Shown here: positions 1-64,000 of the stretch, one piece after another
How the letters are laid out: each line of letters starts with the position of its first letter
How positions within the stretch are numbered: the stretch's first letter is position 1
DNA from: Paenibacillus sp. FSL R7-0204
GTDB taxonomy: Bacteria > Bacillota > Bacilli > Paenibacillales > Paenibacillaceae
Length of the DNA stretch: 64,000 nt
NCBI RefSeq assembly: GCF_038002225.1
Contig: NZ_JBBOCA010000001.1
Location: 4,402,001 to 4,466,000 of the forward strand
Direction of reading: 5' to 3'
The notes under the pieces: model-generated
The model's database searches: none
What the model saw: only the letters and a program-made list of their open reading frames with translations
What the model was told of the DNA's origin: nothing
Translations under genes and position numbers: made by a program

Positions 1-728
1 TTGCCAGCGGAGCTATTCAGAAGAGCAAATTTTATCATCCTTATGCTACAAGTGTTAACCTTATGATTGACAACAAACCTGCCGAAACCGAGTATTCTCT
101 AAACTCTATGGTGCTCTATACTCTCCCCCTTAGCGGTGGAGCTCCCAAAGCAGCCAATGCCAAAAACCCGCTTGAATCCAATGCCGCCACTGCCGGCAAC
201 TGGTCCGACCATTATTTTCTGTTCAACAAAGGCATTAAAGTGGATGCCACAGGAGATGAGCTGGACTATAACACCGGCAAAGGCTTCCTGATGGATAAGA
301 ACGGGAAGATCCTGCAGCTCAGCCAGAACAGTGTGATCAGCATCAGCGAGATTGCCACGAATAAGCTGGTCTATGCAGATTCCAAAGGCAAAGCTTACAT
401 CAGCACGCTGGCTAACGGCAAAATTATCTCCTCCAAGTCGCTGCCGCTGTCGAATGTTCAAGATATCCGAACGGTTAGAAACGGAGCGGCGCTTACCACC
501 GTATTGTTCACCGCAGCCGATGCTTACGTCCTGAATGCCGATTCATCCTTGACCAAAACGACGGGCGTTGAGTCCGATTACTCTGTAATTACAGACAATA
601 TTTCCGGCTTGTATTATATCAACGGTCTGGATAAAGACTGTCTGTACCGGTATAGCAATGACGGCACAACCAAAACCAAGCTTTCTACTGGCCCTGTAAG
701 CTATATAGCACTGGTCTCCGCTAAGTAA
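1..728 (+). CDS. C-terminal part of an uncharacterised repeat protein (DUF5050/propeller-like), cut by the window edge
   Basis: The frame is already open at the window edge (first full codon at base 3), so the true start lies outside. The ATG at 63 is internal and has no Shine-Dalgarno sequence. About 241 residues are visible. They form short beta-strand repeats such as NKLVYADSKGKAYIS and SGLYYINGLDKDCLYRYS, each ending in a small turn, the pattern of DUF5050 and other propeller-type display proteins. No catalytic motif, membrane segment or cysteine cluster is visible in this part. The gene ends at a TAA followed by a good terminator. The fold is inferred from the repeat rhythm only, and the function is unknown. 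Confidence 0.7.
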   Translation, partial: ASGAIQKSKFYHPYATSVNLMIDNKPAETEYSLNSMVLYTLPLSGGAPKAANAKNPLESNAATAGNWSDHYFLFNKGIKVDATGDELDYNTGKGFLMDKNGKILQLSQNSVISISEIATNKLVYADSKGKAYISTLANGKIISSKSLPLSNVQDIRTVRNGAALTTVLFTAADAYVLNADSSLTKTTGVESDYSVITDNISGLYYINGLDKDCLYRYSNDGTTKTKLSTGPVSYIALVSAK

Positions 729-741
729 TATATAGAGAGAA

Positions 742-781
742 TAAGCCGGAATTTCCGTTAACGGAAGTTTCGGCTTTTTTA
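742..781 (+). terminator. Rho-independent terminator
   Basis: A 14-pair stem (AAGCCGGAATTTCC with GGAAGTTTCGGCTT, two G-T pairs) with a GTTAAC loop is followed by a run of T. It lies just after the stop of the first gene. Confidence 0.85.
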
Positions 782-895
782 GAGATGCGAATAGATAAAG
801 TTCAGTTTATAACAGAGACTTGCCTATGAAGAGACTTCATTTCCGTTATACAGTGGGAGTAGGCATTATAGATAATTGCAGAAAGCAGGCGGGAA

Positions 896-1456
896 ATGAA
901 TATTGAAATCAAGCTTACCGGACCGGATGAAGCCTATATCATCAAAAATATGTTACCGCTCTATCTGCATGATCTGTCGGGACATTACGGACTTGTGGAG
1001 GGGCATCTGCCTAACCGGCATGGCATCTTTGAGGACACGGACGAATACCGCACGCTGGCAGACCAGTATGAGGTGCAGAATATTTGGTGGGACAAGCCGG
1101 GCATTCTGTACTCTTTTCTGATTCAAGCTAATGCGATGCCGGCAGGCTTCGCCCGCATCGCCACCCCTCCTTACTGCGCACAGGGCGTTGATTATTTCGT
1201 GAGCGACTATTTTCTGCTGCAGCCCTTCAGGGGGACGGGAATCGCGGAACAGGCGGCGGTGCTGGTATTTGAACAGTTTCGCGGTGAATGGGAGCTGTTC
1301 ACCAACCCGGCTGCGAAGAATATCACCGGACAGAAATTCTGGCGGAAGACCGTCTCCCGCTACACGCAGGGCCGCTATTCCGAGCGGACCGGAGAGACTT
1401 TTGACGGCAATAAGCTTGCCTTCAGGTTTGATAACCGGGTATTACAACCACTCTAA
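896..1456 (+). CDS. GNAT-family N-acetyltransferase
   Basis: A 186-residue protein of normal GNAT length. The N-terminal part carries the alpha1 region of the fold (AYIIKNMLPLYLHDLSGHYG). A central strand (AGFARIATPPYCAQGVDYFVSDYFLLQPFRGTGIAEQAA) holds the acetyl-CoA pyrophosphate-binding loop in the form RGTGIA, near residues 108-113. The end has the usual aromatic strand before the last helix (GQKFWRKTVSRYT). Such proteins transfer acetyl from acetyl-CoA to an amine in the cytoplasm; the substrate cannot be read from the sequence. The start at 896 is preceded by a purine-rich GGCGGGAA. The gene stands alone between two terminators. Confidence 0.85.
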   Translation: MNIEIKLTGPDEAYIIKNMLPLYLHDLSGHYGLVEGHLPNRHGIFEDTDEYRTLADQYEVQNIWWDKPGILYSFLIQANAMPAGFARIATPPYCAQGVDYFVSDYFLLQPFRGTGIAEQAAVLVFEQFRGEWELFTNPAAKNITGQKFWRKTVSRYTQGRYSERTGETFDGNKLAFRFDNRVLQPL

Positions 1457-1465
1457 CCCAACCGC

Positions 1466-1511
1466 CAAAAAGGCTGACCCGCCGGATATACCAGCAGTCA
1501 GCCTTTTTAAA
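1466..1511. terminator. Bidirectional terminator between convergent genes
   Basis: AAAAAGGCTGAC pairs with GTCAGCCTTTTT across a 17-base loop. It has T on one side and A on the other, so it can serve the acetyltransferase and the anti-sigma gene that converges on it. Confidence 0.85.
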
Positions 1512-1536
1512 TTCGTTTCCACTTATATGCAAGGGT

Positions 1537-2676
1537 TCATGGCAGAATGGGCAAGTTAATCTCCCTGGTATTCTTGCCCGTCCCTGCCTTCATGATCATA
1601 CGCATCGATTCAGGCTTATCGAGCATATTGCTGCCAGAGTACCATTCAAAGCCCTCGTAAGTGCCTGATCCTGAGGACATCCCTATCTCGGTGGTCCCAT
1701 ACTTCGTAATCGATTGAATTTTTTCCCCGTATGCAGCGCCAAATATCTTTTGCCGGTTCTGCCATGTAACCTCAGACTCGTTTTTAATTTTGACTATAGT
1801 GCGGGTCATCAAGGGGGAGAGCTCAACCTGCTCCAGCATCACTTGAACGCCCTCCAGCATGAAATCCTCCTCCGGCTGGACAATGACCGTCTGCTGCTGT
1901 TTGAATTTCGGGTCCAGCTTGAAGCTGATCCTGAGTCTAGGGGAATAATGCACATCGGCTACATTTACACCCTTGCTCTTCCCCAGATCTTTCATTTTAC
2001 CTTCATTCATCGAGGCAATCAGGAAATTGGCTTCAACCTGCTCCGGGAATGGTTTGCTCCGGTCCAGATAGATGACGCCCCGGCCATAGAAAATGCGATA
2101 ATCGTCGTAACCGTTTGTCTCAGCATTAGCGCCAATCTGACCGCCGCTGTCGAGATCGTATCCGGTTGCCAGATTCTTGATTCTCGCGCTGCTAATCCCA
2201 TAAATCTCCTGTCCTTCCGCAACATTAGCTGTATATAAAAAGATGATTTTGTTCTCATCCGCCGTTACCGCATTCAAGGTCATCCGGTAATCCCCGCTGG
2301 CTGCGCTCTGATTAATCTCCTGAATGTAGCCGTGCCTAATCGCCGTATCCAGTGTAGGCGCTTCTGAATCGAATTCATAGAGCCGCTTGAACATTTCCAG
2401 CCCGCCCCAATTCACTTCACCGGCAGGTCCGGCAGCGCGAGGTGCTGCATCATGAATGACTGGGATGAAGAACAGAATCACTGCAGCAATCGCGGCTGCG
2501 GCTAATCCGAGGAAGGAGCCTTTGGTGAGTCTGCCTTGCCAGCTCTTCCGGCGTCCGCGCTCGATTCCCGCCTGCACCGCCCCTCTAATCTCATTGCCCC
2601 CGCAGTCCACCCGTACCTCCTCACGGATACGTAGAGCATCAGACAGCATCGCCTGTTCTTCTCTGCTACTGTTCAT
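1537..2676 (-). CDS. DUF4179 membrane-anchored anti-sigma factor
   Basis: About 379 residues. The cytoplasmic N-terminus is short and charged and is followed by one membrane helix near residues 34-55 (LGLAAAAIAAVILFFIP). The long extracellular part matches the DUF4179 layout, with the hallmark DYRMTLNAVTADENKIIFLYT region. Proteins of this type sit next to ECF sigma factors and hold them inactive at the membrane. The start at 2676 was chosen over the ATG at 2685 because GGGGTG lies six bases before it; the upstream ATG is almost on top of that site. The gene overlaps the sigma gene by about ten bases, which points to translational coupling. The signal that it senses is unknown. Confidence 0.85.
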   Translation of the reverse strand: MNSSREEQAMLSDALRIREEVRVDCGGNEIRGAVQAGIERGRRKSWQGRLTKGSFLGLAAAAIAAVILFFIPVIHDAAPRAAGPAGEVNWGGLEMFKRLYEFDSEAPTLDTAIRHGYIQEINQSAASGDYRMTLNAVTADENKIIFLYTANVAEGQEIYGISSARIKNLATGYDLDSGGQIGANAETNGYDDYRIFYGRGVIYLDRSKPFPEQVEANFLIASMNEGKMKDLGKSKGVNVADVHYSPRLRISFKLDPKFKQQQTVIVQPEEDFMLEGVQVMLEQVELSPLMTRTIVKIKNESEVTWQNRQKIFGAAYGEKIQSITKYGTTEIGMSSGSGTYEGFEWYSGSNMLDKPESMRMIMKAGTGKNTREINLPILP

Positions 2677-3202
2677 TCCATTCACCCCGGTTCTTCATAA
2701 TTTCCCTAAGCTGCTTCAGGCCCTTGTGCTGCCAGGTTTTGACGGTTCCCTCCGGCTTGCCCAGCAGGACTGCGATCTCGGCCAGGGTCAGATCATTATA
2801 ATATTTGAGCAGCAGCACATGGCGGTATTTCACCTTCACCTGCGAGAGCGCCCACTGCATTTCCATGGAATCCGTACTGGTCTGCAAGACCGGCTCCTGC
2901 ATATTCTCTGCGGCTGTAGGGACTGCCCTCTTTCTTCTGCGCTGCTCGTCTATGCAGACATAGATTAATATTCGGATCAGCCAGGTTTTGAACGCGCTGG
3001 GGTCCTTCAGGGTTCGCCGCTTTATCCAGGCCCGGCAGGTGGTCTCCTGGAGCGCTTCCAGTGCGTCATTGCGGTTGCCCAGATAACTGTAAGCAATATG
3101 GTATAGCTGGTCGCTATGCTCCATCACCGCTTTGACAAAATCCGTCTCTTCAAGCGGCACAGCGGCAGTGACCCGCTTCATCTCTGCCCCGGACATCGTC
3201 AT
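2666..3202 (-). CDS. ECF-type RNA polymerase sigma factor
   Basis: 178 residues, typical for an ECF sigma factor. Region 2 lies near residues 25-90 (HIAYSYLGNRNDALEALQET, then FKTWLIRILIYVCIDEQRRRKR). Region 4 lies near residues 115-170, with the helix-turn-helix LAEIAVLLGKPEGTVKTWQ. There is no region 1.1 or region 3. The sigma factor directs RNA polymerase to a small stress regulon and is held by the DUF4179 protein encoded directly downstream. A candidate ECF promoter upstream suggests that the pair controls itself. The family is clear; the subgroup (SigM/SigV-like) is a guess. Confidence 0.93.
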   Translation of the reverse strand: MTMSGAEMKRVTAAVPLEETDFVKAVMEHSDQLYHIAYSYLGNRNDALEALQETTCRAWIKRRTLKDPSAFKTWLIRILIYVCIDEQRRRKRAVPTAAENMQEPVLQTSTDSMEMQWALSQVKVKYRHVLLLKYYNDLTLAEIAVLLGKPEGTVKTWQHKGLKQLREIMKNRGEWNEQ

Positions 3203-3238
3203 CTCTCCCTCTCCTCTCCATCACTTTTACATGAATTA

Positions 3239-3266
3239 GACGGAGAGGTTATGCAAACAGTTTTAG
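3239..3266 (-). promoter_or_regulatory. Candidate ECF promoter of the sigma/anti-sigma pair
   Basis: On the minus strand CTAAAAC and CGTC are separated by 17 bases, close to the AAC/CGTC pattern of Bacillus ECF promoters, about 40 bases before the sigma start. The -35 lacks the usual TGAAAC, so this is a moderate match. Confidence 0.4.
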
Positions 3267-3353
3267 TCTGCGGCAATTATTTTATAACCCTCATGAACAA
3301 CAGAAAAGCCGCAATCCCCGCTGCCGGGAATATTGCGGCCAGTCTTGTTATAT

Positions 3354-3470
3354 AGGAAACTATAGTTTCCTGCTGCTGTGGAGAAGGTGTGCTGGTGCGA
3401 AAGTAATCCTATTCATCCGTTAGGATGACTTAGTTCTGTAGATTACTTCACTTCTCGATAGGACACACCT
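3354..3470. repeat. Structured intergenic element with an 18-base palindrome and nested stems
   Basis: AGGAAACTATAGTTTCCT at 3354-3371 is a perfect palindrome. Next to it AGGTGTG (3385-3391) can pair with CACACCT (3464-3470), AAGTAATC (3401-3408) with GATTACTT (3441-3448) and CATCC (3414-3418) with GGATG (3423-3427). GAGAAG (3381-3386) can also pair with CTTCTC (3451-3456), which excludes or knots the outer stem. The outer stem reaches into the stop codon of the aminopeptidase. No coding function is visible. Confidence 0.6.
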
Positions 3471-4701
3471 AGAGTAACCAATTTCCCTTACGGAACACCG
3501 GCTCAATCGTGCCGTCAGCCAGTTCTCCGTCAATATCTAGCGCATCGGAGCCTACCATGAAATCGACATGCGTGAGGCTGACGTTAGCTCCTCTGGATAA
3601 CAGTTCCTCGCTGGTCATGGAGGTGCCCCCTTCAATATTCACCGGATAGGCGCTGCCCAGCGCGAAATGACAGGAAGCATTCTCGTCAATTCCGGTGTTG
3701 TAGAACACTCTGTTCAGCCGGGAGATCGGCGAATCATACGGCACCAGCGCCACTTCTCCTAGATAGGAGGCACCTTCATCCGTATCCAGCAGTGAGGTCA
3801 GGTGCTCACGGCCGGATTCAGCGTCATAGGCGGTAACCTTGCCGTCTGTGAAGGTAACGGTAATTCCATCGACGAGCCGCCCGTTCAGGTTCAGCGGAAG
3901 CGTACTTTTGACGGTGCCATTCACGCCGGTGCGGTGGGGCATCGTGTAGATCTCTTCTGTAGGCATATTGGCTACAAAATAGACGCCACGCGCGTTCTCT
4001 CCGCCGCCGCCGCGCCATAAATGGCCTTCCGGCAGCTCGACACGCAGATCCGTGCCCGGAGCGCGGTAGTGCAAGCTTTTGTAGCGCTTGGCATTCATGC
4101 GGTCCTGGCTCTGCTTCAGCTCGCCGATATGACTCCGCCAGGCAGCCACCGGGTCTTCGCTGTTCACACGGTTCATCTGGAACACCGCTTCCCACATTGC
4201 ATCGATCCGCTCTTCCTCCGGCAGATCTGCGAACACCTTGTCCGCCCAGGCACGTGTCGGCGCCTTGATCAGCGACCAGCTGATTCTGCTGTTGCGGGTG
4301 TAGGCCTGGTATTTCTTGCGCGCAACCGCAGCCGCCTTAACGGCAGTAGAGACCTTGGCCGAATCGATCCCGCGGAATAATTCCGGGTCCGGCACCTTTA
4401 TATGTAATATAGCCCCGCCTTCTTCAGCGAATCCCTCCAGCATATCGGCATGCCACTGCGGATAATACCCGAACGATTCCTCAGGAGCCCTCTCGTAACG
4501 GATGCGTGTGACCGCTTCATCGTCCCAGTCTACAAGCACGTATTTCGCTCCGGCGTCATAGGCCTTGCCTACAATCAGCCGGGTAAGCTCCGCTGTCTCC
4601 AGCGGGGCGTGAACCATCAGCACTTGTCCCGGCTGCACATTCACACCGACCTTGACTACCAGCTCTGCGTATTTCTCCAGCATCTGCTCAAAATCCTTCA
4701 T
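3469..4701 (-). CDS. M29-family aminopeptidase (AmpS/PepS type)
   Basis: 410 residues, the usual size of M29 metallo-aminopeptidases, which remove N-terminal residues from peptides in the cytoplasm. The family's metal and active-site motifs are all present: MPTEEIYTMPHRTGVNG near residue 250, LGEVALVPYDSPIS near 316, DENASCHFALGSAYP near 343 and THVDFMVGSDALDIDGEL near 377. They supply the Glu, Glu, His, His and Asp ligands known from thermophilic aminopeptidases. No signal peptide is present. The start is preceded by GAGGAAGAGAAG. It is a single gene, and its stop lies inside the structured element at 3354-3470. Confidence 0.93.
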   Translation of the reverse strand: MKDFEQMLEKYAELVVKVGVNVQPGQVLMVHAPLETAELTRLIVGKAYDAGAKYVLVDWDDEAVTRIRYERAPEESFGYYPQWHADMLEGFAEEGGAILHIKVPDPELFRGIDSAKVSTAVKAAAVARKKYQAYTRNSRISWSLIKAPTRAWADKVFADLPEEERIDAMWEAVFQMNRVNSEDPVAAWRSHIGELKQSQDRMNAKRYKSLHYRAPGTDLRVELPEGHLWRGGGGENARGVYFVANMPTEEIYTMPHRTGVNGTVKSTLPLNLNGRLVDGITVTFTDGKVTAYDAESGREHLTSLLDTDEGASYLGEVALVPYDSPISRLNRVFYNTGIDENASCHFALGSAYPVNIEGGTSMTSEELLSRGANVSLTHVDFMVGSDALDIDGELADGTIEPVFRKGNWLL

Positions 4702-4836
4702 TTCTTCTCTTCCTCCATATCTTCACTGTCTCTGTATAAGTATAGCGGAAGACCGGGAAGATGGCACGCATCTATAATCTATGTACAACCGGAAGCTGAG
4801 CATGATGTAAGTCCTCCACTTCCGGCAGCGCTTCCT

Positions 4837-5184
4837 CTACTGCTTATCCACCTGCAGCAGCTGAATGGTCTTCACATCATACGTATGGGCGATTTTCTCT
4901 TCCGCGATCACTTTCAGCTTCGTCAGGCTGGCCACCTTGGCCGGGTCTGCCCGGGAGAGCAGCCTCCACAGCTCGGGGTCAGACAGGGTCTGATAGAGTT
5001 TGTCGTCATCATATTCCTTGCGGTTCTGCGTGACCAGCTTGACCTTGTAGCTGCCGAACACCGCTTCGGTCTGCCCCGCTTCATTAACGTGGGCAAGGAT
5101 CTCCTGGCGGAGTCCGGCCAGTTCCTTTTCCAGCTCCTTCTGCTTCGCCTTGAGCTTGTAATACTGTTGAACCTTCTTTTCCAT
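4837..5184 (-). CDS. Small coiled-coil protein of unknown function
   Basis: About 115 residues. The first 35 are a strongly charged helix rich in Lys, Glu and Gln with heptad spacing (VQQYYKLKAKQKELEKELAG), which predicts a coiled coil. A compact alpha/beta part follows (FGSYKVKLVTQNRKEYDDDK), then helices to the end. There is no signal peptide or membrane segment. The ATG at 5184 is chosen because GGAGAGGAG lies upstream of it, whereas the ATG at 5211 has no ribosome-binding site. I do not recognise the family. The layout (helix pair plus small domain) is reminiscent of Gam-like DNA-end-binding or nuclease-inhibitor proteins, but no motif proves it. Confidence 0.65.
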   Translation of the reverse strand: MEKKVQQYYKLKAKQKELEKELAGLRQEILAHVNEAGQTEAVFGSYKVKLVTQNRKEYDDDKLYQTLSDPELWRLLSRADPAKVASLTKLKVIAEEKIAHTYDVKTIQLLQVDKQ

Positions 5185-5316
5185 ACAGTGCTCACGCTCC
5201 TCTCCTAACATGTCTATGCAGGAAAGAACGGTTAGAATGATTAATTCTGTTGAGACGGTTTATGTTTAATTCTATAATGGAGTCGTTGTGACATAAACCA
5301 GACAGCAGGTGAACCC

Positions 5317-6462
5317 ATGTTCCAGACTTATCTATTTCCGATTTCCTATGCATTCATGGCCTTTCCGGTTGCGGCACTATTCTTCACCTTACCGTTCCTG
5401 ATTGTGCAATACCGACGGCACGGCTATATCAATAAAATCCGGGCCTTGGTGCTGTATCTGCTGCTGCTGTACCTGCTTAACGCATTCTTCCTGGTCCTTC
5501 TGCCTTTGCCTGATTCCAGGCATAATGCAGCCCCCTCCGGAAGTATGCTCCAGTTCGTGCCGCTACAATTCATCCAGGATATTCTGCACAATACGCCAAT
5601 TACGCGCAGCGACCCTTCCAGCTACCTTAATGTGCTGACCGGAGCGGATTTTCTGCTGGCAGCCTTCAATGTACTGCTGACCGTACCCTTCGGTATGTTC
5701 CTGGGCTACTACTTCCGCACGCGCTGGGTGGTATGCATTATTCTGTCCTTTGCGCTGTCGCTGTTGTTCGAGATTACACAGATTACCGGCATTTACGGGT
5801 TCTTCGACCATCCCTACCGGATCTTCGATGTCGATGATATGATCACGAATACGCTGGGCGGCATTGCCGGCTTCAAGATATCCCTATGGATCTCCGGCCT
5901 GCTTCCGAGGATTGAGAAGCTAGACAGCCAAGAGGACCTTTCTGCCAAAAAAGTAACCTACACCCGCCGCGCCCTTGCTTTCCTGCTGGATTCCATCCTA
6001 CTGCTCGCGGTGACCATTCTCCTCAATCTGCTCTCGCTGAGTATTTCGTTGTGGGCAGTTAGTATGGTGTATTTCCTGAGCATTCCTCTGTTCACAGGCG
6101 GACGCACCTTCGGCAAATGGGTTGTGCGTATCCAGCTAAGGAGTGAAGACGGCGGTTCGGTCCGGCCCTTGGGGGTATGGGCACGATATGGATTACTCTA
6201 TGGCGTCTTAGGCGGAATGAATTCCCTGATGCCTGACTCTTCCTTCTTCGTCTCCATCGGCACAGCCCTGGCTGCTCTTGTGAAAATAGTCATCCTCTTG
6301 GCAGATTTGGCCTTCTTCATCCATCTGGTGCTGCGGCTGATTAAGCGTGACCGTCCGCTCCTCTACGAGGAGCTTAGCAGAACCCGCAATGTAATCAGCT
6401 GGCCTAAGCGGCATCAGGCAGCGGCAAGCGAGACCGTGGACAACACGACAAACAATGAATAG
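5317..6462 (+). CDS. VanZ-like and RDD-domain fusion membrane protein
   Basis: 381 residues with about eight hydrophobic helices. Residues 1-190 match VanZ-family proteins: four helices with the conserved loops NAFFLVLLPLPD and LLFEITQITGIYGFFDHPYR, followed by DVDDMITNTLGGIAGF. Residues 210-355 are an RDD domain, with RRALAFLLDSILLLAV (the first Arg-Asp signature) and GGRTFGKWVVRIQLRS after the second helix. VanZ proteins give low-level teicoplanin resistance in enterococci; RDD proteins are implicated in ion or osmolyte transport. The fused role is not known. AGGTG precedes the ATG. The amidase gene follows 15 bases downstream, so the two may be co-transcribed. Confidence 0.88.
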   Translation: MFQTYLFPISYAFMAFPVAALFFTLPFLIVQYRRHGYINKIRALVLYLLLLYLLNAFFLVLLPLPDSRHNAAPSGSMLQFVPLQFIQDILHNTPITRSDPSSYLNVLTGADFLLAAFNVLLTVPFGMFLGYYFRTRWVVCIILSFALSLLFEITQITGIYGFFDHPYRIFDVDDMITNTLGGIAGFKISLWISGLLPRIEKLDSQEDLSAKKVTYTRRALAFLLDSILLLAVTILLNLLSLSISLWAVSMVYFLSIPLFTGGRTFGKWVVRIQLRSEDGGSVRPLGVWARYGLLYGVLGGMNSLMPDSSFFVSIGTALAALVKIVILLADLAFFIHLVLRLIKRDRPLLYEELSRTRNVISWPKRHQAAASETVDNTTNNE

Positions 6463-6477
6463 AGGTACAACATTCTT

Positions 6478-7962
6478 ATGAGTAATAACGACTTTTCGCG
6501 TATATCCCCTGCTCTAAATGAGCAAGAGTGGTTAATAGAAGCAGACATCACCAGCATTCAAGAGAAAATGACACAAGGAAGCCTAACCTCCAAGGTGCTG
6601 GTGGGCTGGTATTTGGAAAGGATCAACCGGTTGGACGGTCTGCTCCGCTCCGTACTGGAGGTGAATCCAGAGGCTCTTGCGATTGCCGCGAGGCTCGACC
6701 AGGAACGAAGGGATCAGGGCAGCCGGGGACTGCTGCACGGTATTCCGGTCCTGGTCAAAGATAACATCGGTACAGCAGATCAGCTGCACACCAGTGCAGG
6801 AGCCCTGGCGCTTGCAGAGTGTATAGCAGCAGATGATGCTGAGCTTATCACACGGCTAAGGACAGCCGGGGCAGTGATTCTGGGCAAAGCCAATATGACC
6901 GAATGGGCCAACTTCATGTCGCCCGCGATGTGGGCCGGATACAGCTCGCGCGGTGGGCTTGTACTGAACCCTTACGGACCCGGAGAGCTGTTCATTGGCG
7001 GCTCCAGCTCGGGAAGTGCGGCTGCGGTTGCCGCTAACCTTGTCACCGTCGCCGTGGGCACGGAGACCTCCGGCTCCATCATCAGCCCGGCAGCCCATAA
7101 CTCCATGGTCGGCCTGAAGCCTACCTGGGGACTGGTCAGCAACAAGGGCGTTATACCGGGAATCAGCAGCCAGGACAGCGCCGGTCCGATGACCAGAACG
7201 GTCAAGGACGCTGCACTCCTGCTTAATGTATTAGCCGGGAGCGCTGACTCTTCTTCCTCTGCTGCACTGGATTATTCGGCAGGTCTGGAGCTTCATGCAC
7301 TGGCAGGCAAGCGGATCGGAATTCCGCGATTCTATTATAAGGATCTGGATAATGAAGCCTTGGATATGATGGAATCTGCCATAGCGGCCCTGAGAGAGCT
7401 GGGGGCAGAAATCATTGACCCCGTAGAGCTCCCCTGTCAGGATGCGGAATGGAAGGCTACGATTCTGCAATATGAATTCAAGCCAGGGTTGAACCGCTAT
7501 CTGGGAGGCCTGCCGGAATCCGCTCCTGTGCATTCTCTGCACGAGCTGATAGATTTCAATCAACAGCATAGCGAACAGGCACTGAAATACGGCCAGGGAA
7601 CACTGGAATGGCTTAACACCTCCGGGGATGATATTACAGAGCAGGAATACCTTGAGGAGCTGCATTCTTCCCGTTCACTGGCCGGTAGTCAGGGAATCGA
7701 TTATGCCCTGGAGCATTACGGTCTGGATGTGCTCCTGTTCCCCGGAGATCACGGATGTGAAGTAGCGGCGAGAGCGGGTTATCCGCTGATTACAGTTCCT
7801 GCCGGCTACACCTACTCGGGTATTGTTGCACCAGGCGGCTATCTTACCAAGGGTCCGCAAGGTATCACCTTCTGTGCATCAGCACATAGTGAAGCTATGC
7901 TGCTAGGGATTGCATATAGTTACGAGCAGGCCACGAAGCACCGGCGACCGCCGGTGCTGTAG
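6478..7962 (+). CDS. Amidase-signature family amidase
   Basis: 494 residues, typical of GatA-like amidases. The catalytic Ser-cisSer-Lys triad is readable: Lys in PVLVKDNIGT near residue 94, then the Gly/Ser-rich signature GGSSSGSAAAVAANL near 178-192 and ETSGSIISPA near 200-209. Such enzymes hydrolyse carbon-nitrogen amide bonds in the cytoplasm. It is probably not GatA of the tRNA transamidosome, because no gatB or gatC is adjacent and the C-terminal part differs (LFPGDHGCEVAARAGYPLITVPAGY). The substrate is unknown. It follows the VanZ-RDD gene closely and ends before a strong bidirectional terminator. Confidence 0.9.
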   Translation: MSNNDFSRISPALNEQEWLIEADITSIQEKMTQGSLTSKVLVGWYLERINRLDGLLRSVLEVNPEALAIAARLDQERRDQGSRGLLHGIPVLVKDNIGTADQLHTSAGALALAECIAADDAELITRLRTAGAVILGKANMTEWANFMSPAMWAGYSSRGGLVLNPYGPGELFIGGSSSGSAAAVAANLVTVAVGTETSGSIISPAAHNSMVGLKPTWGLVSNKGVIPGISSQDSAGPMTRTVKDAALLLNVLAGSADSSSSAALDYSAGLELHALAGKRIGIPRFYYKDLDNEALDMMESAIAALRELGAEIIDPVELPCQDAEWKATILQYEFKPGLNRYLGGLPESAPVHSLHELIDFNQQHSEQALKYGQGTLEWLNTSGDDITEQEYLEELHSSRSLAGSQGIDYALEHYGLDVLLFPGDHGCEVAARAGYPLITVPAGYTYSGIVAPGGYLTKGPQGITFCASAHSEAMLLGIAYSYEQATKHRRPPVL

Positions 7963-8019
7963 CCAGGCAGTGCGTCAGAATAACCGGGCAAGCCGCCCCT
8001 CAACCGGCGTTACAATTGA

Positions 8020-8060
8020 AAGAGGCCGTATCCCGAACTCCGGGATACGGCCTCTTTTTA
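8020..8060. terminator. Strong bidirectional terminator
   Basis: AAGAGGCCGTATCCCG and CGGGATACGGCCTCTT form a perfect 16-pair stem around AACTC, followed by T on the plus strand and T-rich sequence on the minus strand. It separates the convergent amidase and exoA genes. Confidence 0.92.
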
Positions 8061-8081
8061 TATCGTATATATACACTCTGT

Positions 8082-8849
8082 CTATGCTTCCGCCGCATCC
8101 GCCAGATGGAGGACCACCGGGCAATGATCGCTGCCAAGGACATTACATTCAATTCCGGCGTCCAGCAGACGCGGGGTCAAGCGCTCTGAAGCGAGAAAAT
8201 AATCGATCCGCCAGCCCACATTCTTCTCTCTGACCTTAGGCATGTAAGACCACCAGCTGTAGGCACCCTCCAGCTCAGGATAGAACCATCTGAAGGTATC
8301 CACGAAGCCGGTTGCGAGCAGCGTGGTCATTTTGCCGCGTTCTTCGTCGGTGAAGCCTGAATTCCCCCGGTTCGATCTCGCATTCTTCAGGTCAATCTCC
8401 TGATGCGCCACATTCAGATCCCCGCACACCACAACCGGTTTATGCTCATCCAGCTTCAGCAAGTAGGTGCGGAACCGATCCTCCCAGTCCATCCGGTAGT
8501 CCAGTCTCGACAAATCGCGCTTAGCATTCGGCGTATATACATTAACCAGATAGAAATCCGGGAATTCCAAGGTGATAATCCGCCCCTCATCCTCCGTCTC
8601 CTGCTCCAGTCCATATCGTACGGATAGCGGCTTGATTCTAGTGAATACAGCCGTACCCGAATATCCTTTTTTGAGCGCATAATTCCAGTACTGGGCATAT
8701 TCCTCCCCGTGATCCAGAACAATCTGACCTTCCTGGAGCTTCGTTTCCTGCACACAGAAGATATCTGCGTCAACCTCCCGGAAATACTCGTTAAACCCTT
8801 TATTCACACAAGCTCTCAGACCGTTAACATTCCAGGACACCAGCTTCAT
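8082..8849 (-). CDS. exoA: Exodeoxyribonuclease III / AP endonuclease
   Basis: 255 residues, matching B. subtilis ExoA in length. Exonuclease III motifs occur in order: MKLVSWNVNGLRA at the N-terminus, IFCVQETKLQ with the metal-binding Glu near residue 34, PVVVCGDLNVAH with catalytic Asp-x-Asn near 147, and GSDHCPVVL with the terminal Asp-His near 245. The enzyme cuts DNA 5' to abasic sites and trims 3' ends in base-excision repair. The start at 8849 is preferred over 8858: the family begins MKLxSWN, and AAGGGG is too close to the upstream ATG. The gene stands alone. Confidence 0.95.
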   Translation of the reverse strand: MKLVSWNVNGLRACVNKGFNEYFREVDADIFCVQETKLQEGQIVLDHGEEYAQYWNYALKKGYSGTAVFTRIKPLSVRYGLEQETEDEGRIITLEFPDFYLVNVYTPNAKRDLSRLDYRMDWEDRFRTYLLKLDEHKPVVVCGDLNVAHQEIDLKNARSNRGNSGFTDEERGKMTTLLATGFVDTFRWFYPELEGAYSWWSYMPKVREKNVGWRIDYFLASERLTPRLLDAGIECNVLGSDHCPVVLHLADAAEA

Positions 8850-9024
8850 CGTTGTCATTTCCCCTTACCTGTCACTAGATTACATCCAGTGTACCATAGA
8901 TTCGGGTTGTCTATGAACCTCAAGGCATCCTATTGAAATGTGTCAATCTCCCATGGCATACGTTACAGCAATCATAGTTTTGCCGAATATACTATCCTAT
9001 CACAAGGAAAAGGAGGACATTACA

Positions 9025-9312
9025 ATGGCTATCTTATTACCGCAACAATTCTTCAATCTGCCGGCTTCTGTAGGTAAATCTTTCTATGAAAATCTGGCAG
9101 GTGGCATCAACGCTGCTGTGACTGTAAACAACAATTCCGGGTTCCCCGTGGATCTTGTTATTTACAGAGTCAATGCACCTGTGGTAACTTATATTATCCC
9201 TGCATTTAACAGTCTCACTCTTTCCGTTCATGCCCTGCTGGTCGCAGGACTTCTGAGCACAGCTGCCGGTGCAGTCTTCGGCACAATCGAAGTAGCAACC
9301 TCTGATTTCTAA
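9025..9312 (+). CDS. Small beta-rich protein, possibly a spore-surface or appendage-type subunit
   Basis: 95 residues, with an excellent AAGGAGG site seven bases before the ATG. The open frame extends upstream to 8938, but that part has no ribosome-binding site. The protein has no signal peptide and no cysteine. It alternates hydrophobic and polar residues (INAAVTVNNNSGFPVDLVIYRVN, then VTYIIPAFNSLTLSVHALL), which suggests a single beta-sandwich. The pattern of Asn-rich turn, strands and a xxFNSLTLSV step loosely recalls DUF3992 endospore-appendage subunits, but the N-terminal cysteines of that family are missing. A CATACGTTA box, like a sporulation sigma -10, lies about 60 bases upstream without a matching -35. 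The function is a guess; that the gene is real is likely. Confidence 0.75.
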   Translation: MAILLPQQFFNLPASVGKSFYENLAGGINAAVTVNNNSGFPVDLVIYRVNAPVVTYIIPAFNSLTLSVHALLVAGLLSTAAGAVFGTIEVATSDF

Positions 9313-9368
9313 TCTAATGTAAGAGTATCCCCCTCGTACTCTCTCATTAACATTCCCTTGTTAAGCAT

Positions 9369-9399
9369 CTCCGGCTGGTAGACGGCCGGGGGTGTTTTT
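9369..9399 (+). terminator. Terminator after the small beta-rich gene
   Basis: CTCCGGC pairs with GCCGGGG across a nine-base loop, followed by TGTTTTT. A second small hairpin (AGAGTA with TACTCT, 9321-9341) lies closer to the stop. Confidence 0.6.
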
Positions 9400-9426
9400 G
9401 CACGTTCAATAGAGAAGCAGCTGCTA

Positions 9427-10533
9427 TCAGAGCGTCTCTGATTCAGGCATAGGTCCGATATAAGTAGATTGTGGCCGGAAAATCCGGTTATGGGCTGACT
9501 GCTCCAGCAGATGGGCCGTCCAGCCGACAATTCTTCCCGCTGTGAACGTAGGCGTGAAGATCTCCGGCGCCAGCTTCAGCGCCTTCAGAATAGCCGCAGC
9601 ATAGAACTCTACATTGGTGAACAGGCGGCGGCCCGGCTTGTATTCCTCCAGCAACGCAACCGCTGTAGCCTCCACATGAAGCGCAAGATCAAAGTAGGCG
9701 TCCTTGCCGATCATCGTAAGAGTCGCAATCTGCAGCGCTTCAGCCCGCGGGTCCTTGGTCTTGTAGATCCGGTGCCCGAAGCCCATCAGCTTCTCCCCGG
9801 CCTCAAGCTTCCCTCTCAGCCAAGGCTCTGCGCGTTCCTTCGTCCCGATCTCCTCCAGCATCGATATCACTTCATACGGCGCGCCGCCATGCAGCGGACC
9901 CTTCATGGCCCCGATTGATCCGGCTACAGCCGCACATAGATCCGATTCCGTGGACAGCACCACCCGTCCGGCGAAGGTCGAGGCATTCATGCCATGCTCC
10001 ATGCAAAGGATCATATAGGCGCTAAGCGCCTTCACATGAGCCTCTTCAGGCAGCTTGCCTGTGAGCAGATACAGATAATTCGCGGCATGGCCGAGCTCAG
10101 GAAGCGATTTCAGCGGCGGCAATCCCTGAAGGCTGCGGTACCTGTAAGCTATGATCGCCGGAAGCATTGCCGTCAGCCGCACGGCCTGCTTCAGCGTGGG
10201 CGGCCAGGTAGCGTTCTCCTCATCCCCAAGCGCAGCCACTGCACTTTGTAATACCAGCATCAGCGGTACAGAAGCCGGATACAGATCAAGCATCTTGGAG
10301 AGATATTCAGGAATCGCTCTCTCCGCTGCCATTTGCGCCTTGAGCTGCGCCAGCTCCTCCGCATTAGGCAGGTGTCCGTTCCAGAGCAAATAAGCGACTT
10401 CTTCATAGCTTTTGCTCACCGCAAGCTCCTTCGCCCAGTGTCCACGGTACACCAGATACCCTTTCTCTCCATCTACCAATCCAATTGCTGTTTCTCCGGC
10501 AACTACGCCTTCTAATCCCGTTACTTTAGCCAT
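9427..10533 (-). CDS. citA: Citrate synthase, CitA type
   Basis: 368 residues, the size of the short Gram-positive citrate synthases that condense acetyl-CoA with oxaloacetate at the entry of the TCA cycle. Both catalytic histidines are in place: CMEHGMNASTF near residue 186 and MGFGHRIYKTKDPRAE near 251. The third catalytic position, Asp in most citrate synthases, is Glu here (TNVEFYAAAI). From memory, B. subtilis CitA also reads TNVEFYAA, so this marks the CitA lineage rather than damage. The N-terminus (GLVDGEKGYLVYRGHWAKELA) also matches CitA. It lies alone, downstream of an XRE-family regulator on the same strand. A methylcitrate synthase role is the main alternative. Confidence 0.9.
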   Translation of the reverse strand: MAKVTGLEGVVAGETAIGLVDGEKGYLVYRGHWAKELAVSKSYEEVAYLLWNGHLPNAEELAQLKAQMAAERAIPEYLSKMLDLYPASVPLMLVLQSAVAALGDEENATWPPTLKQAVRLTAMLPAIIAYRYRSLQGLPPLKSLPELGHAANYLYLLTGKLPEEAHVKALSAYMILCMEHGMNASTFAGRVVLSTESDLCAAVAGSIGAMKGPLHGGAPYEVISMLEEIGTKERAEPWLRGKLEAGEKLMGFGHRIYKTKDPRAEALQIATLTMIGKDAYFDLALHVEATAVALLEEYKPGRRLFTNVEFYAAAILKALKLAPEIFTPTFTAGRIVGWTAHLLEQSAHNRIFRPQSTYIGPMPESETL

Positions 10534-10658
10534 TATGTCTTTACCCCTTTTCCGGTCCCCGCAGGAAGAAATTCATCATATTAGGAGTATAAACTGCAAA
10601 ATCTATATTGCATATTTATAGTTTTTTATGAATCCATAAGAAAAATCTATCGCCTTCA

Positions 10659-11501
10659 TTACTTAAGCTCCATGAGCTGCTTCAGCTTGGCTTCTGTACC
10701 CGTTTCACCCGCTGGCGTGTAGATGCTGCAGCGCAGATCCGCTGCACCTTGCACTTGGAGGGAGGTGAGATGGAACAGCATTTTACCGGCTTTGGCATGC
10801 CGGAATTCGAGTACAACATCCGGTGCGGAGCTGACCCGGCTCTCTTCCCATAAATGATTGAATTCCGGATGCCGCTCCTTCATCTCCGCGATGAATTCAT
10901 CGTACCAGCTGTCCTCCAGGTATTGCCCATAGTAAGCGCGGAAGATCGATAAGTATCCCCGGACGAACTGCTCCCAATTTACCGCCAGCCGCCTGAACTC
11001 CTTGCGCTCGAACAGCAGTGAGATCATATTGCGCTGCTGTGGAGCCAGTTTGGCGAAATCAAGAAATACATGCGCCGCAGCCTCATTCCAGCCGACAATA
11101 CCGCAGTGCCGGTCCGAGATGATTGTCGGGCAGGTCTTCAGCTCCTGCAATATCTTCTGCAGGGACGGATGAATCACCGAAGGCTCCTCTTGGGTATAGT
11201 CTGCGACTCCCGGTCCGTTCTCCAGCGCCAGAGCGAACAAGTAACTCCGCTCATCCTTCGTCAGTTGAAGTGCTGCAGCAATACAATCAAGAACGGATGG
11301 AGACACTTTAATATCCCGCCCCTGCTCCAGCCAGGTATACCAGGTGCTGCTTACTCCGGAGAGCTGCGCCACTTCCTCGCGCCGGAGCCCGGGCGTCCGC
11401 CTGCGTGTGCCTTCCGGGAGCCCCGCCGCTGCCGGGGTGATGGCAGCGCGTCTTGCTTTCAGGAATTCCGATAATGCTTGAAGCCTGTTCTGATTGGACA
11501 T
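10659..11501 (-). CDS. XRE-family regulator with MmyB-like ligand-binding domain
   Basis: About 280 residues. Residues 1-75 hold the helix-turn-helix with the typical spacing RRTPGLRREEVAQLSGVSSTWYTWLEQGRD. The rest is the MmyB-like PAS-type domain (IVGWNEAAAHVFLDFAKLAPQQRNMISLLF, then a C-terminal GKMLFHLTSLQV strand) that is thought to bind fatty acids or other small hydrophobic ligands. The start was set at 11501 because AGGAGG lies seven bases upstream; the ATG at 11504 is also possible. The gene is divergent from fabF, with a near-perfect palindrome between them, so it probably controls itself and fabF. The family assignment is firm, the ligand unknown. Confidence 0.92.
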   Translation of the reverse strand: MSNQNRLQALSEFLKARRAAITPAAAGLPEGTRRRTPGLRREEVAQLSGVSSTWYTWLEQGRDIKVSPSVLDCIAAALQLTKDERSYLFALALENGPGVADYTQEEPSVIHPSLQKILQELKTCPTIISDRHCGIVGWNEAAAHVFLDFAKLAPQQRNMISLLFERKEFRRLAVNWEQFVRGYLSIFRAYYGQYLEDSWYDEFIAEMKERHPEFNHLWEESRVSSAPDVVLEFRHAKAGKMLFHLTSLQVQGAADLRCSIYTPAGETGTEAKLKQLMELK

Positions 11502-11543
11502 CATGCTTCCTCCTGCCATAACCTTCGTCTGTCAGTTAGTGTA

Positions 11544-11569
11544 GTAGTGATTATACTAGTATAAACTAC
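11544..11569. promoter_or_regulatory. Candidate operator between the XRE regulator and fabF
   Basis: TTATACTAGTATAA (11551-11564) is a perfect 14-base palindrome and is flanked by GTAGT and ACTAC in inverted orientation, giving a 26-base dyad. It lies about 45 bases from the regulator start and 70 from fabF, where an autoregulator of this divergent pair would be expected to bind. Confidence 0.6.
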
Positions 11570-11633
11570 AACTTGTAATAGGATAAGCAACATGAAAAAA
11601 TAAGCTTATTCAAAATAACAGGAGGAATAGCAA

Positions 11634-12872
11634 ATGGAACGTGTCGTGATTACAGGAATGGGTGTCATCTCCCCGCTCGGCAATACTGTGGACCAGTTCT
11701 GGAGCCGCCTTACAGCAGGAGAATCGGGGATTACGCCGATTGAATCTTTTGATACCACCCATTTCAAAACCAAGATCGCCGGCTCGGTGCAGGCCTTCGA
11801 CCCGGATGCCAGATTCGGCCGCAAGGAGGCCCGGCGGATGGACCGGTTCAGCCAGTTCGCGCTTGCCGCCGCAGAGGAGGCCTGGACACACTCCGGTCTC
11901 CGGCTGGAAGAGCTGGACCGGGAACGGCTGGGCGTCTATGTAGGCTCCGGCGTTGGCGGTATCCAGACGTTGATGGACCAGGGCGAGCTGCTTCGTTCCC
12001 GGGGGCCGGAGCGGGTAAGCCCTACCCTTATCCCGATGCTGATCTCCAATATGGCGGCAGCGATGATCAGCATCAAGCTCGGGGCACAGGGGCCTACACT
12101 CTCGCCGGTGACTGCCTGTTCCATCGGGAACACGGCCATTGGCGAAGCCTTCCGCCTGATCCGTTACGGCGGGGCCGATGTGATCATCGCCGGAGGGGCG
12201 GAAGCGGCGGTGACCGAGATTGCCCTGGCCAGCTTCGGCAATGCGACCGCCTTGTCTACCCGGAACGGGGAGCCGCAAGGGGCGAGCCGGCCTTTTGACC
12301 AGAACAGGGACGGATTTGTCATCGCGGAAGGCGGAGCTATTGTAATTCTGGAGTCCCTCTCCCATGCCCTGCGCAGAGATGCTGTCATCTATGGCGAGGT
12401 CACCGGATATGGCGCGAGTTCGGACGCTTATCATATGGTAGCCACCCATCCTGAGGGTGTAGGAGCCTACCAGGCGATGAAGCTGGCACTCAGCGAGGCC
12501 GGAATCACACCTGGGGAAGTAGATGTCATCAGCGCGCACGCGACCAGTACAATCGTCGGAGACCGTTCGGAGACTCTGGCTATTAAGAAGCTGTTCGGAG
12601 ATCAAGCCTACCGGATTCCGGTCACGGCGAACAAATCGATGACCGGACATGCCCTCGGCGCAGCCGGCGGTCTGGAAGCTATTGCCCTGCTGCTGAGCCT
12701 GCAAGAAGGGCTCATCCCGCCGACGATTAATCTGGAGCAGCAGGGCGAAGCCTGCGATCTGGATTATGTCCCTAACGTAGCCCGCCAAGCGGACCTTAAG
12801 ATCGGGATCTCCAATTCCTTTGGCTTCGGCGGCCACAACGCTGTAATCGTTCTGCGCAAGTATGAAGCATAA
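11634..12872 (+). CDS. fabF: Beta-ketoacyl-ACP synthase II
   Basis: 412 residues, normal for KAS II, which extends acyl-ACP with malonyl-ACP in fatty acid synthesis. The active-site cysteine is in SPVTACSIGNTAIGEA near residue 163. The two histidines are in SAHATSTIVGDRSE near 303 and in KSMTGHALGAAGG near 338. The C-terminal glycine loop NSFGFGGHNAV is intact. The first histidine motif reads AHATST where most FabF have AHGTST. AGGAGG lies seven bases before the ATG. No acyl-carrier or other fab gene is adjacent, so this is probably a second KAS under the divergent XRE/MmyB regulator rather than the housekeeping copy. FabF is well supported; that it is a paralogue is inference. Confidence 0.92.
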   Translation: MERVVITGMGVISPLGNTVDQFWSRLTAGESGITPIESFDTTHFKTKIAGSVQAFDPDARFGRKEARRMDRFSQFALAAAEEAWTHSGLRLEELDRERLGVYVGSGVGGIQTLMDQGELLRSRGPERVSPTLIPMLISNMAAAMISIKLGAQGPTLSPVTACSIGNTAIGEAFRLIRYGGADVIIAGGAEAAVTEIALASFGNATALSTRNGEPQGASRPFDQNRDGFVIAEGGAIVILESLSHALRRDAVIYGEVTGYGASSDAYHMVATHPEGVGAYQAMKLALSEAGITPGEVDVISAHATSTIVGDRSETLAIKKLFGDQAYRIPVTANKSMTGHALGAAGGLEAIALLLSLQEGLIPPTINLEQQGEACDLDYVPNVARQADLKIGISNSFGFGGHNAVIVLRKYEA

Positions 12873-12896
12873 TCGCATCTAATTCCTATATACAGC

Positions 12897-12935
12897 AAAC
12901 AGCGGACCGCCCATTCTAAGGGAGACCCGCTGTTT
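12897..12935. terminator. Hairpin between convergent fabF and GH43 genes
   Basis: AAACAGCGG pairs with CCGCTGTTT around a loop with an inner CCC/GGG pairing. Only three T follow on either strand, so it is a moderate terminator for both genes. Confidence 0.5.
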
Positions 12936-12988
12936 GTAATGGTTAAAGGTATGATGCCGGCTGCGGCTTTAATACTCGCAGGATCAGG

Positions 12989-14422
12989 TTACTTTTTCTC
13001 CGGTGACACATGGCTGCCCCAGACTGCAACGCCTTCTGCTGAAAGTGCCGTGAAGGTCATTACCTCGCTTGAAGCCGCTTCATTCCATTCCCGCAGGAAC
13101 ACCCCGCTGTACTCCGCACCCTCTATCGTCAGCTTCGCCATATGATCATTACTCAAGGCCCATGTACCTGTTACTGCCCCGCCTATCGTGCCGTCTGTGT
13201 TCAGCTCCACCAACTGCGACTCCGCCAGCTCAGCCGTAATCTCCTTGCCGTGGTTCACCAGCTTGTAAGCACCCGTCACCTGCTTGGCCGTGTACTTACC
13301 TATCTTCTCGCCGCCGTAACGGTGGGGTGCGACAACTGGCCAGCCCGCTTCGTTCATGAACATCTGGTGAACCCGAACCTCATGCTGTTCCCCAAGTCCA
13401 GGGAACCGGGTGTGGAAGATCAGATAATACTGCCCGCTCTTCTCATCATAATAGGCCGAATTATGTCCCGGGGAGACATAGCCTGTACCTGATCCGGCGG
13501 CTTCTTCAGCAGTATTCACAAATTCATAATTCCCCATCAGCTTCACGCCGTAAGGTGCGTAGGCCGGATCATCGAACAATACCCCAGGTGTCCCCTGCGC
13601 TTCCAGCATAGCCTTGCCTTCCGTGTCCTCGAACGGTCCAGCCGGATGCTTGGAACGGGCTACTCGGATATTATAACCGCCATTCGCATCAAGCCCGCCG
13701 TAAGAGAGGAACAGGTAGTAATAGTCCGTCTCCGGGCTATATAGCATATACGGCCCTTCAATCCGCGCATGATTCCCTCCGAGCAGCTTCTTGCCATAGC
13801 CCTGGCCCTCCAGCGGGAAGCCCGTAGCCGGGTCCAGCTCCAGGATGAAGATGCCGCCAGAGTAGGAGCCGTAGACCATCCACAGCTTGCCTTCCTTATC
13901 CCAAAACACATCAGGGTCCACCACATTCGGCTTCTCCGTAGCATCATAGACCTCTCCATCATCCCCGATGCCGGACATTCCCGATTTCAGAATAATGCCT
14001 TTATTCTTGTAAGGGCCTTCAATTTTATCGGCCACGGCAATACCTAGCGCCGACAGCGGAGAATCCCCCTTGCAGGCATCGTAATACATGTAGAACTTGC
14101 CGTCTGCCAATTGAATGACATCCGGTGCCCACAGCGTATCCGACTGGGCCCAGCTAAGCGTCTCGCTAAGCTCCTCCGTTACATTCGGTATCAGCACGTT
14201 ATCATCCGTCACGCCGGAAGAAATCTGCGTCCACGACATCAGGTCCTTGGATTTAGCCGAGGCCAGATGTGAACCGAACACATAATACGTATCCTCTACC
14301 TTAATCACAGAGGGATCGTGTACAGATACATTCCCGAACTCTGGCGGCCCTTCCGGATTCCCTCCACTGCATGCCGACAGCAGTGATAAGGATATCAACG
14401 CCGTTAAGGATCTTTTTCTCAT
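12989..14422 (-). CDS. Glycoside hydrolase family 43 lipoprotein (endo-arabinanase type)
   Basis: 477 residues. A lipoprotein signal peptide ends in the lipobox LLSAC at about residue 18, so the enzyme sits on the outer face of the membrane. Residues 30-330 are a five-bladed GH43 propeller: catalytic base Asp in SVHDPSVIK, the transition-state Asp in VVDPDVFWDKEGKLWMVYGS, and the acid Glu in HARIEGPYMLYSPETDYYYLF. Residues 370-470 form a lipocalin-like domain (VTGAYKLVNHGKEIT to GVAVWGSHVSPEK) often attached to arabinanases. The expected substrate is alpha-1,5-arabinan from plant pectin. GGGAGG lies ten bases upstream of the start. No transporter gene is adjacent. The exact linkage is inferred from the family. 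Confidence 0.92.
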   Translation of the reverse strand: MRKRSLTALISLSLLSACSGGNPEGPPEFGNVSVHDPSVIKVEDTYYVFGSHLASAKSKDLMSWTQISSGVTDDNVLIPNVTEELSETLSWAQSDTLWAPDVIQLADGKFYMYYDACKGDSPLSALGIAVADKIEGPYKNKGIILKSGMSGIGDDGEVYDATEKPNVVDPDVFWDKEGKLWMVYGSYSGGIFILELDPATGFPLEGQGYGKKLLGGNHARIEGPYMLYSPETDYYYLFLSYGGLDANGGYNIRVARSKHPAGPFEDTEGKAMLEAQGTPGVLFDDPAYAPYGVKLMGNYEFVNTAEEAAGSGTGYVSPGHNSAYYDEKSGQYYLIFHTRFPGLGEQHEVRVHQMFMNEAGWPVVAPHRYGGEKIGKYTAKQVTGAYKLVNHGKEITAELAESQLVELNTDGTIGGAVTGTWALSNDHMAKLTIEGAEYSGVFLREWNEAASSEVMTFTALSAEGVAVWGSHVSPEKK

Positions 14423-14543
14423 CTCATCATAACCTCCCTATGTATACCCTTACATTTTGCTGCGCAAATGAGATTAAGTCAACACTTTTATTTATATTAG
14501 TTAGTTTTGTTTTAGGTTTACATGAAATATAACATCCCATATA

Positions 14544-14577
14544 ACAAAAAACGCCAGGCCCCTGAAGGCCTGACGTT
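14544..14577 (-). terminator. Terminator of the OppD-type gene
   Basis: On the minus strand AACGTCAGGCC and GGCCTGGCGTT pair (one G-T) around TTCAGG, followed by TTTTTTGTT. Confidence 0.88.
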
Positions 14578-14594
14578 GATCTAATCAATCGAAC

Positions 14595-15665
14595 TTAGTA
14601 TTCGCTGCTGTTGCCGACAAGTACCGGCTCTGGATAAGCATTGCTCAAGACGCGGCGCTGTTTCTTCACGACATCCGGCGGCTCTACCGCTGGTGCCATC
14701 GGATGCATCAGCCAGGACTTCACAAGATGGGAGTCCGATACCTTGTACATTGGCGGTTCCTTCTCCATGTCGATCGCCATTGCATACGTGCTGCGCAGGG
14801 CAAAAGCATCACCCTTAGGCGGCTTGATCAGGTCGGGAGGTGTGCCCGGGATCGCTGTAAGCATCGAGCCCTTGCTCTCCAGACTTGGCATGGAAGCCAG
14901 CAGGCCCCATGTGTACGGATGTCTTGGATCGTAGAAGATCTCTTCTGCGGTACCCATTTCAACGATCTGTCCGGCATACATTACGGCAACACGGTCAGCC
15001 ATTCTCGCCACAACCCCAAGGTCATGGGTGATGAAAATGATCGCTGTATCAATCTTCTTCTGCAGGTCCTTCATTAGATCAAGGATCTGTGCCTGAATAG
15101 TTACGTCAAGCGCGGTTGTAGGCTCATCGGCAATCAGGAGCTTAGGGTTAGCAGCCAGTGCCATAGCGATTACAACACGTTGGCGCATCCCGCCGCTGAA
15201 TTCATGCGGATACTGCTGGAAACGGCGTTCCGGTGACGGAATCCCTACCAGATTAAGCAATTCAACGCCACGTTTGTAGGCAGCTTCCTTCGTGATATTC
15301 TCATGCTTGAACAGCACTTCCGTAATCTGCCGGCCAACCTTCATCATCGGGTTGAGTGAAGTCATCGGATCCTGGAAGATCATTCCGATTTCTTTGCCGC
15401 GGATCTTTTGCATCTGCTTCTCACTCTTGCCGATCAGATCTTGTCCATCGAACAAAATCTGTCCACGTTTATATTCGCCCGCAGGCTGAGGAACCAGCTT
15501 CATGACGGCTTGCGAGGTTACGCTCTTACCGGAACCGGATTCGCCAACAATCGCCAGTGTCTCCCCTTTATTTACATGAAAGCTGACACCACGGATTGCT
15601 TGAACTTCTCCTCCGCGTGTTCTGAATGATATAGCCAGGTCTTTTACCTCTAAAAGGCGCTCCAT
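14595..15665 (-). CDS. oppD: Oligopeptide ABC transporter ATP-binding subunit, OppD/DppD type
   Basis: 356 residues. Walker A is [12 protein letters not shown] near residue 41. The signature and Walker B are [18 protein letters not shown] and [12 protein letters not shown] near 160-185, and the switch histidine is in [16 protein letters not shown]. The extended C-terminal part ([17 protein letters not shown]) is the OppD-type domain. The partner would be two permeases and an OppF ATPase on the inner membrane face, but none of these genes is next to it, and a terminator follows immediately. The ATG at 15665 has GAGGGTG upstream; the frame continues to a TTG at 15692 without a site. A sigma-A-like promoter lies at 15738-15767. 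It may energise permeases encoded elsewhere. Confidence 0.9.
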
Positions 15666-15737
15666 CCTGTCACCCTCTCTGTTTCTTTTCAAGTTATGAT
15701 CTTCATTCTTAATATCGAAAAAACACGCAATACTATT

Positions 15738-15767
15738 ATTTTATCTATCTTAGGGGGCTTACGTCAA
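15738..15767 (-). promoter_or_regulatory. Sigma-A-like promoter for the OppD-type gene
   Basis: On the minus strand TTGACG (15762-15767) and TAAAAT (15738-15743) are 18 bases apart, about 70 bases before the start codon. The rest of the 314-base gap between this gene and fabV shows no gene. Confidence 0.6.
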
Positions 15768-15979
15768 GATTTTTCTGAAAACGCCACCGTCAACAATCAT
15801 TATTCAGGGCCAGGCGTTACCACTACTATGAGAATACACGAAGAGCACATCCATAGCAAAATTCCTGACAGTTACGCGCATCATCTCCACATCCCTCCCT
15901 TTGCCAAAGAAAGTAGTCATCTGGTATGGTTATTTCAGCAGTCCCTGCATCCACCGATGAAAGCGAGGTAGCTATTCTA

Positions 15980-17170
15980 ATGATCATAAAACCGAGAACC
16001 CGCGGGTTCATCTGCACAACTGCCCACCCGGCAGGCTGTGCACAGCAGGTACAGGAGCAAGTGACCTATGTACTGAATCAAAAAAGGTTTACAGGTCCCC
16101 GCAATGTGCTCGTTATCGGCGCTTCAACCGGTTATGGGCTTGCCGCCCGAATTGCAGCAGCCTTCGGTGCTGGAGCAGCCACTGTAGGTGTCTATAGGCC
16201 GAGTACAGCCAGCGAGACACGAACTGCTTCCGCAGGCTGGTATAATTCCGCAGCGTTTGAGGAGATGGCCCATACAGCCGGCCTGCGCTCCTATAGCGTA
16301 TGCGGGGACGCTTTTACCGCTGAGACGAAAGAACGGACTATAGCGTTGATCCGCAGCGAGCTTGGACAGGTTGACCTTGTCATTTATAGCGTTGCCTCGG
16401 CACGCAGAACAGACCCGCAGACCGGAGAAGTTCATCAATCTGTGTTGAAGCCCATCGGCAGCCCTTATACCAATACAACCGTCAATTTCCATACCGGAGA
16501 ACTAAGCACCGTACAGATTGAACCGGCCACCGAAGCTGAAATCAATGATACAGTTCATGTGATGGGCGGGGAGGACTGGCAGCTATGGATTGAAGCGCTC
16601 CGGGATTCCGGCGTTCTGGCAGCAGATGCGGTTACCCTCGCCTTCTCCTATGTAGGTCCAGAGTTAACACAGGCTATCTACCGCGACGGGACCATCGGCC
16701 GGGCTAAAGACCATCTGGAAGCCACATCCATAGAGCTGAATGCAGAATTATCACGGAATGGCGGCCGCGCCTATGTGGCAGTCAGCAAGGGTCTGGTGAC
16801 CCAGTCGAGCTCGGCGATTCCTGTAGTTCCGCTGTACATTTCAGTCCTCTACAAGGTCATGAAAGATCAGGGAGTGCACGAAGGCTGTATTGAGCAAGCC
16901 TATCGGCTGTATACCGATTTCCTGTACAACCCTGAAGGGACTCCGGTAGATGCACAAGGGCGCATACGGATAGATGACCATGAGTTGAGCTATGCCGTGC
17001 AGACAGAAGTGGACCGGATCTGGCCCATGCTAAGCACGGAGAACGTCTACGAATATTCAGATCTTGCCGGTTACAGACGCGAGTTCTTCCAGCTGTTTGG
17101 CTTCGAATCCGGCGGCGTTGACTATGAAGCTGACACCGATCCGGTTGTTGCCATCCGCAACAGTTACTGA
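15980..17170 (+). CDS. fabV: Trans-2-enoyl-ACP/CoA reductase
   Basis: 396 residues, the standard FabV length. The N-terminus MIIKPRTRGFICTTAHPAGC is the family signature. NADH is bound by NVLVIGASTGYGLAARIA near residues 44-61. The catalytic Tyr-x8-Lys reads IYRDGTIGRAK near 233-243, as expected for FabV; FabI has Tyr-x6-Lys. The enzyme reduces the enoyl double bond in the last step of fatty acid elongation and is known to be insensitive to triclosan. The start at 15980 fits the family; the frame extends upstream to 15926 without homology. GCGAGG is the weak ribosome-binding site. A single gene, ending at a hairpin shared with the kinase gene. Confidence 0.95.
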   Translation: MIIKPRTRGFICTTAHPAGCAQQVQEQVTYVLNQKRFTGPRNVLVIGASTGYGLAARIAAAFGAGAATVGVYRPSTASETRTASAGWYNSAAFEEMAHTAGLRSYSVCGDAFTAETKERTIALIRSELGQVDLVIYSVASARRTDPQTGEVHQSVLKPIGSPYTNTTVNFHTGELSTVQIEPATEAEINDTVHVMGGEDWQLWIEALRDSGVLAADAVTLAFSYVGPELTQAIYRDGTIGRAKDHLEATSIELNAELSRNGGRAYVAVSKGLVTQSSSAIPVVPLYISVLYKVMKDQGVHEGCIEQAYRLYTDFLYNPEGTPVDAQGRIRIDDHELSYAVQTEVDRIWPMLSTENVYEYSDLAGYRREFFQLFGFESGGVDYEADTDPVVAIRNSY

Positions 17171-17186
17171 GGATCAACAGGTTATA

Positions 17187-17215
17187 AGGCCGGATCTCAA
17201 TAAGAGACCCGGCCT
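17187..17215. terminator. Hairpin between convergent fabV and kinase genes
   Basis: AGGCCGGATCTC pairs with GAGACCCGGCCT with one mismatch around a five-base loop. No long T run follows, so termination strength is uncertain. Confidence 0.5.
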
Positions 17216-17225
17216 CATAAGTATG

Positions 17226-18197
17226 CTATAGTACCAAAGCTGTAAACCGCGTCCAGGATTCCGCAAGATTATCGTGTACCCAGTTAATATGATTCTCATC
17301 CTTATACTGGCGTGAGTAACATTCGATCACTAGGATCAGATCCAGATACAGGTCATATAGCTGCTTGCGCAGCCCTTCATTGCGGCTGGTAAAAGCCGAT
17401 CCGTATCCCTCATAGAACGCCGCCGAGCTCTCGAAATGCCGGAAATAATACTCCAGCAGCACATCGCCCCACATCGCCCGCTCCCAGTCAATAATCGATA
17501 CGATTACCCCATCCTGTATAAAAAGGTTGCCGCCCCACAGATCCCAGTGTACCAATCGCGGCTGGGTCACTTCATCCAGAGCCGGCAGGTACAGTTCCAG
17601 CACCTGCTCTATTTCCTGCTGACCAGCCGGCAGCCTCGCCTCCAGTCTGACCGCATCCTGAAGCACATTCAGCAGCATAGACTTGAAGGTCTCCCTCCAG
17701 GTGAGTCCGATTCCGCCAGGCTCTTTGCCGAACAGACCGAAGGCTGAACCTTCAATCGCATTGATTCTCCGCTGGTACCGGCCCAGCTCGAATTCAATGG
17801 AATACCGTTGTTCCTCGGTGAGACTCTCTTTCACTTCGTTATACGGCTGCCCTTCAATCTTCTCCATAAAAAAATAAGGACACGGAACCAGCTGCAGACT
17901 GTCGTCATAGCTGTACACTTCCGGTACAGGCACACCGCCTGCAGCACGTACCAGCCGTAGAGCCTCCACCTCAGCACGCATGATATCCTTCTCATAGCTA
18001 AGAGTCTCTGTCTCCGGGTCCGGAGCCACCTTAAGAATGACAGAACGGCCATCGCTAAGCTCCAGATCATAGGCCGTATTAAAGAATCCTGCGGTCAGCT
18101 CCCTGCTGCTGGCGATCTGCACATCTGTCCCAAAGGCTGCGGCAGTCAGGAGACTAAGCTGCCAGTCGTTCAATTGGACTTTAGTGAAGCTCTCCAC
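17226..18197 (-). CDS. Aminoglycoside phosphotransferase-fold small-molecule kinase
   Basis: 323 residues with the APH/choline-kinase fold. The nucleotide-binding lysine is in RSVILKVAPDPETE near residue 51. The catalytic loop is LVHWDLWGGNLFIQDG (His-x-Asp-x4-Asn) near 207-222, and the metal-binding Asp is in VSIIDWERAMWGD near 226-238. The start is a GTG only a few bases after the stop of the isomerase gene and without a clear ribosome-binding site, which suggests coupled translation as the last gene of the sugar operon. Its substrate is therefore more likely a sugar, inositol or amino alcohol than an antibiotic. The substrate is inferred from context only. Confidence 0.85.
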   Translation of the reverse strand: MESFTKVQLNDWQLSLLTAAAFGTDVQIASSRELTAGFFNTAYDLELSDGRSVILKVAPDPETETLSYEKDIMRAEVEALRLVRAAGGVPVPEVYSYDDSLQLVPCPYFFMEKIEGQPYNEVKESLTEEQRYSIEFELGRYQRRINAIEGSAFGLFGKEPGGIGLTWRETFKSMLLNVLQDAVRLEARLPAGQQEIEQVLELYLPALDEVTQPRLVHWDLWGGNLFIQDGVIVSIIDWERAMWGDVLLEYYFRHFESSAAFYEGYGSAFTSRNEGLRKQLYDLYLDLILVIECYSRQYKDENHINWVHDNLAESWTRFTALVL

Positions 18198-18200
18198 CGG

Positions 18201-19169
18201 TTAGACCCACCACATCTCAGACAGCGGCTCTTCGATCAGCACCTGCTTGAGATTGTCTACCGCTTTGGAGAAGCCTTCTTCAATCGACATCAGGCCGTCT
18301 TCATGCTCGATGCTGACTACAAAGTCGTAGCCTACAAGACGGAGTGCGCTCATCATATCTGCCCAGACCTTGACATCGTGTCCGTAACCTACGGAACGGA
18401 ACTGCCAGGCGCGGTCCAGCATATTCGTATAGGACTGCATATCCGTCAGACCATGCTTGTTAACGTTCACCGGATCGATAGCGGTATCCTTCGCATGGAA
18501 GTGATGAATCGCGCCTTCACGGCCGAGAATATGAATAGCCTGCACCGGATCAATTCCCTGCCACCACATATGGCTCGGGTCAAGGTTTGCCCCGATGGCA
18601 TCCCCGGCAGCTTCTCTTAATCTCAGCAGGGTAGCCGGAGTGTGTACCGAGAAGCCTCCGTGCAGCTCAAGACCAATCTTCACATCATGTGCAGTAGCGA
18701 AGGCCGCTTGCTCTGTCCAATAAGGAATGACCTTGTTCTCCCACTGCCAGGCCAGAATCTCCTGGTAATCATTCGGCCATGGGGCAACCGGCCAGTTCGG
18801 ATATTTCGCGCCTTCATGATCGCCCGGACAGCCGGAGAAGGTATTCACAACCTTGACGCCCAGCTTCTGTGCAAGCTTCACGGTGTCTACGAACACCTCA
18901 TGATCCTTGTCTGCCAGCTCCTTCTGCGGGTGCAGCGGGTTGCCGTGGCAGCTTAGTGCGCTGATGATCAAGCCGCGTGATTCAATTTGCTGCTTGAATT
19001 CCCGAAGGGCCGCTTCATTCTCCAGCAGCTCCTTGGGATTGCAATGGCTGTTCCCGGGATACCCTCCGGTACCGATCTCAACAGCCTTTAGTCCTTTGGA
19101 GACCACATAGTCCAGTGCATCCTCCAGCTTGCGGCCGCCGAACAACACCATAAATACTCCAAGTTTCAT
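18201..19169 (-). CDS. Sugar phosphate isomerase/epimerase (xylose isomerase-like TIM barrel)
   Basis: 322 residues of the AP-endonuclease-2/xylose-isomerase-like fold. The metal-binding residues expected on barrel strands can be seen: KIGLELHGGFSVHTP (Glu, His) near residue 165, GANLDPSHMWWQGID (Asp, His) near 193, AIHHFHAKDTAID (His) near 220 and VVSIEHEDGLMS (Glu) near 287. The N-terminus MKLGVFMVLFGGRKLEDAL is typical of enzymes linked to inositol or keto-sugar catabolism. It is the fourth gene of an operon with two Gfo/Idh/MocA dehydrogenases and a second isomerase. The set suggests oxidation, isomerisation and further processing of a cyclic polyol or sugar; the exact compound is not visible. 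Confidence 0.9.
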   Translation of the reverse strand: MKLGVFMVLFGGRKLEDALDYVVSKGLKAVEIGTGGYPGNSHCNPKELLENEAALREFKQQIESRGLIISALSCHGNPLHPQKELADKDHEVFVDTVKLAQKLGVKVVNTFSGCPGDHEGAKYPNWPVAPWPNDYQEILAWQWENKVIPYWTEQAAFATAHDVKIGLELHGGFSVHTPATLLRLREAAGDAIGANLDPSHMWWQGIDPVQAIHILGREGAIHHFHAKDTAIDPVNVNKHGLTDMQSYTNMLDRAWQFRSVGYGHDVKVWADMMSALRLVGYDFVVSIEHEDGLMSIEEGFSKAVDNLKQVLIEEPLSEMWWV

Positions 19170-19210
19170 TTGCAGATTCCACCTCTCCTAAGGTCGTATT
19201 GAAGCTTAAC

Positions 19211-20281
19211 TTAAGCTCCGTAGTTATCGAAATTCTTAATCGTCTCATTACGCTCTTCTGCTTCAAAGATTGCCTCAATGAGCTTCAGCACACGAAGCAC
19301 CTCGGCATTCTTGACAATCGGCTCCGCCGTGCCTTCGATGACAGCGGCCAGATTATCATAGAAGCTGGAGGGCATTTCTAATGCCGCAGGCAGATCTTCA
19401 AGGACCGTCGAGCCTTCTGAAGGCGGGGCCATCGTCTTGGTCAAGCCTACACCTGCGCGGATCGGTGTCGGTTCGATCTTTTCCGATTCGTGGTTGGGGG
19501 CTACAATTCTGCCTCTCAGTGACCAGTCTTCAATAATAGCGGTTCCCCCGGTGCCCTTCACATACCATCTTGGCATCGTGATGAAGTTGGTTGTCCCTAC
19601 CTCCACGATGGCTCTGATGCCATTCTCGAACTGCAGCACTGCATCGAATCCGTCATCCACGTTATTGCCGAGGATATAGCTCAGACTGCTGCTGACACTG
19701 CTCACCTTGCTGTCAATCATGAACAACAGCTGATCCAGCAGATGCACACCCCAGTCCAGCAGCATCCCGCCGCCTTGCTCCTTCACATGACGCCAGTCGC
19801 CGGGAATTCCGTTGGCACCGTGCACCCGGGATTCAATCTGAAAGAGTGATCCAATCGTTCCCTGCCCATACATCTCCCTGATTACGCGAAAGTCCTCATC
19901 CCAGCGTCTGTTCTGATGCACCATCAGCACCCGTCCGGCCGCCTCCGCAGCAGCCTGCATCTCGATGAATTCAGCCGAGGACATGGCCACCGGCTTCTCA
20001 CAGACTACATGCTTGCCCGCCTGAAAAGCCTGAAGGGCGATGTCCTTGTGAACATCATTCGGTGTAGCGATCAGAACGATGTCCACAGCCGGATCTGCCA
20101 GCACTTCTTCATAGCTGGAATACGCGGTGTAGCCTGCTTCCTCAGCCAAGGCGCGCCGCTCTGCCAGCAGATCGAAAGCGCCAGTCACTACCACCCGGTC
20201 ACTCTCTTTGATTAATTGGGTATGGTAGCTTCCCATTCCGCCGTAACCAATGATGGCTACAGTATGTTTAATTGAACTCAT
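19211..20281 (-). CDS. Gfo/Idh/MocA-family oxidoreductase
   Basis: 356 residues. The N-terminal Rossmann fold has VAIIGYGGMGSYHTQL near residue 8, and the NAD-binding step is VLIATPNDVHKDIALQ near 70-85. The family motif VCEKPVAMSSAEF near 92-104 carries the catalytic Lys. The C-terminal beta-sheet domain includes GGGMLLDWGVHLLDQLL, which holds the conserved Asp and His of the active site. The start at 20281 has AGGAG eight bases upstream; a GTG at 20290 does not. It probably oxidises or reduces a sugar hydroxyl with NAD(P). It is the third gene in the operon, 41 bases before the next isomerase. Confidence 0.92.
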   Translation of the reverse strand: MSSIKHTVAIIGYGGMGSYHTQLIKESDRVVVTGAFDLLAERRALAEEAGYTAYSSYEEVLADPAVDIVLIATPNDVHKDIALQAFQAGKHVVCEKPVAMSSAEFIEMQAAAEAAGRVLMVHQNRRWDEDFRVIREMYGQGTIGSLFQIESRVHGANGIPGDWRHVKEQGGGMLLDWGVHLLDQLLFMIDSKVSSVSSSLSYILGNNVDDGFDAVLQFENGIRAIVEVGTTNFITMPRWYVKGTGGTAIIEDWSLRGRIVAPNHESEKIEPTPIRAGVGLTKTMAPPSEGSTVLEDLPAALEMPSSFYDNLAAVIEGTAEPIVKNAEVLRVLKLIEAIFEAEERNETIKNFDNYGA

Positions 20282-20329
20282 GGATTCCACTCCTGTTTCT
20301 CTGATAGTCGCGTGAGCCGAAAGATGCTC

Positions 20330-21427
20330 TTAGTTGTCAGAACTTCCGTCGAAATATACGGCGCGTCCGGTACGTGCTGATTCATACACTGCTTCAAGAA
20401 TCTGGGTAACTACGAAAGCCTGCTCCGGCAGAACCACCGGTTCCTTGTCTTCTCTTACGGCTTCCAGCCACAAACGGGCTTCACGGTCTGCTTCATTCTC
20501 CGCAGCTCCGCTGTAGAAGGCGACACCACCGGAGGACAGGTCCACCTTGGTCTCATACAGGCGGCCGGCACGTTCGCCGTTCAGACGCAGCCCGTCCTTC
20601 ATATCTGCTCCGCCTTCCGTTCCGGCAAGCATGGTCTTCGCTTCACCGAATTCAGATACGTTCAGCGCCCAGCTGGATTCAAGTACAATTGTAGCACCGT
20701 TCTCCATTGTAATGAAGCCGAAGGCGGAATCTTCAACCTTGAATTGCTCAGGGTCCCACGGACCGAAGGCATTCGCGGCATTCTTCTTCTGGCCCAGCTT
20801 ATGGAAGGTAGAGCCTACCACCATACGCGGCTTGTAGTTATTCATCAGCCAGAGTGTCAGATCCAGCGCATGGGTACCGATATCGATCAGCGGTCCTCCG
20901 CCCTGCTTCTCTTCATCTAAGAACACGCCCCAGGTTGGAACCGCACGTCGGCGAAGCGCAATAGCCTTACCGTAATAGATATCGCCAAGCTCCCCTTCTT
21001 CACACAGCCCCTTCAGATATTCGCTGTCTGCGCGGAAACGGTTCTGATAGGCGATGGACAATTTCTTGCCTGTACGCTTAGCGGCATCCAGCATTTCCTT
21101 AGCTTGTGCAGTGGTCTTGGCCATCGGCTTCTCACACAACACATGATTGCCGGCTTCAAGTGCAGCAACCGTAATCTCGGAGTGGCTGTCATTCGGCGTG
21201 CAGACATGCACGATATCGAATCCGCCCGTTGCCAGCAACTCGCGGAAATCGGTAAATACGGCAGCGCCTTCACAGCCGTAGGTCTTGGAAGCCTCCTGGG
21301 CACGTTCTTCCACGATATCACAGAATGCCACCATTTCGGCATCCTCCTGACGGGCAAGGCTTGGCATATGTTTTCCGTTTGCGATACCACCGCAACCGAT
21401 AATAGCAATTTTGAGTTTGTTAGACAT
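20330..21427 (-). CDS. Gfo/Idh/MocA-family oxidoreductase
   Basis: 365 residues. The dinucleotide loop is IAIIGCGGIANGKHMP near residue 7. VHVCTPNDSHSEITV (near 70) and LCEKPMAKTTAQAKEML (near 92) carry the catalytic Lys of the family. GGGPLIDIGTHALDLTLWLM near 180 supplies the active-site Asp and His. AAGGAGG lies seven bases before the ATG at 21427. The first bases overlap the end of the upstream isomerase gene by eight bases, so the two are translationally coupled. It differs clearly from the neighbouring dehydrogenase, so they are functional partners rather than a recent duplication. The substrate is probably a sugar or inositol derivative. Confidence 0.92.
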   Translation of the reverse strand: MSNKLKIAIIGCGGIANGKHMPSLARQEDAEMVAFCDIVEERAQEASKTYGCEGAAVFTDFRELLATGGFDIVHVCTPNDSHSEITVAALEAGNHVLCEKPMAKTTAQAKEMLDAAKRTGKKLSIAYQNRFRADSEYLKGLCEEGELGDIYYGKAIALRRRAVPTWGVFLDEEKQGGGPLIDIGTHALDLTLWLMNNYKPRMVVGSTFHKLGQKKNAANAFGPWDPEQFKVEDSAFGFITMENGATIVLESSWALNVSEFGEAKTMLAGTEGGADMKDGLRLNGERAGRLYETKVDLSSGGVAFYSGAAENEADREARLWLEAVREDKEPVVLPEQAFVVTQILEAVYESARTGRAVYFDGSSDN

Positions 21428-22187
21428 GAATACTTCCTCCTTGATTCTCATATGTTTTGATCCAGTTCAGGCTGTCGGCCACACTACCAAGCGGCGAGCG
21501 GCTGCAGAAGTCCTGCTCCACCACTGCCCATTCCACACCAGCCGCAGCAGCTGCTTCAATGATAGCAGCCAAATCCACTTCACCTTCGCCGAGTACTACA
21601 GTCTCCGGTGAGCCGTCCTCTTTCTTCTTCAGGTCCTTGAGGTGGATGATCGGCAGGCGTCCTGCGTACTTACGGATATATTCTGCCGGATCATATCCGC
21701 CGTAATACACCCAGCATGTATCCATCTCTACTTGAAGCTGCTCAGCAGGCACCGCTTCGAACAAATAATCAAAGGCTGGCTGGCCGTCAACCTTCTCTGT
21801 GAATTCAAAGTCATGATTATGATAAGACAGAACAGCACCGGCAGCCTGGCATTTCTCGCCGATGGTCCGCAGACCTGCCGCTACCTCCGGCCAGTTCCGT
21901 TGTTCTTCTGTCAGATAAGGCACAATCAGATTGCGGTTGCCGATCTCCAGATTGAAGCGAATCTCCTGCTCCGTATCATTCAGCATCGCATCGTACGGGC
22001 GGTGCGCTCCGACAGCAACAAGCCCTGTCTCTTCAAGCAGCGCCTTCACCTGCCCGGCCGTACGCCCGAAATAGTGGAAGAACTCCACACCGCTGTAGCC
22101 CAGCTCGGCTACTTTACGTATAGTTCCCTCGAAATCCTGTTCCAGTTCTTCTCTTAGTGTGTACAGCTGTAATCCAACCTTAAGCAT
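21420..22187 (-). CDS. Sugar phosphate isomerase/epimerase
   Basis: 255 residues of the xylose-isomerase-like TIM-barrel fold. The N-terminus is KVGLQLYTLREELEQDF. Metal-site residues are readable in LSYHNHDFEFTE (His) near residue 120, LQVEMDTCWVYYGGYDP (Glu, Asp) near 155, IIHLKDLKKKEDG (His) near 183 and WAVVEQDFCSRSPL (Glu) near 227. It is the first gene of the operon. AAGGAG precedes the ATG at 22187; an in-frame GTG at 22199 lies inside that site and is unlikely to be used. Together with the two dehydrogenases it suggests breakdown of a polyol or keto-sugar. Transcription probably starts in the 312-base gap shared with the AraC regulator. Confidence 0.9.
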   Translation of the reverse strand: MLKVGLQLYTLREELEQDFEGTIRKVAELGYSGVEFFHYFGRTAGQVKALLEETGLVAVGAHRPYDAMLNDTEQEIRFNLEIGNRNLIVPYLTEEQRNWPEVAAGLRTIGEKCQAAGAVLSYHNHDFEFTEKVDGQPAFDYLFEAVPAEQLQVEMDTCWVYYGGYDPAEYIRKYAGRLPIIHLKDLKKKEDGSPETVVLGEGEVDLAAIIEAAAAAGVEWAVVEQDFCSRSPLGSVADSLNWIKTYENQGGSIHV

Positions 22188-22499
22188 TGTTATTCCCACT
22201 CCTTATGTGATCCGGAGTCATCCTGTGCTTGCTGCCGCCGCACTCCCGGTTACCTTCCCTGAAGCGCATCACCTGAACAAACGGGCTGTAAACATTGGAG
22301 AACGCTACGTTCTCTTGGTTTCATCCACTGCTTCCAGAGTTTGTAAATATAGCGATTAGCGCCGCAATACGGCCTTCTCCACATCATTTGTATGTTTTTT
22401 GCTTAGCTACATGGTAATATGAAAGCGTATATAATAAAATGAATAATATGATTAAAACATGAACAATCTGCTTATCATTTATCAGACTAGGAGGGACAC
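22188..22499. promoter_or_regulatory. Divergent control region of the sugar operon and its AraC regulator
   Basis: No gene is seen here. GAGAACGCTACGTTCTC (22298-22314) is a perfect inverted repeat with a three-base centre and is a candidate operator. Towards the AraC gene a TATAAT box (22430-22435) overlaps TGAAAGCGTATATA (22420-22433). The latter differs from the catabolite-repression element consensus at about two positions, so CcpA control is possible but weakly supported. Confidence 0.45.
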
Positions 22500-23318
22500 A
22501 TGACTTCATCTGCCGCTTGCCACATTCTATCCGCCGGATTCTCCTTCCACCGCAAACCGTTTCATATGTCACGCAGCGAAGGTGTACAGTATTATCTGCT
22601 GCGGCTCCAGACTGAAGGGCGCAGCCGCACCAGGGAGAACGGAGTCATCACGACCGTTGAGAGCGGTGATCTCATGCTGTTCGCTCCGGATGACCCGTAC
22701 TATTTGAGTATCGACAAGGAAGTCTATCCCGTCGGCAAGCCGAGGATCGAGAGCGGCGACTATCATATCTTTTGCAGCGGGCCATGGATTGAAGAATGGT
22801 GGGGACGCAAGCAGCGTCCGGCGGTTCTGCGCCTGCCGATGAGCGATCATATTCTCGGCCTCTTCCGCCAGCTTGTGCTGGAGCAGCGCCGCTTGTCGGA
22901 CTCCTCACCGGACATTTCTGCTTGTTATCTGCAGATTCTATGTATGGAGATTGACCGGCTGATGATTGATCAGCCCGCGATCTCACCGAAGGCTTATCTG
23001 GCTTACCGGATGAAGCAGTACGTTGAAGAGCATGCCTCTTACGCCTTCCGGCTGGAGGATGTAGCCGCACATGTGGATATCTCGGTCTCCCGGGCAGTTC
23101 ATCTGTTCAAGGAAGCGTTCGGCACCACGATTGTCAAATATGTAAATGATGTACGGCTGGATATGGCCCGGGAAAAAATTACGTTCAGTCCCATGCCGCT
23201 GGAGCATGTCTCCGAGACCTGCGGATTTGCCAACTATACCTATTTCCACCGGATTTTCCGCAGCCGGTTCGGCATGTCGCCCAAGGAGTACCGTATTCAT
23301 AGCAGGGCACAGGTTTAA
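22500..23318 (+). CDS. AraC-family transcriptional regulator
   Basis: 272 residues. The N-terminal cupin-like sensor has YYLLRLQTEGRSRTRENGV and VESGDLMLFAPDDPYYLSI near residues 25-75. The C-terminal pair of helix-turn-helix motifs has FRLEDVAAHVDISVSRAVHLF near 190 and LEHVSETCGFANYTYFHRIF near 238, ending in the family signature FGMSPKEYR. TAGGAGGG lies five bases before the ATG. The gene is divergent from the isomerase/dehydrogenase operon, so it most likely activates that operon in response to the sugar. It is followed by a hairpin that also lies inside a small gene on the other strand. Confidence 0.93.
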   Translation: MTSSAACHILSAGFSFHRKPFHMSRSEGVQYYLLRLQTEGRSRTRENGVITTVESGDLMLFAPDDPYYLSIDKEVYPVGKPRIESGDYHIFCSGPWIEEWWGRKQRPAVLRLPMSDHILGLFRQLVLEQRRLSDSSPDISACYLQILCMEIDRLMIDQPAISPKAYLAYRMKQYVEEHASYAFRLEDVAAHVDISVSRAVHLFKEAFGTTIVKYVNDVRLDMAREKITFSPMPLEHVSETCGFANYTYFHRIFRSRFGMSPKEYRIHSRAQV

Positions 23319-23537
23319 GCATTCTGCAATTATGCCCAGGCATGCAAAAGGAGCGCCATCGTGGAAGATCCGCTCCTTGTGTTTGACCTTATTCAATTGC
23401 TGGTGTTTGCCGGGTGTAACTCTAACATGCTGGGAGATAGCCCCGTAATCCTGATTGAGTCTGCGGTTTCTTTCTGCACACCATGTGCCTGAGCGCTCTG
23501 CCTTAAGCAGCGCCTTCTGCGTTCTTGTCCGTGCCAT
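22983..23537 (-). CDS. Small basic protein gene whose frame runs on, antisense to araC
   Basis: The first 60-65 residues look like a genuine small protein: MARTRTQKALLKAERSGTW, then a middle ending in QQLNKVKHKERIF. This resembles short basic Bacillus/Paenibacillus proteins that begin with an RTQKAxxKAxRxGTW motif and end soon after a KHKxR motif. AAGGAG lies 11 bases before the ATG at 23537. No stop follows where the family usually ends. The frame continues for about 120 residues, mostly as the antisense shadow of the AraC gene. A single added base near 23340 would create a stop at once. The N-terminal part is probably real; the long tail is suspect. Function unknown. Confidence 0.5.
   Translation of the reverse strand: MARTRTQKALLKAERSGTWCAERNRRLNQDYGAISQHVRVTPGKHQQLNKVKHKERIFHDGAPFACLGIIAECLNLCPAMNTVLLGRHAEPAAENPVEIGIVGKSAGLGDMLQRHGTERNFFPGHIQPYIIYIFDNRGAERFLEQMNCPGDRDIHMCGYILQPEGVRGMLFNVLLHPVSQISLR
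23348..23378. terminator. Hairpin after the AraC gene
   Basis: AAGGAGCG and CGCTCCTT pair around a 15-base loop. TTTT follows on the minus strand only. It lies within the putative small gene on that strand. Confidence 0.45.
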
Positions 23538-23717
23538 AAGCGGCGACACTCCTTGTCATTCGTATGTTCAATGCGGCTGCACTGTCTTTTCCATTCTATC
23601 ACATTATTCTGATCCTTGCGCAGCTTGCAGTTGGACTATCTGGTAAAGTATGCTTGAAGAGCAAGATACATACCTGTGGGCACAACCAATAACCGCAAGA
23701 ATGAGGAGGAGTACTAT

Positions 23718-24398
23718 ATGAAATATGATGTGCTGTATGACGGCGCCTTTGCTATGCTGAAGGTCCAGCTGGAGCCGGGCGAGAGCGTCAAGGCGGAGAT
23801 GGGGGCGATGGTCGCGATGTCACCGAATGTGGAGCTGCGGGGCACCGTGGACGGCGGAATTATGCGCGGCCTGGGCCGTATGCTGAGCGGGGAGAAATTC
23901 TTCTTCCAGGAGCTGACTGCCACGCGCGGACAGAGTGAGGTGCTGCTCTCACCCGGTTCCATCGGGGATGTACAGGCCATTGAGCTGGACGGGTCGTACA
24001 AGCTGATCGTACAGAAGGACGGCTTCCTGGCGGGAACCCAAGGCATTCAGGTCAATACCAAGATGCAGAATCTGACCCGCGGCCTGTTCTCCGGCGAAGG
24101 CTTCTTCATTCTCGAAATCAGCGGCAGGGGCACCGTCTTCCTCTCCTCCTTCGGAGCGATTCATGCCATTAACCTCGGACCGGGCGAAGAGATGATCATC
24201 GATAACGGACACCTTGTAGCTTGGCCGGACTATATGGATTACAAGGTGGAAAAAGCAGCCTCCGGCTGGCTGAACAGCTTAACCAGCGGCGAGGCCCTGG
24301 TCTGCCGGTTCCGCGGCGAAGGGGTGATCCTGGTTCAGACCCGCAATCCCGGCAGCTTCGGAACCTGGATCAAATCCTTCGTACCGAACCGCTCGTAG
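23718..24398 (+). CDS. AIM24/TIGR00266-family protein
   Basis: 226 residues, the usual size. The family is a repeated beta-helix-like sheet rich in glycine, and the characteristic steps are present: FAMLKVQLEPGESVKAEMGAM near residue 10, MLSGEKFFFQELTA near 56, LSPGSIGDVQAIEL near 80, FFILEISGRGTVFLSSFGAI near 130 and GHLVAWPDYMDY near 165. AGGAGGAG precedes the ATG at 23718; the frame is open from 23676, but that stretch has no site. The family is widespread; the eukaryotic relative is a mitochondrial biogenesis factor. The bacterial role is not established. It ends at a strong terminator shared with fur. Confidence 0.9.
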   Translation: MKYDVLYDGAFAMLKVQLEPGESVKAEMGAMVAMSPNVELRGTVDGGIMRGLGRMLSGEKFFFQELTATRGQSEVLLSPGSIGDVQAIELDGSYKLIVQKDGFLAGTQGIQVNTKMQNLTRGLFSGEGFFILEISGRGTVFLSSFGAIHAINLGPGEEMIIDNGHLVAWPDYMDYKVEKAASGWLNSLTSGEALVCRFRGEGVILVQTRNPGSFGTWIKSFVPNRS

Positions 24399-24438
24399 CA
24401 GCGGCATTTCGCAGATTACGTAACTTCTTATATTTGCA

Positions 24439-24474
24439 AGAAGGCGCAGGCTGAACTTCAGCCCTGCGCCTTCT
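24439..24474. terminator. Strong bidirectional terminator
   Basis: AGAAGGCGCAGG pairs with CCTGCGCCTTCT, with an inner GCTGAA/TTCAGC extension. It separates the AIM24 gene from convergent fur. Confidence 0.85.
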
Positions 24475-24491
24475 GTGCGTTGCAGATGTGC

Positions 24492-24965
24492 TTATGAGAC
24501 GGCGCGGCAGTCCTTGTCACCCTTGCAGCCGTTTTTTTGACAGCTATTATAGGTGCCTTTGAAATCGAGACGGTGATCAGTCACACTGAAGCCATATTCA
24601 CGGGCTACCCGCGCCTCCAGCTCCACCAGCCAATCATCCTTGATCTCTTCCAGCTTACCGCATACATTGCAGATCAGGTGATGATGCATATGCACATGAT
24701 CGTCGTCGCGCAGATCATAACGGGCGACGCCGTCGCCGAAATTCATTTTTTGCACAATATGAAGTTCACACAGCAGCTCCAAGGTACGGTAGACCGTCGC
24801 CAGCCCCAAATGCGGGTAACTGCGCTTGACCAGCATATATACCTCTTCCACGCTTAGATGATCCTTCTCATTATCCAGCAGCACCCTCACTATCGCCTCA
24901 CGCTGTGGTGTAAGCTTATAATTATGAGCCGCAAACTGCTGGCTGATATTTGCCACTCGGTTCAC
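24492..24965 (-). CDS. fur: Fur-family iron-responsive repressor
   Basis: About 157 residues. The winged helix spans residues 10-85, with YKLTPQREAIVRVL and the recognition helix LGLATVYRTLELL. Residues 90-157 are the metal-binding dimerisation domain: DDDHVHMHHHLICNVCGKLEEI holds the sensing histidines and the first Cys pair, and the end has CQKNGCKGDKDC. Two CxxC-type pairs are expected to bind structural zinc; the tail carries an extra cysteine. It resembles Fur more than Zur or PerR by the KLTPQREA and INFGDG-like regions, but the metal cannot be proven from sequence. The start is a GTG at 24965 with AAAGGTGG upstream; an in-frame GTG at 24977 is less well placed. Confidence 0.9.
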   Translation of the reverse strand: MNRVANISQQFAAHNYKLTPQREAIVRVLLDNEKDHLSVEEVYMLVKRSYPHLGLATVYRTLELLCELHIVQKMNFGDGVARYDLRDDDHVHMHHHLICNVCGKLEEIKDDWLVELEARVAREYGFSVTDHRLDFKGTYNSCQKNGCKGDKDCRAVS

Positions 24966-25215
24966 CCGGGTTCCCACCTTTCCGGAAGTAGAACAATTCC
25001 CGCAGAATAATTAGTAATCGTTACGATATAAGCATAACAAACTTGCCCGTCAAAGAAAAGTCCTGACACCAGTATAACATCACTTGCCCGCAATAGCCCC
25101 CTCTGCCGCTCCACGCATAGATAATATTTCTGCCGAAACCGGGTCCGCCCATTCCGAAGTGCGCGCTATCCCCATACTCTATATCAAGATCAAGTGAAAC
25201 CTGCAGGTGCTTATA

Positions 25216-25827
25216 ATGAAACAAATCTGTCAAAAAGTGAGGATGATCCGGATGGCGAAAGTACAACCTAAGCAGACGCAGCGGCTTGTAACAGCTCGTG
25301 TACTGCGCAGCGTAGCTGCGGCCATGCTCCCATTCTACCGGAAAATTGCCGGAAACCGCAGTTATGCCAGGCAATGGACAACCGCGATTGTCACTGCCGA
25401 CCTGGACCTGATGGGCAGCTTGCTCCACAGTATACCCGCACTTGCGGACGCGGAGAATTACGGAACCAACGGGATCGGATATTTTATCTCTTTCCCTTTT
25501 CCGCTGCCGATTGCCTTCTATACCAATGGAACGACAATTCCGCCGGGGACTGTTCAGTTCACCTTCAATACAGACGCCCACCGCTGCATAGCGCGTTCCA
25601 TCATCCCGCTGTACCGTGAGCTTGCGGTTAACCGGAGCTTCGCGGAAGCCATGGCTGCCGCCATCAGACGTAAGGACAACCGGGCGGTAAGGGCAATGGT
25701 CCGCAGTCTGGTTAGAACAACGTCACTGAAATCCGTAACGATTGAAGAAAGCGGAATAGCACTGCTGTTCAAAACCAGGTTCAGCAAGTATCCTTACCGC
25801 AACCTTCTGTTTCAGGAAATGATGTAG
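25216..25827 (+). CDS. Hypothetical protein with an internal duplication
   Basis: About 203 residues from the ATG at 25216 (AGGTG upstream); an ATG at 25252 with GTGAGG upstream is equally possible. Two copies of one helical unit are visible: LPFYRKIAGNRSYARQW near residues 38-54, followed by a helix ending in LLHSI, and IPLYRELAVNRSFAEAM near 133-149, followed by a helix ending in VRSLV. Between them lies a strand-rich insert with ISFPFPLPIAFYTNG. There is no signal peptide or known catalytic motif. I do not recognise the family. A 186-residue frame on the opposite strand covers half of it and was dismissed because it has no ribosome-binding site and odd composition. Confidence 0.7.
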   Translation: MKQICQKVRMIRMAKVQPKQTQRLVTARVLRSVAAAMLPFYRKIAGNRSYARQWTTAIVTADLDLMGSLLHSIPALADAENYGTNGIGYFISFPFPLPIAFYTNGTTIPPGTVQFTFNTDAHRCIARSIIPLYRELAVNRSFAEAMAAAIRRKDNRAVRAMVRSLVRTTSLKSVTIEESGIALLFKTRFSKYPYRNLLFQEMM

Positions 25828-25941
25828 CTGGCCGGTCCCGCAGATCGGGGTTGATACGCTTGCAACCTTTTCTGATCTCATTACGTTAGAGGAGTTGATA
25901 CAGGCCAAACGGCCCAACCCTATAATAGAGGTGGAATTCAG

Positions 25942-26616
25942 ATGAGTATGAAAAAAAACACGATCGCAGCTATTACAGCAGTAACCCTCCTTTCCTTCTC
26001 TCTTGGCGGACAAATTTTCGCAGCAGGCAGCAGCTTCAAGGATATCAGCCAGGTGACAGGTAAAGATAAGATCAACTCTCTGAAGGAGCAGGGCCTGATC
26101 AAAGGAATCTCCGACACCCAATTTCTGCCGGCATCCACAGTAACTACAGCGCAAGGGATACAGTTTATCTCCGGCGGTCTCCAGCTTAGTCTGGCGGCAA
26201 TTGATTTCAATAAGGCACCACAGGCAAGTGCGCTGTTCTCCAAAGTAAAAGACAATGCCTGGTACGCCGAAGCCTTCATCAATGCCCATTATAATGGCGT
26301 GAATATCCCGGCCAATATCGATCCGGCCAAGCCGATTACCAAAGAGCTGTATACCAGTATGCTGGTTCAAGCCGTGGAAAAAGCCGGTAACCTGCCGATG
26401 ATCAATCTTGTCCCAGTTGAACTTACAGATGCAGACGCGCTGGACCCTTCCTATCAGGGCAGCATTCAGCGGGCGCTGAAATACAAGATCACTGCCCTCG
26501 ATGCCAGCGGCAAGTTCAATCCGAAGAGCAACATTACCCGCGCTGAAGCAGCAGTAATGCTGTATAACACGCTGGACTACTTGAAGACCGTCAGCGATGG
26601 CGGCACACAGAAGTAA
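25942..26616 (+). CDS. Secreted SLH-domain-like protein
   Basis: 224 residues. A signal peptide at residues 1-28 (MKKNTIAAITAV to GGQIFAA) is probably cleaved after AAG or FAA. Two to three S-layer-homology-like repeats follow: SSFKDISQVTGKDKINSLKEQGLIKGI near residue 31, KVKDNAWYAEAFINAHYNGVN near 87, and a terminal one with SIQRALKYKITA and FNPKSNITRAEAAVMLYNTL near 172-215. The terminal TRAE is the usual anchor motif for binding pyruvylated cell-wall polymer. No other domain is present, so it is either a small surface protein or a regulator of surface assembly. GAGGTGG lies seven bases upstream of the ATG. Confidence 0.85.
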   Translation: MSMKKNTIAAITAVTLLSFSLGGQIFAAGSSFKDISQVTGKDKINSLKEQGLIKGISDTQFLPASTVTTAQGIQFISGGLQLSLAAIDFNKAPQASALFSKVKDNAWYAEAFINAHYNGVNIPANIDPAKPITKELYTSMLVQAVEKAGNLPMINLVPVELTDADALDPSYQGSIQRALKYKITALDASGKFNPKSNITRAEAAVMLYNTLDYLKTVSDGGTQK

Positions 26617-26662
26617 AGGAAGTTGGATTCGTTCATACCGCTTTATACGCGTATGATAGATA

Positions 26663-26712
26663 AAAGGCTGTCCCGGAAGCCGTTACGGCTAGGGGCAGCC
26701 TTGTTTTTTTTA
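26663..26712 (+). terminator. Terminator of the SLH-like gene
   Basis: AAGGCTGTCCC pairs with GGGGCAGCCTT (one G-T) around a loop with its own AGCCG/CGGCT pairing, followed by GTTTTTTTT. Confidence 0.9.
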
Positions 26713-26740
26713 ACATGAAATACGTAGGCTTATTGTGAAG

Positions 26741-26767
26741 TGAAACATTCTCCCCTTACCATACGTG
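26741..26767 (+). promoter_or_regulatory. ECF-sigma promoter of the second sigma/anti-sigma pair
   Basis: TGAAAC (26741-26746) and CGTG (26764-26767) are separated by 17 bases, a very good match to the TGAAAC/CGT pattern of Bacillus ECF promoters. It lies 24 bases before the sigma start, which implies autoregulation. Confidence 0.7.
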
Positions 26768-26790
26768 TTAGGAGTGAATGGAGGCGAATA

Positions 26791-27297
26791 ATGGGGAACA
26801 ACGACAACCTTTTGAATGATCCTGACAACTTAACAACTACTGTCAACCAGTATGCCGATATGATACTTCGCTTGGCACTGGCTCATCTCGGTAATTTGGC
26901 GGATGCTCAGGATGTGTGCCAAGAGGTATACATCAAGTATTTCAAGCACCAACGTATCTTTAACAACCCGGAGCATGAGAAGGCATGGTTTATAAGAGTA
27001 ACAATTAATACGTGCAGGGACGTAATCCGCAGCCCGTGGCGGAAATGGTTCTCCCCCTATGAAGAAGTCCCTCTTCCTAATGAACCGGCAGAAGATCTGG
27101 AAATCGTCACCTATGTACTTATGCTTCCCCGGAAATATCGGATCGTCATACACCTCTATTATTATGAGGGCTACAAAACAGCAGAAATTGCGCAGCTCCT
27201 GAGCATCAATGAGAATACGGTCCGCACACAGCTTAAACGGGCCAAAGCCCTTCTGAAGACGAAGATAATGGAGGAGTGGGATGATGATGAAGCATAA
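26791..27297 (+). CDS. ECF-type RNA polymerase sigma factor
   Basis: 168 residues. Region 2 spans residues 15-85, with MILRLALAHLGNLADAQDVCQEVYI and HEKAWFIRVTINTCRDVIR. Region 4 spans about 105-160, with MLPRKYRIVIHLYYYEGYKTAEIA and the recognition helix INENTVRTQLKRAK. The ATG at 26791 has GGAGG six bases upstream. The frame is open from 26740, but that part is occupied by the ECF promoter, which rules out the longer start. The gene overlaps the next one by 17 bases. It presumably transcribes its own operon and a small regulon when released by the downstream membrane protein. Confidence 0.93.
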   Translation: MGNNDNLLNDPDNLTTTVNQYADMILRLALAHLGNLADAQDVCQEVYIKYFKHQRIFNNPEHEKAWFIRVTINTCRDVIRSPWRKWFSPYEEVPLPNEPAEDLEIVTYVLMLPRKYRIVIHLYYYEGYKTAEIAQLLSINENTVRTQLKRAKALLKTKIMEEWDDDEA

Positions 27298-27934
27298 ATA
27301 TGTGCAGGGGATGAACGAAATCAAAGCAGACGAGGCACTCAAACAAACTATAATCCGCAGAGTCACGAATAATTCCGGAACGCCAAAGACCTCAGCTTGG
27401 ACATTTCGCAGAAAAATTATGACCACTGTATTCTCCTGTGTGATTATACTCTTAATCGCCATCTGGGGACCACTCCTTGTAAACAGCGGCGATCCAGCTA
27501 ACCCTTCTCCCGTTTACAGCGGGTTCATGGTGACAGCTTATGCAGCTGACGGCGCCCCGGTAGTGGCACAACCCGATGTCGAATTTCCGCTGGGCAAGTA
27601 TTCTATGTTCATGAGCAGTGTGCCGGGCTTTCCCTTAACCCTTGTTGCTGAAGGTGCCGACAGGATTGAGCTGCAAGCCTCCGAAGGAGAACTGCTCCTA
27701 TGGAATCCGGCCGATTCCAAGCTACTCCCACAGCGGCAAGCTGCCGCAGTTCAATCAGGTGACACAATCTACTGGAGTCCCGTAGCAGACGGCTCTTCCC
27801 AACCCGCAGCCACGGACGGCATTCTGGAAGTTACCGCTTACCGTGACAATCACAAACTGGGCAGCACACTGATCCAGATTCATACGCAGGATCACATCTT
27901 CTACTCTGCTAAACTAATGGCTACAGAACAATAG
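27281..27934 (+). CDS. Putative membrane-anchored anti-sigma factor
   Basis: 217 residues. A short cytoplasmic N-terminus of about 45 residues (EIKADEALKQTIIRRVT) precedes one membrane helix near residues 49-67 (TTVFSCVIILLIAIWGPLL). The extracellular part of about 150 residues is strand-rich (FMVTAYAADGAPVV, LEVTAYRDNHKLGSTLIQI) with no cysteines and no enzymatic motif. It overlaps the ECF sigma gene, as anti-sigma genes usually do, and shares its promoter. The anti-sigma role is inferred from position and topology; I do not see a ZAS/zinc motif. Three consecutive ATG codons begin at 27281, after GAGGAGTGGG. Confidence 0.75.
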   Translation: MMMKHKYVQGMNEIKADEALKQTIIRRVTNNSGTPKTSAWTFRRKIMTTVFSCVIILLIAIWGPLLVNSGDPANPSPVYSGFMVTAYAADGAPVVAQPDVEFPLGKYSMFMSSVPGFPLTLVAEGADRIELQASEGELLLWNPADSKLLPQRQAAAVQSGDTIYWSPVADGSSQPAATDGILEVTAYRDNHKLGSTLIQIHTQDHIFYSAKLMATEQ

Positions 27935-28133
27935 TATTCTAAAAGGTGAAAGGCGTGAAACTTATACGGCTTTTGTAAGACAGCCTCCCTCGCCCCAGTA
28001 ATGAAGGACACTCATGCCCCTCATTTGCTTATTCAGCCCACTTTATAGTTCGATTTGTAAAATTCATCCATGAGATCTGAGGTATTTCTAGAATATTGAC
28101 TTTGTATATAGAACCTGCGTGTTTAATCTAAAT

Positions 28134-28286
28134 TTACTCCATCTTGTCCTTATCCTTTTGAATATTAATCAAAATATCAAGTCTTTCAATGATGCGTTCA
28201 TCATTCTTTAAATGTTTCTTCAACCTCCCATCGATGCTGGCTACGCCTAAAAGAGCTACGCACGCAATGAAAATAAGGATACCCAT
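28134..28286 (-). CDS. Small single-pass membrane protein
   Basis: 50 residues from the ATG at 28286, which is preceded by a run of G that can act as a ribosome-binding site. The first 18 residues form a membrane helix (MGILIFIACVALLGVAS). The rest is a charged amphipathic helix (DERIIERLDILINIQKDKDK) likely to lie in the cytoplasm as a coiled coil. The frame is open upstream to 28355, but that part has no site. The layout is common among small Bacillus membrane proteins of unknown role. Confidence 0.55.
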   Translation of the reverse strand: MGILIFIACVALLGVASIDGRLKKHLKNDERIIERLDILINIQKDKDKME

Positions 28287-28382
28287 GTAATCCCCCCCAT
28301 ATGTGTCTGTTGTGCTATGCTTAATACCATTGTAAAATTCATCAAATAATTCCACAAGTTTAATTGCATTGGTACCATGAAG

Positions 28383-28511
28383 TCACGCTAAACTGTCAGA
28401 GGTAGCAATCACGACTTCCCCTCTAAAGTTCATGTAAATATCCTCCTCTTGTTGATCTTTCACCTCACCGTAATAGACTGGATTGGAGTGTATTCGGTTT
28501 TTCGCATACAT
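28383..28511 (-). CDS. Doubtful small reading frame
   Basis: About 42 residues beginning MYAKNRIHSNPVYYGEV, with an acidic middle (KDQQEEDIYMNFRGE). The local sequence is AT-rich compared with the flanking genes. No clear ribosome-binding site precedes any start. It could be a small gene, a remnant of a longer one, or chance. The surrounding gap 27935-28598 shows no other gene apart from the small membrane protein. Confidence 0.2.
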   Translation of the reverse strand: MYAKNRIHSNPVYYGEVKDQQEEDIYMNFRGEVVIATSDSLA

Positions 28512-28598
28512 CGTGTGCAACATATAAATTTCAAAAAAGACAGACCGGATTGCCCTTGGCCTGCCCTTGCACATTAGCTATTATAAGCGTTACCCCTA

Positions 28599-29348
28599 TC
28601 ACTCTTCCCCGCTGAGCCGGTTCAGGAATTGCAAGGCGCGCGGGTTCTTCGTCTGCTCCAGTACCTCCCGGGGCGTTCCTTGCTCCAGAATGAGTCCGCC
28701 TGCCATCAGGATGATCCGGTCTGCCACATCGGCCGCGAATTTCATCTCATGGGTGACGATGACCATGGTCATGCCTTCCCGGGCCAGCTGCTTGATGACC
28801 TTCAGCACCTCGCCGACCAGCTCAGGGTCAAGTGCCGAGGTCGGCTCATCGAACAGCAGTACCTCTGGCGAGGCCGCCATAGCGCGGGCTATCGCTACAC
28901 GCTGCTGCTGGCCGCCGGACAGCTGATGCGGATATGCATTTGCCTTGTCTGCCAGACCCACCTTGTCCAGCAGGGCCAGCGCCTTGCTGCGTGCTTCTTC
29001 CTTGGAACGCTTTTGCACCGTGACCTGTCCCTCCATCACATTGCCGATCGCCGTCATATGCGGGAACAGATTATAAGACTGGAACACCATTCCTGTCTGC
29101 TGGCGCAGGGACAGTACGGTACGCTGTGGAATTTTGGCGCCCGGGGTGAAATCCAGCTTAATTGTGTTCAGTGTAAGACTGCCCTTGTCGGGGGTCTCCA
29201 GCAGGTTGAAGCAGCGCAGCAGCGTGGTTTTGCCGGAGCCGGAAGGTCCGATAATGACCATGACCTGGCCGTGTTCAACGGTGAGATCCACACCTTTTAA
29301 CACCGCAAGCGGCCCGAAGGACTTATGTAAATCGCGTATCTCAATCAT
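28599..29348 (-). CDS. Polar amino acid ABC transporter ATP-binding protein
   Basis: 249 residues, GlnQ-type. Walker A is IIGPSGSGKTTLLRCF near residue 32. The Q-loop is in GMVFQSYNLFPHMTA. The signature is LSGGQQQRVAIARAMAASP near 142, Walker B is VLLFDEPTSALDPE near 163, and the switch His is in VIVTHEMKFAADV. It powers the permease encoded directly upstream. AAGGAGG lies seven bases before the ATG. It is the last gene of a three-gene operon (binding protein, permease, ATPase). The substrate is a polar amino acid or cystine by family; it cannot be fixed further. Confidence 0.93.
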   Translation of the reverse strand: MIEIRDLHKSFGPLAVLKGVDLTVEHGQVMVIIGPSGSGKTTLLRCFNLLETPDKGSLTLNTIKLDFTPGAKIPQRTVLSLRQQTGMVFQSYNLFPHMTAIGNVMEGQVTVQKRSKEEARSKALALLDKVGLADKANAYPHQLSGGQQQRVAIARAMAASPEVLLFDEPTSALDPELVGEVLKVIKQLAREGMTMVIVTHEMKFAADVADRIILMAGGLILEQGTPREVLEQTKNPRALQFLNRLSGEE

Positions 29349-29366
29349 GCGTGAGCCTCCTTCACC

Positions 29367-30038
29367 TTAACTGGCCGAATACCGGTCCAGCCGCTTCTCC
29401 AAGTAATTCTGCAACGCCGACAATACGGAACAAAACAGCAGATAGAACAGCGCCGCTTCGCAATACAGCAGCAGGGGTTCATAAGATGTCGCTACAATCT
29501 GCTGGGCTTTTCTAAAAATCTCGACATAAGTAATACTGGCCGCAAGCGAAGTATCCTTAACCAGACTAATAAAAGAATTCGATAACGGCGGAACCGACAC
29601 ACGGGCAGCTTGAGGCAATATTACCCGCCGCAGCGCCTGCCTCCGGCTCATCCCCACGGAGAACGCGGCTTCCCACTGGCCTTTATGAATAGACAGAATG
29701 GCAGCCCGGACAATCTCCGACGAATACGCCCCGACACTGAGCGTGAACCCGATGACAGCGGCGATGAACGGATCGAGCACAATCCCGGCGGCAGGCAGTC
29801 CATAGAAAATAATGAACAGCTGTACCAGCAGCGGCGTTCCCCGGATCACCCAGACGTAGAAACGGGCGATCAGCCTCGGAAGCCTCCAGGAGGACAGCCG
29901 GGCAAGTGCAGTAATCACCGCCAGCAGCAGCCCCAGAATAAAGGATACCAACGCTAGCGGAAGGGTAAAAGCCACCCCCGCTTTGAACAGGGGCAGCAGT
30001 GAATCGAGAAATATTTGTATTTGGCGCTCATCCATCAT
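29367..30038 (-). CDS. Polar amino acid ABC transporter permease
   Basis: 223 residues with five to six membrane helices, the first near residues 17-40 (AGVAFTLPLALVSFILGLLLA). The HisM/GlnP-type permease signature is present: IRGTPLLVQLFIIFYGLP near 63, AYSSEIVRAAILSIHKGQWEAA near 103-124 and the EAA loop SRRQALRRVILPQAARVSVP near 130-150. It forms the channel for the binding protein encoded upstream, whose stop overlaps this start by four bases (ATGA). It acts in the cytoplasmic membrane. Confidence 0.93.
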   Translation of the reverse strand: MMDERQIQIFLDSLLPLFKAGVAFTLPLALVSFILGLLLAVITALARLSSWRLPRLIARFYVWVIRGTPLLVQLFIIFYGLPAAGIVLDPFIAAVIGFTLSVGAYSSEIVRAAILSIHKGQWEAAFSVGMSRRQALRRVILPQAARVSVPPLSNSFISLVKDTSLAASITYVEIFRKAQQIVATSYEPLLLYCEAALFYLLFCSVLSALQNYLEKRLDRYSAS

Positions 30039-30886
30039 TTCGATACGTCAGCTCCGAAGTACTTCTCGGAGATCTTAAGGTAGGTCCCGTCGCTCTTCAT
30101 AGCGGTCAGCGCTTCGTTCACAGCCTGCACCAGCTCGTCATTCCCTTTCAGGAAAACTGCGGCACTATACGAGCCTTCGGCAATCTCATCCACCTTCTTG
30201 ATCTTGATATCCGGCTTCTGCTTCTTCAGGTCGAGGAAGGACAAGCCGTCATTAACGGTAGCATCGATCCGGCCGGAGGTCAGCAGATCAATCGCCTGAT
30301 TGAAGCCCTCGGTGGATACGATCTCGGCACCGTTGTCTGTGGCGATTTTGCCGAGGTTACTGGTGAGCGACTGACCGGCTTTTTTACCCTTGAGATCAGC
30401 GAATGTCTTAATATCCTGATTATCCTCCGGCACGATCAGCACAGCCTTGGAGACAATATACGGATCGGAGAAATCATATTTCACTTTGCGCTCATCGGTG
30501 ATCGAGACTTCATTGAAGATCACATCGAAGCGCTTCGCATCCATCCCTGCAAAAATCCCGTCCCACTGCGTCTCAATGAACTCCGGCTTCACACCCAGGC
30601 GCTTGGTGACTTCTTCGGCGATTTCGACATCGAAGCCCGTCAGCTTGCCGTCCGCATCATGGAAGGTGAACGGTGCGTAGGTCCCTTCGGTTCCGATGCG
30701 CAGCTTGCCGCTGGCTTTGACAGCCTCCAGACTGTTCTGCTCCCCTGAAGCTGCACCCTCTGAAGCCGCTGCCGTGGGTTCAGCCGCAGTATTGCCGCCC
30801 GCTGCTGTCTTGTTATCATTGGTTCCGCAAGCTGCAGCCGTGACCATGGTCAGGAGCAGCATAATAGTTAAACTCAGTTTTTTCAT
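30035..30886 (-). CDS. Amino acid ABC transporter substrate-binding lipoprotein
   Basis: 283 residues. The signal peptide ends in the lipobox TAAAC near residue 20, so the mature protein is lipid-anchored outside the membrane. A linker rich in Ala, Gly and Glu follows. Residues 55-280 are a bacterial extracellular solute-binding domain family 3: LRIGTEGTYAPFTFHDADG, LTGFDVEIAEEVTKRLG and FDVIFNEVSITDERK are its usual ligand-contact regions. The first gene of the transport operon, with GAGAGGGG upstream. Cystine-type (TcyA) or general polar amino acid specificity is possible; the ligand is not determined. Confidence 0.93.
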   Translation of the reverse strand: MKKLSLTIMLLLTMVTAAACGTNDNKTAAGGNTAAEPTAAASEGAASGEQNSLEAVKASGKLRIGTEGTYAPFTFHDADGKLTGFDVEIAEEVTKRLGVKPEFIETQWDGIFAGMDAKRFDVIFNEVSITDERKVKYDFSDPYIVSKAVLIVPEDNQDIKTFADLKGKKAGQSLTSNLGKIATDNGAEIVSTEGFNQAIDLLTSGRIDATVNDGLSFLDLKKQKPDIKIKKVDEIAEGSYSAAVFLKGNDELVQAVNEALTAMKSDGTYLKISEKYFGADVSK

Positions 30887-30958
30887 TTGATGAATCCCCT
30901 CTCATATCTTCTCTGCAGACACCAGCTTAGCTTGCCCCAATTTCTGCTCCTGCAACAC

Positions 30959-30991
30959 AAAAAGCGACCCTCCGGGAAATGGAGAATCGCT
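30959..30991 (-). terminator. Terminator of the MFS efflux gene
   Basis: On the minus strand AGCGATTCTCC pairs with GGAGGGTCGCT (two G-T) around a seven-base loop, followed by TTTTTG. Confidence 0.8.
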
Positions 30992-31032
30992 GCTCTATGG
31001 ACTACATAAGCTCTGCTTCTATATGGGTATTA

Positions 31033-32553
31033 CTATACATGCATGATTTCCGGTGCTGCCTTCTCCTTAGAACGTTCAGTTCCGGAATGGCGGCCGCGGC
31101 GCAGAAGCAGTCCAAGAACCGCACCGCCAAGCGCGACAAACATCATAATGTGGAATGTGTCCGCGAAGCCCTGGGATAATACGGTTTGCTTAGCCAGCAG
31201 CAAAGCTTGCTGTGAAGCGCCTGCGGTGCTTTTACCGGCAGCCGCCGCCGCTTCCTGCATCTCTATGCCGCGCGCCGTTGTTCTTGCGGTCAGAATCGTA
31301 ACCAGCGTCGAGACGGCCAGCGAAGTAATTACCTGCTGCATCGAGTTCGTCAGCGAGGTTACCCGGTTCACCAGATGGCTGGGCGCCTTGTTGAGCAGAT
31401 GCGTGTTCATGGGCATCATCATCATCCCCATGCCCGCCCCGCACATGATCAGCGGAAGGATCAAATCACGGCTCTGCGTGGTAAGATCCACATGAGAATA
31501 TTGAAATAATGCGCCGGAGACCAGACTGAGACCGCAGACCACGAGCCAGCGCACACCGATCCGGTCGAACAGTATCCCGGCAATCGGCATCATCAGCCCG
31601 GAAGCGATCGCTTGCGGCAGCAGCGTCAGACCGGTATCAAATGCGCCGAAGCCGCGGGCCTGCTGCAGAAATTGCGGGAGCAGGAATAACGCGCCGTATA
31701 AGCCGAACTGGGCAATCCACTGCACGATGATTCCTGTCGTGAAATCTACGGATTTCAGAATCCGCAGCTCCAGCAGCGGTGTCTTGGAGCGCAGCTCGGC
31801 GATGACAAAAGCAATCAGCGCCACAGCGCCCAGCAGCAGCCCAATCAGCGTCTTATCAGAGGTCCAGCTCTGAGCGCCCTGGCTAACCCCGTAAGTGAGC
31901 GATGCAAAAGCCAGCGGGCCAAGAACCATACCTAGCTTATCCATGCCGGGCACGCTGTTCTTCGCCGCACTCGGCAGCTTGCGCAGTCCAATCAGTACAG
32001 CAATGATGCCAATCGGAATATTAATGAGGAAGATCCAGCGCCAGGAATGGTATTCAACCAGCCAGCCCGACAATACCGGACCAATAGCCGGTGCGAACAG
32101 AACGGGAATGCCCATAATCCCCATGACAACGCCGACCTTACTTTTGGGAGCCAGTCTGTATACGTAGGCCATTCCTACAGGGAGCACACAGCCGCCGCCC
32201 AGTCCCTGAATAACCCGGAAAACAATCAGCCACTCGGCGCTGCTTGGTGTAGCGCACAGAATCGAGCCTATCGTGAACACAATTACCGCTGTCAGGAAGA
32301 CCGTCTTGGCTCCGAACCGGTCAGACAGCCAGCCTGACAGCGGAATAACGGAAGCTTGGGCCAGCATATATCCGGTAACTACCCACTGCAGCGTATGCAG
32401 GTCCGTCTTGAAATCCACCACCAGCCTGGACAAGGCTACGTTCATCGCCGTACTGTCCAGCACAACCATAAATACTCCTGCAATAATAGCCAGCAGCGGA
32501 ACCAGAATGCTGGACAGCCGGAAATCGGCTTCCTGCTTCAAGGTCTGATCCAT
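31033..32553 (-). CDS. DHA2-family MFS multidrug efflux transporter (EmrB/QacA type)
   Basis: 506 residues with about 14 membrane helices. DHA2 motifs are visible: MVVLDSTAMNVALSRLV in helix 1 (motif D1 with the membrane Asp), WLSDRFGAKTVFLTAVIVF between helices 2 and 3 (motif A) and IGPVLSGWLVEYHSWRWIF in helix 5 (motif C, typical of exporters). It exports toxic compounds or lipids by proton antiport. AGGAGG precedes the ATG by nine bases. The divergent TetR gene and the two palindromes between them indicate drug-inducible repression. The actual drug is unknown. Confidence 0.93.
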   Translation of the reverse strand: MDQTLKQEADFRLSSILVPLLAIIAGVFMVVLDSTAMNVALSRLVVDFKTDLHTLQWVVTGYMLAQASVIPLSGWLSDRFGAKTVFLTAVIVFTIGSILCATPSSAEWLIVFRVIQGLGGGCVLPVGMAYVYRLAPKSKVGVVMGIMGIPVLFAPAIGPVLSGWLVEYHSWRWIFLINIPIGIIAVLIGLRKLPSAAKNSVPGMDKLGMVLGPLAFASLTYGVSQGAQSWTSDKTLIGLLLGAVALIAFVIAELRSKTPLLELRILKSVDFTTGIIVQWIAQFGLYGALFLLPQFLQQARGFGAFDTGLTLLPQAIASGLMMPIAGILFDRIGVRWLVVCGLSLVSGALFQYSHVDLTTQSRDLILPLIMCGAGMGMMMMPMNTHLLNKAPSHLVNRVTSLTNSMQQVITSLAVSTLVTILTARTTARGIEMQEAAAAAGKSTAGASQQALLLAKQTVLSQGFADTFHIMMFVALGGAVLGLLLRRGRHSGTERSKEKAAPEIMHV

Positions 32554-32624
32554 GTCTCTTCTCCTCCTAAAGCTGTCCGCGTTCTAGATTGACCTGCGGG
32601 CAGATTGTTCTATATAATGAGTGA

Positions 32625-32674
32625 ACGGACAACTGTCCGTAAGTGCAATTCATAGTCTACGGACAATTGTCCGT
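32625..32674. promoter_or_regulatory. Two palindromic operators for the TetR regulator
   Basis: ACGGACAACTGTCCGT (32625-32640) and ACGGACAATTGTCCGT (32659-32674) share perfect seven-base arms, and the second is a perfect palindrome. Centres are 34 bases apart, about three helical turns. They lie between the divergent efflux and TetR genes and cover the likely promoter of the efflux gene (GGACAG / TATAGA on the minus strand). Confidence 0.85.
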
Positions 32675-32735
32675 TGTGTCAATTCTTTTATTTATTTTTC
32701 TGTAAATCACTGATTTATTTCTGAAAGGGGTCCTC

Positions 32736-33392
32736 ATGAACAAGCCAGACACCGATGCTGCACAGCTCCCGCGCTCAGCTCCGCAAGCCATAGAATCCGC
32801 TCCGCCAGTGTCCGCCGATCCTTATGTACAGCGGATTCTTGAAGCTGCCCGCCAGTTGTTCACTGAGAGCGGACTTGAGGCGGTCAGCATGTACAGCATT
32901 GCCAAGCGTGCAGGCATAGGGCAAGGCTCCCTGTACCGCCGTTTCACGGACAAGGGTGAGATCTGTTCTGCACTACTGAAGGGCAGCGCAGATCAATTCC
33001 TGTCCGGGCTGGAGCAGCAGGTCGCTGCCAGTGCCGGAGAACTCCCGGCTCTCGCTCAGCTGCAGAGCAGCATTGAGCAGATTGCCGATTTCATTGAGCA
33101 ATATGCCGAGCTGCTGAATATGATCAAAGCCGAGTTCACCGGCAAGAAGCAGCTGACCCAGTTTGAGCATCCTTTTTTCCAGCGGCTGGGGGTGATGATG
33201 ACAGAACTGCTAGAGCGCGCTGCGGCAGGGGGCGAGATTATTGACATTGATCCGGCCTTTGCGGCCACCGCCTTAATCTCTGTCCTCAGTCCCGATCTGT
33301 ACCTGTATGAGCAGAAGCGGCACCACTCCTCCAAGCTGGACATCTCCAGGGGCATCATCACTTTGTTCGTGACCGGTCTGGCAAAGCGCTGA
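32736..33392 (+). CDS. TetR/AcrR-family repressor
   Basis: 218 residues. The DNA-binding domain spans residues 28-75: ILEAARQLFTESGLEAVSMYSIAKRAGIGQGSLYRRF is the canonical TetR helix-turn-helix. The remaining 140 residues are the helical ligand-binding and dimerisation domain (LQSSIEQIADFIEQYAELLNMI, then DPAFAATALISVLSPDLYLYEQ). AAAGGGG lies five bases before the ATG. It is divergent from the DHA2 efflux gene and presumably binds the two ACGGACAnnTGTCCGT palindromes, releasing them when the exported compound binds. The first 27 residues are a disordered Pro/Ala-rich lead. Confidence 0.93.
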   Translation: MNKPDTDAAQLPRSAPQAIESAPPVSADPYVQRILEAARQLFTESGLEAVSMYSIAKRAGIGQGSLYRRFTDKGEICSALLKGSADQFLSGLEQQVAASAGELPALAQLQSSIEQIADFIEQYAELLNMIKAEFTGKKQLTQFEHPFFQRLGVMMTELLERAAAGGEIIDIDPAFAATALISVLSPDLYLYEQKRHHSSKLDISRGIITLFVTGLAKR

Positions 33393-33402
33393 CCGCCTGC
33401 CC

Positions 33403-33430
33403 TTTACAAGAGGAGAATTTGTGGTATATT
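33403..33430 (+). promoter_or_regulatory. Candidate promoter of the thiamine operon
   Basis: TTTACA (33403-33408) and TATATT (33425-33430) are 16 bases apart, about 35 bases before the riboswitch. Confidence 0.5.
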
Positions 33431-33464
33431 AAGTAGCAATTACGAATTCAATAGCAACATTATT

Positions 33465-33552
33465 CACTAGGGGAGTCGGCCGACTGAGACGGAGCTTAAG
33501 CTCCGGACCCTTTGAACCTGATCTGGATCATACCAGCGGAGGGAAGTGGAGC
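33465..33552 (+). promoter_or_regulatory. TPP (THI-box) riboswitch
   Basis: The conserved TPP aptamer blocks occur in order: GGGGAGTC, CTGAGA, a variable GGAGC/GCTCC hairpin, ACCCTTTGAACCTGATCTGG, ATCATACCAGC and GGAGGGAAGTGG. It lies upstream of the thiZXY genes and a terminator, so binding of thiamine pyrophosphate is expected to end transcription before the transporter. Confidence 0.95.
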
Positions 33553-33600
33553 AGAATGTATCAGTGGTTCTCATCACACCAGCAGCTGACTGTACCTTCC

Positions 33601-33639
33601 GCCCCATTCATTGCCTCCGGGAATGAATGGGGCTTTTTT
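33601..33639 (+). terminator. Riboswitch expression-platform terminator
   Basis: GCCCCATTCATT and AATGAATGGGGC form a perfect 12-pair stem around a nine-base loop, followed by six T. It lies 48 bases after the TPP aptamer. Confidence 0.9.
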
Positions 33640-33690
33640 GTGCTCCGCGAAGTATCTATTTCAACACGAGGAGGCTTCGTACATAGTCTT

Positions 33691-34461
33691 ATGATCAACA
33701 TTAGCAATCTATCCTATGCTTTCGGGACCGGTTCGTCCCGGACCCCCGTCTTCTCAGGGCTATCCATGAATGTGCAGCGCGGCGAATTCATTTCTGTCGT
33801 AGGCGGAAGCGGATCCGGCAAAAGCACTTTGTTCAAAATCATCGCCGGTCTGCTGGAGCCGGGCAGCGGCAGAATTATGCTGAATGGAGCCGAGTCCATT
33901 ACAGCAGCGAAAAGGCTGGGCAGTGTGGCCTACATGCCGCAGCAGGATCTCCTCCTGCCTTGGCGGACCGTATTGGACAATTGTCTGCTGCCCTGGGAGC
34001 TCAAGCACAGCCGTCCCAAAGCGGCCGCCGTTGCCGAGATCCGTACCCTGCTGCAACGCTTCGGCCTTGAGGGAACCGAAGGGGCTTATCCCCAGGAGCT
34101 GTCCGGCGGGATGCGCCAGCGCGTGGCGGTCCTCCGCACCGTGGCGGCGGGAAACAACCTTCTGCTGCTCGATGAGCCGTTCGGGGCGCTTGATGCCATT
34201 ACCAAGCGTTCGCTGCAGCGCTGGCTGCTGGAGTTATGGGCGGAGCTGGACAAGACGGTGCTGTTCATCACCCATGACCTGGAGGAGGCGCTCCTGCTCA
34301 GTGACAGAATCTATCTAATGACTGGCAGAGAGGGCAGCGGAATGCAAGAATTCTCAGCCGGTCTTCCCCGTCCTCGTCATCACAGTCTGAACTATGAACC
34401 GCAGTTCGCCGCCCTGCGTCAGGAATTGGAGCTGAAGCTATATGAGAACCGCCGCTCCTAG
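33691..34461 (+). CDS. thiZ: Thiamine-precursor ABC transporter ATP-binding protein
   Basis: 256 residues of the SsuB/ThiZ type. Walker A is VVGGSGSGKSTLFKII near residue 36. The signature and Walker B are [18 protein letters not shown] and LLLLDEPFGALDA near 140-170, and the switch His is in FITHDLEEALLLSDRI. The frame is open from 33556, but that would translate through the riboswitch terminator. The ATG at 33691 is the first plausible start, although GAGGAGG lies a rather long 16 bases upstream. It powers the ThiX permease. Context (TPP riboswitch, thiM, thiD, thiE) points to pyrimidine-precursor uptake. Confidence 0.88.
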   Translation: MINISNLSYAFGTGSSRTPVFSGLSMNVQRGEFISVVGGSGSGKSTLFKIIAGLLEPGSGRIMLNGAESITAAKRLGSVAYMPQQDLLLPWRTVLDNCLLPWELKHSRPKAAAVAEIRTLLQRFGLEGTEGAYPQELSGGMRQRVAVLRTVAAGNNLLLLDEPFGALDAITKRSLQRWLLELWAELDKTVLFITHDLEEALLLSDRIYLMTGREGSGMQEFSAGLPRPRHHSLNYEPQFAALRQELELKLYENRRS

Positions 34462-35218
34462 AAGATTGCTCCAGCATTACGGGCCGGCTGCCCTGCTCGC
34501 CCTGCTGACGCTTGCGGTATGGGAGACAGTAGCCCGGCTGGGCCTGGTCCCTCCCTTCATCCTTCCGGCTCCGTCCGCCATCTGCAGGGCCATGCTGGAG
34601 GAACGCCGCTTATTATTCGGGGTGCATCTGCCTGCTACCCTGCTTGAGGTACTCACAGGCTTTGCATTGTCGGTGATCTGCGGCAGCCTGCTGGGAATCG
34701 CCATGCACCTGTTCCGTCCGCTGGCCAAGGCGCTGTACCCGCTGCTGATTATCAGCCAGACGGTTCCGCTGATCGCGCTCTCGCCCCTGTTCATCATGTG
34801 GTTCGGCTACACCTTGTGGAGCAAGGTCGCCGTTGTCTTCCTGACCGCTTTCTTCCCGGTGGTCATCGGCACCTATGATGGCTTGTCCAAGAACACGAAC
34901 GCCTACCGGGAGCTCTTGCTGACGTACGGCGCGAACCGCTGGCAGATTCTCGGGAAGGTGGGCGTCCCGCTGGCCTTGCCTTCTTTTTTCTCCGGACTGA
35001 AGCTGTCGGCTGTGTACTGTGTGATTGGTGCAACCATCGGGGAATGGCTTGGGGGCAGCCAGGGACTGGGCTATTTCAGCCGCAGAATGGCCGGGAATCT
35101 GCAGAGCGCCAAGATGTTCGCCGCTGTTGTCTTATTATCCCTGCTCGGTATCCTGCTGTTTCTGGCAGTCGCCGCGCTGGAGAAGATTATTCTGAAGAAA
35201 AGAGGACGTTATTCATGA
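34442..35218 (+). CDS. thiX: Thiamine-precursor ABC transporter permease
   Basis: 258 residues with about six membrane helices. It belongs to the SsuC/TauC-type permeases: IISQTVPLIALSPLFIMWFG near residues 100-119, and the EAA loop in LLTYGANRWQILGKVGVPLALP near 160-180. It overlaps thiZ by 20 bases and its stop overlaps thiY by four (ATGA), so the three are coupled. The role as pyrimidine-precursor permease follows from the riboswitch and the NMT1-type binding protein; sequence alone would allow a sulfonate or nitrate-type substrate. Confidence 0.88.
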   Translation: MRTAAPRRLLQHYGPAALLALLTLAVWETVARLGLVPPFILPAPSAICRAMLEERRLLFGVHLPATLLEVLTGFALSVICGSLLGIAMHLFRPLAKALYPLLIISQTVPLIALSPLFIMWFGYTLWSKVAVVFLTAFFPVVIGTYDGLSKNTNAYRELLLTYGANRWQILGKVGVPLALPSFFSGLKLSAVYCVIGATIGEWLGGSQGLGYFSRRMAGNLQSAKMFAAVVLLSLLGILLFLAVAALEKIILKKRGRYS

Positions 35219-36276
35219 CTACTACCCGCTATTCCCGTTATCTGCGCCATACAATTTCAAGGCCAGCCATGCTGCTGTCCGCTCTGCTGCTCTGTATGCT
35301 GCCTGTCCTGGCAGGCTGCGCCAATACGAACAATCCGGCGGCCTCCGGCTCCTCGGCGGGGACTGGAGCTGAAGACAACGCCCATAAGCTGACGATTATG
35401 CTCGACTGGTATCCCAATGCTGTTCACTCTTTTTTGTATGCGGCAGAGGCTGAAGGCTATTTCGCTGAGGAAGGTCTGGAGGTTGAGATTCAGATGCCGG
35501 CCGATACCAATGATGCGCTGAAGCTTGTTGCTGCGGGGAAGGTGGATCTGGCACTGAGTTATCAGCCGCAGGTGCTGATGGCACGGGGCGAGCAGATTCC
35601 GGTCAAATCGATCGCTGCGCTGGTGCGCCACCCGCTGAATCATCTCATGGTTGCCGCAGACAGCGGCATTACCCGCCCCGGAGAGCTGTCCGGCAAGCAA
35701 GCCGGATATTCCTCCGTCCCGTTGTATGAAGCCATGCTGAACACGATGGTGAAAAGCGACGGCGGGGACCCTTCCTCCCTCAAGCTGGTGGATGTCGGCT
35801 ATGAGCTGATTCCTGCTCTCTCCACCGGACGGGTGGATGGAATTATGGGCGGGTTCATCAACCATGAGCAGCTGATTCTGGAGCAGCAAGGTCATCCGGT
35901 CCGTTCCTTCAATCCCGTGGATTACGGGGTCCCGGATTATTATGAGCTGGTGCTGGTCGCCAGTGAGCAGGGACTTCAGGATTCACAGGGCTTTTATCAG
36001 AAATTCGTGGATGCGATCAGAAAAGGCCAGCAGTATGTAGCCGATCACCCGGATGAAGCGCTGAAGCTGCTGCTTGCCCATCAAGAGGACACCGCGCCGC
36101 TGGATGAAGCCATTGAACAGCGCAGTCTTGAGATCCTTCTGCCGCTGATGGATGCCGGCTCCCAGCCCTTCGGCTATCAGGAGAGCCCATCATGGGAGAA
36201 GGTGAACCAGTGGCTGAGCGAGAACGGCTTGCTGGCTGCGGAAGTGGATATTAAGAATGCTTTTATTAATTTTTAA
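35215..36276 (+). CDS. thiY: Thiamine-precursor ABC transporter substrate-binding lipoprotein (NMT1/THI5-like)
   Basis: 353 residues from the ATG that overlaps the thiX stop. The signal peptide has a twin-Arg-free basic start and ends in the lipobox VLAGC near residue 38, so the protein is lipid-anchored. The NMT1/THI5-like domain is clear: LTIMLDWYPNAVHSFLYAAEA near 63, DALKLVAAGKVDLALSYQP near 100 and VDGIMGGFINHEQLILEQ near 205. Proteins of this family bind the pyrimidine moiety of thiamine or its degradation product formylaminopyrimidine. The frame is open upstream to 35044, inside thiX, which is not a real extension. Confidence 0.9.
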   Translation: MTTTRYSRYLRHTISRPAMLLSALLLCMLPVLAGCANTNNPAASGSSAGTGAEDNAHKLTIMLDWYPNAVHSFLYAAEAEGYFAEEGLEVEIQMPADTNDALKLVAAGKVDLALSYQPQVLMARGEQIPVKSIAALVRHPLNHLMVAADSGITRPGELSGKQAGYSSVPLYEAMLNTMVKSDGGDPSSLKLVDVGYELIPALSTGRVDGIMGGFINHEQLILEQQGHPVRSFNPVDYGVPDYYELVLVASEQGLQDSQGFYQKFVDAIRKGQQYVADHPDEALKLLLAHQEDTAPLDEAIEQRSLEILLPLMDAGSQPFGYQESPSWEKVNQWLSENGLLAAEVDIKNAFINF

Positions 36277-36323
36277 AAGGGTTCTGCAAGACGTACTAAA
36301 GATTTAACAAAAAGCAAAAAGAA

Positions 36324-36450
36324 GCGGAGGGGAAATTTGGAACTGAAGGAGCGATAGCGACCGCCTTTGTCCCCGGATTTCTACCACGATTAGTGGTAAA
36401 AATCAAGAAATCTGGGGACAACAGCGGCCGAAAGTCCAAATGTTCACCGC
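36324..36450. repeat. Long nested hairpin element between thiY and thiM
   Basis: Four nested stems can be paired: GCGG (36324-36327) with CCGC (36447-36450), ATTTGGAACT (36335-36344) with AGTCCAAAT (36433-36441), CCGC (36361-36364) with GCGG (36424-36427), and GTCCCCGGATTTCT (36369-36382) with AGAAATCTGGGGAC (36406-36419). The tip is ACCAC/GTGGT. The shape suggests a dispersed intergenic repeat of the genome; I see only one copy in this window. Confidence 0.65.
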
Positions 36451-36453
36451 AGC

Positions 36454-36492
36454 GACGACAATGCTTCGAGCTAATATTAAGGTCGTCTTTTT
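36454..36492 (+). terminator. Hairpin with T run before thiM
   Basis: GACGAC (36454-36459) pairs with GTCGTC (36482-36487), followed by five T. It could limit read-through from thiXYZ into thiM. No second TPP riboswitch lies between it and thiM. Confidence 0.55.
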
Positions 36493-36531
36493 AAACCCTT
36501 ATCACTAATACATCTTTCAGGAGGAATTCAT

Positions 36532-37332
36532 ATGTCTTATCTGTCCAAAGTACGCCAGGCGAACCCGCTGGTGCATAATATTACGAATATCGTAGTCGCT
36601 AACTTCACAGCTAACGGGCTGCTGGCTCTGGGAGCCTCGCCATTCATGGCCGATGCCATTGAAGAAGTAGCGGATGTCGCTGCCATGTCCGGGGCGGTTG
36701 TGCTGAACATTGGCACACTTAATGAAGCCGCCATCGCTTCCATGATCGAAGCAGGGAAGGCTGCGAACCGCCACCAGGTGCCGCTCGTGCTTGATCCCGT
36801 TGGAGCTGGAGCTACCGCCTACCGCACGGTCGTTACAGCTAAGCTGCTCAGTGAGCTTCAGCTTACTGCACTGCGCGGCAATGTGGCCGAGGTTGCCAAT
36901 GTGGCCGGTGAGAGTTGGGCCAGCAAAGGCGTGGATGCCGGAGCAGGCGAAGGCGATGTAGTCGCTCTAGCCAATAAGGCGGCTCAGAAGCTGCACTGTG
37001 TCGTGATTATCACCGGCAAGGAAGACATCATCACAGACGGCAACCGCACTTATATCGCCAGCAACGGCCACTCCATCCTGACCCGGGTAACCGGAACCGG
37101 CTGCCTGCTCAGTGCTGTGGTGGGTGCATTTCTTGCCGTAAGCGGCGGGGAGGTACTTGAGGCGGCTGCCGAGGCTCTTTCCTTCTATGGCGTGGCAGCA
37201 GAGCTTGCCGCTGAAGCGGCTGAAGCCCAAGGTCCCGGCAGCTTCCAGACCTTGTTCCTGAATCAATTGTCTCTGGTGACCCCGGAGCAATACAGCAGCC
37301 GCTCACGGCTGCAGCTGCTCGCCGAAGCCTAA
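36532..37332 (+). CDS. thiM: Hydroxyethylthiazole kinase
   Basis: 266 residues, standard for ThiM, which phosphorylates the thiazole alcohol for salvage into thiamine. Typical blocks: [19 protein letters not shown] near residue 11, the [12 protein letters not shown] turn near 35, [14 protein letters not shown] near 84, [12 protein letters not shown] near 111 and the catalytic [15 protein letters not shown] near 188, with the anion-hole glycines and catalytic Cys. AGGAGG lies seven bases upstream. First of three adjacent thi genes (thiM, thiD, thiE); regulation by the upstream riboswitch requires read-through of the hairpin at 36454-36492. Confidence 0.96.
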
Positions 37333-37358
37333 ACCGTACAGCCAAAGGAGAGAACAAG

Positions 37359-38186
37359 ATGACTAGCATACGCAAAGCGTTGACCATTGCCGGTTCGGAC
37401 AGCGGCGGCGGGGCCGGCATTCAGGCGGATTTGAAGACGTTTCAGGAGCTGGGAGTGTACGGCATGTCTGCACTTACTGCACTCACCGCCCAAAATACAC
37501 TAGGTGTCCAGGGAGTCTTTCCGATGGAGCCGGAGACCGTTGCAGCCCAGCTGGATTCGATCGGCAGTGATCTGCCGCCGGATGCCATTAAGACAGGAAT
37601 GCTGTTCAGCAGTGACATTATCCGCGTAGTTGCCGGTAAAGTGCAGCAGTACGGCTGGCAGCACAAGCTGGTGATCGATCCGGTCATGGTCGCCAAAGGC
37701 GGCTCACAGCTGCTGCTCCAGGAGGCCGTACAGGCGCTGATTACAAGCCTGCTTCCTCTCTCGCTTGCCATCACCCCCAATCTTCCAGAAGCAGAGATGC
37801 TGACAGGAATGAAGATTCAGGGCCGGGAAGACCGGGAACAGGCGGCAAGACTGCTTCATCAGATGGGACCCAAGTACATTATCTTAAAGGGCGGACATGA
37901 CCTGTCAGGAGATGAGGCCGTGGATCTGCTCTATGATGGACGGGAATTCCAGTACATGTCCAGCCCACGGATTGCGACGAAGCATACCCACGGGACCGGC
38001 TGCACCTTCTCAGCTGCAGTGACGGCAGGTCTTGCGCTGGGCCATTCCATGCCTGAAGCCGTCCATATCGCCAAGGCATTCATTCAAGCAGCGATTGAGG
38101 ATAGCCTGAACATCGGGGCCGGGCAGGGGCCGACGAATCATTTTGCTTACGGGAACCGGATGAGATCAAGGGGGATCACGCTATGA
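37359..38186 (+). CDS. thiD: Hydroxymethylpyrimidine/phosphomethylpyrimidine kinase
   Basis: 275 residues. ThiD phosphorylates the pyrimidine precursor twice. Motifs: ALTIAGSDSGGGAGIQADLK near residue 7, the substrate-closing TALTAQNTLGVQGV near 41, KLVIDPVMVAKGGSQLL near 103, ITPNLPEAEMLTG near 136 and the catalytic THGTGCTFSAAVTAGLA near 209. AAAGGAGA precedes the ATG. The stop overlaps the thiE start by four bases. With the ThiXYZ uptake system it forms the pyrimidine branch of the salvage route. Confidence 0.96.
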   Translation: MTSIRKALTIAGSDSGGGAGIQADLKTFQELGVYGMSALTALTAQNTLGVQGVFPMEPETVAAQLDSIGSDLPPDAIKTGMLFSSDIIRVVAGKVQQYGWQHKLVIDPVMVAKGGSQLLLQEAVQALITSLLPLSLAITPNLPEAEMLTGMKIQGREDREQAARLLHQMGPKYIILKGGHDLSGDEAVDLLYDGREFQYMSSPRIATKHTHGTGCTFSAAVTAGLALGHSMPEAVHIAKAFIQAAIEDSLNIGAGQGPTNHFAYGNRMRSRGITL

Positions 38187-38842
38187 CACGGATTGACAGC
38201 GAGGATATGCGCAGACTGCTGAAGCTGTACTTCATTATGGGCAGTGTGAACTGCCGCCAATCACCGGAGGACACTTTAACCGCTGCTGCCGCTGGGGGCA
38301 TCACTCTGTTCCAGTTCCGGGAAAAGGGTCCTGCTGCACTCAAAGGCGCCGCACTGCTCCGTCTCGGGCAACAGCTCCGGCAGATATGCCGGGCCTATAA
38401 CATCCCGTTCATCGTGAACGATGATCTGGAGCTTGCCGCAGCATTAGACGCCGATGGCATTCATGTCGGCCAGGATGACCTGCCTGCCCGGCTGATCCGG
38501 GAGCAGCTCGGCGAGCATAAGATCATCGGAGTCTCCGCACATAATCTGACGGAAGCCCGGCAGGCTATCGCGGACGGCGCCGATTATCTCGGAGTCGGTC
38601 CTGTCTATCCTACTAGGTCCAAGGATGATGCGGAGGCCGTCCGGGGAACTACTGTCATTGAAGAGCTAAGACGAAGCGGCCTGAGCATTCCTGTGGTGGG
38701 AATCGGCGGCATCTCCCTGGAGAATGCCCAGCCGGTAATCCGGGCGGGTGCGGATGGTCTCTCCATCATCTCGGCCATTGCCGGAGCTGAGGATATACGC
38801 GAGACTACGCGGAGATTCTCTCAGCTCGTCACTGCTTCTTAA
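38183..38842 (+). CDS. thiE: Thiamine phosphate synthase
   Basis: 219 residues. ThiE joins the pyrimidine pyrophosphate and thiazole phosphate to thiamine phosphate. The TIM-barrel motifs are present: LFQFREKGPAAL near residue 43, IPFIVNDDLELAAALDADG and IHVGQDDLPA near 75-105 with the Mg-binding Asp residues, DYLGVGPVYPTRSKDDA near 134, and VVGIGGISLENAQPVIRAGADG near 170. It starts within the last codons of thiD (ATGA). It is the last gene of the thi cluster; no thiazole or pyrimidine synthesis genes (thiC, thiG) are in the window, so the cluster is a salvage module. Confidence 0.96.
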   Translation: MTRIDSEDMRRLLKLYFIMGSVNCRQSPEDTLTAAAAGGITLFQFREKGPAALKGAALLRLGQQLRQICRAYNIPFIVNDDLELAAALDADGIHVGQDDLPARLIREQLGEHKIIGVSAHNLTEARQAIADGADYLGVGPVYPTRSKDDAEAVRGTTVIEELRRSGLSIPVVGIGGISLENAQPVIRAGADGLSIISAIAGAEDIRETTRRFSQLVTAS

Positions 38843-38963
38843 TTTCAATCCAAGCACGCTGCGGGTGGAACAATGCGGGTGCCTCATGCCACGCATAGGA
38901 GTACCTCACTTTTCCATCCGTCTGCTTTGTGGCGACATATGGCGTTAACCAGGGCGCACGCAC

Positions 38964-39190
38964 ATTATGATCGGTTTTCCGATTAGATTTCGCCTACGCG
39001 GCGCATCCAGTCCAATTATGATCGGTTTTCCGATTACATTTGGCCTACGTGGCGCGCCCAATCCAATTATGATCGGTTTTTCGATTACATTCGGCCTACG
39101 TGGCGCGTCCAGTCCAATTATGATTGGTTTTCCGATTACATTCGGCCTACGCGGCGCGCCCTGTCCGATTATGATCGGTTTTTCACATAC
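38964..39190. repeat. 51-base tandem repeat, about 4.3 copies
   Basis: Copies start at about 38967, 39018, 39069, 39120 and 39171 (partial), each beginning ATGATCGGTTTTCCGATTA and containing a CCTACGnGGCGCG block. The period is exactly 51 bases. ATCGG-TTTT-CCGAT can form a small hairpin in each unit; copy 4 keeps it with a T-G pair. The open frame across it (38967-39260) is a by-product of the period being a multiple of three. Confidence 0.9.
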
Positions 39191-39219
39191 ATTTAGCCTT
39201 TGTCTGCCGAGATCAGAGA

Positions 39220-39783
39220 TCAGTAATCTTCTGCTCTGTCCCCGCGTAATCTGCCCATAACAATAGTAGAATAGAATTGTCCGTCTGCCAGCCGCTTGTC
39301 TCTGCGCAGGACACCCTCAACCTCGAAGCCAAGGCTCTCATAGAGCCGGATCGCCTTGTCATTCCTCTCCAGAACCTTCAAGCTCAGCTTATCCAGGCTG
39401 ATGGTATCCGCCCAGATGATAGACTGCTCTAGCAGGCTCCTGCCGATTCCGTATCCCCAGAACTCCTGCAGCACCCCGACTCCGAACTCGGCCTGATGGG
39501 CCAGCCTGCGGAGCGGACTTCCTTGACATCTGGCGAAGCCCGCCAGCCTGTCCTGAACCTCGGCAACCAGGAACAGGTTCGTGCCGCTGGCCGTATCCGC
39601 CGCTATAAGCGACCGGAAGCCCTCCGGGTCGATGAACCCTTCCCCCTGGACCCGGTCTAAATTCTCCGTCTCCCCGTCGACCTTCAGCCTCAGCGCGGAC
39701 AACTGCGGGGCATCCTGCGGCGCGGCGGATCTCACCGTGTAGCGAAGCCCTTTATTTTCATATCCCTGAGCATCAATAATCAT
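39220..39783 (-). CDS. GNAT-family N-acetyltransferase
   Basis: 187 residues. The fold is complete: LRYTVRSAAPQDAPQLSAL at the start (alpha1), a central strand FLVAEVQDRLAGFARCQG near residue 75, then AEFGVGVLQEFWGYGIGRSLLEQ near 97-119 with the acetyl-CoA loop WGYGIG. The C-terminal region LKVLERNDKAIRLYESLGFEVEG near 136-158 is the typical RimI-like end. Such enzymes acetylate small amines or protein termini; this one most resembles those annotated as general ribosomal-type or spermidine-like acetyltransferases. The substrate is unknown. GAGAGG lies six bases before the ATG. Single gene. Confidence 0.9.
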   Translation of the reverse strand: MIIDAQGYENKGLRYTVRSAAPQDAPQLSALRLKVDGETENLDRVQGEGFIDPEGFRSLIAADTASGTNLFLVAEVQDRLAGFARCQGSPLRRLAHQAEFGVGVLQEFWGYGIGRSLLEQSIIWADTISLDKLSLKVLERNDKAIRLYESLGFEVEGVLRRDKRLADGQFYSTIVMGRLRGDRAEDY

Positions 39784-39987
39784 TCTGTTCCTCTCCTCCC
39801 GAACCTAAGTCTAATGCTGCAACCTCTTTCTCCGGTTCATGCCAGCTTATCCAGTTTAGCATTTACATCCGTAAAATCCAGGCGTATAATGCCCATGTCA
39901 GACCCTGCGCCGGATTATTTTTACATATATCGCATCCTAAAAATTCAAGCAAAGCTGGTGATCCTATTGTCGAGAGGCTTCAGAGCC

Positions 39988-41796
39988 ATGGGACCCGGAG
40001 GAGGCTTCGGGCCTGGCAAATTAAAGTTCGATGAGGAGGAGGCGAAGCCGGATATATCCAAAGCGCTGCTATTACGCATCGTCAAATATTTCGCTCCGTA
40101 CTGGAAGCAGACGCTGCTGGTGATGACCGTGCTGTGCATCTCCGCAGTGCTGGGGCTGCTCCCTCCCATCCTGATTCAGCAGATCATTGACCGGGCGCTC
40201 CCGGACAAGAATCTGCAGCTGCTCTTCCTGCTGGTTGCCGCCTCGCTGGCTACAACGGTTGTGTCAGGACTGCTGGGCGTGCTGCAGAATTTTTTGAACT
40301 CTTTTATCTCCCAGAATATTGTCCATGATATGAAAAACCAGATGTACCGCCATCTGCAGAGCATGCCGCTGCAGTTCTACTCAGGCGTCAAGCAAGGCGA
40401 GGTCATCACCCGGATGACCAGTGACATTGCCGGAATTCAGGGCGTCTTCAACAGCACCATCGTCAATTGTGCCAGCAATCTGTTCATTCTGATCTCCACG
40501 GCGGTAACCCTGTTCATCATGAACTGGAAGCTTGCGCTGCTAGGCATCCTGGTCATTCCCTTATTCATCGTGCCGACCCGCAAAATGGGCAATGTCCGCT
40601 GGAAACTGGCCAAAGAGACGCAGGAGAAGATCTCGGAGCAGAATCAGATCATTGAAGAGACGCTCAGCCTCAGCGGGTACATGCTTATGAAGCTGTTCAC
40701 CAGAGAGGATACCGCGCTGGCTAGCTTCCAGACCGTAAACGCCCAGGCGACACGGCTGCAAATCCGCGAATCGATGGCCGGCCGCTGGTTTATGCTGGTC
40801 CTTACCACCTTCACCAGTATCGGGCCGATGCTGATTTATCTGTACGGGGGTTATTTATTCATTCAGGGAGAGCTGAGCATCGGAGCGATTATCACCTTTG
40901 TGGCACTGCTGAGCAGATTGTATATTCCGGTTATGCAGATGACCAATCTCTATGTGGATGTGAACCGTTCGGTCGCGCTGTTTGAACGGATTTTTGACTA
41001 TTTCGATATGGACCCGCTGATTGTGGATGCTAAGCTGGCTCTTCCAAGCCGGGTTGAGGGACAAGACATCGTCTTCGAGCAGGTGAATTTCGCCTACGCC
41101 CCGGACAAGCCCGCTCTGAGCGGGATCTCCTTCACGGCAGCCGCCGGATCACTGACTGCCCTGGTCGGACCCAGCGGAGCAGGCAAAACCACCATTACCA
41201 ACCTGATTCCCCGGCTCTATGAGCTGGATTCAGGCGTGATCCGTATCGGCGGCAAGAACATCCGCGAGTTCACGCTGCATTCGCTCCGCTCGCAGATTGG
41301 CCTCGTCACCCAGGACACGTACCTGTTCAACGGGACGATCCGCGAGAACCTGCTCTATGCCAACGCTGAAGCCACGGAAGCCGAGCTGACGGCCGCCTGC
41401 GAAGCTGCATACATTCATGATTTCATTCTGAAGCTGCCTGAGGGCTACAACACAGTCGTCGGCAACCGGGGCATTAAGCTGTCCGGCGGTGAGAAGCAAC
41501 GGATGTCCATCGCGCGCGTGCTGCTCAAGAATCCGCCCATCATCATTATGGACGAAGCCACCTCGTCACTGGACACCGTATCGGAATATTACATCCAGCA
41601 AGCCATGCATGAACTGCTGCGGGGCAAGACCAGCATGGTCATCGCCCACCGTCTCTCCACCATCATGGCAGCCGACAATATTCTGGTTGTTCAAGACGGC
41701 AGGATTGTAGAGTCGGGGCAGCACGCTTCCCTGCTGGCAGAGAATGGGGTGTACCGGGATTTGTACAACAAGCAGTTTCAGCGTGAAGATTCATAA
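39988..41796 (+). CDS. ABC exporter, fused membrane and ATP-binding domains
   Basis: 602 residues, typical of a homodimeric or heterodimeric exporter half. Residues 30-330 hold six membrane helices, starting with TLLVMTVLCISAVLGLLPP. Residues 355-600 are the ATPase: Walker A LVGPSGAGKTTITNLI near 393, Q-loop GLVTQDTYLFNGTIREN, signature LSGGEKQRMSIARVL near 498, Walker B IIIMDEATSSLD and H-loop VIAHRLSTI. The start at 39988 has GAGAGG ten bases upstream; the frame is open from 39814, but the extra 58 residues have no membrane or signal character. It exports a lipid, peptide or drug. It is a single gene, so it is probably a homodimer. Confidence 0.92.
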   Translation: MGPGGGFGPGKLKFDEEEAKPDISKALLLRIVKYFAPYWKQTLLVMTVLCISAVLGLLPPILIQQIIDRALPDKNLQLLFLLVAASLATTVVSGLLGVLQNFLNSFISQNIVHDMKNQMYRHLQSMPLQFYSGVKQGEVITRMTSDIAGIQGVFNSTIVNCASNLFILISTAVTLFIMNWKLALLGILVIPLFIVPTRKMGNVRWKLAKETQEKISEQNQIIEETLSLSGYMLMKLFTREDTALASFQTVNAQATRLQIRESMAGRWFMLVLTTFTSIGPMLIYLYGGYLFIQGELSIGAIITFVALLSRLYIPVMQMTNLYVDVNRSVALFERIFDYFDMDPLIVDAKLALPSRVEGQDIVFEQVNFAYAPDKPALSGISFTAAAGSLTALVGPSGAGKTTITNLIPRLYELDSGVIRIGGKNIREFTLHSLRSQIGLVTQDTYLFNGTIRENLLYANAEATEAELTAACEAAYIHDFILKLPEGYNTVVGNRGIKLSGGEKQRMSIARVLLKNPPIIIMDEATSSLDTVSEYYIQQAMHELLRGKTSMVIAHRLSTIMAADNILVVQDGRIVESGQHASLLAENGVYRDLYNKQFQREDS

Positions 41797-41823
41797 ACCA
41801 ATAGGTGCGAAGCCTTAATGAAA

Positions 41824-41872
41824 AAGGGATTCCCGGAGCAGCATCACCTGCCCTGGGAATCCCTTCTCTTCT
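41824..41872. terminator. Terminator between convergent exporter and lipoprotein genes
   Basis: AAGGGATTCCC and GGGAATCCCTT form a perfect 11-pair stem around a 20-base loop, followed by CTCTTCTT on the plus strand and AAAAA (T on the minus strand) on the other side. Confidence 0.75.
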
Positions 41873-41891
41873 TGTCCGCGATCAGTACGGC

Positions 41892-42830
41892 TTATCGCGT
41901 AGTACGCATCGGCTTCAGCTTGTCCATCCAGCCGCTGATTTGTTCAGCCGTCTCCGTGCTCTGCAACAGCCGTTGATAATCGTCCACGTAACCGCCGTCG
42001 CCGGCAAGCTGTCCGGCCCACTCATGGAACTCTTCGAACCGTGTCAGTGCGATACTGCGCTGCCCGAGAATCAGGTAGGCGTTCAGCAGCTGCTCTAACG
42101 ACTGCTCGGACGGATTGTTTTTATACTCCTGCTCACTGAGCTGAAGCTGATCGACCGCATATTGCTTGGTTAGCAGCTTATCCGGCACATAATTCGTCCC
42201 TTCCAGCTGGTAGATCCCCATCAGCGCCGGACCCAGGGGGGATTGACCCGGATAAGGACTGGCCAGCAGATCCTCGCTCCCGTCCTGATCCACATCCTCA
42301 TAATTCACGCTGAACAGATCGTTAACCGTCACCTGCATCGTTCCGTCGATCTCTTCGACCACAATAGACGCGTACGCCGGACGGTTGTCCATCAGACTGA
42401 ACAAGAAGGTATTCCGGTTGTTCTGCACAATCGCTTCGGCCCAGAGCTGCTCCTCTTCATTCCAAATATCGCCGCCTTCCAGGGTAAGCCCGGCCTTTTT
42501 ACTGTCAAAGACCATCTTCCCCTCTTTGACGATGGCGAACTGTGTATAGCTGAACTCCCCCTTATTCCAGTAATATACCTGAAAAATCTGCCCGTTCAAC
42601 TGAACCGCATCCATATGTACGAACCCCGAATACTCATCTGCTATCTCAGGGGACACTTCCGCTAGCGCCGCGGCAGCCGCATCTTCCTCCTGATGCCCTC
42701 CAGGTGCTGTTGAGAGATCCGCTGCCGGGGAAGCGGTTGGCGCTGCTGATGGATCTGCTGATCCGCCATCCCCTGTTCTTGAGCAACCCGCTATGATTGC
42801 TAAGGCTAACAATAAGGTTATAATCCGCAT
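41892..42830 (-). CDS. Lipoprotein of unknown function
   Basis: 312 residues. The signal peptide (MRIITLLLALAIIAGC) ends in the lipobox IIAGC at about residue 16. A low-complexity linker rich in Ala, Ser, Pro and Asp runs to about residue 50. The folded part has strands such as FSYTQFAIVKEGKMVFDSKK and a calcium-like DVDQDGSEDLL loop near residue 185, then a helical C-terminus of about 80 residues that looks like a small repeat domain (LLNAYLILGQRSIALTRFEEF). I do not recognise the family. AGGAGG lies five bases before the ATG. The DxDxDG motif suggests a metal-binding or VCBS-like element. Confidence 0.85.
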   Translation of the reverse strand: MRIITLLLALAIIAGCSRTGDGGSADPSAAPTASPAADLSTAPGGHQEEDAAAAALAEVSPEIADEYSGFVHMDAVQLNGQIFQVYYWNKGEFSYTQFAIVKEGKMVFDSKKAGLTLEGGDIWNEEEQLWAEAIVQNNRNTFLFSLMDNRPAYASIVVEEIDGTMQVTVNDLFSVNYEDVDQDGSEDLLASPYPGQSPLGPALMGIYQLEGTNYVPDKLLTKQYAVDQLQLSEQEYKNNPSEQSLEQLLNAYLILGQRSIALTRFEEFHEWAGQLAGDGGYVDDYQRLLQSTETAEQISGWMDKLKPMRTTR

Positions 42831-42925
42831 GTAATCCTCCTAAATGTCGTGTCGTGGTAGCATGACCTCCTGTATATCCATCCGGGAGCCCGCTTCGGAA
42901 ACATATACTGGTATGTGAGTTGCGG

Positions 42926-43621
42926 CTATCCTTCCAATCTGGCATGAAGCTCCGCGAGCTCTTCCTCCGTCAACCGTCTCCACTGCCCTTGCGGAAGACC
43001 GCTGAGCGTAATATGCATAATCCGTATCCGCTCCAGGCGGAGCACACGATAGCCCAGCGCCTTGCACATCCGGCGGATCTGCAGATTCAGCCCTTGGGTC
43101 AGAATAATCATGAACTCCTGATCCGAGATCCGCCGGGTGAGGCATGGCTTGGTCCGGGTCTCCAGAATATCTACACCCGCTGACATCTCCGCCAAAAAGT
43201 CTTCCGTGACCGGCTTATCCACGCTCACCCGGTATTCCTTCTCATGACTATGCTCGGAACGCATCATCCGGTTGACAATCGACCCGTCATTGGTCAGCAG
43301 AATCAGCCCTTCCGAGTGCTTGTCCAATCTGCCGACGGCAAAAATCCGGGATGGATAGTTGATATAATCTACGATATTCCCTTCCACATGCCGGGCGGCT
43401 GTACAGGTAATGCCTAGCGGCTTGTTCAGCGCCAGGTAGACCCGCTCCTCCCGGTCTGGAGTCACAGTAATTCCGTCTACAGCTACCGTATCTCCAGGCT
43501 CCACGCTTGCTCCAGGCGTACAGACCTGCCCGTTAATCGTGATCCTTCCGGCGGCAATCAGCCGATTCGTCTCTCTGCGCGGATAGACACCGGTCTCACT
43601 GATATATTTGTTAATTCTCAT
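42926..43621 (-). CDS. rluF: 23S rRNA pseudouridine synthase, RluF type
   Basis: 231 residues. An N-terminal S4 RNA-binding domain covers residues 1-55 (MRINKYISETGVYPRRETNR and GRITINGQVCTPG). The catalytic domain has the RsuA/RluB/E/F active site FAVGRLDKHSEGLILLTNDG near 93-112, with the essential Asp. The conserved GLNLQIRRMCKALGYRVLRL near 176-195 follows. RluF modifies U2604 (and in E. coli also tRNA-Tyr). RluB/RsuA assignments are possible, but the short N-terminus and GLNLQIRRM motif favour RluF. The ribosome-binding site is weak (GCGGG six bases upstream). Single gene. Confidence 0.9.
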   Translation of the reverse strand: MRINKYISETGVYPRRETNRLIAAGRITINGQVCTPGASVEPGDTVAVDGITVTPDREERVYLALNKPLGITCTAARHVEGNIVDYINYPSRIFAVGRLDKHSEGLILLTNDGSIVNRMMRSEHSHEKEYRVSVDKPVTEDFLAEMSAGVDILETRTKPCLTRRISDQEFMIILTQGLNLQIRRMCKALGYRVLRLERIRIMHITLSGLPQGQWRRLTEEELAELHARLEG

Positions 43622-43737
43622 GAAGTACCCGCTTTCAGGTCCTACATATGAAAGAACACCTGATTCACATAGCCATCAGATGTTGCCTCCAACCTATAAC
43701 CCTTATATTTGGTAATTATCAATGGGCAGATGTCCGC

Positions 43738-43920
43738 TTATTTAGCGCCTCCGGTTTTGTTGCTGCCGCTGCTGCTCTTAGCCGGTTTGGCTCCTTTGGC
43801 ACCTGGGCTGCCGGGAGGGCCGCTTCGGGCCGGCTTCACGGGTTTTGCTGTCTTATTCCAGCGGGTCCAGCCCTTGCTGCCTGTTCCTCTACCTGTGCCG
43901 CCGCCTTTACTTTTTGCCAC
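43738..43920 (-). CDS. Small lysine/glycine-rich basic protein
   Basis: 60 residues starting with GTG at 43920, which has GGAG seven bases upstream. The sequence is MAKSKGGGTGRGTGSKGW followed by a Lys/Pro/Gly/Ser-rich tail without hydrophobic core, so it should be unfolded and strongly basic. Short proteins that begin like this occur in Paenibacillus and Bacillus genomes. The role is unknown; nucleic-acid binding is plausible from charge. Confidence 0.6.
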   Translation of the reverse strand: MAKSKGGGTGRGTGSKGWTRWNKTAKPVKPARSGPPGSPGAKGAKPAKSSSGSNKTGGAK

Positions 43921-44002
43921 AATATCACTCCGTCAATATTCAGTTTTCGTCGTACATTACTCTATCTTACCATTATTTCGGGCGGATTGTCAGGTCCAAC
44001 TG

Positions 44003-44036
44003 CAAACAGCCTGCGCGGAGAGCCTCCGGCAGGCTG
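44003..44036 (-). terminator. Hairpin after asd
   Basis: On the minus strand CAGCCTG pairs with CAGGCTG across a 16-base loop, followed only by TTTGC, so termination strength is uncertain. Confidence 0.4.
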
Positions 44037-44070
44037 CATAACAGGTATCTATCCAAGAGCATAGAGTGGC

Positions 44071-45156
44071 TTATTTAGGCTGAATATATCCTTCGGCCTT
44101 AAGCAATTCGGCGATCAGTACCGCACCGCCGGCAGCGCCTCTTACCGTATTGTGGGACAGGCTGACGAATTTGTAATCGTACAGTGAATCCTCGCGCAAG
44201 CGTCCTGCGGAGATGCCCATGCCGTTCTCAATATCGCGGTCCAGACGGGTCTGCGGACGGTTCTCTTCCTCAAAATACGTGATGAACTGCTTAGGAGCAC
44301 TCGGCAGACCGAGCTCCTGCGGACGCCCCTGGAAGCTGTTCCAGCGTTCCAGAATCTCCTCGCGGGAAGGCTTCTGCTCAAAGGAAGCAAAGACAGCCGC
44401 CATATGGCCGTCAGCCACAGGTACACGAATACACTGTGTGGTGATTACCGGCTGCTCGCTTGGTACGATCCCTTCACTGGTTACCTTACCCCAGATCCGG
44501 AGCGGCTCCTGCTCGCTCTTTTCTTCTTCCCCGCCGATGAAAGGAATCACGTTATCTACCATATCCGGCCAGTCCGCGAAGGTCTTGCCTGCACCTGAAA
44601 TCGCCTGATAAGTAGTTACAACCACCTTGGAAGGCTTGAACTCATGAAGTGCATTCAGGGTAGGCATATAGCTCTGAATGGAACAGTTCGGTTTCACGGC
44701 GATGAAGCCGGTCTCTGTCCCCAGACGTTTGCGCTGCTGGGCGATAACCTCCAGATGCTCCGGGTTAATCTCGGGAATCACCATCGGAACATCAGGTGTC
44801 CAGCGGTGTGCCGAATTGTTAGAGATCACCGGTGTTCCGGTACGCGCATAAGCTTCTTCCAGCGCCTTGATCTCTTCCTTCTTCATATCTACGGCGCAGA
44901 AGATCAGATCCACATCCGCAGCCACTTCCTCTACCTTGGAGGCGTCTTGAACCCTAATGCCTTTGACTGCTTCTGGCATAGGGGTAGAGAGCTTCCATCT
45001 GCCTTGAACAGACTCCTCATAGGACTTGCCGGCTGAATTCGCGCTCGCCGCAATCGCCGTTACCTGAAACCATGGATGATTCTCCAAAAGTGCAATGAAA
45101 CGCTGGCCGACCATACCGGTACCGCCAACAATACCCGCTCTGAGCTTCCTCGACAT
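44071..45156 (-). CDS. asd: Aspartate-semialdehyde dehydrogenase
   Basis: 361 residues of the archaeal/fungal-like Asd branch. The NADP loop is AGIVGGTGMVGQRFIALLE near residue 7. The active-site cysteine is in AVKPNCSIQSYMPTLNAL near 155. The branch-specific GGEEEKSEQEPLRIWGK follows near 220. The catalytic His is in CIRVPVADGHMAAVF near 250. It converts aspartyl phosphate to the semialdehyde for lysine, diaminopimelate, threonine and methionine. The ATG at 45156 is used; the frame extends to a TTG at 45177 inside the AAAGGA site. A single gene with no other lysine-pathway gene beside it; B. subtilis-type Asd belongs to the other branch. Confidence 0.95.
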   Translation of the reverse strand: MSRKLRAGIVGGTGMVGQRFIALLENHPWFQVTAIAASANSAGKSYEESVQGRWKLSTPMPEAVKGIRVQDASKVEEVAADVDLIFCAVDMKKEEIKALEEAYARTGTPVISNNSAHRWTPDVPMVIPEINPEHLEVIAQQRKRLGTETGFIAVKPNCSIQSYMPTLNALHEFKPSKVVVTTYQAISGAGKTFADWPDMVDNVIPFIGGEEEKSEQEPLRIWGKVTSEGIVPSEQPVITTQCIRVPVADGHMAAVFASFEQKPSREEILERWNSFQGRPQELGLPSAPKQFITYFEEENRPQTRLDRDIENGMGISAGRLREDSLYDYKFVSLSHNTVRGAAGGAVLIAELLKAEGYIQPK

Positions 45157-45279
45157 AAGAAATTCATTTCCTTTCAAGCAGCGCCTAGCGAAAGACGCTT
45201 TTTAATAACCGATTATAAAGGATAGCGGCATGTTACACAATATGTGATTATAAAGTAAGTGTTTCCTCTTCTAATAAAA

Positions 45280-46521
45280 TTACCGCGTCATCCCCAGCCG
45301 CTTCGCCAATTCACCCAGCTCCTGGCCCTTCAGCGCCCCTTCCACCAGGACAGGCAACAGTGCCGGAGTACAGGCGAAGCAAGGCGTTCCATCACGGGCG
45401 AGCTGAGCGGCCAGCCGTTCATCATAGGAAGGCTTACCCTCATCGGAGAGGGCCAGCAGCGTCATCGTCCGCACCCCGGATTCCCGCAGCTCGCGCATCC
45501 GCCGGACCAGACCGGCCTGATTGCCGTTCTCGTACAGATCCGATACGATAATGAACAGCGTCTTCTTCGGCTCCTCGATGAACTGCTCGCAATACTTCAC
45601 CGACTTATGAATATCCGTGCCGCCCCCGAGCTGGATGCCGAAGAGCATGTCAACAGGATCATTCGCACATTGCTCCGTCAAGTCTACCACCTCGGTGTCA
45701 AAAGCAACGACACGCGTGTTCAGCGCCGGGATACTGGCGAAGATCGAGCCGATCACCGACGCCCAGATCACAGAGCTGGCCATCGAGCCGCTCTGGTCAA
45801 TATCCACAATGACCGTCCATTCCTTGCTGCGGCGGGCCCGGTCGAAATAGAAGAAGCGCTCGGGGATAATCATCCGCCGCTCTGCATCGTAGTGCTTCAG
45901 GTTGCGCTCAATCGTCCGTTTCCAGTCCAGCCCGCTGAGTGAAGGCAGCGGGGAATGCTGCCGCTTGTTGAGTGCACCGGTGACCGCACGGCGGATGTCG
46001 GTCTCCAGCAGCTTGACCAGCTCATCCACAAGCGCCTGGACGAGCATTCTTGCGGTATCTTTGGTTTTCTCCGGGATTTTGCCCTTGAGTGCCAGCAGCG
46101 TACCGACCAGCTGAATATCCGGCTTCACTGCCGCCAGCAGCTCCGGCTCGAAGAGCAGCTGCTTCCAGCCCTTGCGCTCCATCGCATCGGTCTGAATAAC
46201 CGAGACTACATCCTCCGGGAAGAAATTCCGCACATCCCCGAGCCATTTGGACAGGTTAATCGCAGCATGTCCCGAGCCTGCACCTCTGCCCTTCGAAGCG
46301 GCAGCGGCACTCCCTTCTGCCTTACCTGCGCCTGTCTCATTATAGATAGCAGCCAGCGCTGCATCCATAATCAGCTCTTCCTCGCTTAAGCTCCGGCCGC
46401 TGCCTGAGCCGAAGCCGGGCAAGGCTTCTTCCGCTTCCTGCCCCAGAATCAGCCGCCAGCGTGTAAGGGCGCTGTTCTGGTTATCCTCCTGTAACTCTTC
46501 CTTCAGCTCTTCTTCACCCAT
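45280..46521 (-). CDS. VWA-domain protein of a MoxR-type operon (YehP-like)
   Basis: 413 residues. Residues 1-215 are helical with a Gly/Ala/Ser-rich linker near 70-85. Residues 230-400 are a von Willebrand A domain with a complete metal-binding MIDAS site: VDIDQSGSMASSVIW near 237, LGGGTDIHKSVKY near 298 and LFIIVSDLYENGN near 322. VWA proteins paired with MoxR ATPases are thought to act as the client-binding or chelatase-like partner. The start follows the stop of the DUF5682 gene without a gap, so translation is coupled. It is the last gene of the five-gene operon; no obvious terminator follows. The layout resembles E. coli YehP. Confidence 0.9.
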   Translation of the reverse strand: MGEEELKEELQEDNQNSALTRWRLILGQEAEEALPGFGSGSGRSLSEEELIMDAALAAIYNETGAGKAEGSAAAASKGRGAGSGHAAINLSKWLGDVRNFFPEDVVSVIQTDAMERKGWKQLLFEPELLAAVKPDIQLVGTLLALKGKIPEKTKDTARMLVQALVDELVKLLETDIRRAVTGALNKRQHSPLPSLSGLDWKRTIERNLKHYDAERRMIIPERFFYFDRARRSKEWTVIVDIDQSGSMASSVIWASVIGSIFASIPALNTRVVAFDTEVVDLTEQCANDPVDMLFGIQLGGGTDIHKSVKYCEQFIEEPKKTLFIIVSDLYENGNQAGLVRRMRELRESGVRTMTLLALSDEGKPSYDERLAAQLARDGTPCFACTPALLPVLVEGALKGQELGELAKRLGMTR

Positions 46522-48867
46522 CTACAGGTCCCCGAAGTCAAAATCATTCAGATCATCCAGCATTTTGGCTTCCTCCTCCTTCAGTTCTCCTGTCAGAATC
46601 TCGGCGGCTTGCTCTGTGTTCACGCCCCACAGCTCACCCAGCAGCTCGGCGATCATCGTCTTCTCACGCGGGGAGAAGGTACTGAACGCCCGGCGCAGGA
46701 AGACCAGCGCACGCTTGAACTCCTCATCCTCCAAGGCGTTGATATAGTCATTCAGCTGCTCCCACAGGCTCATCCGCGACAGCAGTCCATAGCGGTTACG
46801 CATGGACAGGCCTTCGAACCAGCCTGCCCCAAGGTCTGCCGGTATCCCTGGGGACAAGCGGCGCGACACCTCTGCCGCAACCTCTCCGGCGGGGATGGCT
46901 CCACGCTCCATCAGGATCGCGCAGGCGAAGCCCGACAGCCGCGGGTTGCGGTCATCCCGCTGCGCCAGCTGCAGCAGCTCCTGCAGCCACAGAGCCGTAT
47001 CCGCAATCTCGCTATGCTCCTGCGAGATGTTGTTCAGGTCATTCATTGCGCCGATCATCAGCGCCGCCGCTTCATCATTACAGCCGCTGGCATCCAGCAG
47101 GAACAGGCAGCCCCGGCGGAACAGCTCCTCCAGCAGCGGTACGAACGGGGCCGTATCCACCTTGCGGATGTCGCCGTATCCGATGATCTTGGCCAGTTCC
47201 CTTGCAGCCGTGGCAATCGAGACAACATCCCGGCTGTCTACCGCAAGGCGCTGCAGCACGCGGCTGCTCTCCTCCATCTGCGTGGTCATGGCACATTCGC
47301 AGGCGGTGACAATCAGCGCAGAGGCCTCAGCGATAGAGCTGCATTCCAGCAGCTTCTCGCGCAGAACGTAGGCTGCCGCCACCTCAATGGTCTCGCCCAG
47401 CAGTGTAGACTCCACGATCTCAATCTCTACCTCCGGCGCCCACTGGAGGACCCAGTGCTCTGCCCAGGTCGCCCCGGACTGGCCGCTCGGCACATTCCGG
47501 GCGAAGTGGATGCCGAGCAGCTCCAGCCGGTGGAACAGCACCGAGCGGTGCAGATCGAGATAAGCCGCTTCACTGCTTGACACCCGGCGGTTCTCGCGCA
47601 GATCCAGCGTCAGGTCGCTGGCTACAGTCGATCTGTACTTCTCCAGCTTGTAGCGCTTCAGCAGCCGGTTCAGGTCATCCTGAATCGGCGTCTGGCTGAC
47701 GCCATCGGCCAGCCTTCCGATATTCGTACCGACATCCACCCGGGCCAGCGAATCGGCGATAACGGCCAGATCACCGTGGCCGAGCAAGGTCTGTGCGGCA
47801 TCGCGCAGATCGCGCAGCGTAGGTGCGCTTCCACCGTGCAGCGCCGCCAGCGACTCTGCCAGCCGCACCGCTTCAATGACTTCGGCCGTGGAGCGGTGTG
47901 TCCCTGCTCTGCGCACCATCCGGGCCACAGAGGAGAGATAGAGATGGGGCAGCTCCTCAGCGCGGCCTGAGGCCATCAGCTCCCACATCATCTGGAAGTA
48001 GTGCGGAGCCGCGTTGCCCGCACCGTAACCCGACATGGTGGAGAGCTTATAGTAGGAATACGGCATCAGCGTCAGCTTGGTAGAGCGTGAAGGCAATGAC
48101 GCAAGCTCCGTATCGCTCATCCCCTCCGAGAGATCAGCCAGTGCGGCGGCGTGGTATGCACCGCAGATCACAACAATCTTCTCCGGCAGATGCCCTTCTT
48201 CAATCTTGAGCTTAATTCTCCGCCTCATATAAGATTCGCGCAACGCGTTATAAGCATATTCCCGCGGCTGCTCTGCACGCTCCGTGGACTCCGACAGCTC
48301 CCGCATCTGGGCAGAGAAGGCCAGAATCGCGGCGCGGTATGCGCCGCCGCTGGCGTTATGCTCGTAATTACGCTCCCAGTACATATCATAGTCATGCTCA
48401 CCGGCAAGCCGGGCAATCCGGCTGTATACGGACTCCGGCTCACTGACTTCCTCTTCCGCCGGCTCCCCCTGTTCTTCAGCTACAGGCTTCAGCTCCGGGC
48501 GTCCGCCAGCATCCTGCCGTAAAGCATCCTGCAGCCCCAGCGTTACAGAGGAAGGCAGGTCGATGAACTCGGCCTGTGCTCCATGCTCCTGAGCCCATTT
48601 CATCCCCTGATATTCCGGGGAATACACAGCGAACGGCCAGAGCACCGTCCGTACGGGCAGATCCTCGGTGAAGGCCAGAATAGCCACCGGCGGCTTCGTT
48701 ACCGCGTGGGTTAAATGACGGATCTCTCCGCTTGCATCGCTCGGCCCCTCAATCAGCACGGCGGTCGGCTGCAGTTCGTTCAAATATTCCAGGACATGCC
48801 TGGCACCGCCCGGAGACAGATGCCGGACTCCGAAGACATGAACGCCGGCAACCGCTGCCCTGCTCAC
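46522..48867 (-). CDS. DUF5682-family protein of a MoxR-type operon (YehM-like)
   Basis: 781 residues. The N-terminal 250 residues contain three spaced motifs: VFGVRHLSPGGARHVLE near residue 12, TAVLIEGPSDASGEIRHL near 35, and IVVICGAYHAAALADLSEG near 230. A Gly-x-x-His start, a buried Glu-Gly and a Gly-x-x-His near the end recall the EreA/TraB/Tiki/ChaN superfamily of membrane-independent hydrolases, so an enzymatic N-terminal domain is possible. The remaining 500 residues are helical, with repeats of the ARM/HEAT kind (VVSIATAARELAKIIGYGDI). It starts with GTG inside the MoxR gene stop (GTGA overlap) with AAGGAG eight bases upstream. The family name is firm; the enzymatic idea is inference. 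Confidence 0.88.
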   Translation of the reverse strand: MSRAAVAGVHVFGVRHLSPGGARHVLEYLNELQPTAVLIEGPSDASGEIRHLTHAVTKPPVAILAFTEDLPVRTVLWPFAVYSPEYQGMKWAQEHGAQAEFIDLPSSVTLGLQDALRQDAGGRPELKPVAEEQGEPAEEEVSEPESVYSRIARLAGEHDYDMYWERNYEHNASGGAYRAAILAFSAQMRELSESTERAEQPREYAYNALRESYMRRRIKLKIEEGHLPEKIVVICGAYHAAALADLSEGMSDTELASLPSRSTKLTLMPYSYYKLSTMSGYGAGNAAPHYFQMMWELMASGRAEELPHLYLSSVARMVRRAGTHRSTAEVIEAVRLAESLAALHGGSAPTLRDLRDAAQTLLGHGDLAVIADSLARVDVGTNIGRLADGVSQTPIQDDLNRLLKRYKLEKYRSTVASDLTLDLRENRRVSSSEAAYLDLHRSVLFHRLELLGIHFARNVPSGQSGATWAEHWVLQWAPEVEIEIVESTLLGETIEVAAAYVLREKLLECSSIAEASALIVTACECAMTTQMEESSRVLQRLAVDSRDVVSIATAARELAKIIGYGDIRKVDTAPFVPLLEELFRRGCLFLLDASGCNDEAAALMIGAMNDLNNISQEHSEIADTALWLQELLQLAQRDDRNPRLSGFACAILMERGAIPAGEVAAEVSRRLSPGIPADLGAGWFEGLSMRNRYGLLSRMSLWEQLNDYINALEDEEFKRALVFLRRAFSTFSPREKTMIAELLGELWGVNTEQAAEILTGELKEEEAKMLDDLNDFDFGDL

Positions 48868-49967
48868 TCGTTCATCTCCTTGCAGGCTTGATAGAGTCCG
48901 CGCCAGTCCGCTCCTTTTTTCTTCATTACATTATCCAGATATTCCTTCCACACCAGCTTATCCTTGTCGTCATCCTTGACGATCGCCCCTTGGAGTCCCG
49001 CTGCCAGATCCTCGTCGGTCAGTTCTCCGCTCCCGAAGCTTGCCGCCAGTGCCATGCTGTTCGTCAGCAGCGAGATGGCTTCTGCTGTGGAGATTACACC
49101 GGCTGGAGTCTTGACCTTCTCCTTCTTGTCGAGGGTCATGCCGCTGCGCAGCTCGCGGAAGATGGTGACCACCTTCAGCAGCGCTTCATCCGCCGGAACA
49201 GCAGCCTGCAGCTCATACGAGGAGGCAATCTCACCCACACGCTTCTTCACAATGGACAGCTCCGTCTCAAGGTCCGATGGCGCAGGCAGCACAATGATAT
49301 TGAAGCGCCGTTTCAGAGCAGCAGACATCTCATTGACTCCGCGGTCCCGCGTATTAGCGGTGGCTATAATGGAAAAGCCCTTGCGGGCACTGGTCTCCTT
49401 ACCCAGCTCCGGCACGGAGATCGTCTTCTCTGACAGAATCGAGATCAGCGCGTCCTGTACCTCGGAGGCACAGCGGGAGATTTCTTCAAACCGGGCAATT
49501 CCTCCATCCTCCATCGCCCGCATAATCGGGCTCTTGACCAGCGCCTCCGGCGTCGGTCCGTTCGCCAGGAGCATGGCGTAGTTCCAGGAATAGCGCACAT
49601 GCTCTTCGCTTGTTCCCGCCGTCCCCTGCACCACCATACCTGAGTTGCCGTAGATCGCCGCTGCCAGATTCTCGGACAGCCAGGATTTCGCCGTACCCGG
49701 CTCCCCGATCAGCAGCAGTGCACGGTCGGTGACCAGTGTGGCAACCGCCATCTCGATCAGCCGGGTGTTGCCGATGTATTTCGGCGTAATCACGGTCTTG
49801 CCCGCCTTGCCGCCAGTAATGAACGTGAGAACTGAACGCGGGGACATCTGCCATCCGGCCGGAATACGCCCGGTGTCCTCCTTGCGCAGAGCCTCCAGCT
49901 CATCCTGGTACAGGATTTCGGCAGGCAGACGCATGTAATCCTGAAGCTGATCTTGTTCTGTTGACAT
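48864..49967 (-). CDS. MoxR-type AAA+ ATPase (YehL-like)
   Basis: 367 residues. Walker A is LIGEPGTAKSWLSENLA near residue 90, Walker B is GIARFEEISRCASEVQDAL near 155, sensor 1 is IIATANTRDRGVNEMS near 200, and the arginine-finger region is ALKRRFNIIVLPAP near 217. The C-terminal lid continues to the end. MoxR ATPases work as hexamers that remodel or load cofactors into client proteins, usually together with a VWA protein. AAGGAG lies eight bases before the ATG at 49967. It follows the HEAT gene by about 60 bases and overlaps the DUF5682 gene by four. The family is sure; the clients are unknown. Confidence 0.92.
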   Translation of the reverse strand: MSTEQDQLQDYMRLPAEILYQDELEALRKEDTGRIPAGWQMSPRSVLTFITGGKAGKTVITPKYIGNTRLIEMAVATLVTDRALLLIGEPGTAKSWLSENLAAAIYGNSGMVVQGTAGTSEEHVRYSWNYAMLLANGPTPEALVKSPIMRAMEDGGIARFEEISRCASEVQDALISILSEKTISVPELGKETSARKGFSIIATANTRDRGVNEMSAALKRRFNIIVLPAPSDLETELSIVKKRVGEIASSYELQAAVPADEALLKVVTIFRELRSGMTLDKKEKVKTPAGVISTAEAISLLTNSMALAASFGSGELTDEDLAAGLQGAIVKDDDKDKLVWKEYLDNVMKKKGADWRGLYQACKEMNE

Positions 49968-50026
49968 GTACACCTCTCCTTAGTTACAGCATTGTAGTGA
50001 AAAGATAAGTCCAGATGGCTCAGGTA

Positions 50027-51874
50027 TTAGTTGGCACTCCGCAGGCTGTTCAGTACATATTCCAGCTGCTGCTTACATTCATATCTATATTTAGGAATGA
50101 CCGCTTCCAGCCGGTCCGCATAGCTGGCAGGGAAGCGCTCCATCAATTTAAATAAATAGAACTCAAACGTATAAGGCGTATGGACATTCTTATTCTCCAA
50201 GGCGGTCATCAGCAGTTCCAAGCGCTCCGACTCCGGCACTCCCGCCCTTTCAAGGCCTTTGAAGAGATTAGGAATGAAATCATAAGTTTTTCGTTTATAA
50301 GGCTCCTGCAGCTTGCCAAGCAGGTAGTCCTGTACCCCCTGATGACCCGGGCGTGCAAAGGCACTGGCCAAATTCACCGCGTCACGCTTGATGAACCAAT
50401 CCAGCCAGCGGGGATCCCAATCTGCGGCAATTTCTTCGGCAGACAGCAACTCCCTGCTGTAAGGCTGTCTGATTCCTGATGCGTCCCACTCTACCTCGTA
50501 AGTCCCCCGGCGGATATCCACGACCTGCTCCTCAATCGTATCAATCAACAATTGCGAGCGTTGAGCCGCATCCTTGGCCTCCTTACCCACCAATATTTTC
50601 AATTTATCCATGAAACTTCCGCCGAACCGGTTGTACAGCTCTTTTGGACTGAGTGACTGCTTGGCGACACGGAAATAGTTCGGCAGGAACCTTGCGCTCC
50701 GTTTATCCAGCTCTTCAAGCTCAGCCAGCGCAGCTCCATCCGGAGTTCTCTCTTTATACCAGGCCGCACGGTCAATGAGTGGAATCCAGCCCAGAGACGA
50801 GAAGCGTGCATACTCCTTAAGGATATAGCTGTAGATTTCATCCAGCTGCGGGCTCCGCACGTAGCGCAGCGCGGTCATGTAGGGAAGAAGCTCATTCCAC
50901 ATCTTGTCGGTCAGCTTCTTGTCTGCATTCGTCTGCGGCGCAGCCTGCAGCTCCTCCATAAATAATACCGCCAGCCTGTCGCTTACCTCTGCGGAATGCC
51001 CGCCTGCCAGCACTGCGGCTAACATCTCACGGTCCTTCTTCTGGCTGAACACCTCAATGAGCCGCTCTGCTCCCTCTGCCGATCCACCTGCTGCCAATGC
51101 TGTGTAGGCAGCTTCACGGATGATTTTCTTCTTGTCAGCAGACCACCCCAGCAGGAGTCCTGTATATTCCTCATACTCTCCCAGACACTTGATGGCGGCT
51201 GCCCGGATCTCATCGCTGCCGTTCTCGGCTGATTGAACAATAACGTCCAGGTGACTGGAAGCGCCTGCTTGAGCAATGACCTCCAGCTTGCGGACCTCGC
51301 TCCGTCCCCCTGCCGGGTTGAAGGTCTCCAGCAGGTATCCGGCGATCTCGGGCCCATAAGAAGGGAGAATATGGTTCTTCGCATATTCCGCCAGCTCCGA
51401 ATACGGGTCGTTCAGTGCAGAGACAGCCAGCGGCAGCAGACGCAGATCCTCAAAGACTCCTTCTTTATAGGCGTCCAGTACAATCTCATATCTGCCGCTT
51501 CCGGTAGTGGTGAGCGCTTCAAGCACAGGCGCAAGCTTCCGGTAAGTCTGATTCGTCTGCAGGGTGAACTTCCGAACCGGCAAGGGTCCGGTAGTTCCAT
51601 CCACGGTTGTCGTTCCCTGAGTGTACAGAACAGACTCCAGCAGCAGAGTATTCTCCTGCAATTGAATGCCCGGGGCAGGACCGTCCGGGCTCCCCGGTTC
51701 AATCAGTGCCGTGATTCCCTCGCCTAGCTTCTTAAAGACCGGTGACCGCTCGCCTAGCTGCTGAAATTGCGGAAGCAGCCGCTTCAGGCGGAAATCTCCA
51801 GCCGCCAGCTCACTTCCGGCAATATACAGTCTTCTGTATTCCTGATGCAGCTCCTGCAATAACGCTGTGCTCAT
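50027..51874 (-). CDS. HEAT-repeat protein of the MoxR-type operon
   Basis: 615 residues, almost entirely helical. Residues 150-330 contain HEAT-like pairs of helices: VRKLEVIAQAGASSHLDVIV, EIRAAAIKCLGEYEEYTGLLL, IIREAAYTALAAGGSAEGAERL and REMLAAVLAGGHSAEVSDRLA. The N-terminal 140 residues look like a separate helical domain with GxxGPLPVRKFTL. The C-terminal part has WDPRWLDWFIKRDAVNLA and further helical repeats. No enzymatic motif is visible, so it probably serves as a scaffold or substrate adaptor for the ATPase. The ATG at 51874 has GGAGG seven bases upstream. Not present in the E. coli set as far as I know; DUF4132-type proteins there may fill this place. Confidence 0.85.
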   Translation of the reverse strand: MSTALLQELHQEYRRLYIAGSELAAGDFRLKRLLPQFQQLGERSPVFKKLGEGITALIEPGSPDGPAPGIQLQENTLLLESVLYTQGTTTVDGTTGPLPVRKFTLQTNQTYRKLAPVLEALTTTGSGRYEIVLDAYKEGVFEDLRLLPLAVSALNDPYSELAEYAKNHILPSYGPEIAGYLLETFNPAGGRSEVRKLEVIAQAGASSHLDVIVQSAENGSDEIRAAAIKCLGEYEEYTGLLLGWSADKKKIIREAAYTALAAGGSAEGAERLIEVFSQKKDREMLAAVLAGGHSAEVSDRLAVLFMEELQAAPQTNADKKLTDKMWNELLPYMTALRYVRSPQLDEIYSYILKEYARFSSLGWIPLIDRAAWYKERTPDGAALAELEELDKRSARFLPNYFRVAKQSLSPKELYNRFGGSFMDKLKILVGKEAKDAAQRSQLLIDTIEEQVVDIRRGTYEVEWDASGIRQPYSRELLSAEEIAADWDPRWLDWFIKRDAVNLASAFARPGHQGVQDYLLGKLQEPYKRKTYDFIPNLFKGLERAGVPESERLELLMTALENKNVHTPYTFEFYLFKLMERFPASYADRLEAVIPKYRYECKQQLEYVLNSLRSAN

Positions 51875-51923
51875 GGATTGTCCTCCCATTTGAATAAAGG
51901 TTTGTGGATAATGTTGAATTGCA

Positions 51924-53369
51924 CTAGTACAGCAGACGAATGATCTCTTCGCCCTTAACGACAGTCAGCGGCTGGGCACGCAGACGTCCCTGGTCCAGGT
52001 CATGCTCGAACATGACCAGAACTGTACAGTCCTCGCGGGCGCCGGCCGGAAGGAACGGCAGCAGCTCTACCGTGCCTTGCGCAACTGACGGAATATCCTC
52101 CAGGAGCAGCCTTGTTCCTTCCCCGTCCGTCATAACATACTGGCCGTTCTCTGTAACGCCCAGAGCTGCGGCATGCAGCAGCATGACCGGCTGCTTGTCG
52201 CTCAGCGGGTTCTTGATCTGATTCTTCACCTTCTTGAAGACCTCCGAATATGAACGGTGAGCCTTGGCGGCCGCCCGCTCTAGATCCGTGCCTTGCACCG
52301 GTCTTGAAGACATGGACTCGTATCTAATCCGGGCATTCATATCCCCGGGATAGGTGTACAGCTGTGGAACCACGGCAATGTCGAAGAAGCTGTCTTCCTC
52401 GCGCATCAGCTTCGCCGCCTTGTAAGGGCGGTAGTTAAAGGTCCGGCGGATCTCCCCGCCTTCCGCAGAGAGATCCAGCCAAAAGCCAAGGTCTACGAAC
52501 TCCTGGCGGGCCCCATCGTTGTAGCTGTAGAAGGATAACTGCAGCAGCTCTGCCCCCTCTTTCACCAGCCCGTATTCCTTCAGCTCGCTAAGCTGCCAGG
52601 CATGGCCCAGCCATTCATCAATCGTGGATTCGTGATCGAGCGCCAGCTCCGGGTCCTCGCTCCGGGCCAGCAGATACGTCCGGCCCTTCTTGATAAATGC
52701 GTGTAGCCGTGTCAGCTGCTCCACCGCATATGTATAGTTCTGCTCCTGATCCTTGCCGCTGAACATCAGATTCGCGAAGCGGCGCAGCTCAATCTGGGCA
52801 CCGGACAAATAATAGTTCCCGAGCTGCTTCACATGCCCCTGAAGCGTCTTGGCCGCAGACTTGTCAATCGTGGAAAGGCCGCTGCGTACGAAGGAGAGCA
52901 CCAGCTTTTCCAGCAGATCAAGCCCTTCGAGCTGCGCGTTGATTTTTTTCTTCAGGGCGGATTTGTTAACCTTCTTCGGCTTGGGATCTGCTCCTTCAGC
53001 CGCCTGCTTCACCTTGTTCTCTTCCCGCTTCTCCGCCTTCTCGCGCTTCGATGCGATGTCTTCGGGAACCGGAGCAGGTGTGAACGTCTGGCCTTCGGTA
53101 AAGGCATACAGCAGACCTAGTGCGTGCTTGCAGGGGAATTGGCGGCTGGGGCAGCTGCAGCGGAAGACCGGGCTGTCTGGTACGATGAAGTCCACTGAGC
53201 ACTCATAGGGCGTTTTGCCGCTTCCGGCACATTTTCCGAATAATAGCTCTCCGTTCTCCGACTGATGGAGCTCCACAAAGCTCTTTTTGCGGACCAGCCC
53301 CTGGCCGTTCTTGATCGCAGCAGCATTGGGTGCAAGTGAATCGACGTACGTGGATGTTAGCTCTGGCAA
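51924..53369 (-). CDS. SWIM zinc-finger protein of the MoxR-type operon (YehQ-like)
   Basis: 481 residues. The SWIM motif CxCxnCxH is complete: FRCSCPSRQFPCKHALGLL near residues 68-86, preceded by the usual GSGKTPYECSVDF strand region. SWIM domains bind zinc and contact DNA or protein. Residues 100-150 are a charged Lys/Glu-rich linker. The rest is helical, then strand-rich (RRTFNYRPYKAAKLMREEDSFF), ending in a small beta domain with LLLEDIPSVAQGTVELLPFLP. It starts with TTG after GGGAGG, eight bases upstream. It is the first gene after the promoter at 53492-53520, so it heads the operon. Confidence 0.9.
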   Translation of the reverse strand: MPELTSTYVDSLAPNAAAIKNGQGLVRKKSFVELHQSENGELLFGKCAGSGKTPYECSVDFIVPDSPVFRCSCPSRQFPCKHALGLLYAFTEGQTFTPAPVPEDIASKREKAEKREENKVKQAAEGADPKPKKVNKSALKKKINAQLEGLDLLEKLVLSFVRSGLSTIDKSAAKTLQGHVKQLGNYYLSGAQIELRRFANLMFSGKDQEQNYTYAVEQLTRLHAFIKKGRTYLLARSEDPELALDHESTIDEWLGHAWQLSELKEYGLVKEGAELLQLSFYSYNDGARQEFVDLGFWLDLSAEGGEIRRTFNYRPYKAAKLMREEDSFFDIAVVPQLYTYPGDMNARIRYESMSSRPVQGTDLERAAAKAHRSYSEVFKKVKNQIKNPLSDKQPVMLLHAAALGVTENGQYVMTDGEGTRLLLEDIPSVAQGTVELLPFLPAGAREDCTVLVMFEHDLDQGRLRAQPLTVVKGEEIIRLLY

Positions 53370-53491
53370 ATTAGATTCCTCCCGGCTGAATTAGGATGTA
53401 AGCAGAATGAATAATCGTGCATATAGGGCACAAGTATTTATTACCCAACTTCACATGAAACGACTACAAATAGGATCATATGTTTGCATTC

Positions 53492-53520
53492 ATTTTAGCA
53501 AATCTTAGCGTCCGATCCAA
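53492..53520 (-). promoter_or_regulatory. Sigma-A promoter of the SWIM-HEAT-MoxR-DUF5682-VWA operon
   Basis: On the minus strand TTGGAT (53515-53520) and TAAAAT (53492-53497) are separated by exactly 17 bases. It is the only good promoter upstream of the five genes and points to constitutive, vegetative expression unless a regulator binds nearby. Confidence 0.7.
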
Positions 53521-53630
53521 TAGAGTAACCGCTTTCAGATGAAAAATGGGTGATAGGTCCTAGATTCCCTTCTAGTCAAGCTCCTTTATAAGCGCTTTAT
53601 GTAACCTCTATAACCGAACAAAAGTCGAAC

Positions 53631-53667
53631 AAAAAAAACGGCCAGCCCTCATGAAACAGCCGCCGTT
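53631..53667 (-). terminator. Terminator of desKR
   Basis: On the minus strand AACGGC pairs with GCCGTT across an 18-base loop, followed by eight T. Confidence 0.75.
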
Positions 53668-53690
53668 CATGCTTCCCCGCCAGGGATATT

Positions 53691-54293
53691 TTATTTGAAC
53701 CAGCCTTTCTCCTTGAAGCGTGTAATCGCCTCGATCCGGTTGCCCACATCCAGCTTGTCCAGAATGACCGAGATGTAGTTGCGGACTGTTCCGGTGGTGA
53801 TATACAGCTGGCTGGCGATCTCCTTCGTATTCTTGCCGTCGGCAATCAGCCCCAGCACTTCCTTCTCCCGCTCGGTCAGCGGATTCGCTTCCTTGCTGTA
53901 GGCTTCATCCATCAGCTCCGGCGCGTACATCCGTTTGCCGTCCATGACACTGCGGATCGACAGCGCCAGCTCCTCGCTGGGACTGTCCTTAAGCAGATAG
54001 GCATCCACTCCGGCCTTGACCGCACGCTCGAAGTACCCTGCCCGGGCAAACGTGGTCAGAATCATGATTTTGCAGCCTGCCCCCTTCAGGGCTTCTGCCG
54101 CTTCCAGGCCCGTCATAGCCGGCATCTCAATATCCATAATACAGATATCAGGCTGCAGCTGCTTCACCAGCTTCACAGCCTCTTCCCCGTTGCTCGCCTT
54201 GCCAACCACTTTCATGTCTTCCTCCAGGTCCAGCAGCGCCGACAGTGCTCCCAGCAGCATCCGCTGGTCTTCGGCTATCACGATTGATATCAT
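53691..54293 (-). CDS. desR: DesR-like response regulator (NarL/LuxR type)
   Basis: 200 residues. The receiver domain has the acidic pocket (ISIVIAEDQRMLLGAL) and the phosphorylated Asp in DICIMDIEMPAMTG near residue 54, with Thr in ILTTFARAGYF and Lys in YLLKDSPSEE. The LuxR-type helix-turn-helix near 137-195 has NPLTEREKEVLGLIADGKNTKEIASQL. The gene overlaps the sensor kinase gene by four bases and lies downstream of a fatty acid desaturase. That is the des-desK-desR arrangement of B. subtilis, where phosphorylated DesR activates des at low temperature. The role here is inferred from that synteny. Confidence 0.88.
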   Translation of the reverse strand: MISIVIAEDQRMLLGALSALLDLEEDMKVVGKASNGEEAVKLVKQLQPDICIMDIEMPAMTGLEAAEALKGAGCKIMILTTFARAGYFERAVKAGVDAYLLKDSPSEELALSIRSVMDGKRMYAPELMDEAYSKEANPLTEREKEVLGLIADGKNTKEIASQLYITTGTVRNYISVILDKLDVGNRIEAITRFKEKGWFK

Positions 54294-55429
54294 TGCGCGT
54301 TCACCTCCATGTCCGGCTGCTGCGACGCATTCGGCACCTTAATCACTAGCGTAGTTCCTTCATCCTGGATCACTTCCATCGAACCGTTCACGAACTCCAG
54401 CCGCTCCCGCATTCCCTGCAGGCCATGCCCCTTATGATACAGCCTGGTCCCCTCAATCCCCGTGCCGTTATCCTTCACCTTAATCACCAGGTCTGTCCGG
54501 GAAGGCTCAATCTGGATCAGGCAGAGCGAGGCGCCGCTATGCTTCACCACGTTGGTTACGGCCTCCTTCATGCACATGCTCAGCACATTCTCGGTAATCA
54601 GCGAGGTATTGGTCAGAACGGGATCACCCTCCAGCATATAACCGATCTCCGCCGCCTGGAGGAATTGCCGGATGCGCACCAGCTCATCTTCAACCCGGAT
54701 GCCCCGCATCTGTGTGATCATCTCCCGGACTTCCTTAAGCGCGCTGCGGGCGGTTACGCGGACATCGTTAATTTCGATCATGGCCTGTGCCGGATTCTTG
54801 CTGATCAGCTTGCCGGCCAGGTCACTCTTCAGTCCGATCAGTGACAGGCGTTGTCCCAGCGTATCATGCAGATCCCGGGAGATCCGCTGACGCTCTTCCA
54901 TAATACCCAGCTCGGAGATCCGTTTGTTGGCATCCTCCAGCTGTTCCTCCAGCTTATCCTGCCTGTTGCGGTTATAGGTAGTGACCGGAAGCAGCACCAC
55001 AGCAATGATACTGACCAACACGAACGGCAGCTGCGAGAGGAATACGGGATTGCGCATAATCAGCTCATAGTTAATGGCTACAATCGTCGTCAGCAGATGG
55101 ATCGGATAGAGGGTGAAGAAGGCCGCTCTTTTCTGAATATTCCCGATAAAAAAAGCCAGAAACAGCGCAAAGTACATGTATCCGAACAGCAGCGTCATCG
55201 TAACAGAAACTATCATCTGCACACTGGTCCAGAAATAGACTACCCAGCCCCTGGCCTTAAACGACAGCACGTAGCAGGCGAAGAAGACCATAATCATCAG
55301 AATGCCATACACCCAGCGGTCCGCCGAGGAGGATCGGAAGATGAAATAGAACGGAAGAATGTAAAAAACAACCCATACATAAGGGCTCAGTCCCGTACTT
55401 TTATGAAAAATATGATGCCACTTCTGCAT
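54290..55429 (-). CDS. desK: DesK-like membrane sensor histidine kinase
   Basis: About 379 residues. Five or so membrane helices fill residues 10-150 (VWVVFYILPFYFIF, then MIMVFFACYVLSF and others). The HisKA_3 phosphorylation site is MEERQRISRDLHDTLGQRL near 185-203, with the His in the DLHDTLG motif. The ATPase domain has KEAVTNVVKHSGAS (N box) near 285, DLVIKVKDNGTGIEG (G1) near 315 and GHGLQGMRERLEFVNG (G2) near 335. In B. subtilis DesK senses membrane thickness and fluidity. The ATG at 55429 has AAGG nine bases upstream; the open frame begins with a TTG at 55453. Directly follows des. Confidence 0.9.
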   Translation of the reverse strand: MQKWHHIFHKSTGLSPYVWVVFYILPFYFIFRSSSADRWVYGILMIMVFFACYVLSFKARGWVVYFWTSVQMIVSVTMTLLFGYMYFALFLAFFIGNIQKRAAFFTLYPIHLLTTIVAINYELIMRNPVFLSQLPFVLVSIIAVVLLPVTTYNRNRQDKLEEQLEDANKRISELGIMEERQRISRDLHDTLGQRLSLIGLKSDLAGKLISKNPAQAMIEINDVRVTARSALKEVREMITQMRGIRVEDELVRIRQFLQAAEIGYMLEGDPVLTNTSLITENVLSMCMKEAVTNVVKHSGASLCLIQIEPSRTDLVIKVKDNGTGIEGTRLYHKGHGLQGMRERLEFVNGSMEVIQDEGTTLVIKVPNASQQPDMEVNAQ

Positions 55430-55524
55430 GTTAGCCATCCTTTTTGCCAGCAAGTTTATACCCCCATTTTAACATAAACCAGCCTCAGACCGGCAACTTC
55501 CTTCGAAACAACCTGTGTGTATTC

Positions 55525-55574
55525 TAAAAAAGAAAGACCAGACCCGGCATCCTGCTCCCCGGATCTGTCTTTCT
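55525..55574 (-). terminator. Terminator between des and desK
   Basis: On the minus strand AAAGAC pairs with GTCTTT, with inner AGA/TCT and CCGG/CCGG pairs, followed by CTTTTTT. Some transcripts from the des promoter would end here, so desKR is likely expressed at a lower level. Confidence 0.75.
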
Positions 55575-55596
55575 GCATGTTATCAAGTTACCGCTT

Positions 55597-56664
55597 CTAT
55601 TCGCTCTGGAACCCCGGTTTGATTACCTTCAGCCCCTCTTTCACGGCAGGCTCACTCTTCCGCAACCGCTGCTTCAACTGCTTGAAGCTGACGAAGACCT
55701 TATGCTCTTCATCCCAAAGACGGTATTTCAGCGCTTCGAGACTGGTGCTGAGTGTAATGGTGGTTGCCTTTTGCAAAGGCGGGCTGGCATTGTGAGCCAA
55801 TTCCAGATTATAATTCGGCACCTTTGGACTCAAGTGATGCACATGGTGAAATCCGATATTTCCGGTAATCCATTGCAGTAGCTTCGGCAGCTTATAGTAA
55901 GAGCTTCCTTCTACAGCGGCGTTCACGTAGCTCCACTCTTCATCATGCTCGAAGTAAGTATGTTCGAACTGGTGCTGTACATAGAACAGCCAGATGCCGA
56001 GGAACCCGGACACGAACACTATTGGAAGTTGCACCAACAGGAACGCCTGCCAGCCAATGAGCAGAATAATTCCAGTATATAGAGCCACAATGGACACATT
56101 GGTCAGGTAGGTATTCATGCGCTCCTTGCGTCTTGCCCCTTTGGCATTGAACCGGTACTGGATGAGGAATACAGCAATCGGTCCGATGACGAACATTACC
56201 AGCGGGTTGCGGTAGATCCGGTAATAGAGCCGCTGAAGCGGCTTGGCAGCCACATATTCATCCACCGTCATGATCCAGATATCCCCGATGCCTCTTTTGT
56301 CGAGATTGCTGCTTCCGGCATGATGAATCGAATGACTGTGCTTCCACTGGCGGTAAGGGACCAGGGTAAGCACACCGGTGATGGTGCCGACAATATCATT
56401 GGCCTTGCGGTTCTTGAAGAACGACCCGTGACAGCAGTCATGAAAAATAATAAAGGTGCGGATGACAAAGCCGGCAGCCGGAATAGCGAACAGCAGCGTC
56501 AGCCAGTAGGACACGGATAAGCTGAAGTAAGCGGCGGTCCATAATAGCACCAGCGGCCCAAGCGTATTAATGAGCTGTTTTATGCTCGTGCTGAGGTCTG
56601 TTTTCTCATAAGGGGCTACGCTTTTCTTCAATGTAGAGAGCTGGGGTATCTGGTTGTTGGTCAT
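55597..56664 (-). CDS. des: Membrane fatty acid desaturase
   Basis: 355 residues with four membrane helices. The three histidine boxes of acyl-lipid desaturases are intact: IIFHDCCHGSFF near residue 76-87, WKHSHSIHHAGSSN near 112-125 and NIGFHHVHHLSPKVPNYNL near 270-290. They hold the di-iron centre that inserts a double bond into membrane lipid acyl chains. The ATG at 56664 has GAGGAGG 11 bases upstream; the frame is open from 56694. Followed by a terminator and desK-desR, so the gene is probably activated by DesR. B. subtilis Des is a delta-5 desaturase; the position here is not determined. Confidence 0.93.
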   Translation of the reverse strand: MTNNQIPQLSTLKKSVAPYEKTDLSTSIKQLINTLGPLVLLWTAAYFSLSVSYWLTLLFAIPAAGFVIRTFIIFHDCCHGSFFKNRKANDIVGTITGVLTLVPYRQWKHSHSIHHAGSSNLDKRGIGDIWIMTVDEYVAAKPLQRLYYRIYRNPLVMFVIGPIAVFLIQYRFNAKGARRKERMNTYLTNVSIVALYTGIILLIGWQAFLLVQLPIVFVSGFLGIWLFYVQHQFEHTYFEHDEEWSYVNAAVEGSSYYKLPKLLQWITGNIGFHHVHHLSPKVPNYNLELAHNASPPLQKATTITLSTSLEALKYRLWDEEHKVFVSFKQLKQRLRKSEPAVKEGLKVIKPGFQSE

Positions 56665-56733
56665 CGGGATCGGTTCCTCCTCGGATGCATCCATTCAAGG
56701 ATACTTCTTATATTTCCAGTATAAAGAAAGAAG

Positions 56734-56785
56734 TGTCATCCCCGTAAGTCATAAATATCAACTCTGATGTATGACAAATGTCATA
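56734..56785 (-). promoter_or_regulatory. Candidate DesR-binding region upstream of des
   Basis: TATGACAAATGTCATA (56770-56785) has perfect seven-base inverted arms. TGTCAT (56734-56739) and AAGTCAT (56746-56752) repeat the half-site closer to des. A TATACT -10 lies at 56719-56724 on the minus strand with a poor -35, as expected for an activated promoter. The palindrome overlaps the stop of the MFS gene by a few bases. Confidence 0.55.
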
Positions 56786-57993
56786 GTCGGCTCTGGAGTG
56801 CTTGTCTGCCCGCCTCTTTCGTTCTGAGCAGCGGCAGCAGAATCAGCACCGCAATCAGGAACAACACACCGCTCCCCGTGAAGACTGCGGACAGAGAGAG
56901 CATTCCTTTAGCATAGCCGGCTACAGACATTCCAATCACCATGAAGCCCATGAACATCGGCCCCATAATGCCGCCCACCCTGCCCATATAAGCAGTCTCC
57001 GTATGACGGATCAGCAGTGTATTGATACCGATATGAATACAAGGGTAAAAGAATCCGCTAACCGTCTGGAGCACCAGCGTGAGCGCTGTGTGATGCGACC
57101 AGCCTACCCCCGCCGTTCCTGCCGCACTGATCAGCAGGCCTAGGGATAACATCGTCTGCGGCTTCATAGTTTTGCCTTTACTCATAATAAACATTCCGCC
57201 CAGCAGCATGGACGCTCCGTTGGCCATCATCACCCACTGCAGGAAGTCTTTGTCTCTGCCCAGATTCTCCATAATGATGAAGACGCCCAGCGGCTGAACC
57301 AGTCCGGCGGCAAGCCCGGCGAAGGCAAAGGTTACTCCAAGATTCTTCAACACCCGGCTTGCGCGCACATAATTCAGTCCGGATATCATCTCTGCCAGGA
57401 ATCCGCTGCGGGCCTGTCCGCTCTCCTCCTTCCGCTCAGCAGGCAACTTGACCAGAATGAGCGCCGAGCAGATGAACATCCCGCCCATCACAGCAAGTGA
57501 GGCCTCAATGCCGTAATGACTATAGATGAAAGTGCCGATGACCGGACCAATGACCATGAAGAACGCCGTAAGCGACTGAAACATAGCCATTACACTCTGC
57601 AGCTGCTCTTCAGGCACATGCTGCTTAAGTAGCTTCATCGCTGAAGGCTGCGAGAACTGGGACAGGATGGCCGACACCATTGTTGCAAACAACAGGGCGC
57701 GCCATGAGCCTGACATGACCACCAGCAGTACAACAAAGATTGAGCACGCGGACAACAGATCGCTTACGATCATGGTCCGTTTGGGCCGCCAGCGGTCTGC
57801 GAAGGTTCCCCCGATGATCGCGAACAGAAAGAGCGGACCATACTCTGCCACCGAAATGAGCGAGACATAATAAGGATCATTCTGTGTAATCTCCGTCACA
57901 TACAGCAGAATCGCAAAATTCCGCACCCACACCCCGAGCTGCAATAACACATTTTGACAGCATAGTCGTCCGTACATACTTGTTACTTAACAC
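56781..57993 (-). pseudogene. MFS transporter with a one-base frameshift near its start
   Basis: The long frame (56781-57977) encodes about 398 residues with 11-12 membrane helices and the MFS motif GGTFADRWRPKRTMIV near residue 57. Its own start has no ribosome-binding site, and its first residues MYGRLCCQN look wrong. In the neighbouring frame a GTG at 57993 has GGAGG eight bases upstream and encodes VLSNKYVRTTMLSK, a typical MFS N-terminus. It joins the long frame (NVLLQLGVWVRNFAILL) if one A is added to the run of four at 57952-57955. So either the gene is broken or the sequence misses one base. The family is the efflux-type drug-H+ antiporters. Confidence 0.8.
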
Positions 57994-58298
57994 GTTAACA
58001 TCCTCCATTATTTGAATACATTCTAAATAGATAAATACCTAATCTGAATATTAATATATAGACTTTAATTTACTTTGTCTATCTATTAATAGATAAATTT
58101 TATTTTATCTACAAAAACACAAATAAGGATAGATGGTCATGACGGGATGGTTCATAAGAGGCGTTTGGCCCGGCGTAACGGACTGAGGTGCGCTTATGCA
58201 GGATGAAAGTCACCCCTTGAGTAAAGTAACGGACCTCATGGAGCTTATTCTTGGAATTGCCGCTTTTAAACCTCTCGTAAAGAGACGATATGGACTTC
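57994..58298. promoter_or_regulatory. AT-rich control region of the MFS gene, followed by degenerate repeats
   Basis: TATCTATTAATAGATA (58080-58095) is a perfect 16-base palindrome. A second AAATAGATAAAT-like half is at 58025-58036. This looks like the operator of a MarR- or PadR-type regulator, but no such gene is next to it. From 58176 on, degenerate 51-base units (starts 58176, 58227, 58278) begin with TAACGGAC or a variant and lead into the IS element. Confidence 0.5.
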
Positions 58299-58316
58299 TG
58301 TCAAGAAAGTAGACTG

Positions 58317-59180
58317 TTACGCAACGGATTTTTTAGTGAATTGCTTAGCAAAGCGGGCGGGGGAAAGATACCCCAGTGAGCTGTGCATTCGCTTGCGATT
58401 GTAATAGAACTCAATGTATTGGAAAATAGCATCATATGCCTGTTCCGGGTTTTTGAAGCGCGGATTACAGTAGATGAGCTCTTTCTTTAAAATACTGTGC
58501 CAAGACTCAATGCAGGCGTTATCGTAACAGTTTCCTTTACGGCTCATGCTGGATTTCATGTGGTATGTCTTTAGTTGGTCGACATATTCTTTTGAGGTAT
58601 ATTGAGACCCTCGGTCAGAGTGGTGCAGTAGGCCCTCGCCGGGTCGCTTCGCCGTGTACGCCGCCTGCAGCGCGTCTAAGACCAGGCTCGTCTCCATATG
58701 GTTATACAGCCGCCACCCTACAATTTCTCGCGTGCATAGATCCATGACGCTAGCTAGGTATAAGCGACCTCCACGACAAGGGATATACGTGATGTCGGTG
58801 ACCCATACGGTATTGGGCTTAAGCACCTTAAACTCTTGGTTCAGTGTGTTTGGTGCAATGGGATTATTATGCTTGGAATCGGTCGTCTGCACTCGGTATG
58901 GCTTAGATACAATAGAGCGGAGCTTCATTTCTCGCATGTACACACTCACTGTGCGTTCCGTGACCGTATAGCCTTCCTGATGCAGCAGGCGGGTGATCTT
59001 CGGACTTCCATACCGTTTTTGATGGTCGTCAAAATGGTACCGGATTCGCTCCATAACAGCAGCCTTGCGGAGGGCTTGCACACTGGCTTTGGCGTTCAGC
59101 CACTTGTAATATCCGCTCCTGGATACCTGTAGGGTACTGCACATCTTCTCCAAGCGAAATGCGGAGCGATGGTCCTTCAT
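58317..59180 (-). CDS. IS3-family transposase OrfB (DDE integrase domain)
   Basis: 287 residues. The N-terminal HTH_21 part is RLEKMCSTLQVSRSGYYKWL and YGSPKITRLLHQEGYTVTERTV. The rve integrase core holds the DDE triad: first Asp in TVWVTDITYIPCRGGRLYLA near residue 125, second Asp in LLHHSDRGSQYTSKEY near 190, and Glu in NACIESWHSILKKELIY near 225. The end has YNRKRMHSSLGYLSP, the usual C-terminal signature. It has no convincing start of its own; it is expected to be made as an OrfAB fusion by frameshifting on the A run at 59225-59231. All catalytic residues are intact, so the element may be active. Confidence 0.93.
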   Translation of the reverse strand: MKDHRSAFRLEKMCSTLQVSRSGYYKWLNAKASVQALRKAAVMERIRYHFDDHQKRYGSPKITRLLHQEGYTVTERTVSVYMREMKLRSIVSKPYRVQTTDSKHNNPIAPNTLNQEFKVLKPNTVWVTDITYIPCRGGRLYLASVMDLCTREIVGWRLYNHMETSLVLDALQAAYTAKRPGEGLLHHSDRGSQYTSKEYVDQLKTYHMKSSMSRKGNCYDNACIESWHSILKKELIYCNPRFKNPEQAYDAIFQYIEFYYNRKRMHSSLGYLSPARFAKQFTKKSVA

Positions 59181-59191
59181 AAACTGGAATC

Positions 59192-59509
59192 TTAATTCCT
59201 TGGTTTGCTGAAGATGTGCACTGCTTTTTTTACGATTGCCAATTCTTCCTCTGTATCGGCAAGTCGACTGTCTTTCTCTTGGAGCTGACGGCGCATCTCT
59301 TGGAGCTCGGCTTCGAGTTCCCGTACCCGATCCATACTGGCTACCGGTTCATTCTTTAGCTCCCGGTATTTCCCCATCCACTGGTGCAGCGTACTTTTCG
59401 GAATGTCCAGCTCTTGCGCGATGTCCCCTATGCTCTTCGTCTGCTCTTGAATGAACTTTACCGTTTGCTTCTTATATTCTTCGTTGTACCGTTGTCGTTT
59501 TTCTCCCAT
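59192..59509 (-). CDS. IS3-family transposase OrfA (helix-turn-helix and leucine zipper)
   Basis: 105 residues. The HTH_Tnp_1-type domain is YNEEYKKQTVKFIQEQTKSIG and LDIPKSTLHQWMGKYRELK, followed by a coiled coil of the leucine-zipper type (VRELEAELQEMRRQLQEKDSR). The gene ends in VKKAVHIFSKPRN. The run A AAA AAA G at 59225-59231 within codons Lys-Lys can shift the ribosome back one base; the -1 frame reads KKSSAHLQQTKELRFQFMKD and runs straight into OrfB. The ATG is preceded by GGAGGTG. OrfA binds the terminal repeats. Confidence 0.92.
   Translation of the reverse strand: MGEKRQRYNEEYKKQTVKFIQEQTKSIGDIAQELDIPKSTLHQWMGKYRELKNEPVASMDRVRELEAELQEMRRQLQEKDSRLADTEEELAIVKKAVHIFSKPRN
59225..59231 (-). 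other. Programmed -1 frameshift site of the IS3 element
   Basis: Seven A followed by G (codons aaa aaa gca in orfA) about 30 bases before the orfA stop. The -1 frame is open without a stop through to orfB. Confidence 0.8.
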
Positions 59510-59574
59510 AGGGATGCACCTCCGTTGCCCTTATTATCCCTCCGTCCGTTAACTGTCGTCTACTTTCAATTCTA

Positions 59575-59652
59575 ATCCCAATAAGGTCTCCTCAGTCCGT
59601 CAAACCGCACAAGGTGGCGTTTTCCTGGAAATAACGTCTTTCAGGTCCGTTA
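59575..59652 (-). repeat. Inverted degenerate 51-base repeat units right of the IS element
   Basis: Read on the minus strand, units start at 59652 (TAACGGACCTGAAAG) and 59602 (TGACGGACTGAGGAG), 50 bases apart, matching the units on the left of the IS but in opposite orientation. A third TAACGGAC at 59551 falls inside the right end of the IS. Confidence 0.6.
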
Positions 59653-59841
59653 AGGCTGGATTGATGGCGTAAAAATAACTAGGTGCATAGCGAGTCGGAG
59701 AACTGGCGGATGGCCGATATTTTGGTAGGCGGTTGGTAGTCAGGCAGGATGGCGTTCAGGTGGGTGACTCTCAGGGGGGTGGCTGGAATATCCTCCTCAA
59801 GATCCATTTGGAAGACAAAGTTAATCCGTGAATGTACAAAG
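59653..59841. other. Non-coding gap right of the IS element
   Basis: A 66-residue frame on the minus strand (59679-59879) begins MEVPPNHPQRSDFF. It has GGTAAATGG near its start but no real ribosome-binding site, and I do not recognise it. I see nothing else that can be supported. Confidence 0.4.
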
Positions 59842-59903
59842 AAATCGCTCCTTTGGGGATGGTTGGGTGGTACCTCCATTTACCAAAACGAGCGATTTTT
59901 TTT
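59842..59903. terminator. Terminator hairpin enclosing a T-box-like motif
   Basis: AAATCGCTC (59842-59850) pairs with GAGCGATTT (59890-59898), with eight T on the plus strand and TTTCTTT on the minus strand. It can end the AraC-type response regulator transcript. The loop contains GGGTGGTACC (59865-59874), which equals the core of the T-box leader motif. Confidence 0.7.
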
Positions 59904-59953
59904 GTTTCTTTTTTAAGGTTCCGTCCTATTCAATTGCATATTACTCACCCGGG

Positions 59954-61549
59954 CTAAGCCTGCTTCACATGCTCCTCACGGTACTCTGTGGGAGTCTTGC
60001 CGGTCGCTTTTTTGAATACCTGAGTGAAGTATCTCGGGTCCTGATAGCCAACCAGCGGCGCGACTTGATAGACTTTCACATTGCTGTTGCGCAGAATGTA
60101 TTTGGCGTTCTCCATCCGGCAGTGGGTGACGAATTCGAGGAACGTGTAGCCGGAGATTTGCTTGAACAGGGTGCAGAAATGGCTGATGCTAAGATCGGCC
60201 ACTTCGGATACCTCCTCAATGCTGAGATCCTTATGGTAGTTGGATTCAATGTACCGCTGGACCTTCTCAATGATGCTCCGGCCGTCCTCCCGGGCTGCGG
60301 TCTTATGACTCTGCTCCAGCCAGTCGCGGAAGGTGGTCTTCAGGACATTCATCATGTCCGGCAACGTGCCCAGTCCGTTCAGCTTGCTGAACAGCCTTTC
60401 AATGGACCAGTCATTATGTGTATTCAGATGTTCGAATTGCCGGTATAGCACCACACTCATCTCAATCATCAGGCGCTCCGCCAGCGGCTGGGGCAAGCTC
60501 TGGGCTTCAATGAATACGGACATCTCGTCAAAAAGAGTCAGCATCCGCTCCATATTCAGAGTACGGATGCTCTCAATCAGCGACAGCTCCAGCTCCTTCG
60601 GATACTGCACCTCGCGGTTGCCTGCCGCTGCTGTCTCCTCTTCCAGAAAGACTCCGGCCTGGCCGGAATAGAAGCGCTGGTACAGCGCCTGGGAGGCTAA
60701 CGGGTAGACCGTGCTAAGCTGATCAATCCCGCTGGTGCTTCTGCTGATGCCGACCGAACAGTTCAGCTTGGAATAACGCTTAATCCCGGCAATGAGCTGC
60801 TCTCCCAGTTCCCGCTTACCGTCATTCAAGCTGGCCGGGAAGAGCAGAATCCATTCCCCGTTGTAGAACGGGAAGATGGACAATGCCCCGTTCGTAAGCG
60901 ACCACTCCTCCAGGATATTGCGTACGGCAAACAGCCATAGATGCTTCTCCTCGGCGCTCCATTTCGCCGTCAAGGCGGCATAGTCGTCCAGACGGACCAC
61001 GGCCATGAAGTATTCGCCCTCCAGCTCGCTGTTCTCCAGCCATTTAAGGTGCTTAAGCGGCCGCGGATTGCCCAGCGTGAATTCGGCCAGCATGCGTTCG
61101 CGGGCCAGCAGCGACAGAGTCTGCACCGAGAGCATCAACTGCTCGTTCTCCTTCTGGCGGTCCAGGCGCTCCCTGGCCCGCTTAAGCATCTCCACCAGCT
61201 CGTCATGGTCGATCGGCTTCAGCAAATAATCAAAAGCCCCCAGCCGCAGAGCTTCCCTGGCATATTCGAACTCCCCGTAGCCGCTGATGAAGATGAAGAT
61301 CAGCTTGGCATTGCGCGGCAGCACCTCCTTCATCAGCGTGATTCCGTCAATCACCGGCATCCGGATGTCGCTGATAATGATATGCGGGGCGGTCTGCTGA
61401 ATCTGCTGCAAGGCGGCCTCCCCGTTCTTCGCTTCCCCCACAATGCTCAGGCCCAGCTCATCCCATGGAATCGCAACCATCAGGCTGCGAAGTATAATCG
61501 GCTCATCATCAACGAGCAGGACCTTGTATTTCTCCTGCTGTTCCTTCAT
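59954..61549 (-). CDS. YesN-type response regulator with AraC DNA-binding domain
   Basis: 531 residues. The receiver domain occupies 1-125: KVLLVDDEPIILRSL, the phosphorylated Asp in HIIISDIRMPVIDG near 57, and FDYLLKPIDHDELVEML with the conserved Lys near 107. A long middle domain of about 280 residues, usual for YesN proteins, follows. The C-terminal AraC helix-turn-helix pair lies near 430-525: LSIEEVSEVADLSISHFCTLF and VYQVAPLVGYQDPRYFTQVF, ending GKTPTEYRE. GGGGGTG lies seven bases before the ATG. It is the third gene of the sensor kinase, binding protein, regulator operon and should activate sugar transport genes located elsewhere. Confidence 0.93.
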   Translation of the reverse strand: MKEQQEKYKVLLVDDEPIILRSLMVAIPWDELGLSIVGEAKNGEAALQQIQQTAPHIIISDIRMPVIDGITLMKEVLPRNAKLIFIFISGYGEFEYAREALRLGAFDYLLKPIDHDELVEMLKRARERLDRQKENEQLMLSVQTLSLLARERMLAEFTLGNPRPLKHLKWLENSELEGEYFMAVVRLDDYAALTAKWSAEEKHLWLFAVRNILEEWSLTNGALSIFPFYNGEWILLFPASLNDGKRELGEQLIAGIKRYSKLNCSVGISRSTSGIDQLSTVYPLASQALYQRFYSGQAGVFLEEETAAAGNREVQYPKELELSLIESIRTLNMERMLTLFDEMSVFIEAQSLPQPLAERLMIEMSVVLYRQFEHLNTHNDWSIERLFSKLNGLGTLPDMMNVLKTTFRDWLEQSHKTAAREDGRSIIEKVQRYIESNYHKDLSIEEVSEVADLSISHFCTLFKQISGYTFLEFVTHCRMENAKYILRNSNVKVYQVAPLVGYQDPRYFTQVFKKATGKTPTEYREEHVKQA

Positions 61550-61566
61550 CTACTACACCCCCAGGC

Positions 61567-62934
61567 TTATTGACCCGATGAACTCCGGATCAGATTCCAA
61601 TACTGCTTGGATGCATCCTGCAGCTGCTGCAAGGCCTGCTCCGCCTGCAGCCCTCCATCAATCATCTCTTCAATGACACTTAGGAAGGTCTTCTTCACTT
61701 CAGGCGATAACAGATTGTCATACGGGACGAAGCTCTGCTGATTCTCCTCCATCATATCCATCACCTGGGCGAAGACCGGTCCGGTCTTCTCCGGGTCAAA
61801 TGCAATCCGCATCGACGGAATCCGGAGGCCCTCATAGACAATCCGCGTCTGAATCTCTTTCGTATAGAAGCCCTTCATCAATTCCAGAGCCGCTGTCCGC
61901 TTCGCTCCGGTAAGGCTCGAAGACAGCCCGATGCCAATCGTATACCCCCCAGCGATAGACGGCTCTGTGCCGGCCTCCCGCGCAGGGAAGGGAATGGCTC
62001 CCACCCGGCTCTGAAAATCGTCCGGGGCATTGTCCCCCGAGAATAAATTGATATCCCAGTTGCCGTTCAGGTACATGGCTGCCCTGCCTTCAGTGAACAG
62101 ACGGACCGCCCCCTCAGTGGAGGTATCGTTAGAGTCTTCACTGAAATAGCCTGCCTCCACCCATCTGTTCAGGTGCCCGAACGCTTCCAGGTAGCCGCTG
62201 TTCTGGAAGCTCGACCTGTCCTCGCCTGTAATCAGCTTCTGAATCAGGTCCGGTCCGGCGTAACGGTCCATCAGATAATGGGCGAATATCCCCGCCGGCC
62301 AGCGGTCTTCGTTCCCCAGCGCAAACGGGATATACCCCGCTGCCTTCAGCTTCGCCATCACCGTATCCAGCTCGGCCAATGTATTCGGAGTATTAATGCC
62401 TAGCTTGGTGAAGATTTTTTTATTGTAATAAAGCGGTTCCGCATTGCCCTCAATCGGCAGTCCGTAGATATGGTTGTTGAATGTCCAGAGATGCAGATCC
62501 TTGAACTGGTTGCTGAGACCGTTCTCGGCTGTGAAATCGGTCAGATCCATCAGCCGGGCTGAACGCACATATGGCTCAATCTCCGCCCCGCCGAACAGAA
62601 CGAACATATCAGGCGCTGTGCCGGTTACCATCTCACTCTTCAGCTTCTGCTCGCGGTGGATATTCTGATCCAGCCCCTCGAAGTTCACCTTCACATTCGG
62701 ATGGCTCTCCTGGTAGCTTCGGACAACCTCCTCGAAGATCGCCAGAAGCGGCCGGTCATGCTCCTTGATCCAGAAATGCCGGAAGGTCAATGTGATCTTC
62801 TCGGGCGAGGTATCCTCAATCTGCTCCCGGTCCTCCTGCATAATGAACCATACAGCGCCGGACATCAGCACAATATAGAGGAGAATCCATCCCCAGTTGG
62901 TCAACCATCTAAGCACATGCCGTTGGTCCTTCAT
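61567..62934 (-). CDS. Membrane-anchored extracellular sugar-binding protein
   Basis: 455 residues of the ABC sugar-binding family 1 fold. The N-terminus has a membrane helix near residues 14-32 (WILLYIVLMSGAVWFIMQ) but no lipobox cysteine and no clear cleavage site, so it may stay anchored by this helix. The binding fold follows: ITLTFRHFWIKEHDRPLLA near 47, VTGTAPDMFVLFGGAEIEPYV near 105, IYGLPIEGNAEPLYYNKKIF near 160 and GRAAMYLNGNWDINLF near 285. GGGGGAG precedes the ATG at 62934; an ATG at 62952 overlaps the kinase stop. It lies between the sensor kinase and the regulator, which suggests a ligand-sensing role. Confidence 0.9.
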   Translation of the reverse strand: MKDQRHVLRWLTNWGWILLYIVLMSGAVWFIMQEDREQIEDTSPEKITLTFRHFWIKEHDRPLLAIFEEVVRSYQESHPNVKVNFEGLDQNIHREQKLKSEMVTGTAPDMFVLFGGAEIEPYVRSARLMDLTDFTAENGLSNQFKDLHLWTFNNHIYGLPIEGNAEPLYYNKKIFTKLGINTPNTLAELDTVMAKLKAAGYIPFALGNEDRWPAGIFAHYLMDRYAGPDLIQKLITGEDRSSFQNSGYLEAFGHLNRWVEAGYFSEDSNDTSTEGAVRLFTEGRAAMYLNGNWDINLFSGDNAPDDFQSRVGAIPFPAREAGTEPSIAGGYTIGIGLSSSLTGAKRTAALELMKGFYTKEIQTRIVYEGLRIPSMRIAFDPEKTGPVFAQVMDMMEENQQSFVPYDNLLSPEVKKTFLSVIEEMIDGGLQAEQALQQLQDASKQYWNLIRSSSGQ

Positions 62935-62948
62935 TTGGCTTCTCCCCC

Positions 62949-64000
62949 TCATGACGGCTGTATCCTCGGAATCCGGATGCAGATGGCTGATCCGAAGCCC
63001 GGTGAGGAGCAGACCAGAATACCATAGGGATTGCCGAACCGGATGTTCAGGCGCTCATGCACATTTTTCAGCCCAACCCCGCTGTCGCTGTATTTCTTGA
63101 GGTTGCTCCGCTCCTTGTCCCACTGGCTCATCAGCACTTCAAGATCGAAGCCGGGCCCGTTATCCTTCACAATAATGATAATATCCTTGCCGTTCTCCTG
63201 GGCAGTGACTGTAATCGTCCCGTGCTCCTCCATCTGCTCAATGGCATGATACAAGGCATTCTCCACAATCGGCTGAACAATCAGCTTCTGGGTCATCACG
63301 TATTTCAGCGACTCCGGAAGCTCCAGCTCATAGGAGAATTTGTCCTCGAACCGGAATTTCTGGATATCCAGGTAATGGCGGACATGCTCGAACTCCATCT
63401 GCAGCGGGATCAGCTCCTGATTCTGACTGATGCTGATCCGCAGCAGCCGGCCGAGTGAGATGACCATTTTGCTGATATCCCGGTTGCCTGCCAGCACCGC
63501 CATGGAATTGATCGATTCCAGTGAATTATAGATGAAATGCGGGTTGATCTGGGCCATCAGCGCCTGCATCTCTGCTTCCTTTTTGCGTCCCTGCTCGGTC
63601 TGGACCTGATCAATCAGCTCATTGATCTGCGAGCTCATCCGGTTAAAGCCGTCAATCAGGGAATCGCTCTCATCATTGGCCCGCAGCGGTACCGGAATCG
63701 GGGTGAAGATCCCCTGCTTGACCCGCTTCATACCGTTCACGGCACTGTTAATGCTGCGGACGAGCCTGCGGATGAAATAACGGTCGAACAGGAAGGCCGA
63801 CAGCAGCGACACCATGCCGAGAATAATCGCAATATTGCGGATGGAGACCGATTCGGAGGAGATCAGGTTCATCGGCGTAATGGCCGCCAGATACCAGTCC
63901 GCGTTATGTGAAGGCAGGAAAGTGATCAGTGACCGCTCCCCTTGATAATTGTCAATGTAATAATCCTGCTCCTGGTTATAATTCTCCTGCAAAAAAGGAA
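62949..64000 (-). CDS. YesM-type sensor histidine kinase, N-terminus outside the window
   Basis: About 350 C-terminal residues are visible. The frame is still open at the window edge, so the first membrane helix and most of the sensor domain are missing; the apparent start at 63992 is a TTG inside the gene. The end of the extracellular Cache-type domain (WYLAAITPMNLISSESV) leads to a membrane helix near IAIILGMVSLLSAFLFD, a HAMP-like linker, and the His_kinase site ALMAQINPHFIYNSLESINS with the phosphorylated His. The ATPase motifs are VQPIVENALYHAIEQ, IIIIVKDNGPGFD and SGVGLKNVHERLN. Head of the operon with the binding protein and the YesN-type regulator. Confidence 0.93.
   Translation of the reverse strand, partial: PFLQENYNQEQDYYIDNYQGERSLITFLPSHNADWYLAAITPMNLISSESVSIRNIAIILGMVSLLSAFLFDRYFIRRLVRSINSAVNGMKRVKQGIFTPIPVPLRANDESDSLIDGFNRMSSQINELIDQVQTEQGRKKEAEMQALMAQINPHFIYNSLESINSMAVLAGNRDISKMVISLGRLLRISISQNQELIPLQMEFEHVRHYLDIQKFRFEDKFSYELELPESLKYVMTQKLIVQPIVENALYHAIEQMEEHGTITVTAQENGKDIIIIVKDNGPGFDLEVLMSQWDKERSNLKKYSDSGVGLKNVHERLNIRFGNPYGILVCSSPGFGSAICIRIPRIQPS

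Follow-up and report, generated by a model that had tools for sequence, protein, structure and literature searches.

The locus analysed here raises the question of whether five neighbouring minus-strand genes of the soil bacterium Paenibacillus sp. FSL R7-0204 (positions 45280-53369 of the window, the whole 64,000-nucleotide stretch of DNA that was analysed) encode the parts of a single machine, and what such a machine might do. In the direction of transcription, the gene order is SWIM-HEAT-MoxR-DUF5682-VWA (Table 1). A preliminary description of this DNA had placed five same-strand genes here and assigned their products to these five families. The coordinates bear out the former claim, and each protein has a Pfam match to its family. 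Three of the junctions had been described as touching or overlapping, but only two are: the MoxR and DUF5682 genes overlap by 4 bases, and the DUF5682 and VWA genes abut. The SWIM and HEAT genes are separated by 34 bases, and the HEAT and MoxR genes by 53 bases.

Table 1. Genes, predicted domains and upstream elements of the five-gene cluster (window positions)
Feature	Position	Strand	Basis
SWIM zinc-finger protein, 481 aa, TTG start	51924..53369	(-)	Pfam SWIM 2.1e-5; model pLDDT 90
Predicted C-terminal tandem OB folds of SWIM protein	about 51948-52595	(-)	model pLDDT 90; structure matches
HEAT-repeat scaffold protein, 620 aa	50027..51889	(-)	Pfam HEAT_2 8.2e-8
MoxR-type AAA+ ATPase, 369 aa	48864..49973	(-)	Pfam AAA_5 3.6e-37
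DUF5682 protein, 781 aa	46522..48867	(-)	Pfam DUF5682 5.1e-152; model pLDDT 86
N-terminal domain of DUF5682, predicted Tiki-type hydrolase (residues about 9-270; H15, E39, R209, H238)	48058..48843	(-)	motifs, profiles, model
C-terminal half of DUF5682 (residues about 430-775), helical repeat-like	46543..47580	(-)	model; matches to helical repeat proteins
VWA (CoxE-type) protein, 413 aa, MIDAS complete	45280..46521	(-)	Pfam VWA_CoxE 1.9e-48
Candidate -35 hexamer TTGGAT	53515..53520	(-)	read from sequence; within conserved upstream stretch
Candidate -10 hexamer TAAAAT, spacer 17 bases from TTGGAT	53492..53497	(-)	read from sequence; within conserved upstream stretch
Conserved element GCAAACATATGATCCTAT	53470..53487	(-)	near-invariant in 10 aligned loci
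Shine-Dalgarno-like GGGAGG, 8 bases 5' of SWIM TTG start	53378..53383	(-)	read from sequence

The five genes form a conserved block

The DUF5682 gene is present in 70 of 100 genomes of the genus. The HEAT gene accompanies it in 67 of these 70, with HEAT-DUF5682 adjacency in 66 of the 67, and the complete five-gene order is kept at all 20 genus loci inspected. At these 20 loci, as in the Paenibacillus sp. FSL R7-0204 cluster, a YehL-like MoxR with Walker motifs lies beside DUF5682 and VWA; YehL is a named subfamily of MoxR ATPases (PMC3893208). A phylum-wide search gave matches in 8 of 299, 5 of them above the cut-off. A wider survey took in 80 relatives spread over about nine phyla. Here MoxR adjoins DUF5682 at 76 of 79 loci, VWA is present beside DUF5682 at 72 of 74, the cluster includes a SWIM protein at 65 of 69, and a large DUF4132 protein is the further partner at 59 of 65. 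MoxR, DUF5682, VWA, SWIM and DUF4132 make up one cluster at 56 of the 65 wider loci with enough flanking sequence. The co-occurrence of the five families is far above chance. The lack of a conserved neighbourhood in other genomes had been named beforehand as a refuting condition; such a neighbourhood was found both in the genus and across about nine phyla, and this refutation therefore fails.

DUF4132 is absent from the Paenibacillus sp. FSL R7-0204 cluster, and the one match in this genome belongs to a DUF5724 protein encoded at 6.88 Mb. The cluster is therefore classed as a variant layout of the YehL-type MoxR/VWA cluster, in which the 620-residue HEAT protein takes the place of DUF4132. In one Deinococcus and one Hymenobacter this position is occupied by DUF5691. 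Within the literature collection that was searched, neither DUF5682 nor DUF5691 is mentioned by name.

The patchy presence of the cluster in the genus and phylum, and the HEAT subunit, which is its fastest-changing member and occurs in two copies in some genomes, would fit an anti-invader conflict system. HEAT and SWIM proteins would then sense a phage or plasmid, and MoxR and VWA would unleash DUF5682 as the effector. However, kinase and response-regulator neighbours lie within the 18 kb of sequence covered per locus at 18 of the 20 genus loci, and the genomic place is therefore stable. None of the 20 pattern matches in viral contigs is a relative (one unverified phage record does match), most copies on plasmids (27 of 36) are classified as non-mobilizable, and PADLOC gives weak partial matches only (mad8, 3.3e-4; HEAT-ARM_XIII, 4.4e-4). 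We consider such a function rather unlikely, while maintenance and conflict roles are both possible in principle.

A single sigma-A promoter had been proposed for the block. The promoter consensus scan lists no match upstream of SWIM. The two candidate hexamers, to which the end coordinate of that description points, are spaced by 17 bases and lie in a stretch kept among relatives. In the upstream alignment (10 of the 21 loci at hand) both hexamers vary in the most distant loci, and the adjoining conserved element may possibly be an operator. Regulatory sites in E. coli and in one Deinococcus hint at a stress or DNA-damage setting, as a lead only.

A predicted hydrolase domain in DUF5682

The N-terminus of DUF5682 shows the motif order xxRH, E, RExxM, GxxH. 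The Tiki superfamily (ChaN, TraB/GumN and erythromycin esterase type) shares profile similarity and the order xxRH or GxxH, E, basic-xxxM, GxxH. The four key positions (His, Glu, basic residue, second His) follow the same order as in ChaN and TraB and do not vary in any of 66 DUF5682 sequences. The hhalign value against the ChaN profile is 39.1, which none of 300 shuffles reached, and against the TraB profile it is 25.9, reached by one of 300. Pfam ChaN matches occur in 6 of 8 DUF5682 proteins, all under the cut-off. In the model, the motif residues are found at or after the ends of strands; the list from the structure search is filled by the helical half. As the Tiki motif order is combined with a ChaN match that beats all 300 shuffles, the N-terminus is predicted to be a Tiki-type hydrolase. 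DUF5682 differs from the superfamily in having an arginine before the first histidine, often a proline for the first glycine (44 of 66 sequences), a long helical C-terminal half and a location in a MoxR/VWA operon.

It is conceivable that the Tiki-like fold only binds ligands or proteins, and that MoxR and VWA use the complex to remodel clients under general stress. Catalytic residues are missing in some Tiki-superfamily proteins (PMT; PMC6254334), MoxR proteins have been described as chaperone-like (PMC3893208), and a study of multiple stresses tabulates yehH and yehQ with other uncharacterized genes of E. coli (PMC9501238). The invariance of the four key residues would nevertheless be unusual for a binding-only domain, and this is the least probable of the alternatives weighed here.

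The other subunits and a possible machine

In MoxR, alignment shows conservation of GEPGTAK, RFEE and the sensor 1 region. Complete Walker and sensor motifs had been ascribed to it earlier. Its Walker B region reads R-F-E-E, a sequence kept by at least 95% of the 85 proteins aligned; the usual Walker B is D-E. A partial bpMoxR match (29.9 bits against a cut-off of 27) covers residues 61-110 only. The full MIDAS site claimed for VWA is indeed there: D242, S244, S246, T302 and D328 are all present, and at least 95% of the 78 sequences compared share them.

The C-terminus of the SWIM protein is predicted to consist of two OB folds, as in nucleic-acid binders (HIN, RPA and SSB types). This subunit would likely be a nucleic-acid binder. 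The predicted OB folds and the Tiki-like N-domain of DUF5682 are new in the present analysis.

With fold assignments that are well to moderately supported, we infer, at a probability of roughly 0.4, that the five proteins form one machine of the following kind. Control of the predicted DUF5682 hydrolase would fall to a ring formed by the MoxR ATPase, likewise predicted, together with VWA. By analogy with NorD on NorQ, VWA might dock on the MoxR pore. The SWIM/OB and HEAT subunits would choose clients and bring them to DUF5682, whose hydrolysis would be gated by ATP. Stress or DNA damage is perhaps the setting, although this serves as a lead only.

A further speculation is that the machine is a damage-induced, nucleic-acid-triggered protease, conserved in bacteria as far apart as E. 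coli and Planctomycetes. In it, the SWIM/OB subunit would sense damaged or foreign nucleic acid, the fast-evolving HEAT, DUF4132 or DUF5691 protein would name the client, and the MoxR/VWA ring would feed the client to, or unlock, the Tiki-type protease. We regard this as rather unlikely.

Comparison with known systems

The AAA+, DUF5682, VWA and SWIM identities given earlier to E. coli yehL, yehM, yehP and yehQ agree with annotation and profile matches, and with Pfam for YehM and YehQ. The yehI-yehK-yehLMPQ region resembles the Paenibacillus cluster in holding these four together, and differs in its MoxR-DUF5682-VWA-SWIM order, in the upstream YehI (DUF4132), which makes yehI-yehLMPQ one of the DUF4132-type clusters, and in lacking the Paenibacillus-type HEAT protein. 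Our searches found no function for the cluster of E. coli K-12. As this strain carries its own version, the system is testable in a laboratory strain with few mutants; the likely nucleic-acid-binding subunit predicted here and the stress-regulation lead also make it testable. For genes of unknown function over about nine phyla, invariant residues can now be named in what is likely a hydrolase domain.

NorQ/NorD and CoxD/CoxE share with the cluster a MoxR ATPase and a CoxE-type VWA (PMC13036017). NorQD drives the insertion of metal (PMC13036017), and CoxD-CoxE is described in metal-cluster insertion (PMC7159879). DUF5682 might accordingly be the client of the ATPase rather than its tool, with MoxR and VWA inserting a metal or cofactor into it or into another protein; the CoxE type of the VWA (Pfam) points the same way, and metal or haem is bound by certain members of the Tiki superfamily (PMC6254334; ChaN Pfam label). 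However, the cluster adds three conserved subunits and has no known metalloenzyme client nearby, and beyond the five no metalloenzyme gene is common to the clusters. To our knowledge, NorQD and CoxDE have neither a SWIM/OB subunit nor a HEAT or DUF4132 scaffold. Such a maturation role seems rather unlikely.

The MoxR-vWA ternary conflict systems also combine a MoxR and VWA core with further linked proteins (PMC7159879). Four have been proposed, of the VMAP, iSTAND, FtsH and beta-propeller types (PMC7159879), and an iSTAND type carries peptidase effectors (PMC12839542), both of which favour the conflict function discussed above. At E 0.01, Pfam finds no VMAP, iSTAND, FtsH or beta-propeller domain in the five proteins, though the fast-changing iSTAND fold may escape Pfam. 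The main text of PMC7159879 is without the words SWIM, YehL, EreA, Tiki, TraB and WGR. If the damage-induced protease machine were real, it would represent a fifth MoxR-vWA system alongside the four described.

Conservation of the operon

Pfam has verified each of the five families to which the genes of the proposed ATP-driven operon were assigned (see the table). Of the junctions between them, three of which were described as touching or overlapping, two are of this kind: the MoxR and DUF5682 genes overlap by 4 bases and DUF5682 and VWA abut, and the remaining two junctions are gaps of 34 and 53 bases. The sigma-A promoter postulated in front of the operon obtains no score in a consensus scan. 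It is located inside an upstream stretch kept among relatives (10 aligned loci of the 21 available). The 18-base element that follows its presumed -10 box differs from a LexA box by two mismatches. The upstream neighbours of the operon are the genes of a DesK-type kinase and its response regulator, together with a fatty-acid desaturase gene; the downstream neighbour encodes a semialdehyde dehydrogenase.

Features and their locations
Feature	Location	Strand	Basis or remark
SWIM, HEAT, MoxR, DUF5682, VWA genes, in that order	window, 53369 down to 45280	minus	gene calls and Pfam
18-base element, nearly invariant in the aligned relatives, immediately after the presumed -10 box	window, 53470-53487	minus	alignment
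LexA core match CTGGATAAAATTACAG	E. coli K-12 (locus L002), 450-465		9 bases before yehF
RDRM-like site TTACGCCAGAAACATAA	Deinococcus taeanensis, NZ_CP083457.1 (locus L145), 4738-4754		19 bases before the first gene of the SWIM-DUF5691-MoxR-DUF5682-VWA operon
1661-residue protein with DUF5724, DUF4132 and DUF7737 domains	window's own genome (locus L091), 9557-14542		separate from the operon

Among 100 genomes of the genus Paenibacillus, including that of the window, DUF5682 is present in 70 and the HEAT protein in 67, all of which also have DUF5682. The two genes lie on the same strand, 1194-1774 bases apart, in 66 of these 67 genomes, a space sufficient for MoxR; the sole exception, G319, has the genes on separate contigs of a fragmented assembly. 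DUF5682 occurs without HEAT in three genomes (G340, G348 and G358). A survey of the neighbourhood, proposed in the preliminary description, has found the five families together, in the window's order, in all 20 genus loci that were chosen from the 67 and fetched. DUF5682 is rare in the phylum (8 of 299 genomes, 5 above the cut-off, 2 of those 5 from the genus).

A contig scan returned 473 relatives, and the best 80 were analyzed. This sample is unbalanced, and the choice of query skews it towards the DUF4132 type. It spans about nine phyla: as counted from titles, 33 relatives are Paenibacillus, Saccharibacillus, Brevibacillus or other Paenibacillaceae and 6 are Lentzea, and the others are Clostridium, Ruminococcus, further Bacillota, Bacteroidota, Planctomycetota, Verrucomicrobiota, Pseudomonadota, Actinomycetota, Chloroflexota, cyanobacterial and Polyangiaceae genomes. 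When only loci with enough flank are used as denominators, DUF5682 is adjoined by MoxR in 76 of 79 loci and by VWA in 72 of 74, SWIM is close by in 65 of 69, and a DUF4132-family protein is present in 59 of 65; all five occur together in 56 of 65. Pfam upheld the DUF4132 identity in all six proteins checked, two of which have an N-terminal WGR domain. The window's HEAT family is found in none of the 80 relatives of this DUF4132-leaning sample. The E. coli region yehI-yehK-yehLMPQ, of which yehL, yehM, yehP and yehQ were named earlier as counterparts, belongs to these clusters. At least two of these four genes are named together in the open-licence literature. No mention of DUF5682 or DUF5691 was found in the open-licence literature searched, and print elsewhere is possible; excerpts of open-licence papers naming DUF4132 (e.g. 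PMC8533742) contain no test of its function.

Two layouts and a variable HEAT position

Most of the wider loci are arranged as MoxR-DUF5682-VWA-SWIM; their DUF4132 gene lies ahead of MoxR, between VWA and SWIM, or behind SWIM. The window has SWIM-HEAT-MoxR-DUF5682-VWA. On plasmids of Deinococcus taeanensis and Hymenobacter radiodurans the gene order matches that of the window, except that DUF5691 occupies the HEAT position and a small additional ORF follows MoxR; in H. radiodurans, DUF5682 is annotated as three pieces and the VWA gene is absent from the annotation. Over 62 columns, the HEAT family is similar to the HEAT stretch found in DUF4132 proteins (hhalign 48.0, against at most 23.4 in 40 shuffles); it shows no such similarity to DUF5691 (20.2, within the shuffle range). 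The position is thus held by a HEAT-containing or other large protein, in three sequence forms.

HEAT is the fastest-changing subunit in the genus. Its median identity to the window is 57.5%, compared with 94.5% for MoxR, 85.5% for VWA, 82% for DUF5682 and 77.5% for SWIM, and it is the lowest of the five in all 20 loci. The gene is tandemly duplicated in five of the 67 genomes (G339, G363, G379, G381 and G382), the two full copies having diverged to about 61-63% and 72-79% identity to the window's HEAT. Genomes G314 and G392 each contain one high-scoring and one lower-scoring full-length DUF5682 copy, and perhaps harbor both layouts. The separate DUF4132-containing protein, encoded at about 6.88 Mb of the window's own genome, adjoins chemotaxis-type genes.

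Defence, maintenance and DNA damage

A role against invaders would agree with the fast change of the HEAT scaffold, with the patchy distribution of the system and with its resemblance to MoxR-vWA conflict systems, as presented in excerpts of PMC7159879 and PMC12839542. Matches to defence models are weak, however, and the neighbours are stable: in 18 of 20 genus loci the kinase and regulator lie within the 18 kb that were fetched. Viral contigs gave no relatives among 20 pattern matches, plasmid copies are for the most part classed as non-mobilizable (27 of 36, with records of chromosome size among them), and the phage evidence is one unverified record. We lean towards stress or genome maintenance as the role. 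The unverified record (MT835988.1, 'Bacteriophage sp.') carries a DUF5682 gene with 45% identity to that of the window and several long same-strand ORFs, and may be a bacterial contig rather than a phage.

In E. coli, a match to the LexA core CTGN10CAG heads the region leading to yehI and yehLMPQ. As this core occurs 12 times in 20 kb of E. coli against 4.9 expected, and the longer LexA pattern has no match at this site in the region scan, the site is weak by itself. The place of yehF/yehH is presumably that of molR. LexA-regulated genes include molR, according to excerpts of PMC11039860 and PMC4576408. The RDRM-like site of D. taeanensis has two mismatches to the RDRM palindrome and three to the printed consensus; a two-mismatch match is expected 0.02 times in 20 kb and was seen in 2 of 100 shuffles. 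If functional, it would make the system a target of the radiation/desiccation regulator DdrO, whose D. radiodurans targets include one DUF4132 gene and one WGR gene (excerpt of PMC8533742). A search of the window found no LexA site. With the weak E. coli site, the RDRM-like site and no LexA site in the window, a DNA-damage setting may be regarded as a lead, not as a result.

A predicted Tiki-type enzyme and the ATPase pair

DUF5682 is likely an enzyme. In 66 diverse, hand-picked sequences, the invariant residues include R14, H15, S17, P18, E39, G40, S82, P83, E84, D102, W163, E168, R188, R209, E210, M213, G235 and H238, and E. coli YehM matches at the motif positions. The motif order xxRH, E, RExxM, GxxH recurs in ChaN (7 sequences aligned) and in TraB/GumN (14 sequences), in which the first motif is GxxH; its glycine is replaced by proline in 44 of the 66 DUF5682 sequences. 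The Pfam ChaN profile, labelled Tiki superfamily, reaches E 0.1 or better in six of eight DUF5682 N-termini, each time under the curated cut-off (the best match, 1.3e-4, spans positions 7-204 of 213), and has no match in the other two, E. coli YehM and L053. Profile-profile comparison of DUF5682 gives 39.1 with ChaN (equalled by none of 300 shuffles) and 25.9 with TraB (one of 300 as good), in local matches spanning 30-42 columns at the last two motifs; ChaN against TraB gives 29.7, and reversed or unrelated control profiles 12.0-15.3. In the model (pLDDT 86), H15 and H238 directly follow strands and E39 is near a strand end. The match list of the structure search is filled by the helical half (residues 444-771). 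An active Tiki endopeptidase requires two His, two Glu and one basic residue (excerpt of PMC6254334), but its essential Glu two residues before the first His is without counterpart in DUF5682.

The Walker and sensor motifs of MoxR, first read as complete, are conserved at GEPGTAK, sensor 1 and the arginine region, and the Walker B place reads RFEE, likewise conserved. The usual Walker B form is DE. The MIDAS site of the VWA protein is complete, as initially described. The VWA domain of NorQD inserts a finger into the pore of its MoxR partner, and a linker of the VWA protein is remodelled at the expense of ATP (excerpt of PMC13036017). By analogy, the MoxR and VWA proteins of the present system would be coupled in the same manner, with a VWA finger in the pore and ATP-driven remodelling of a linker.
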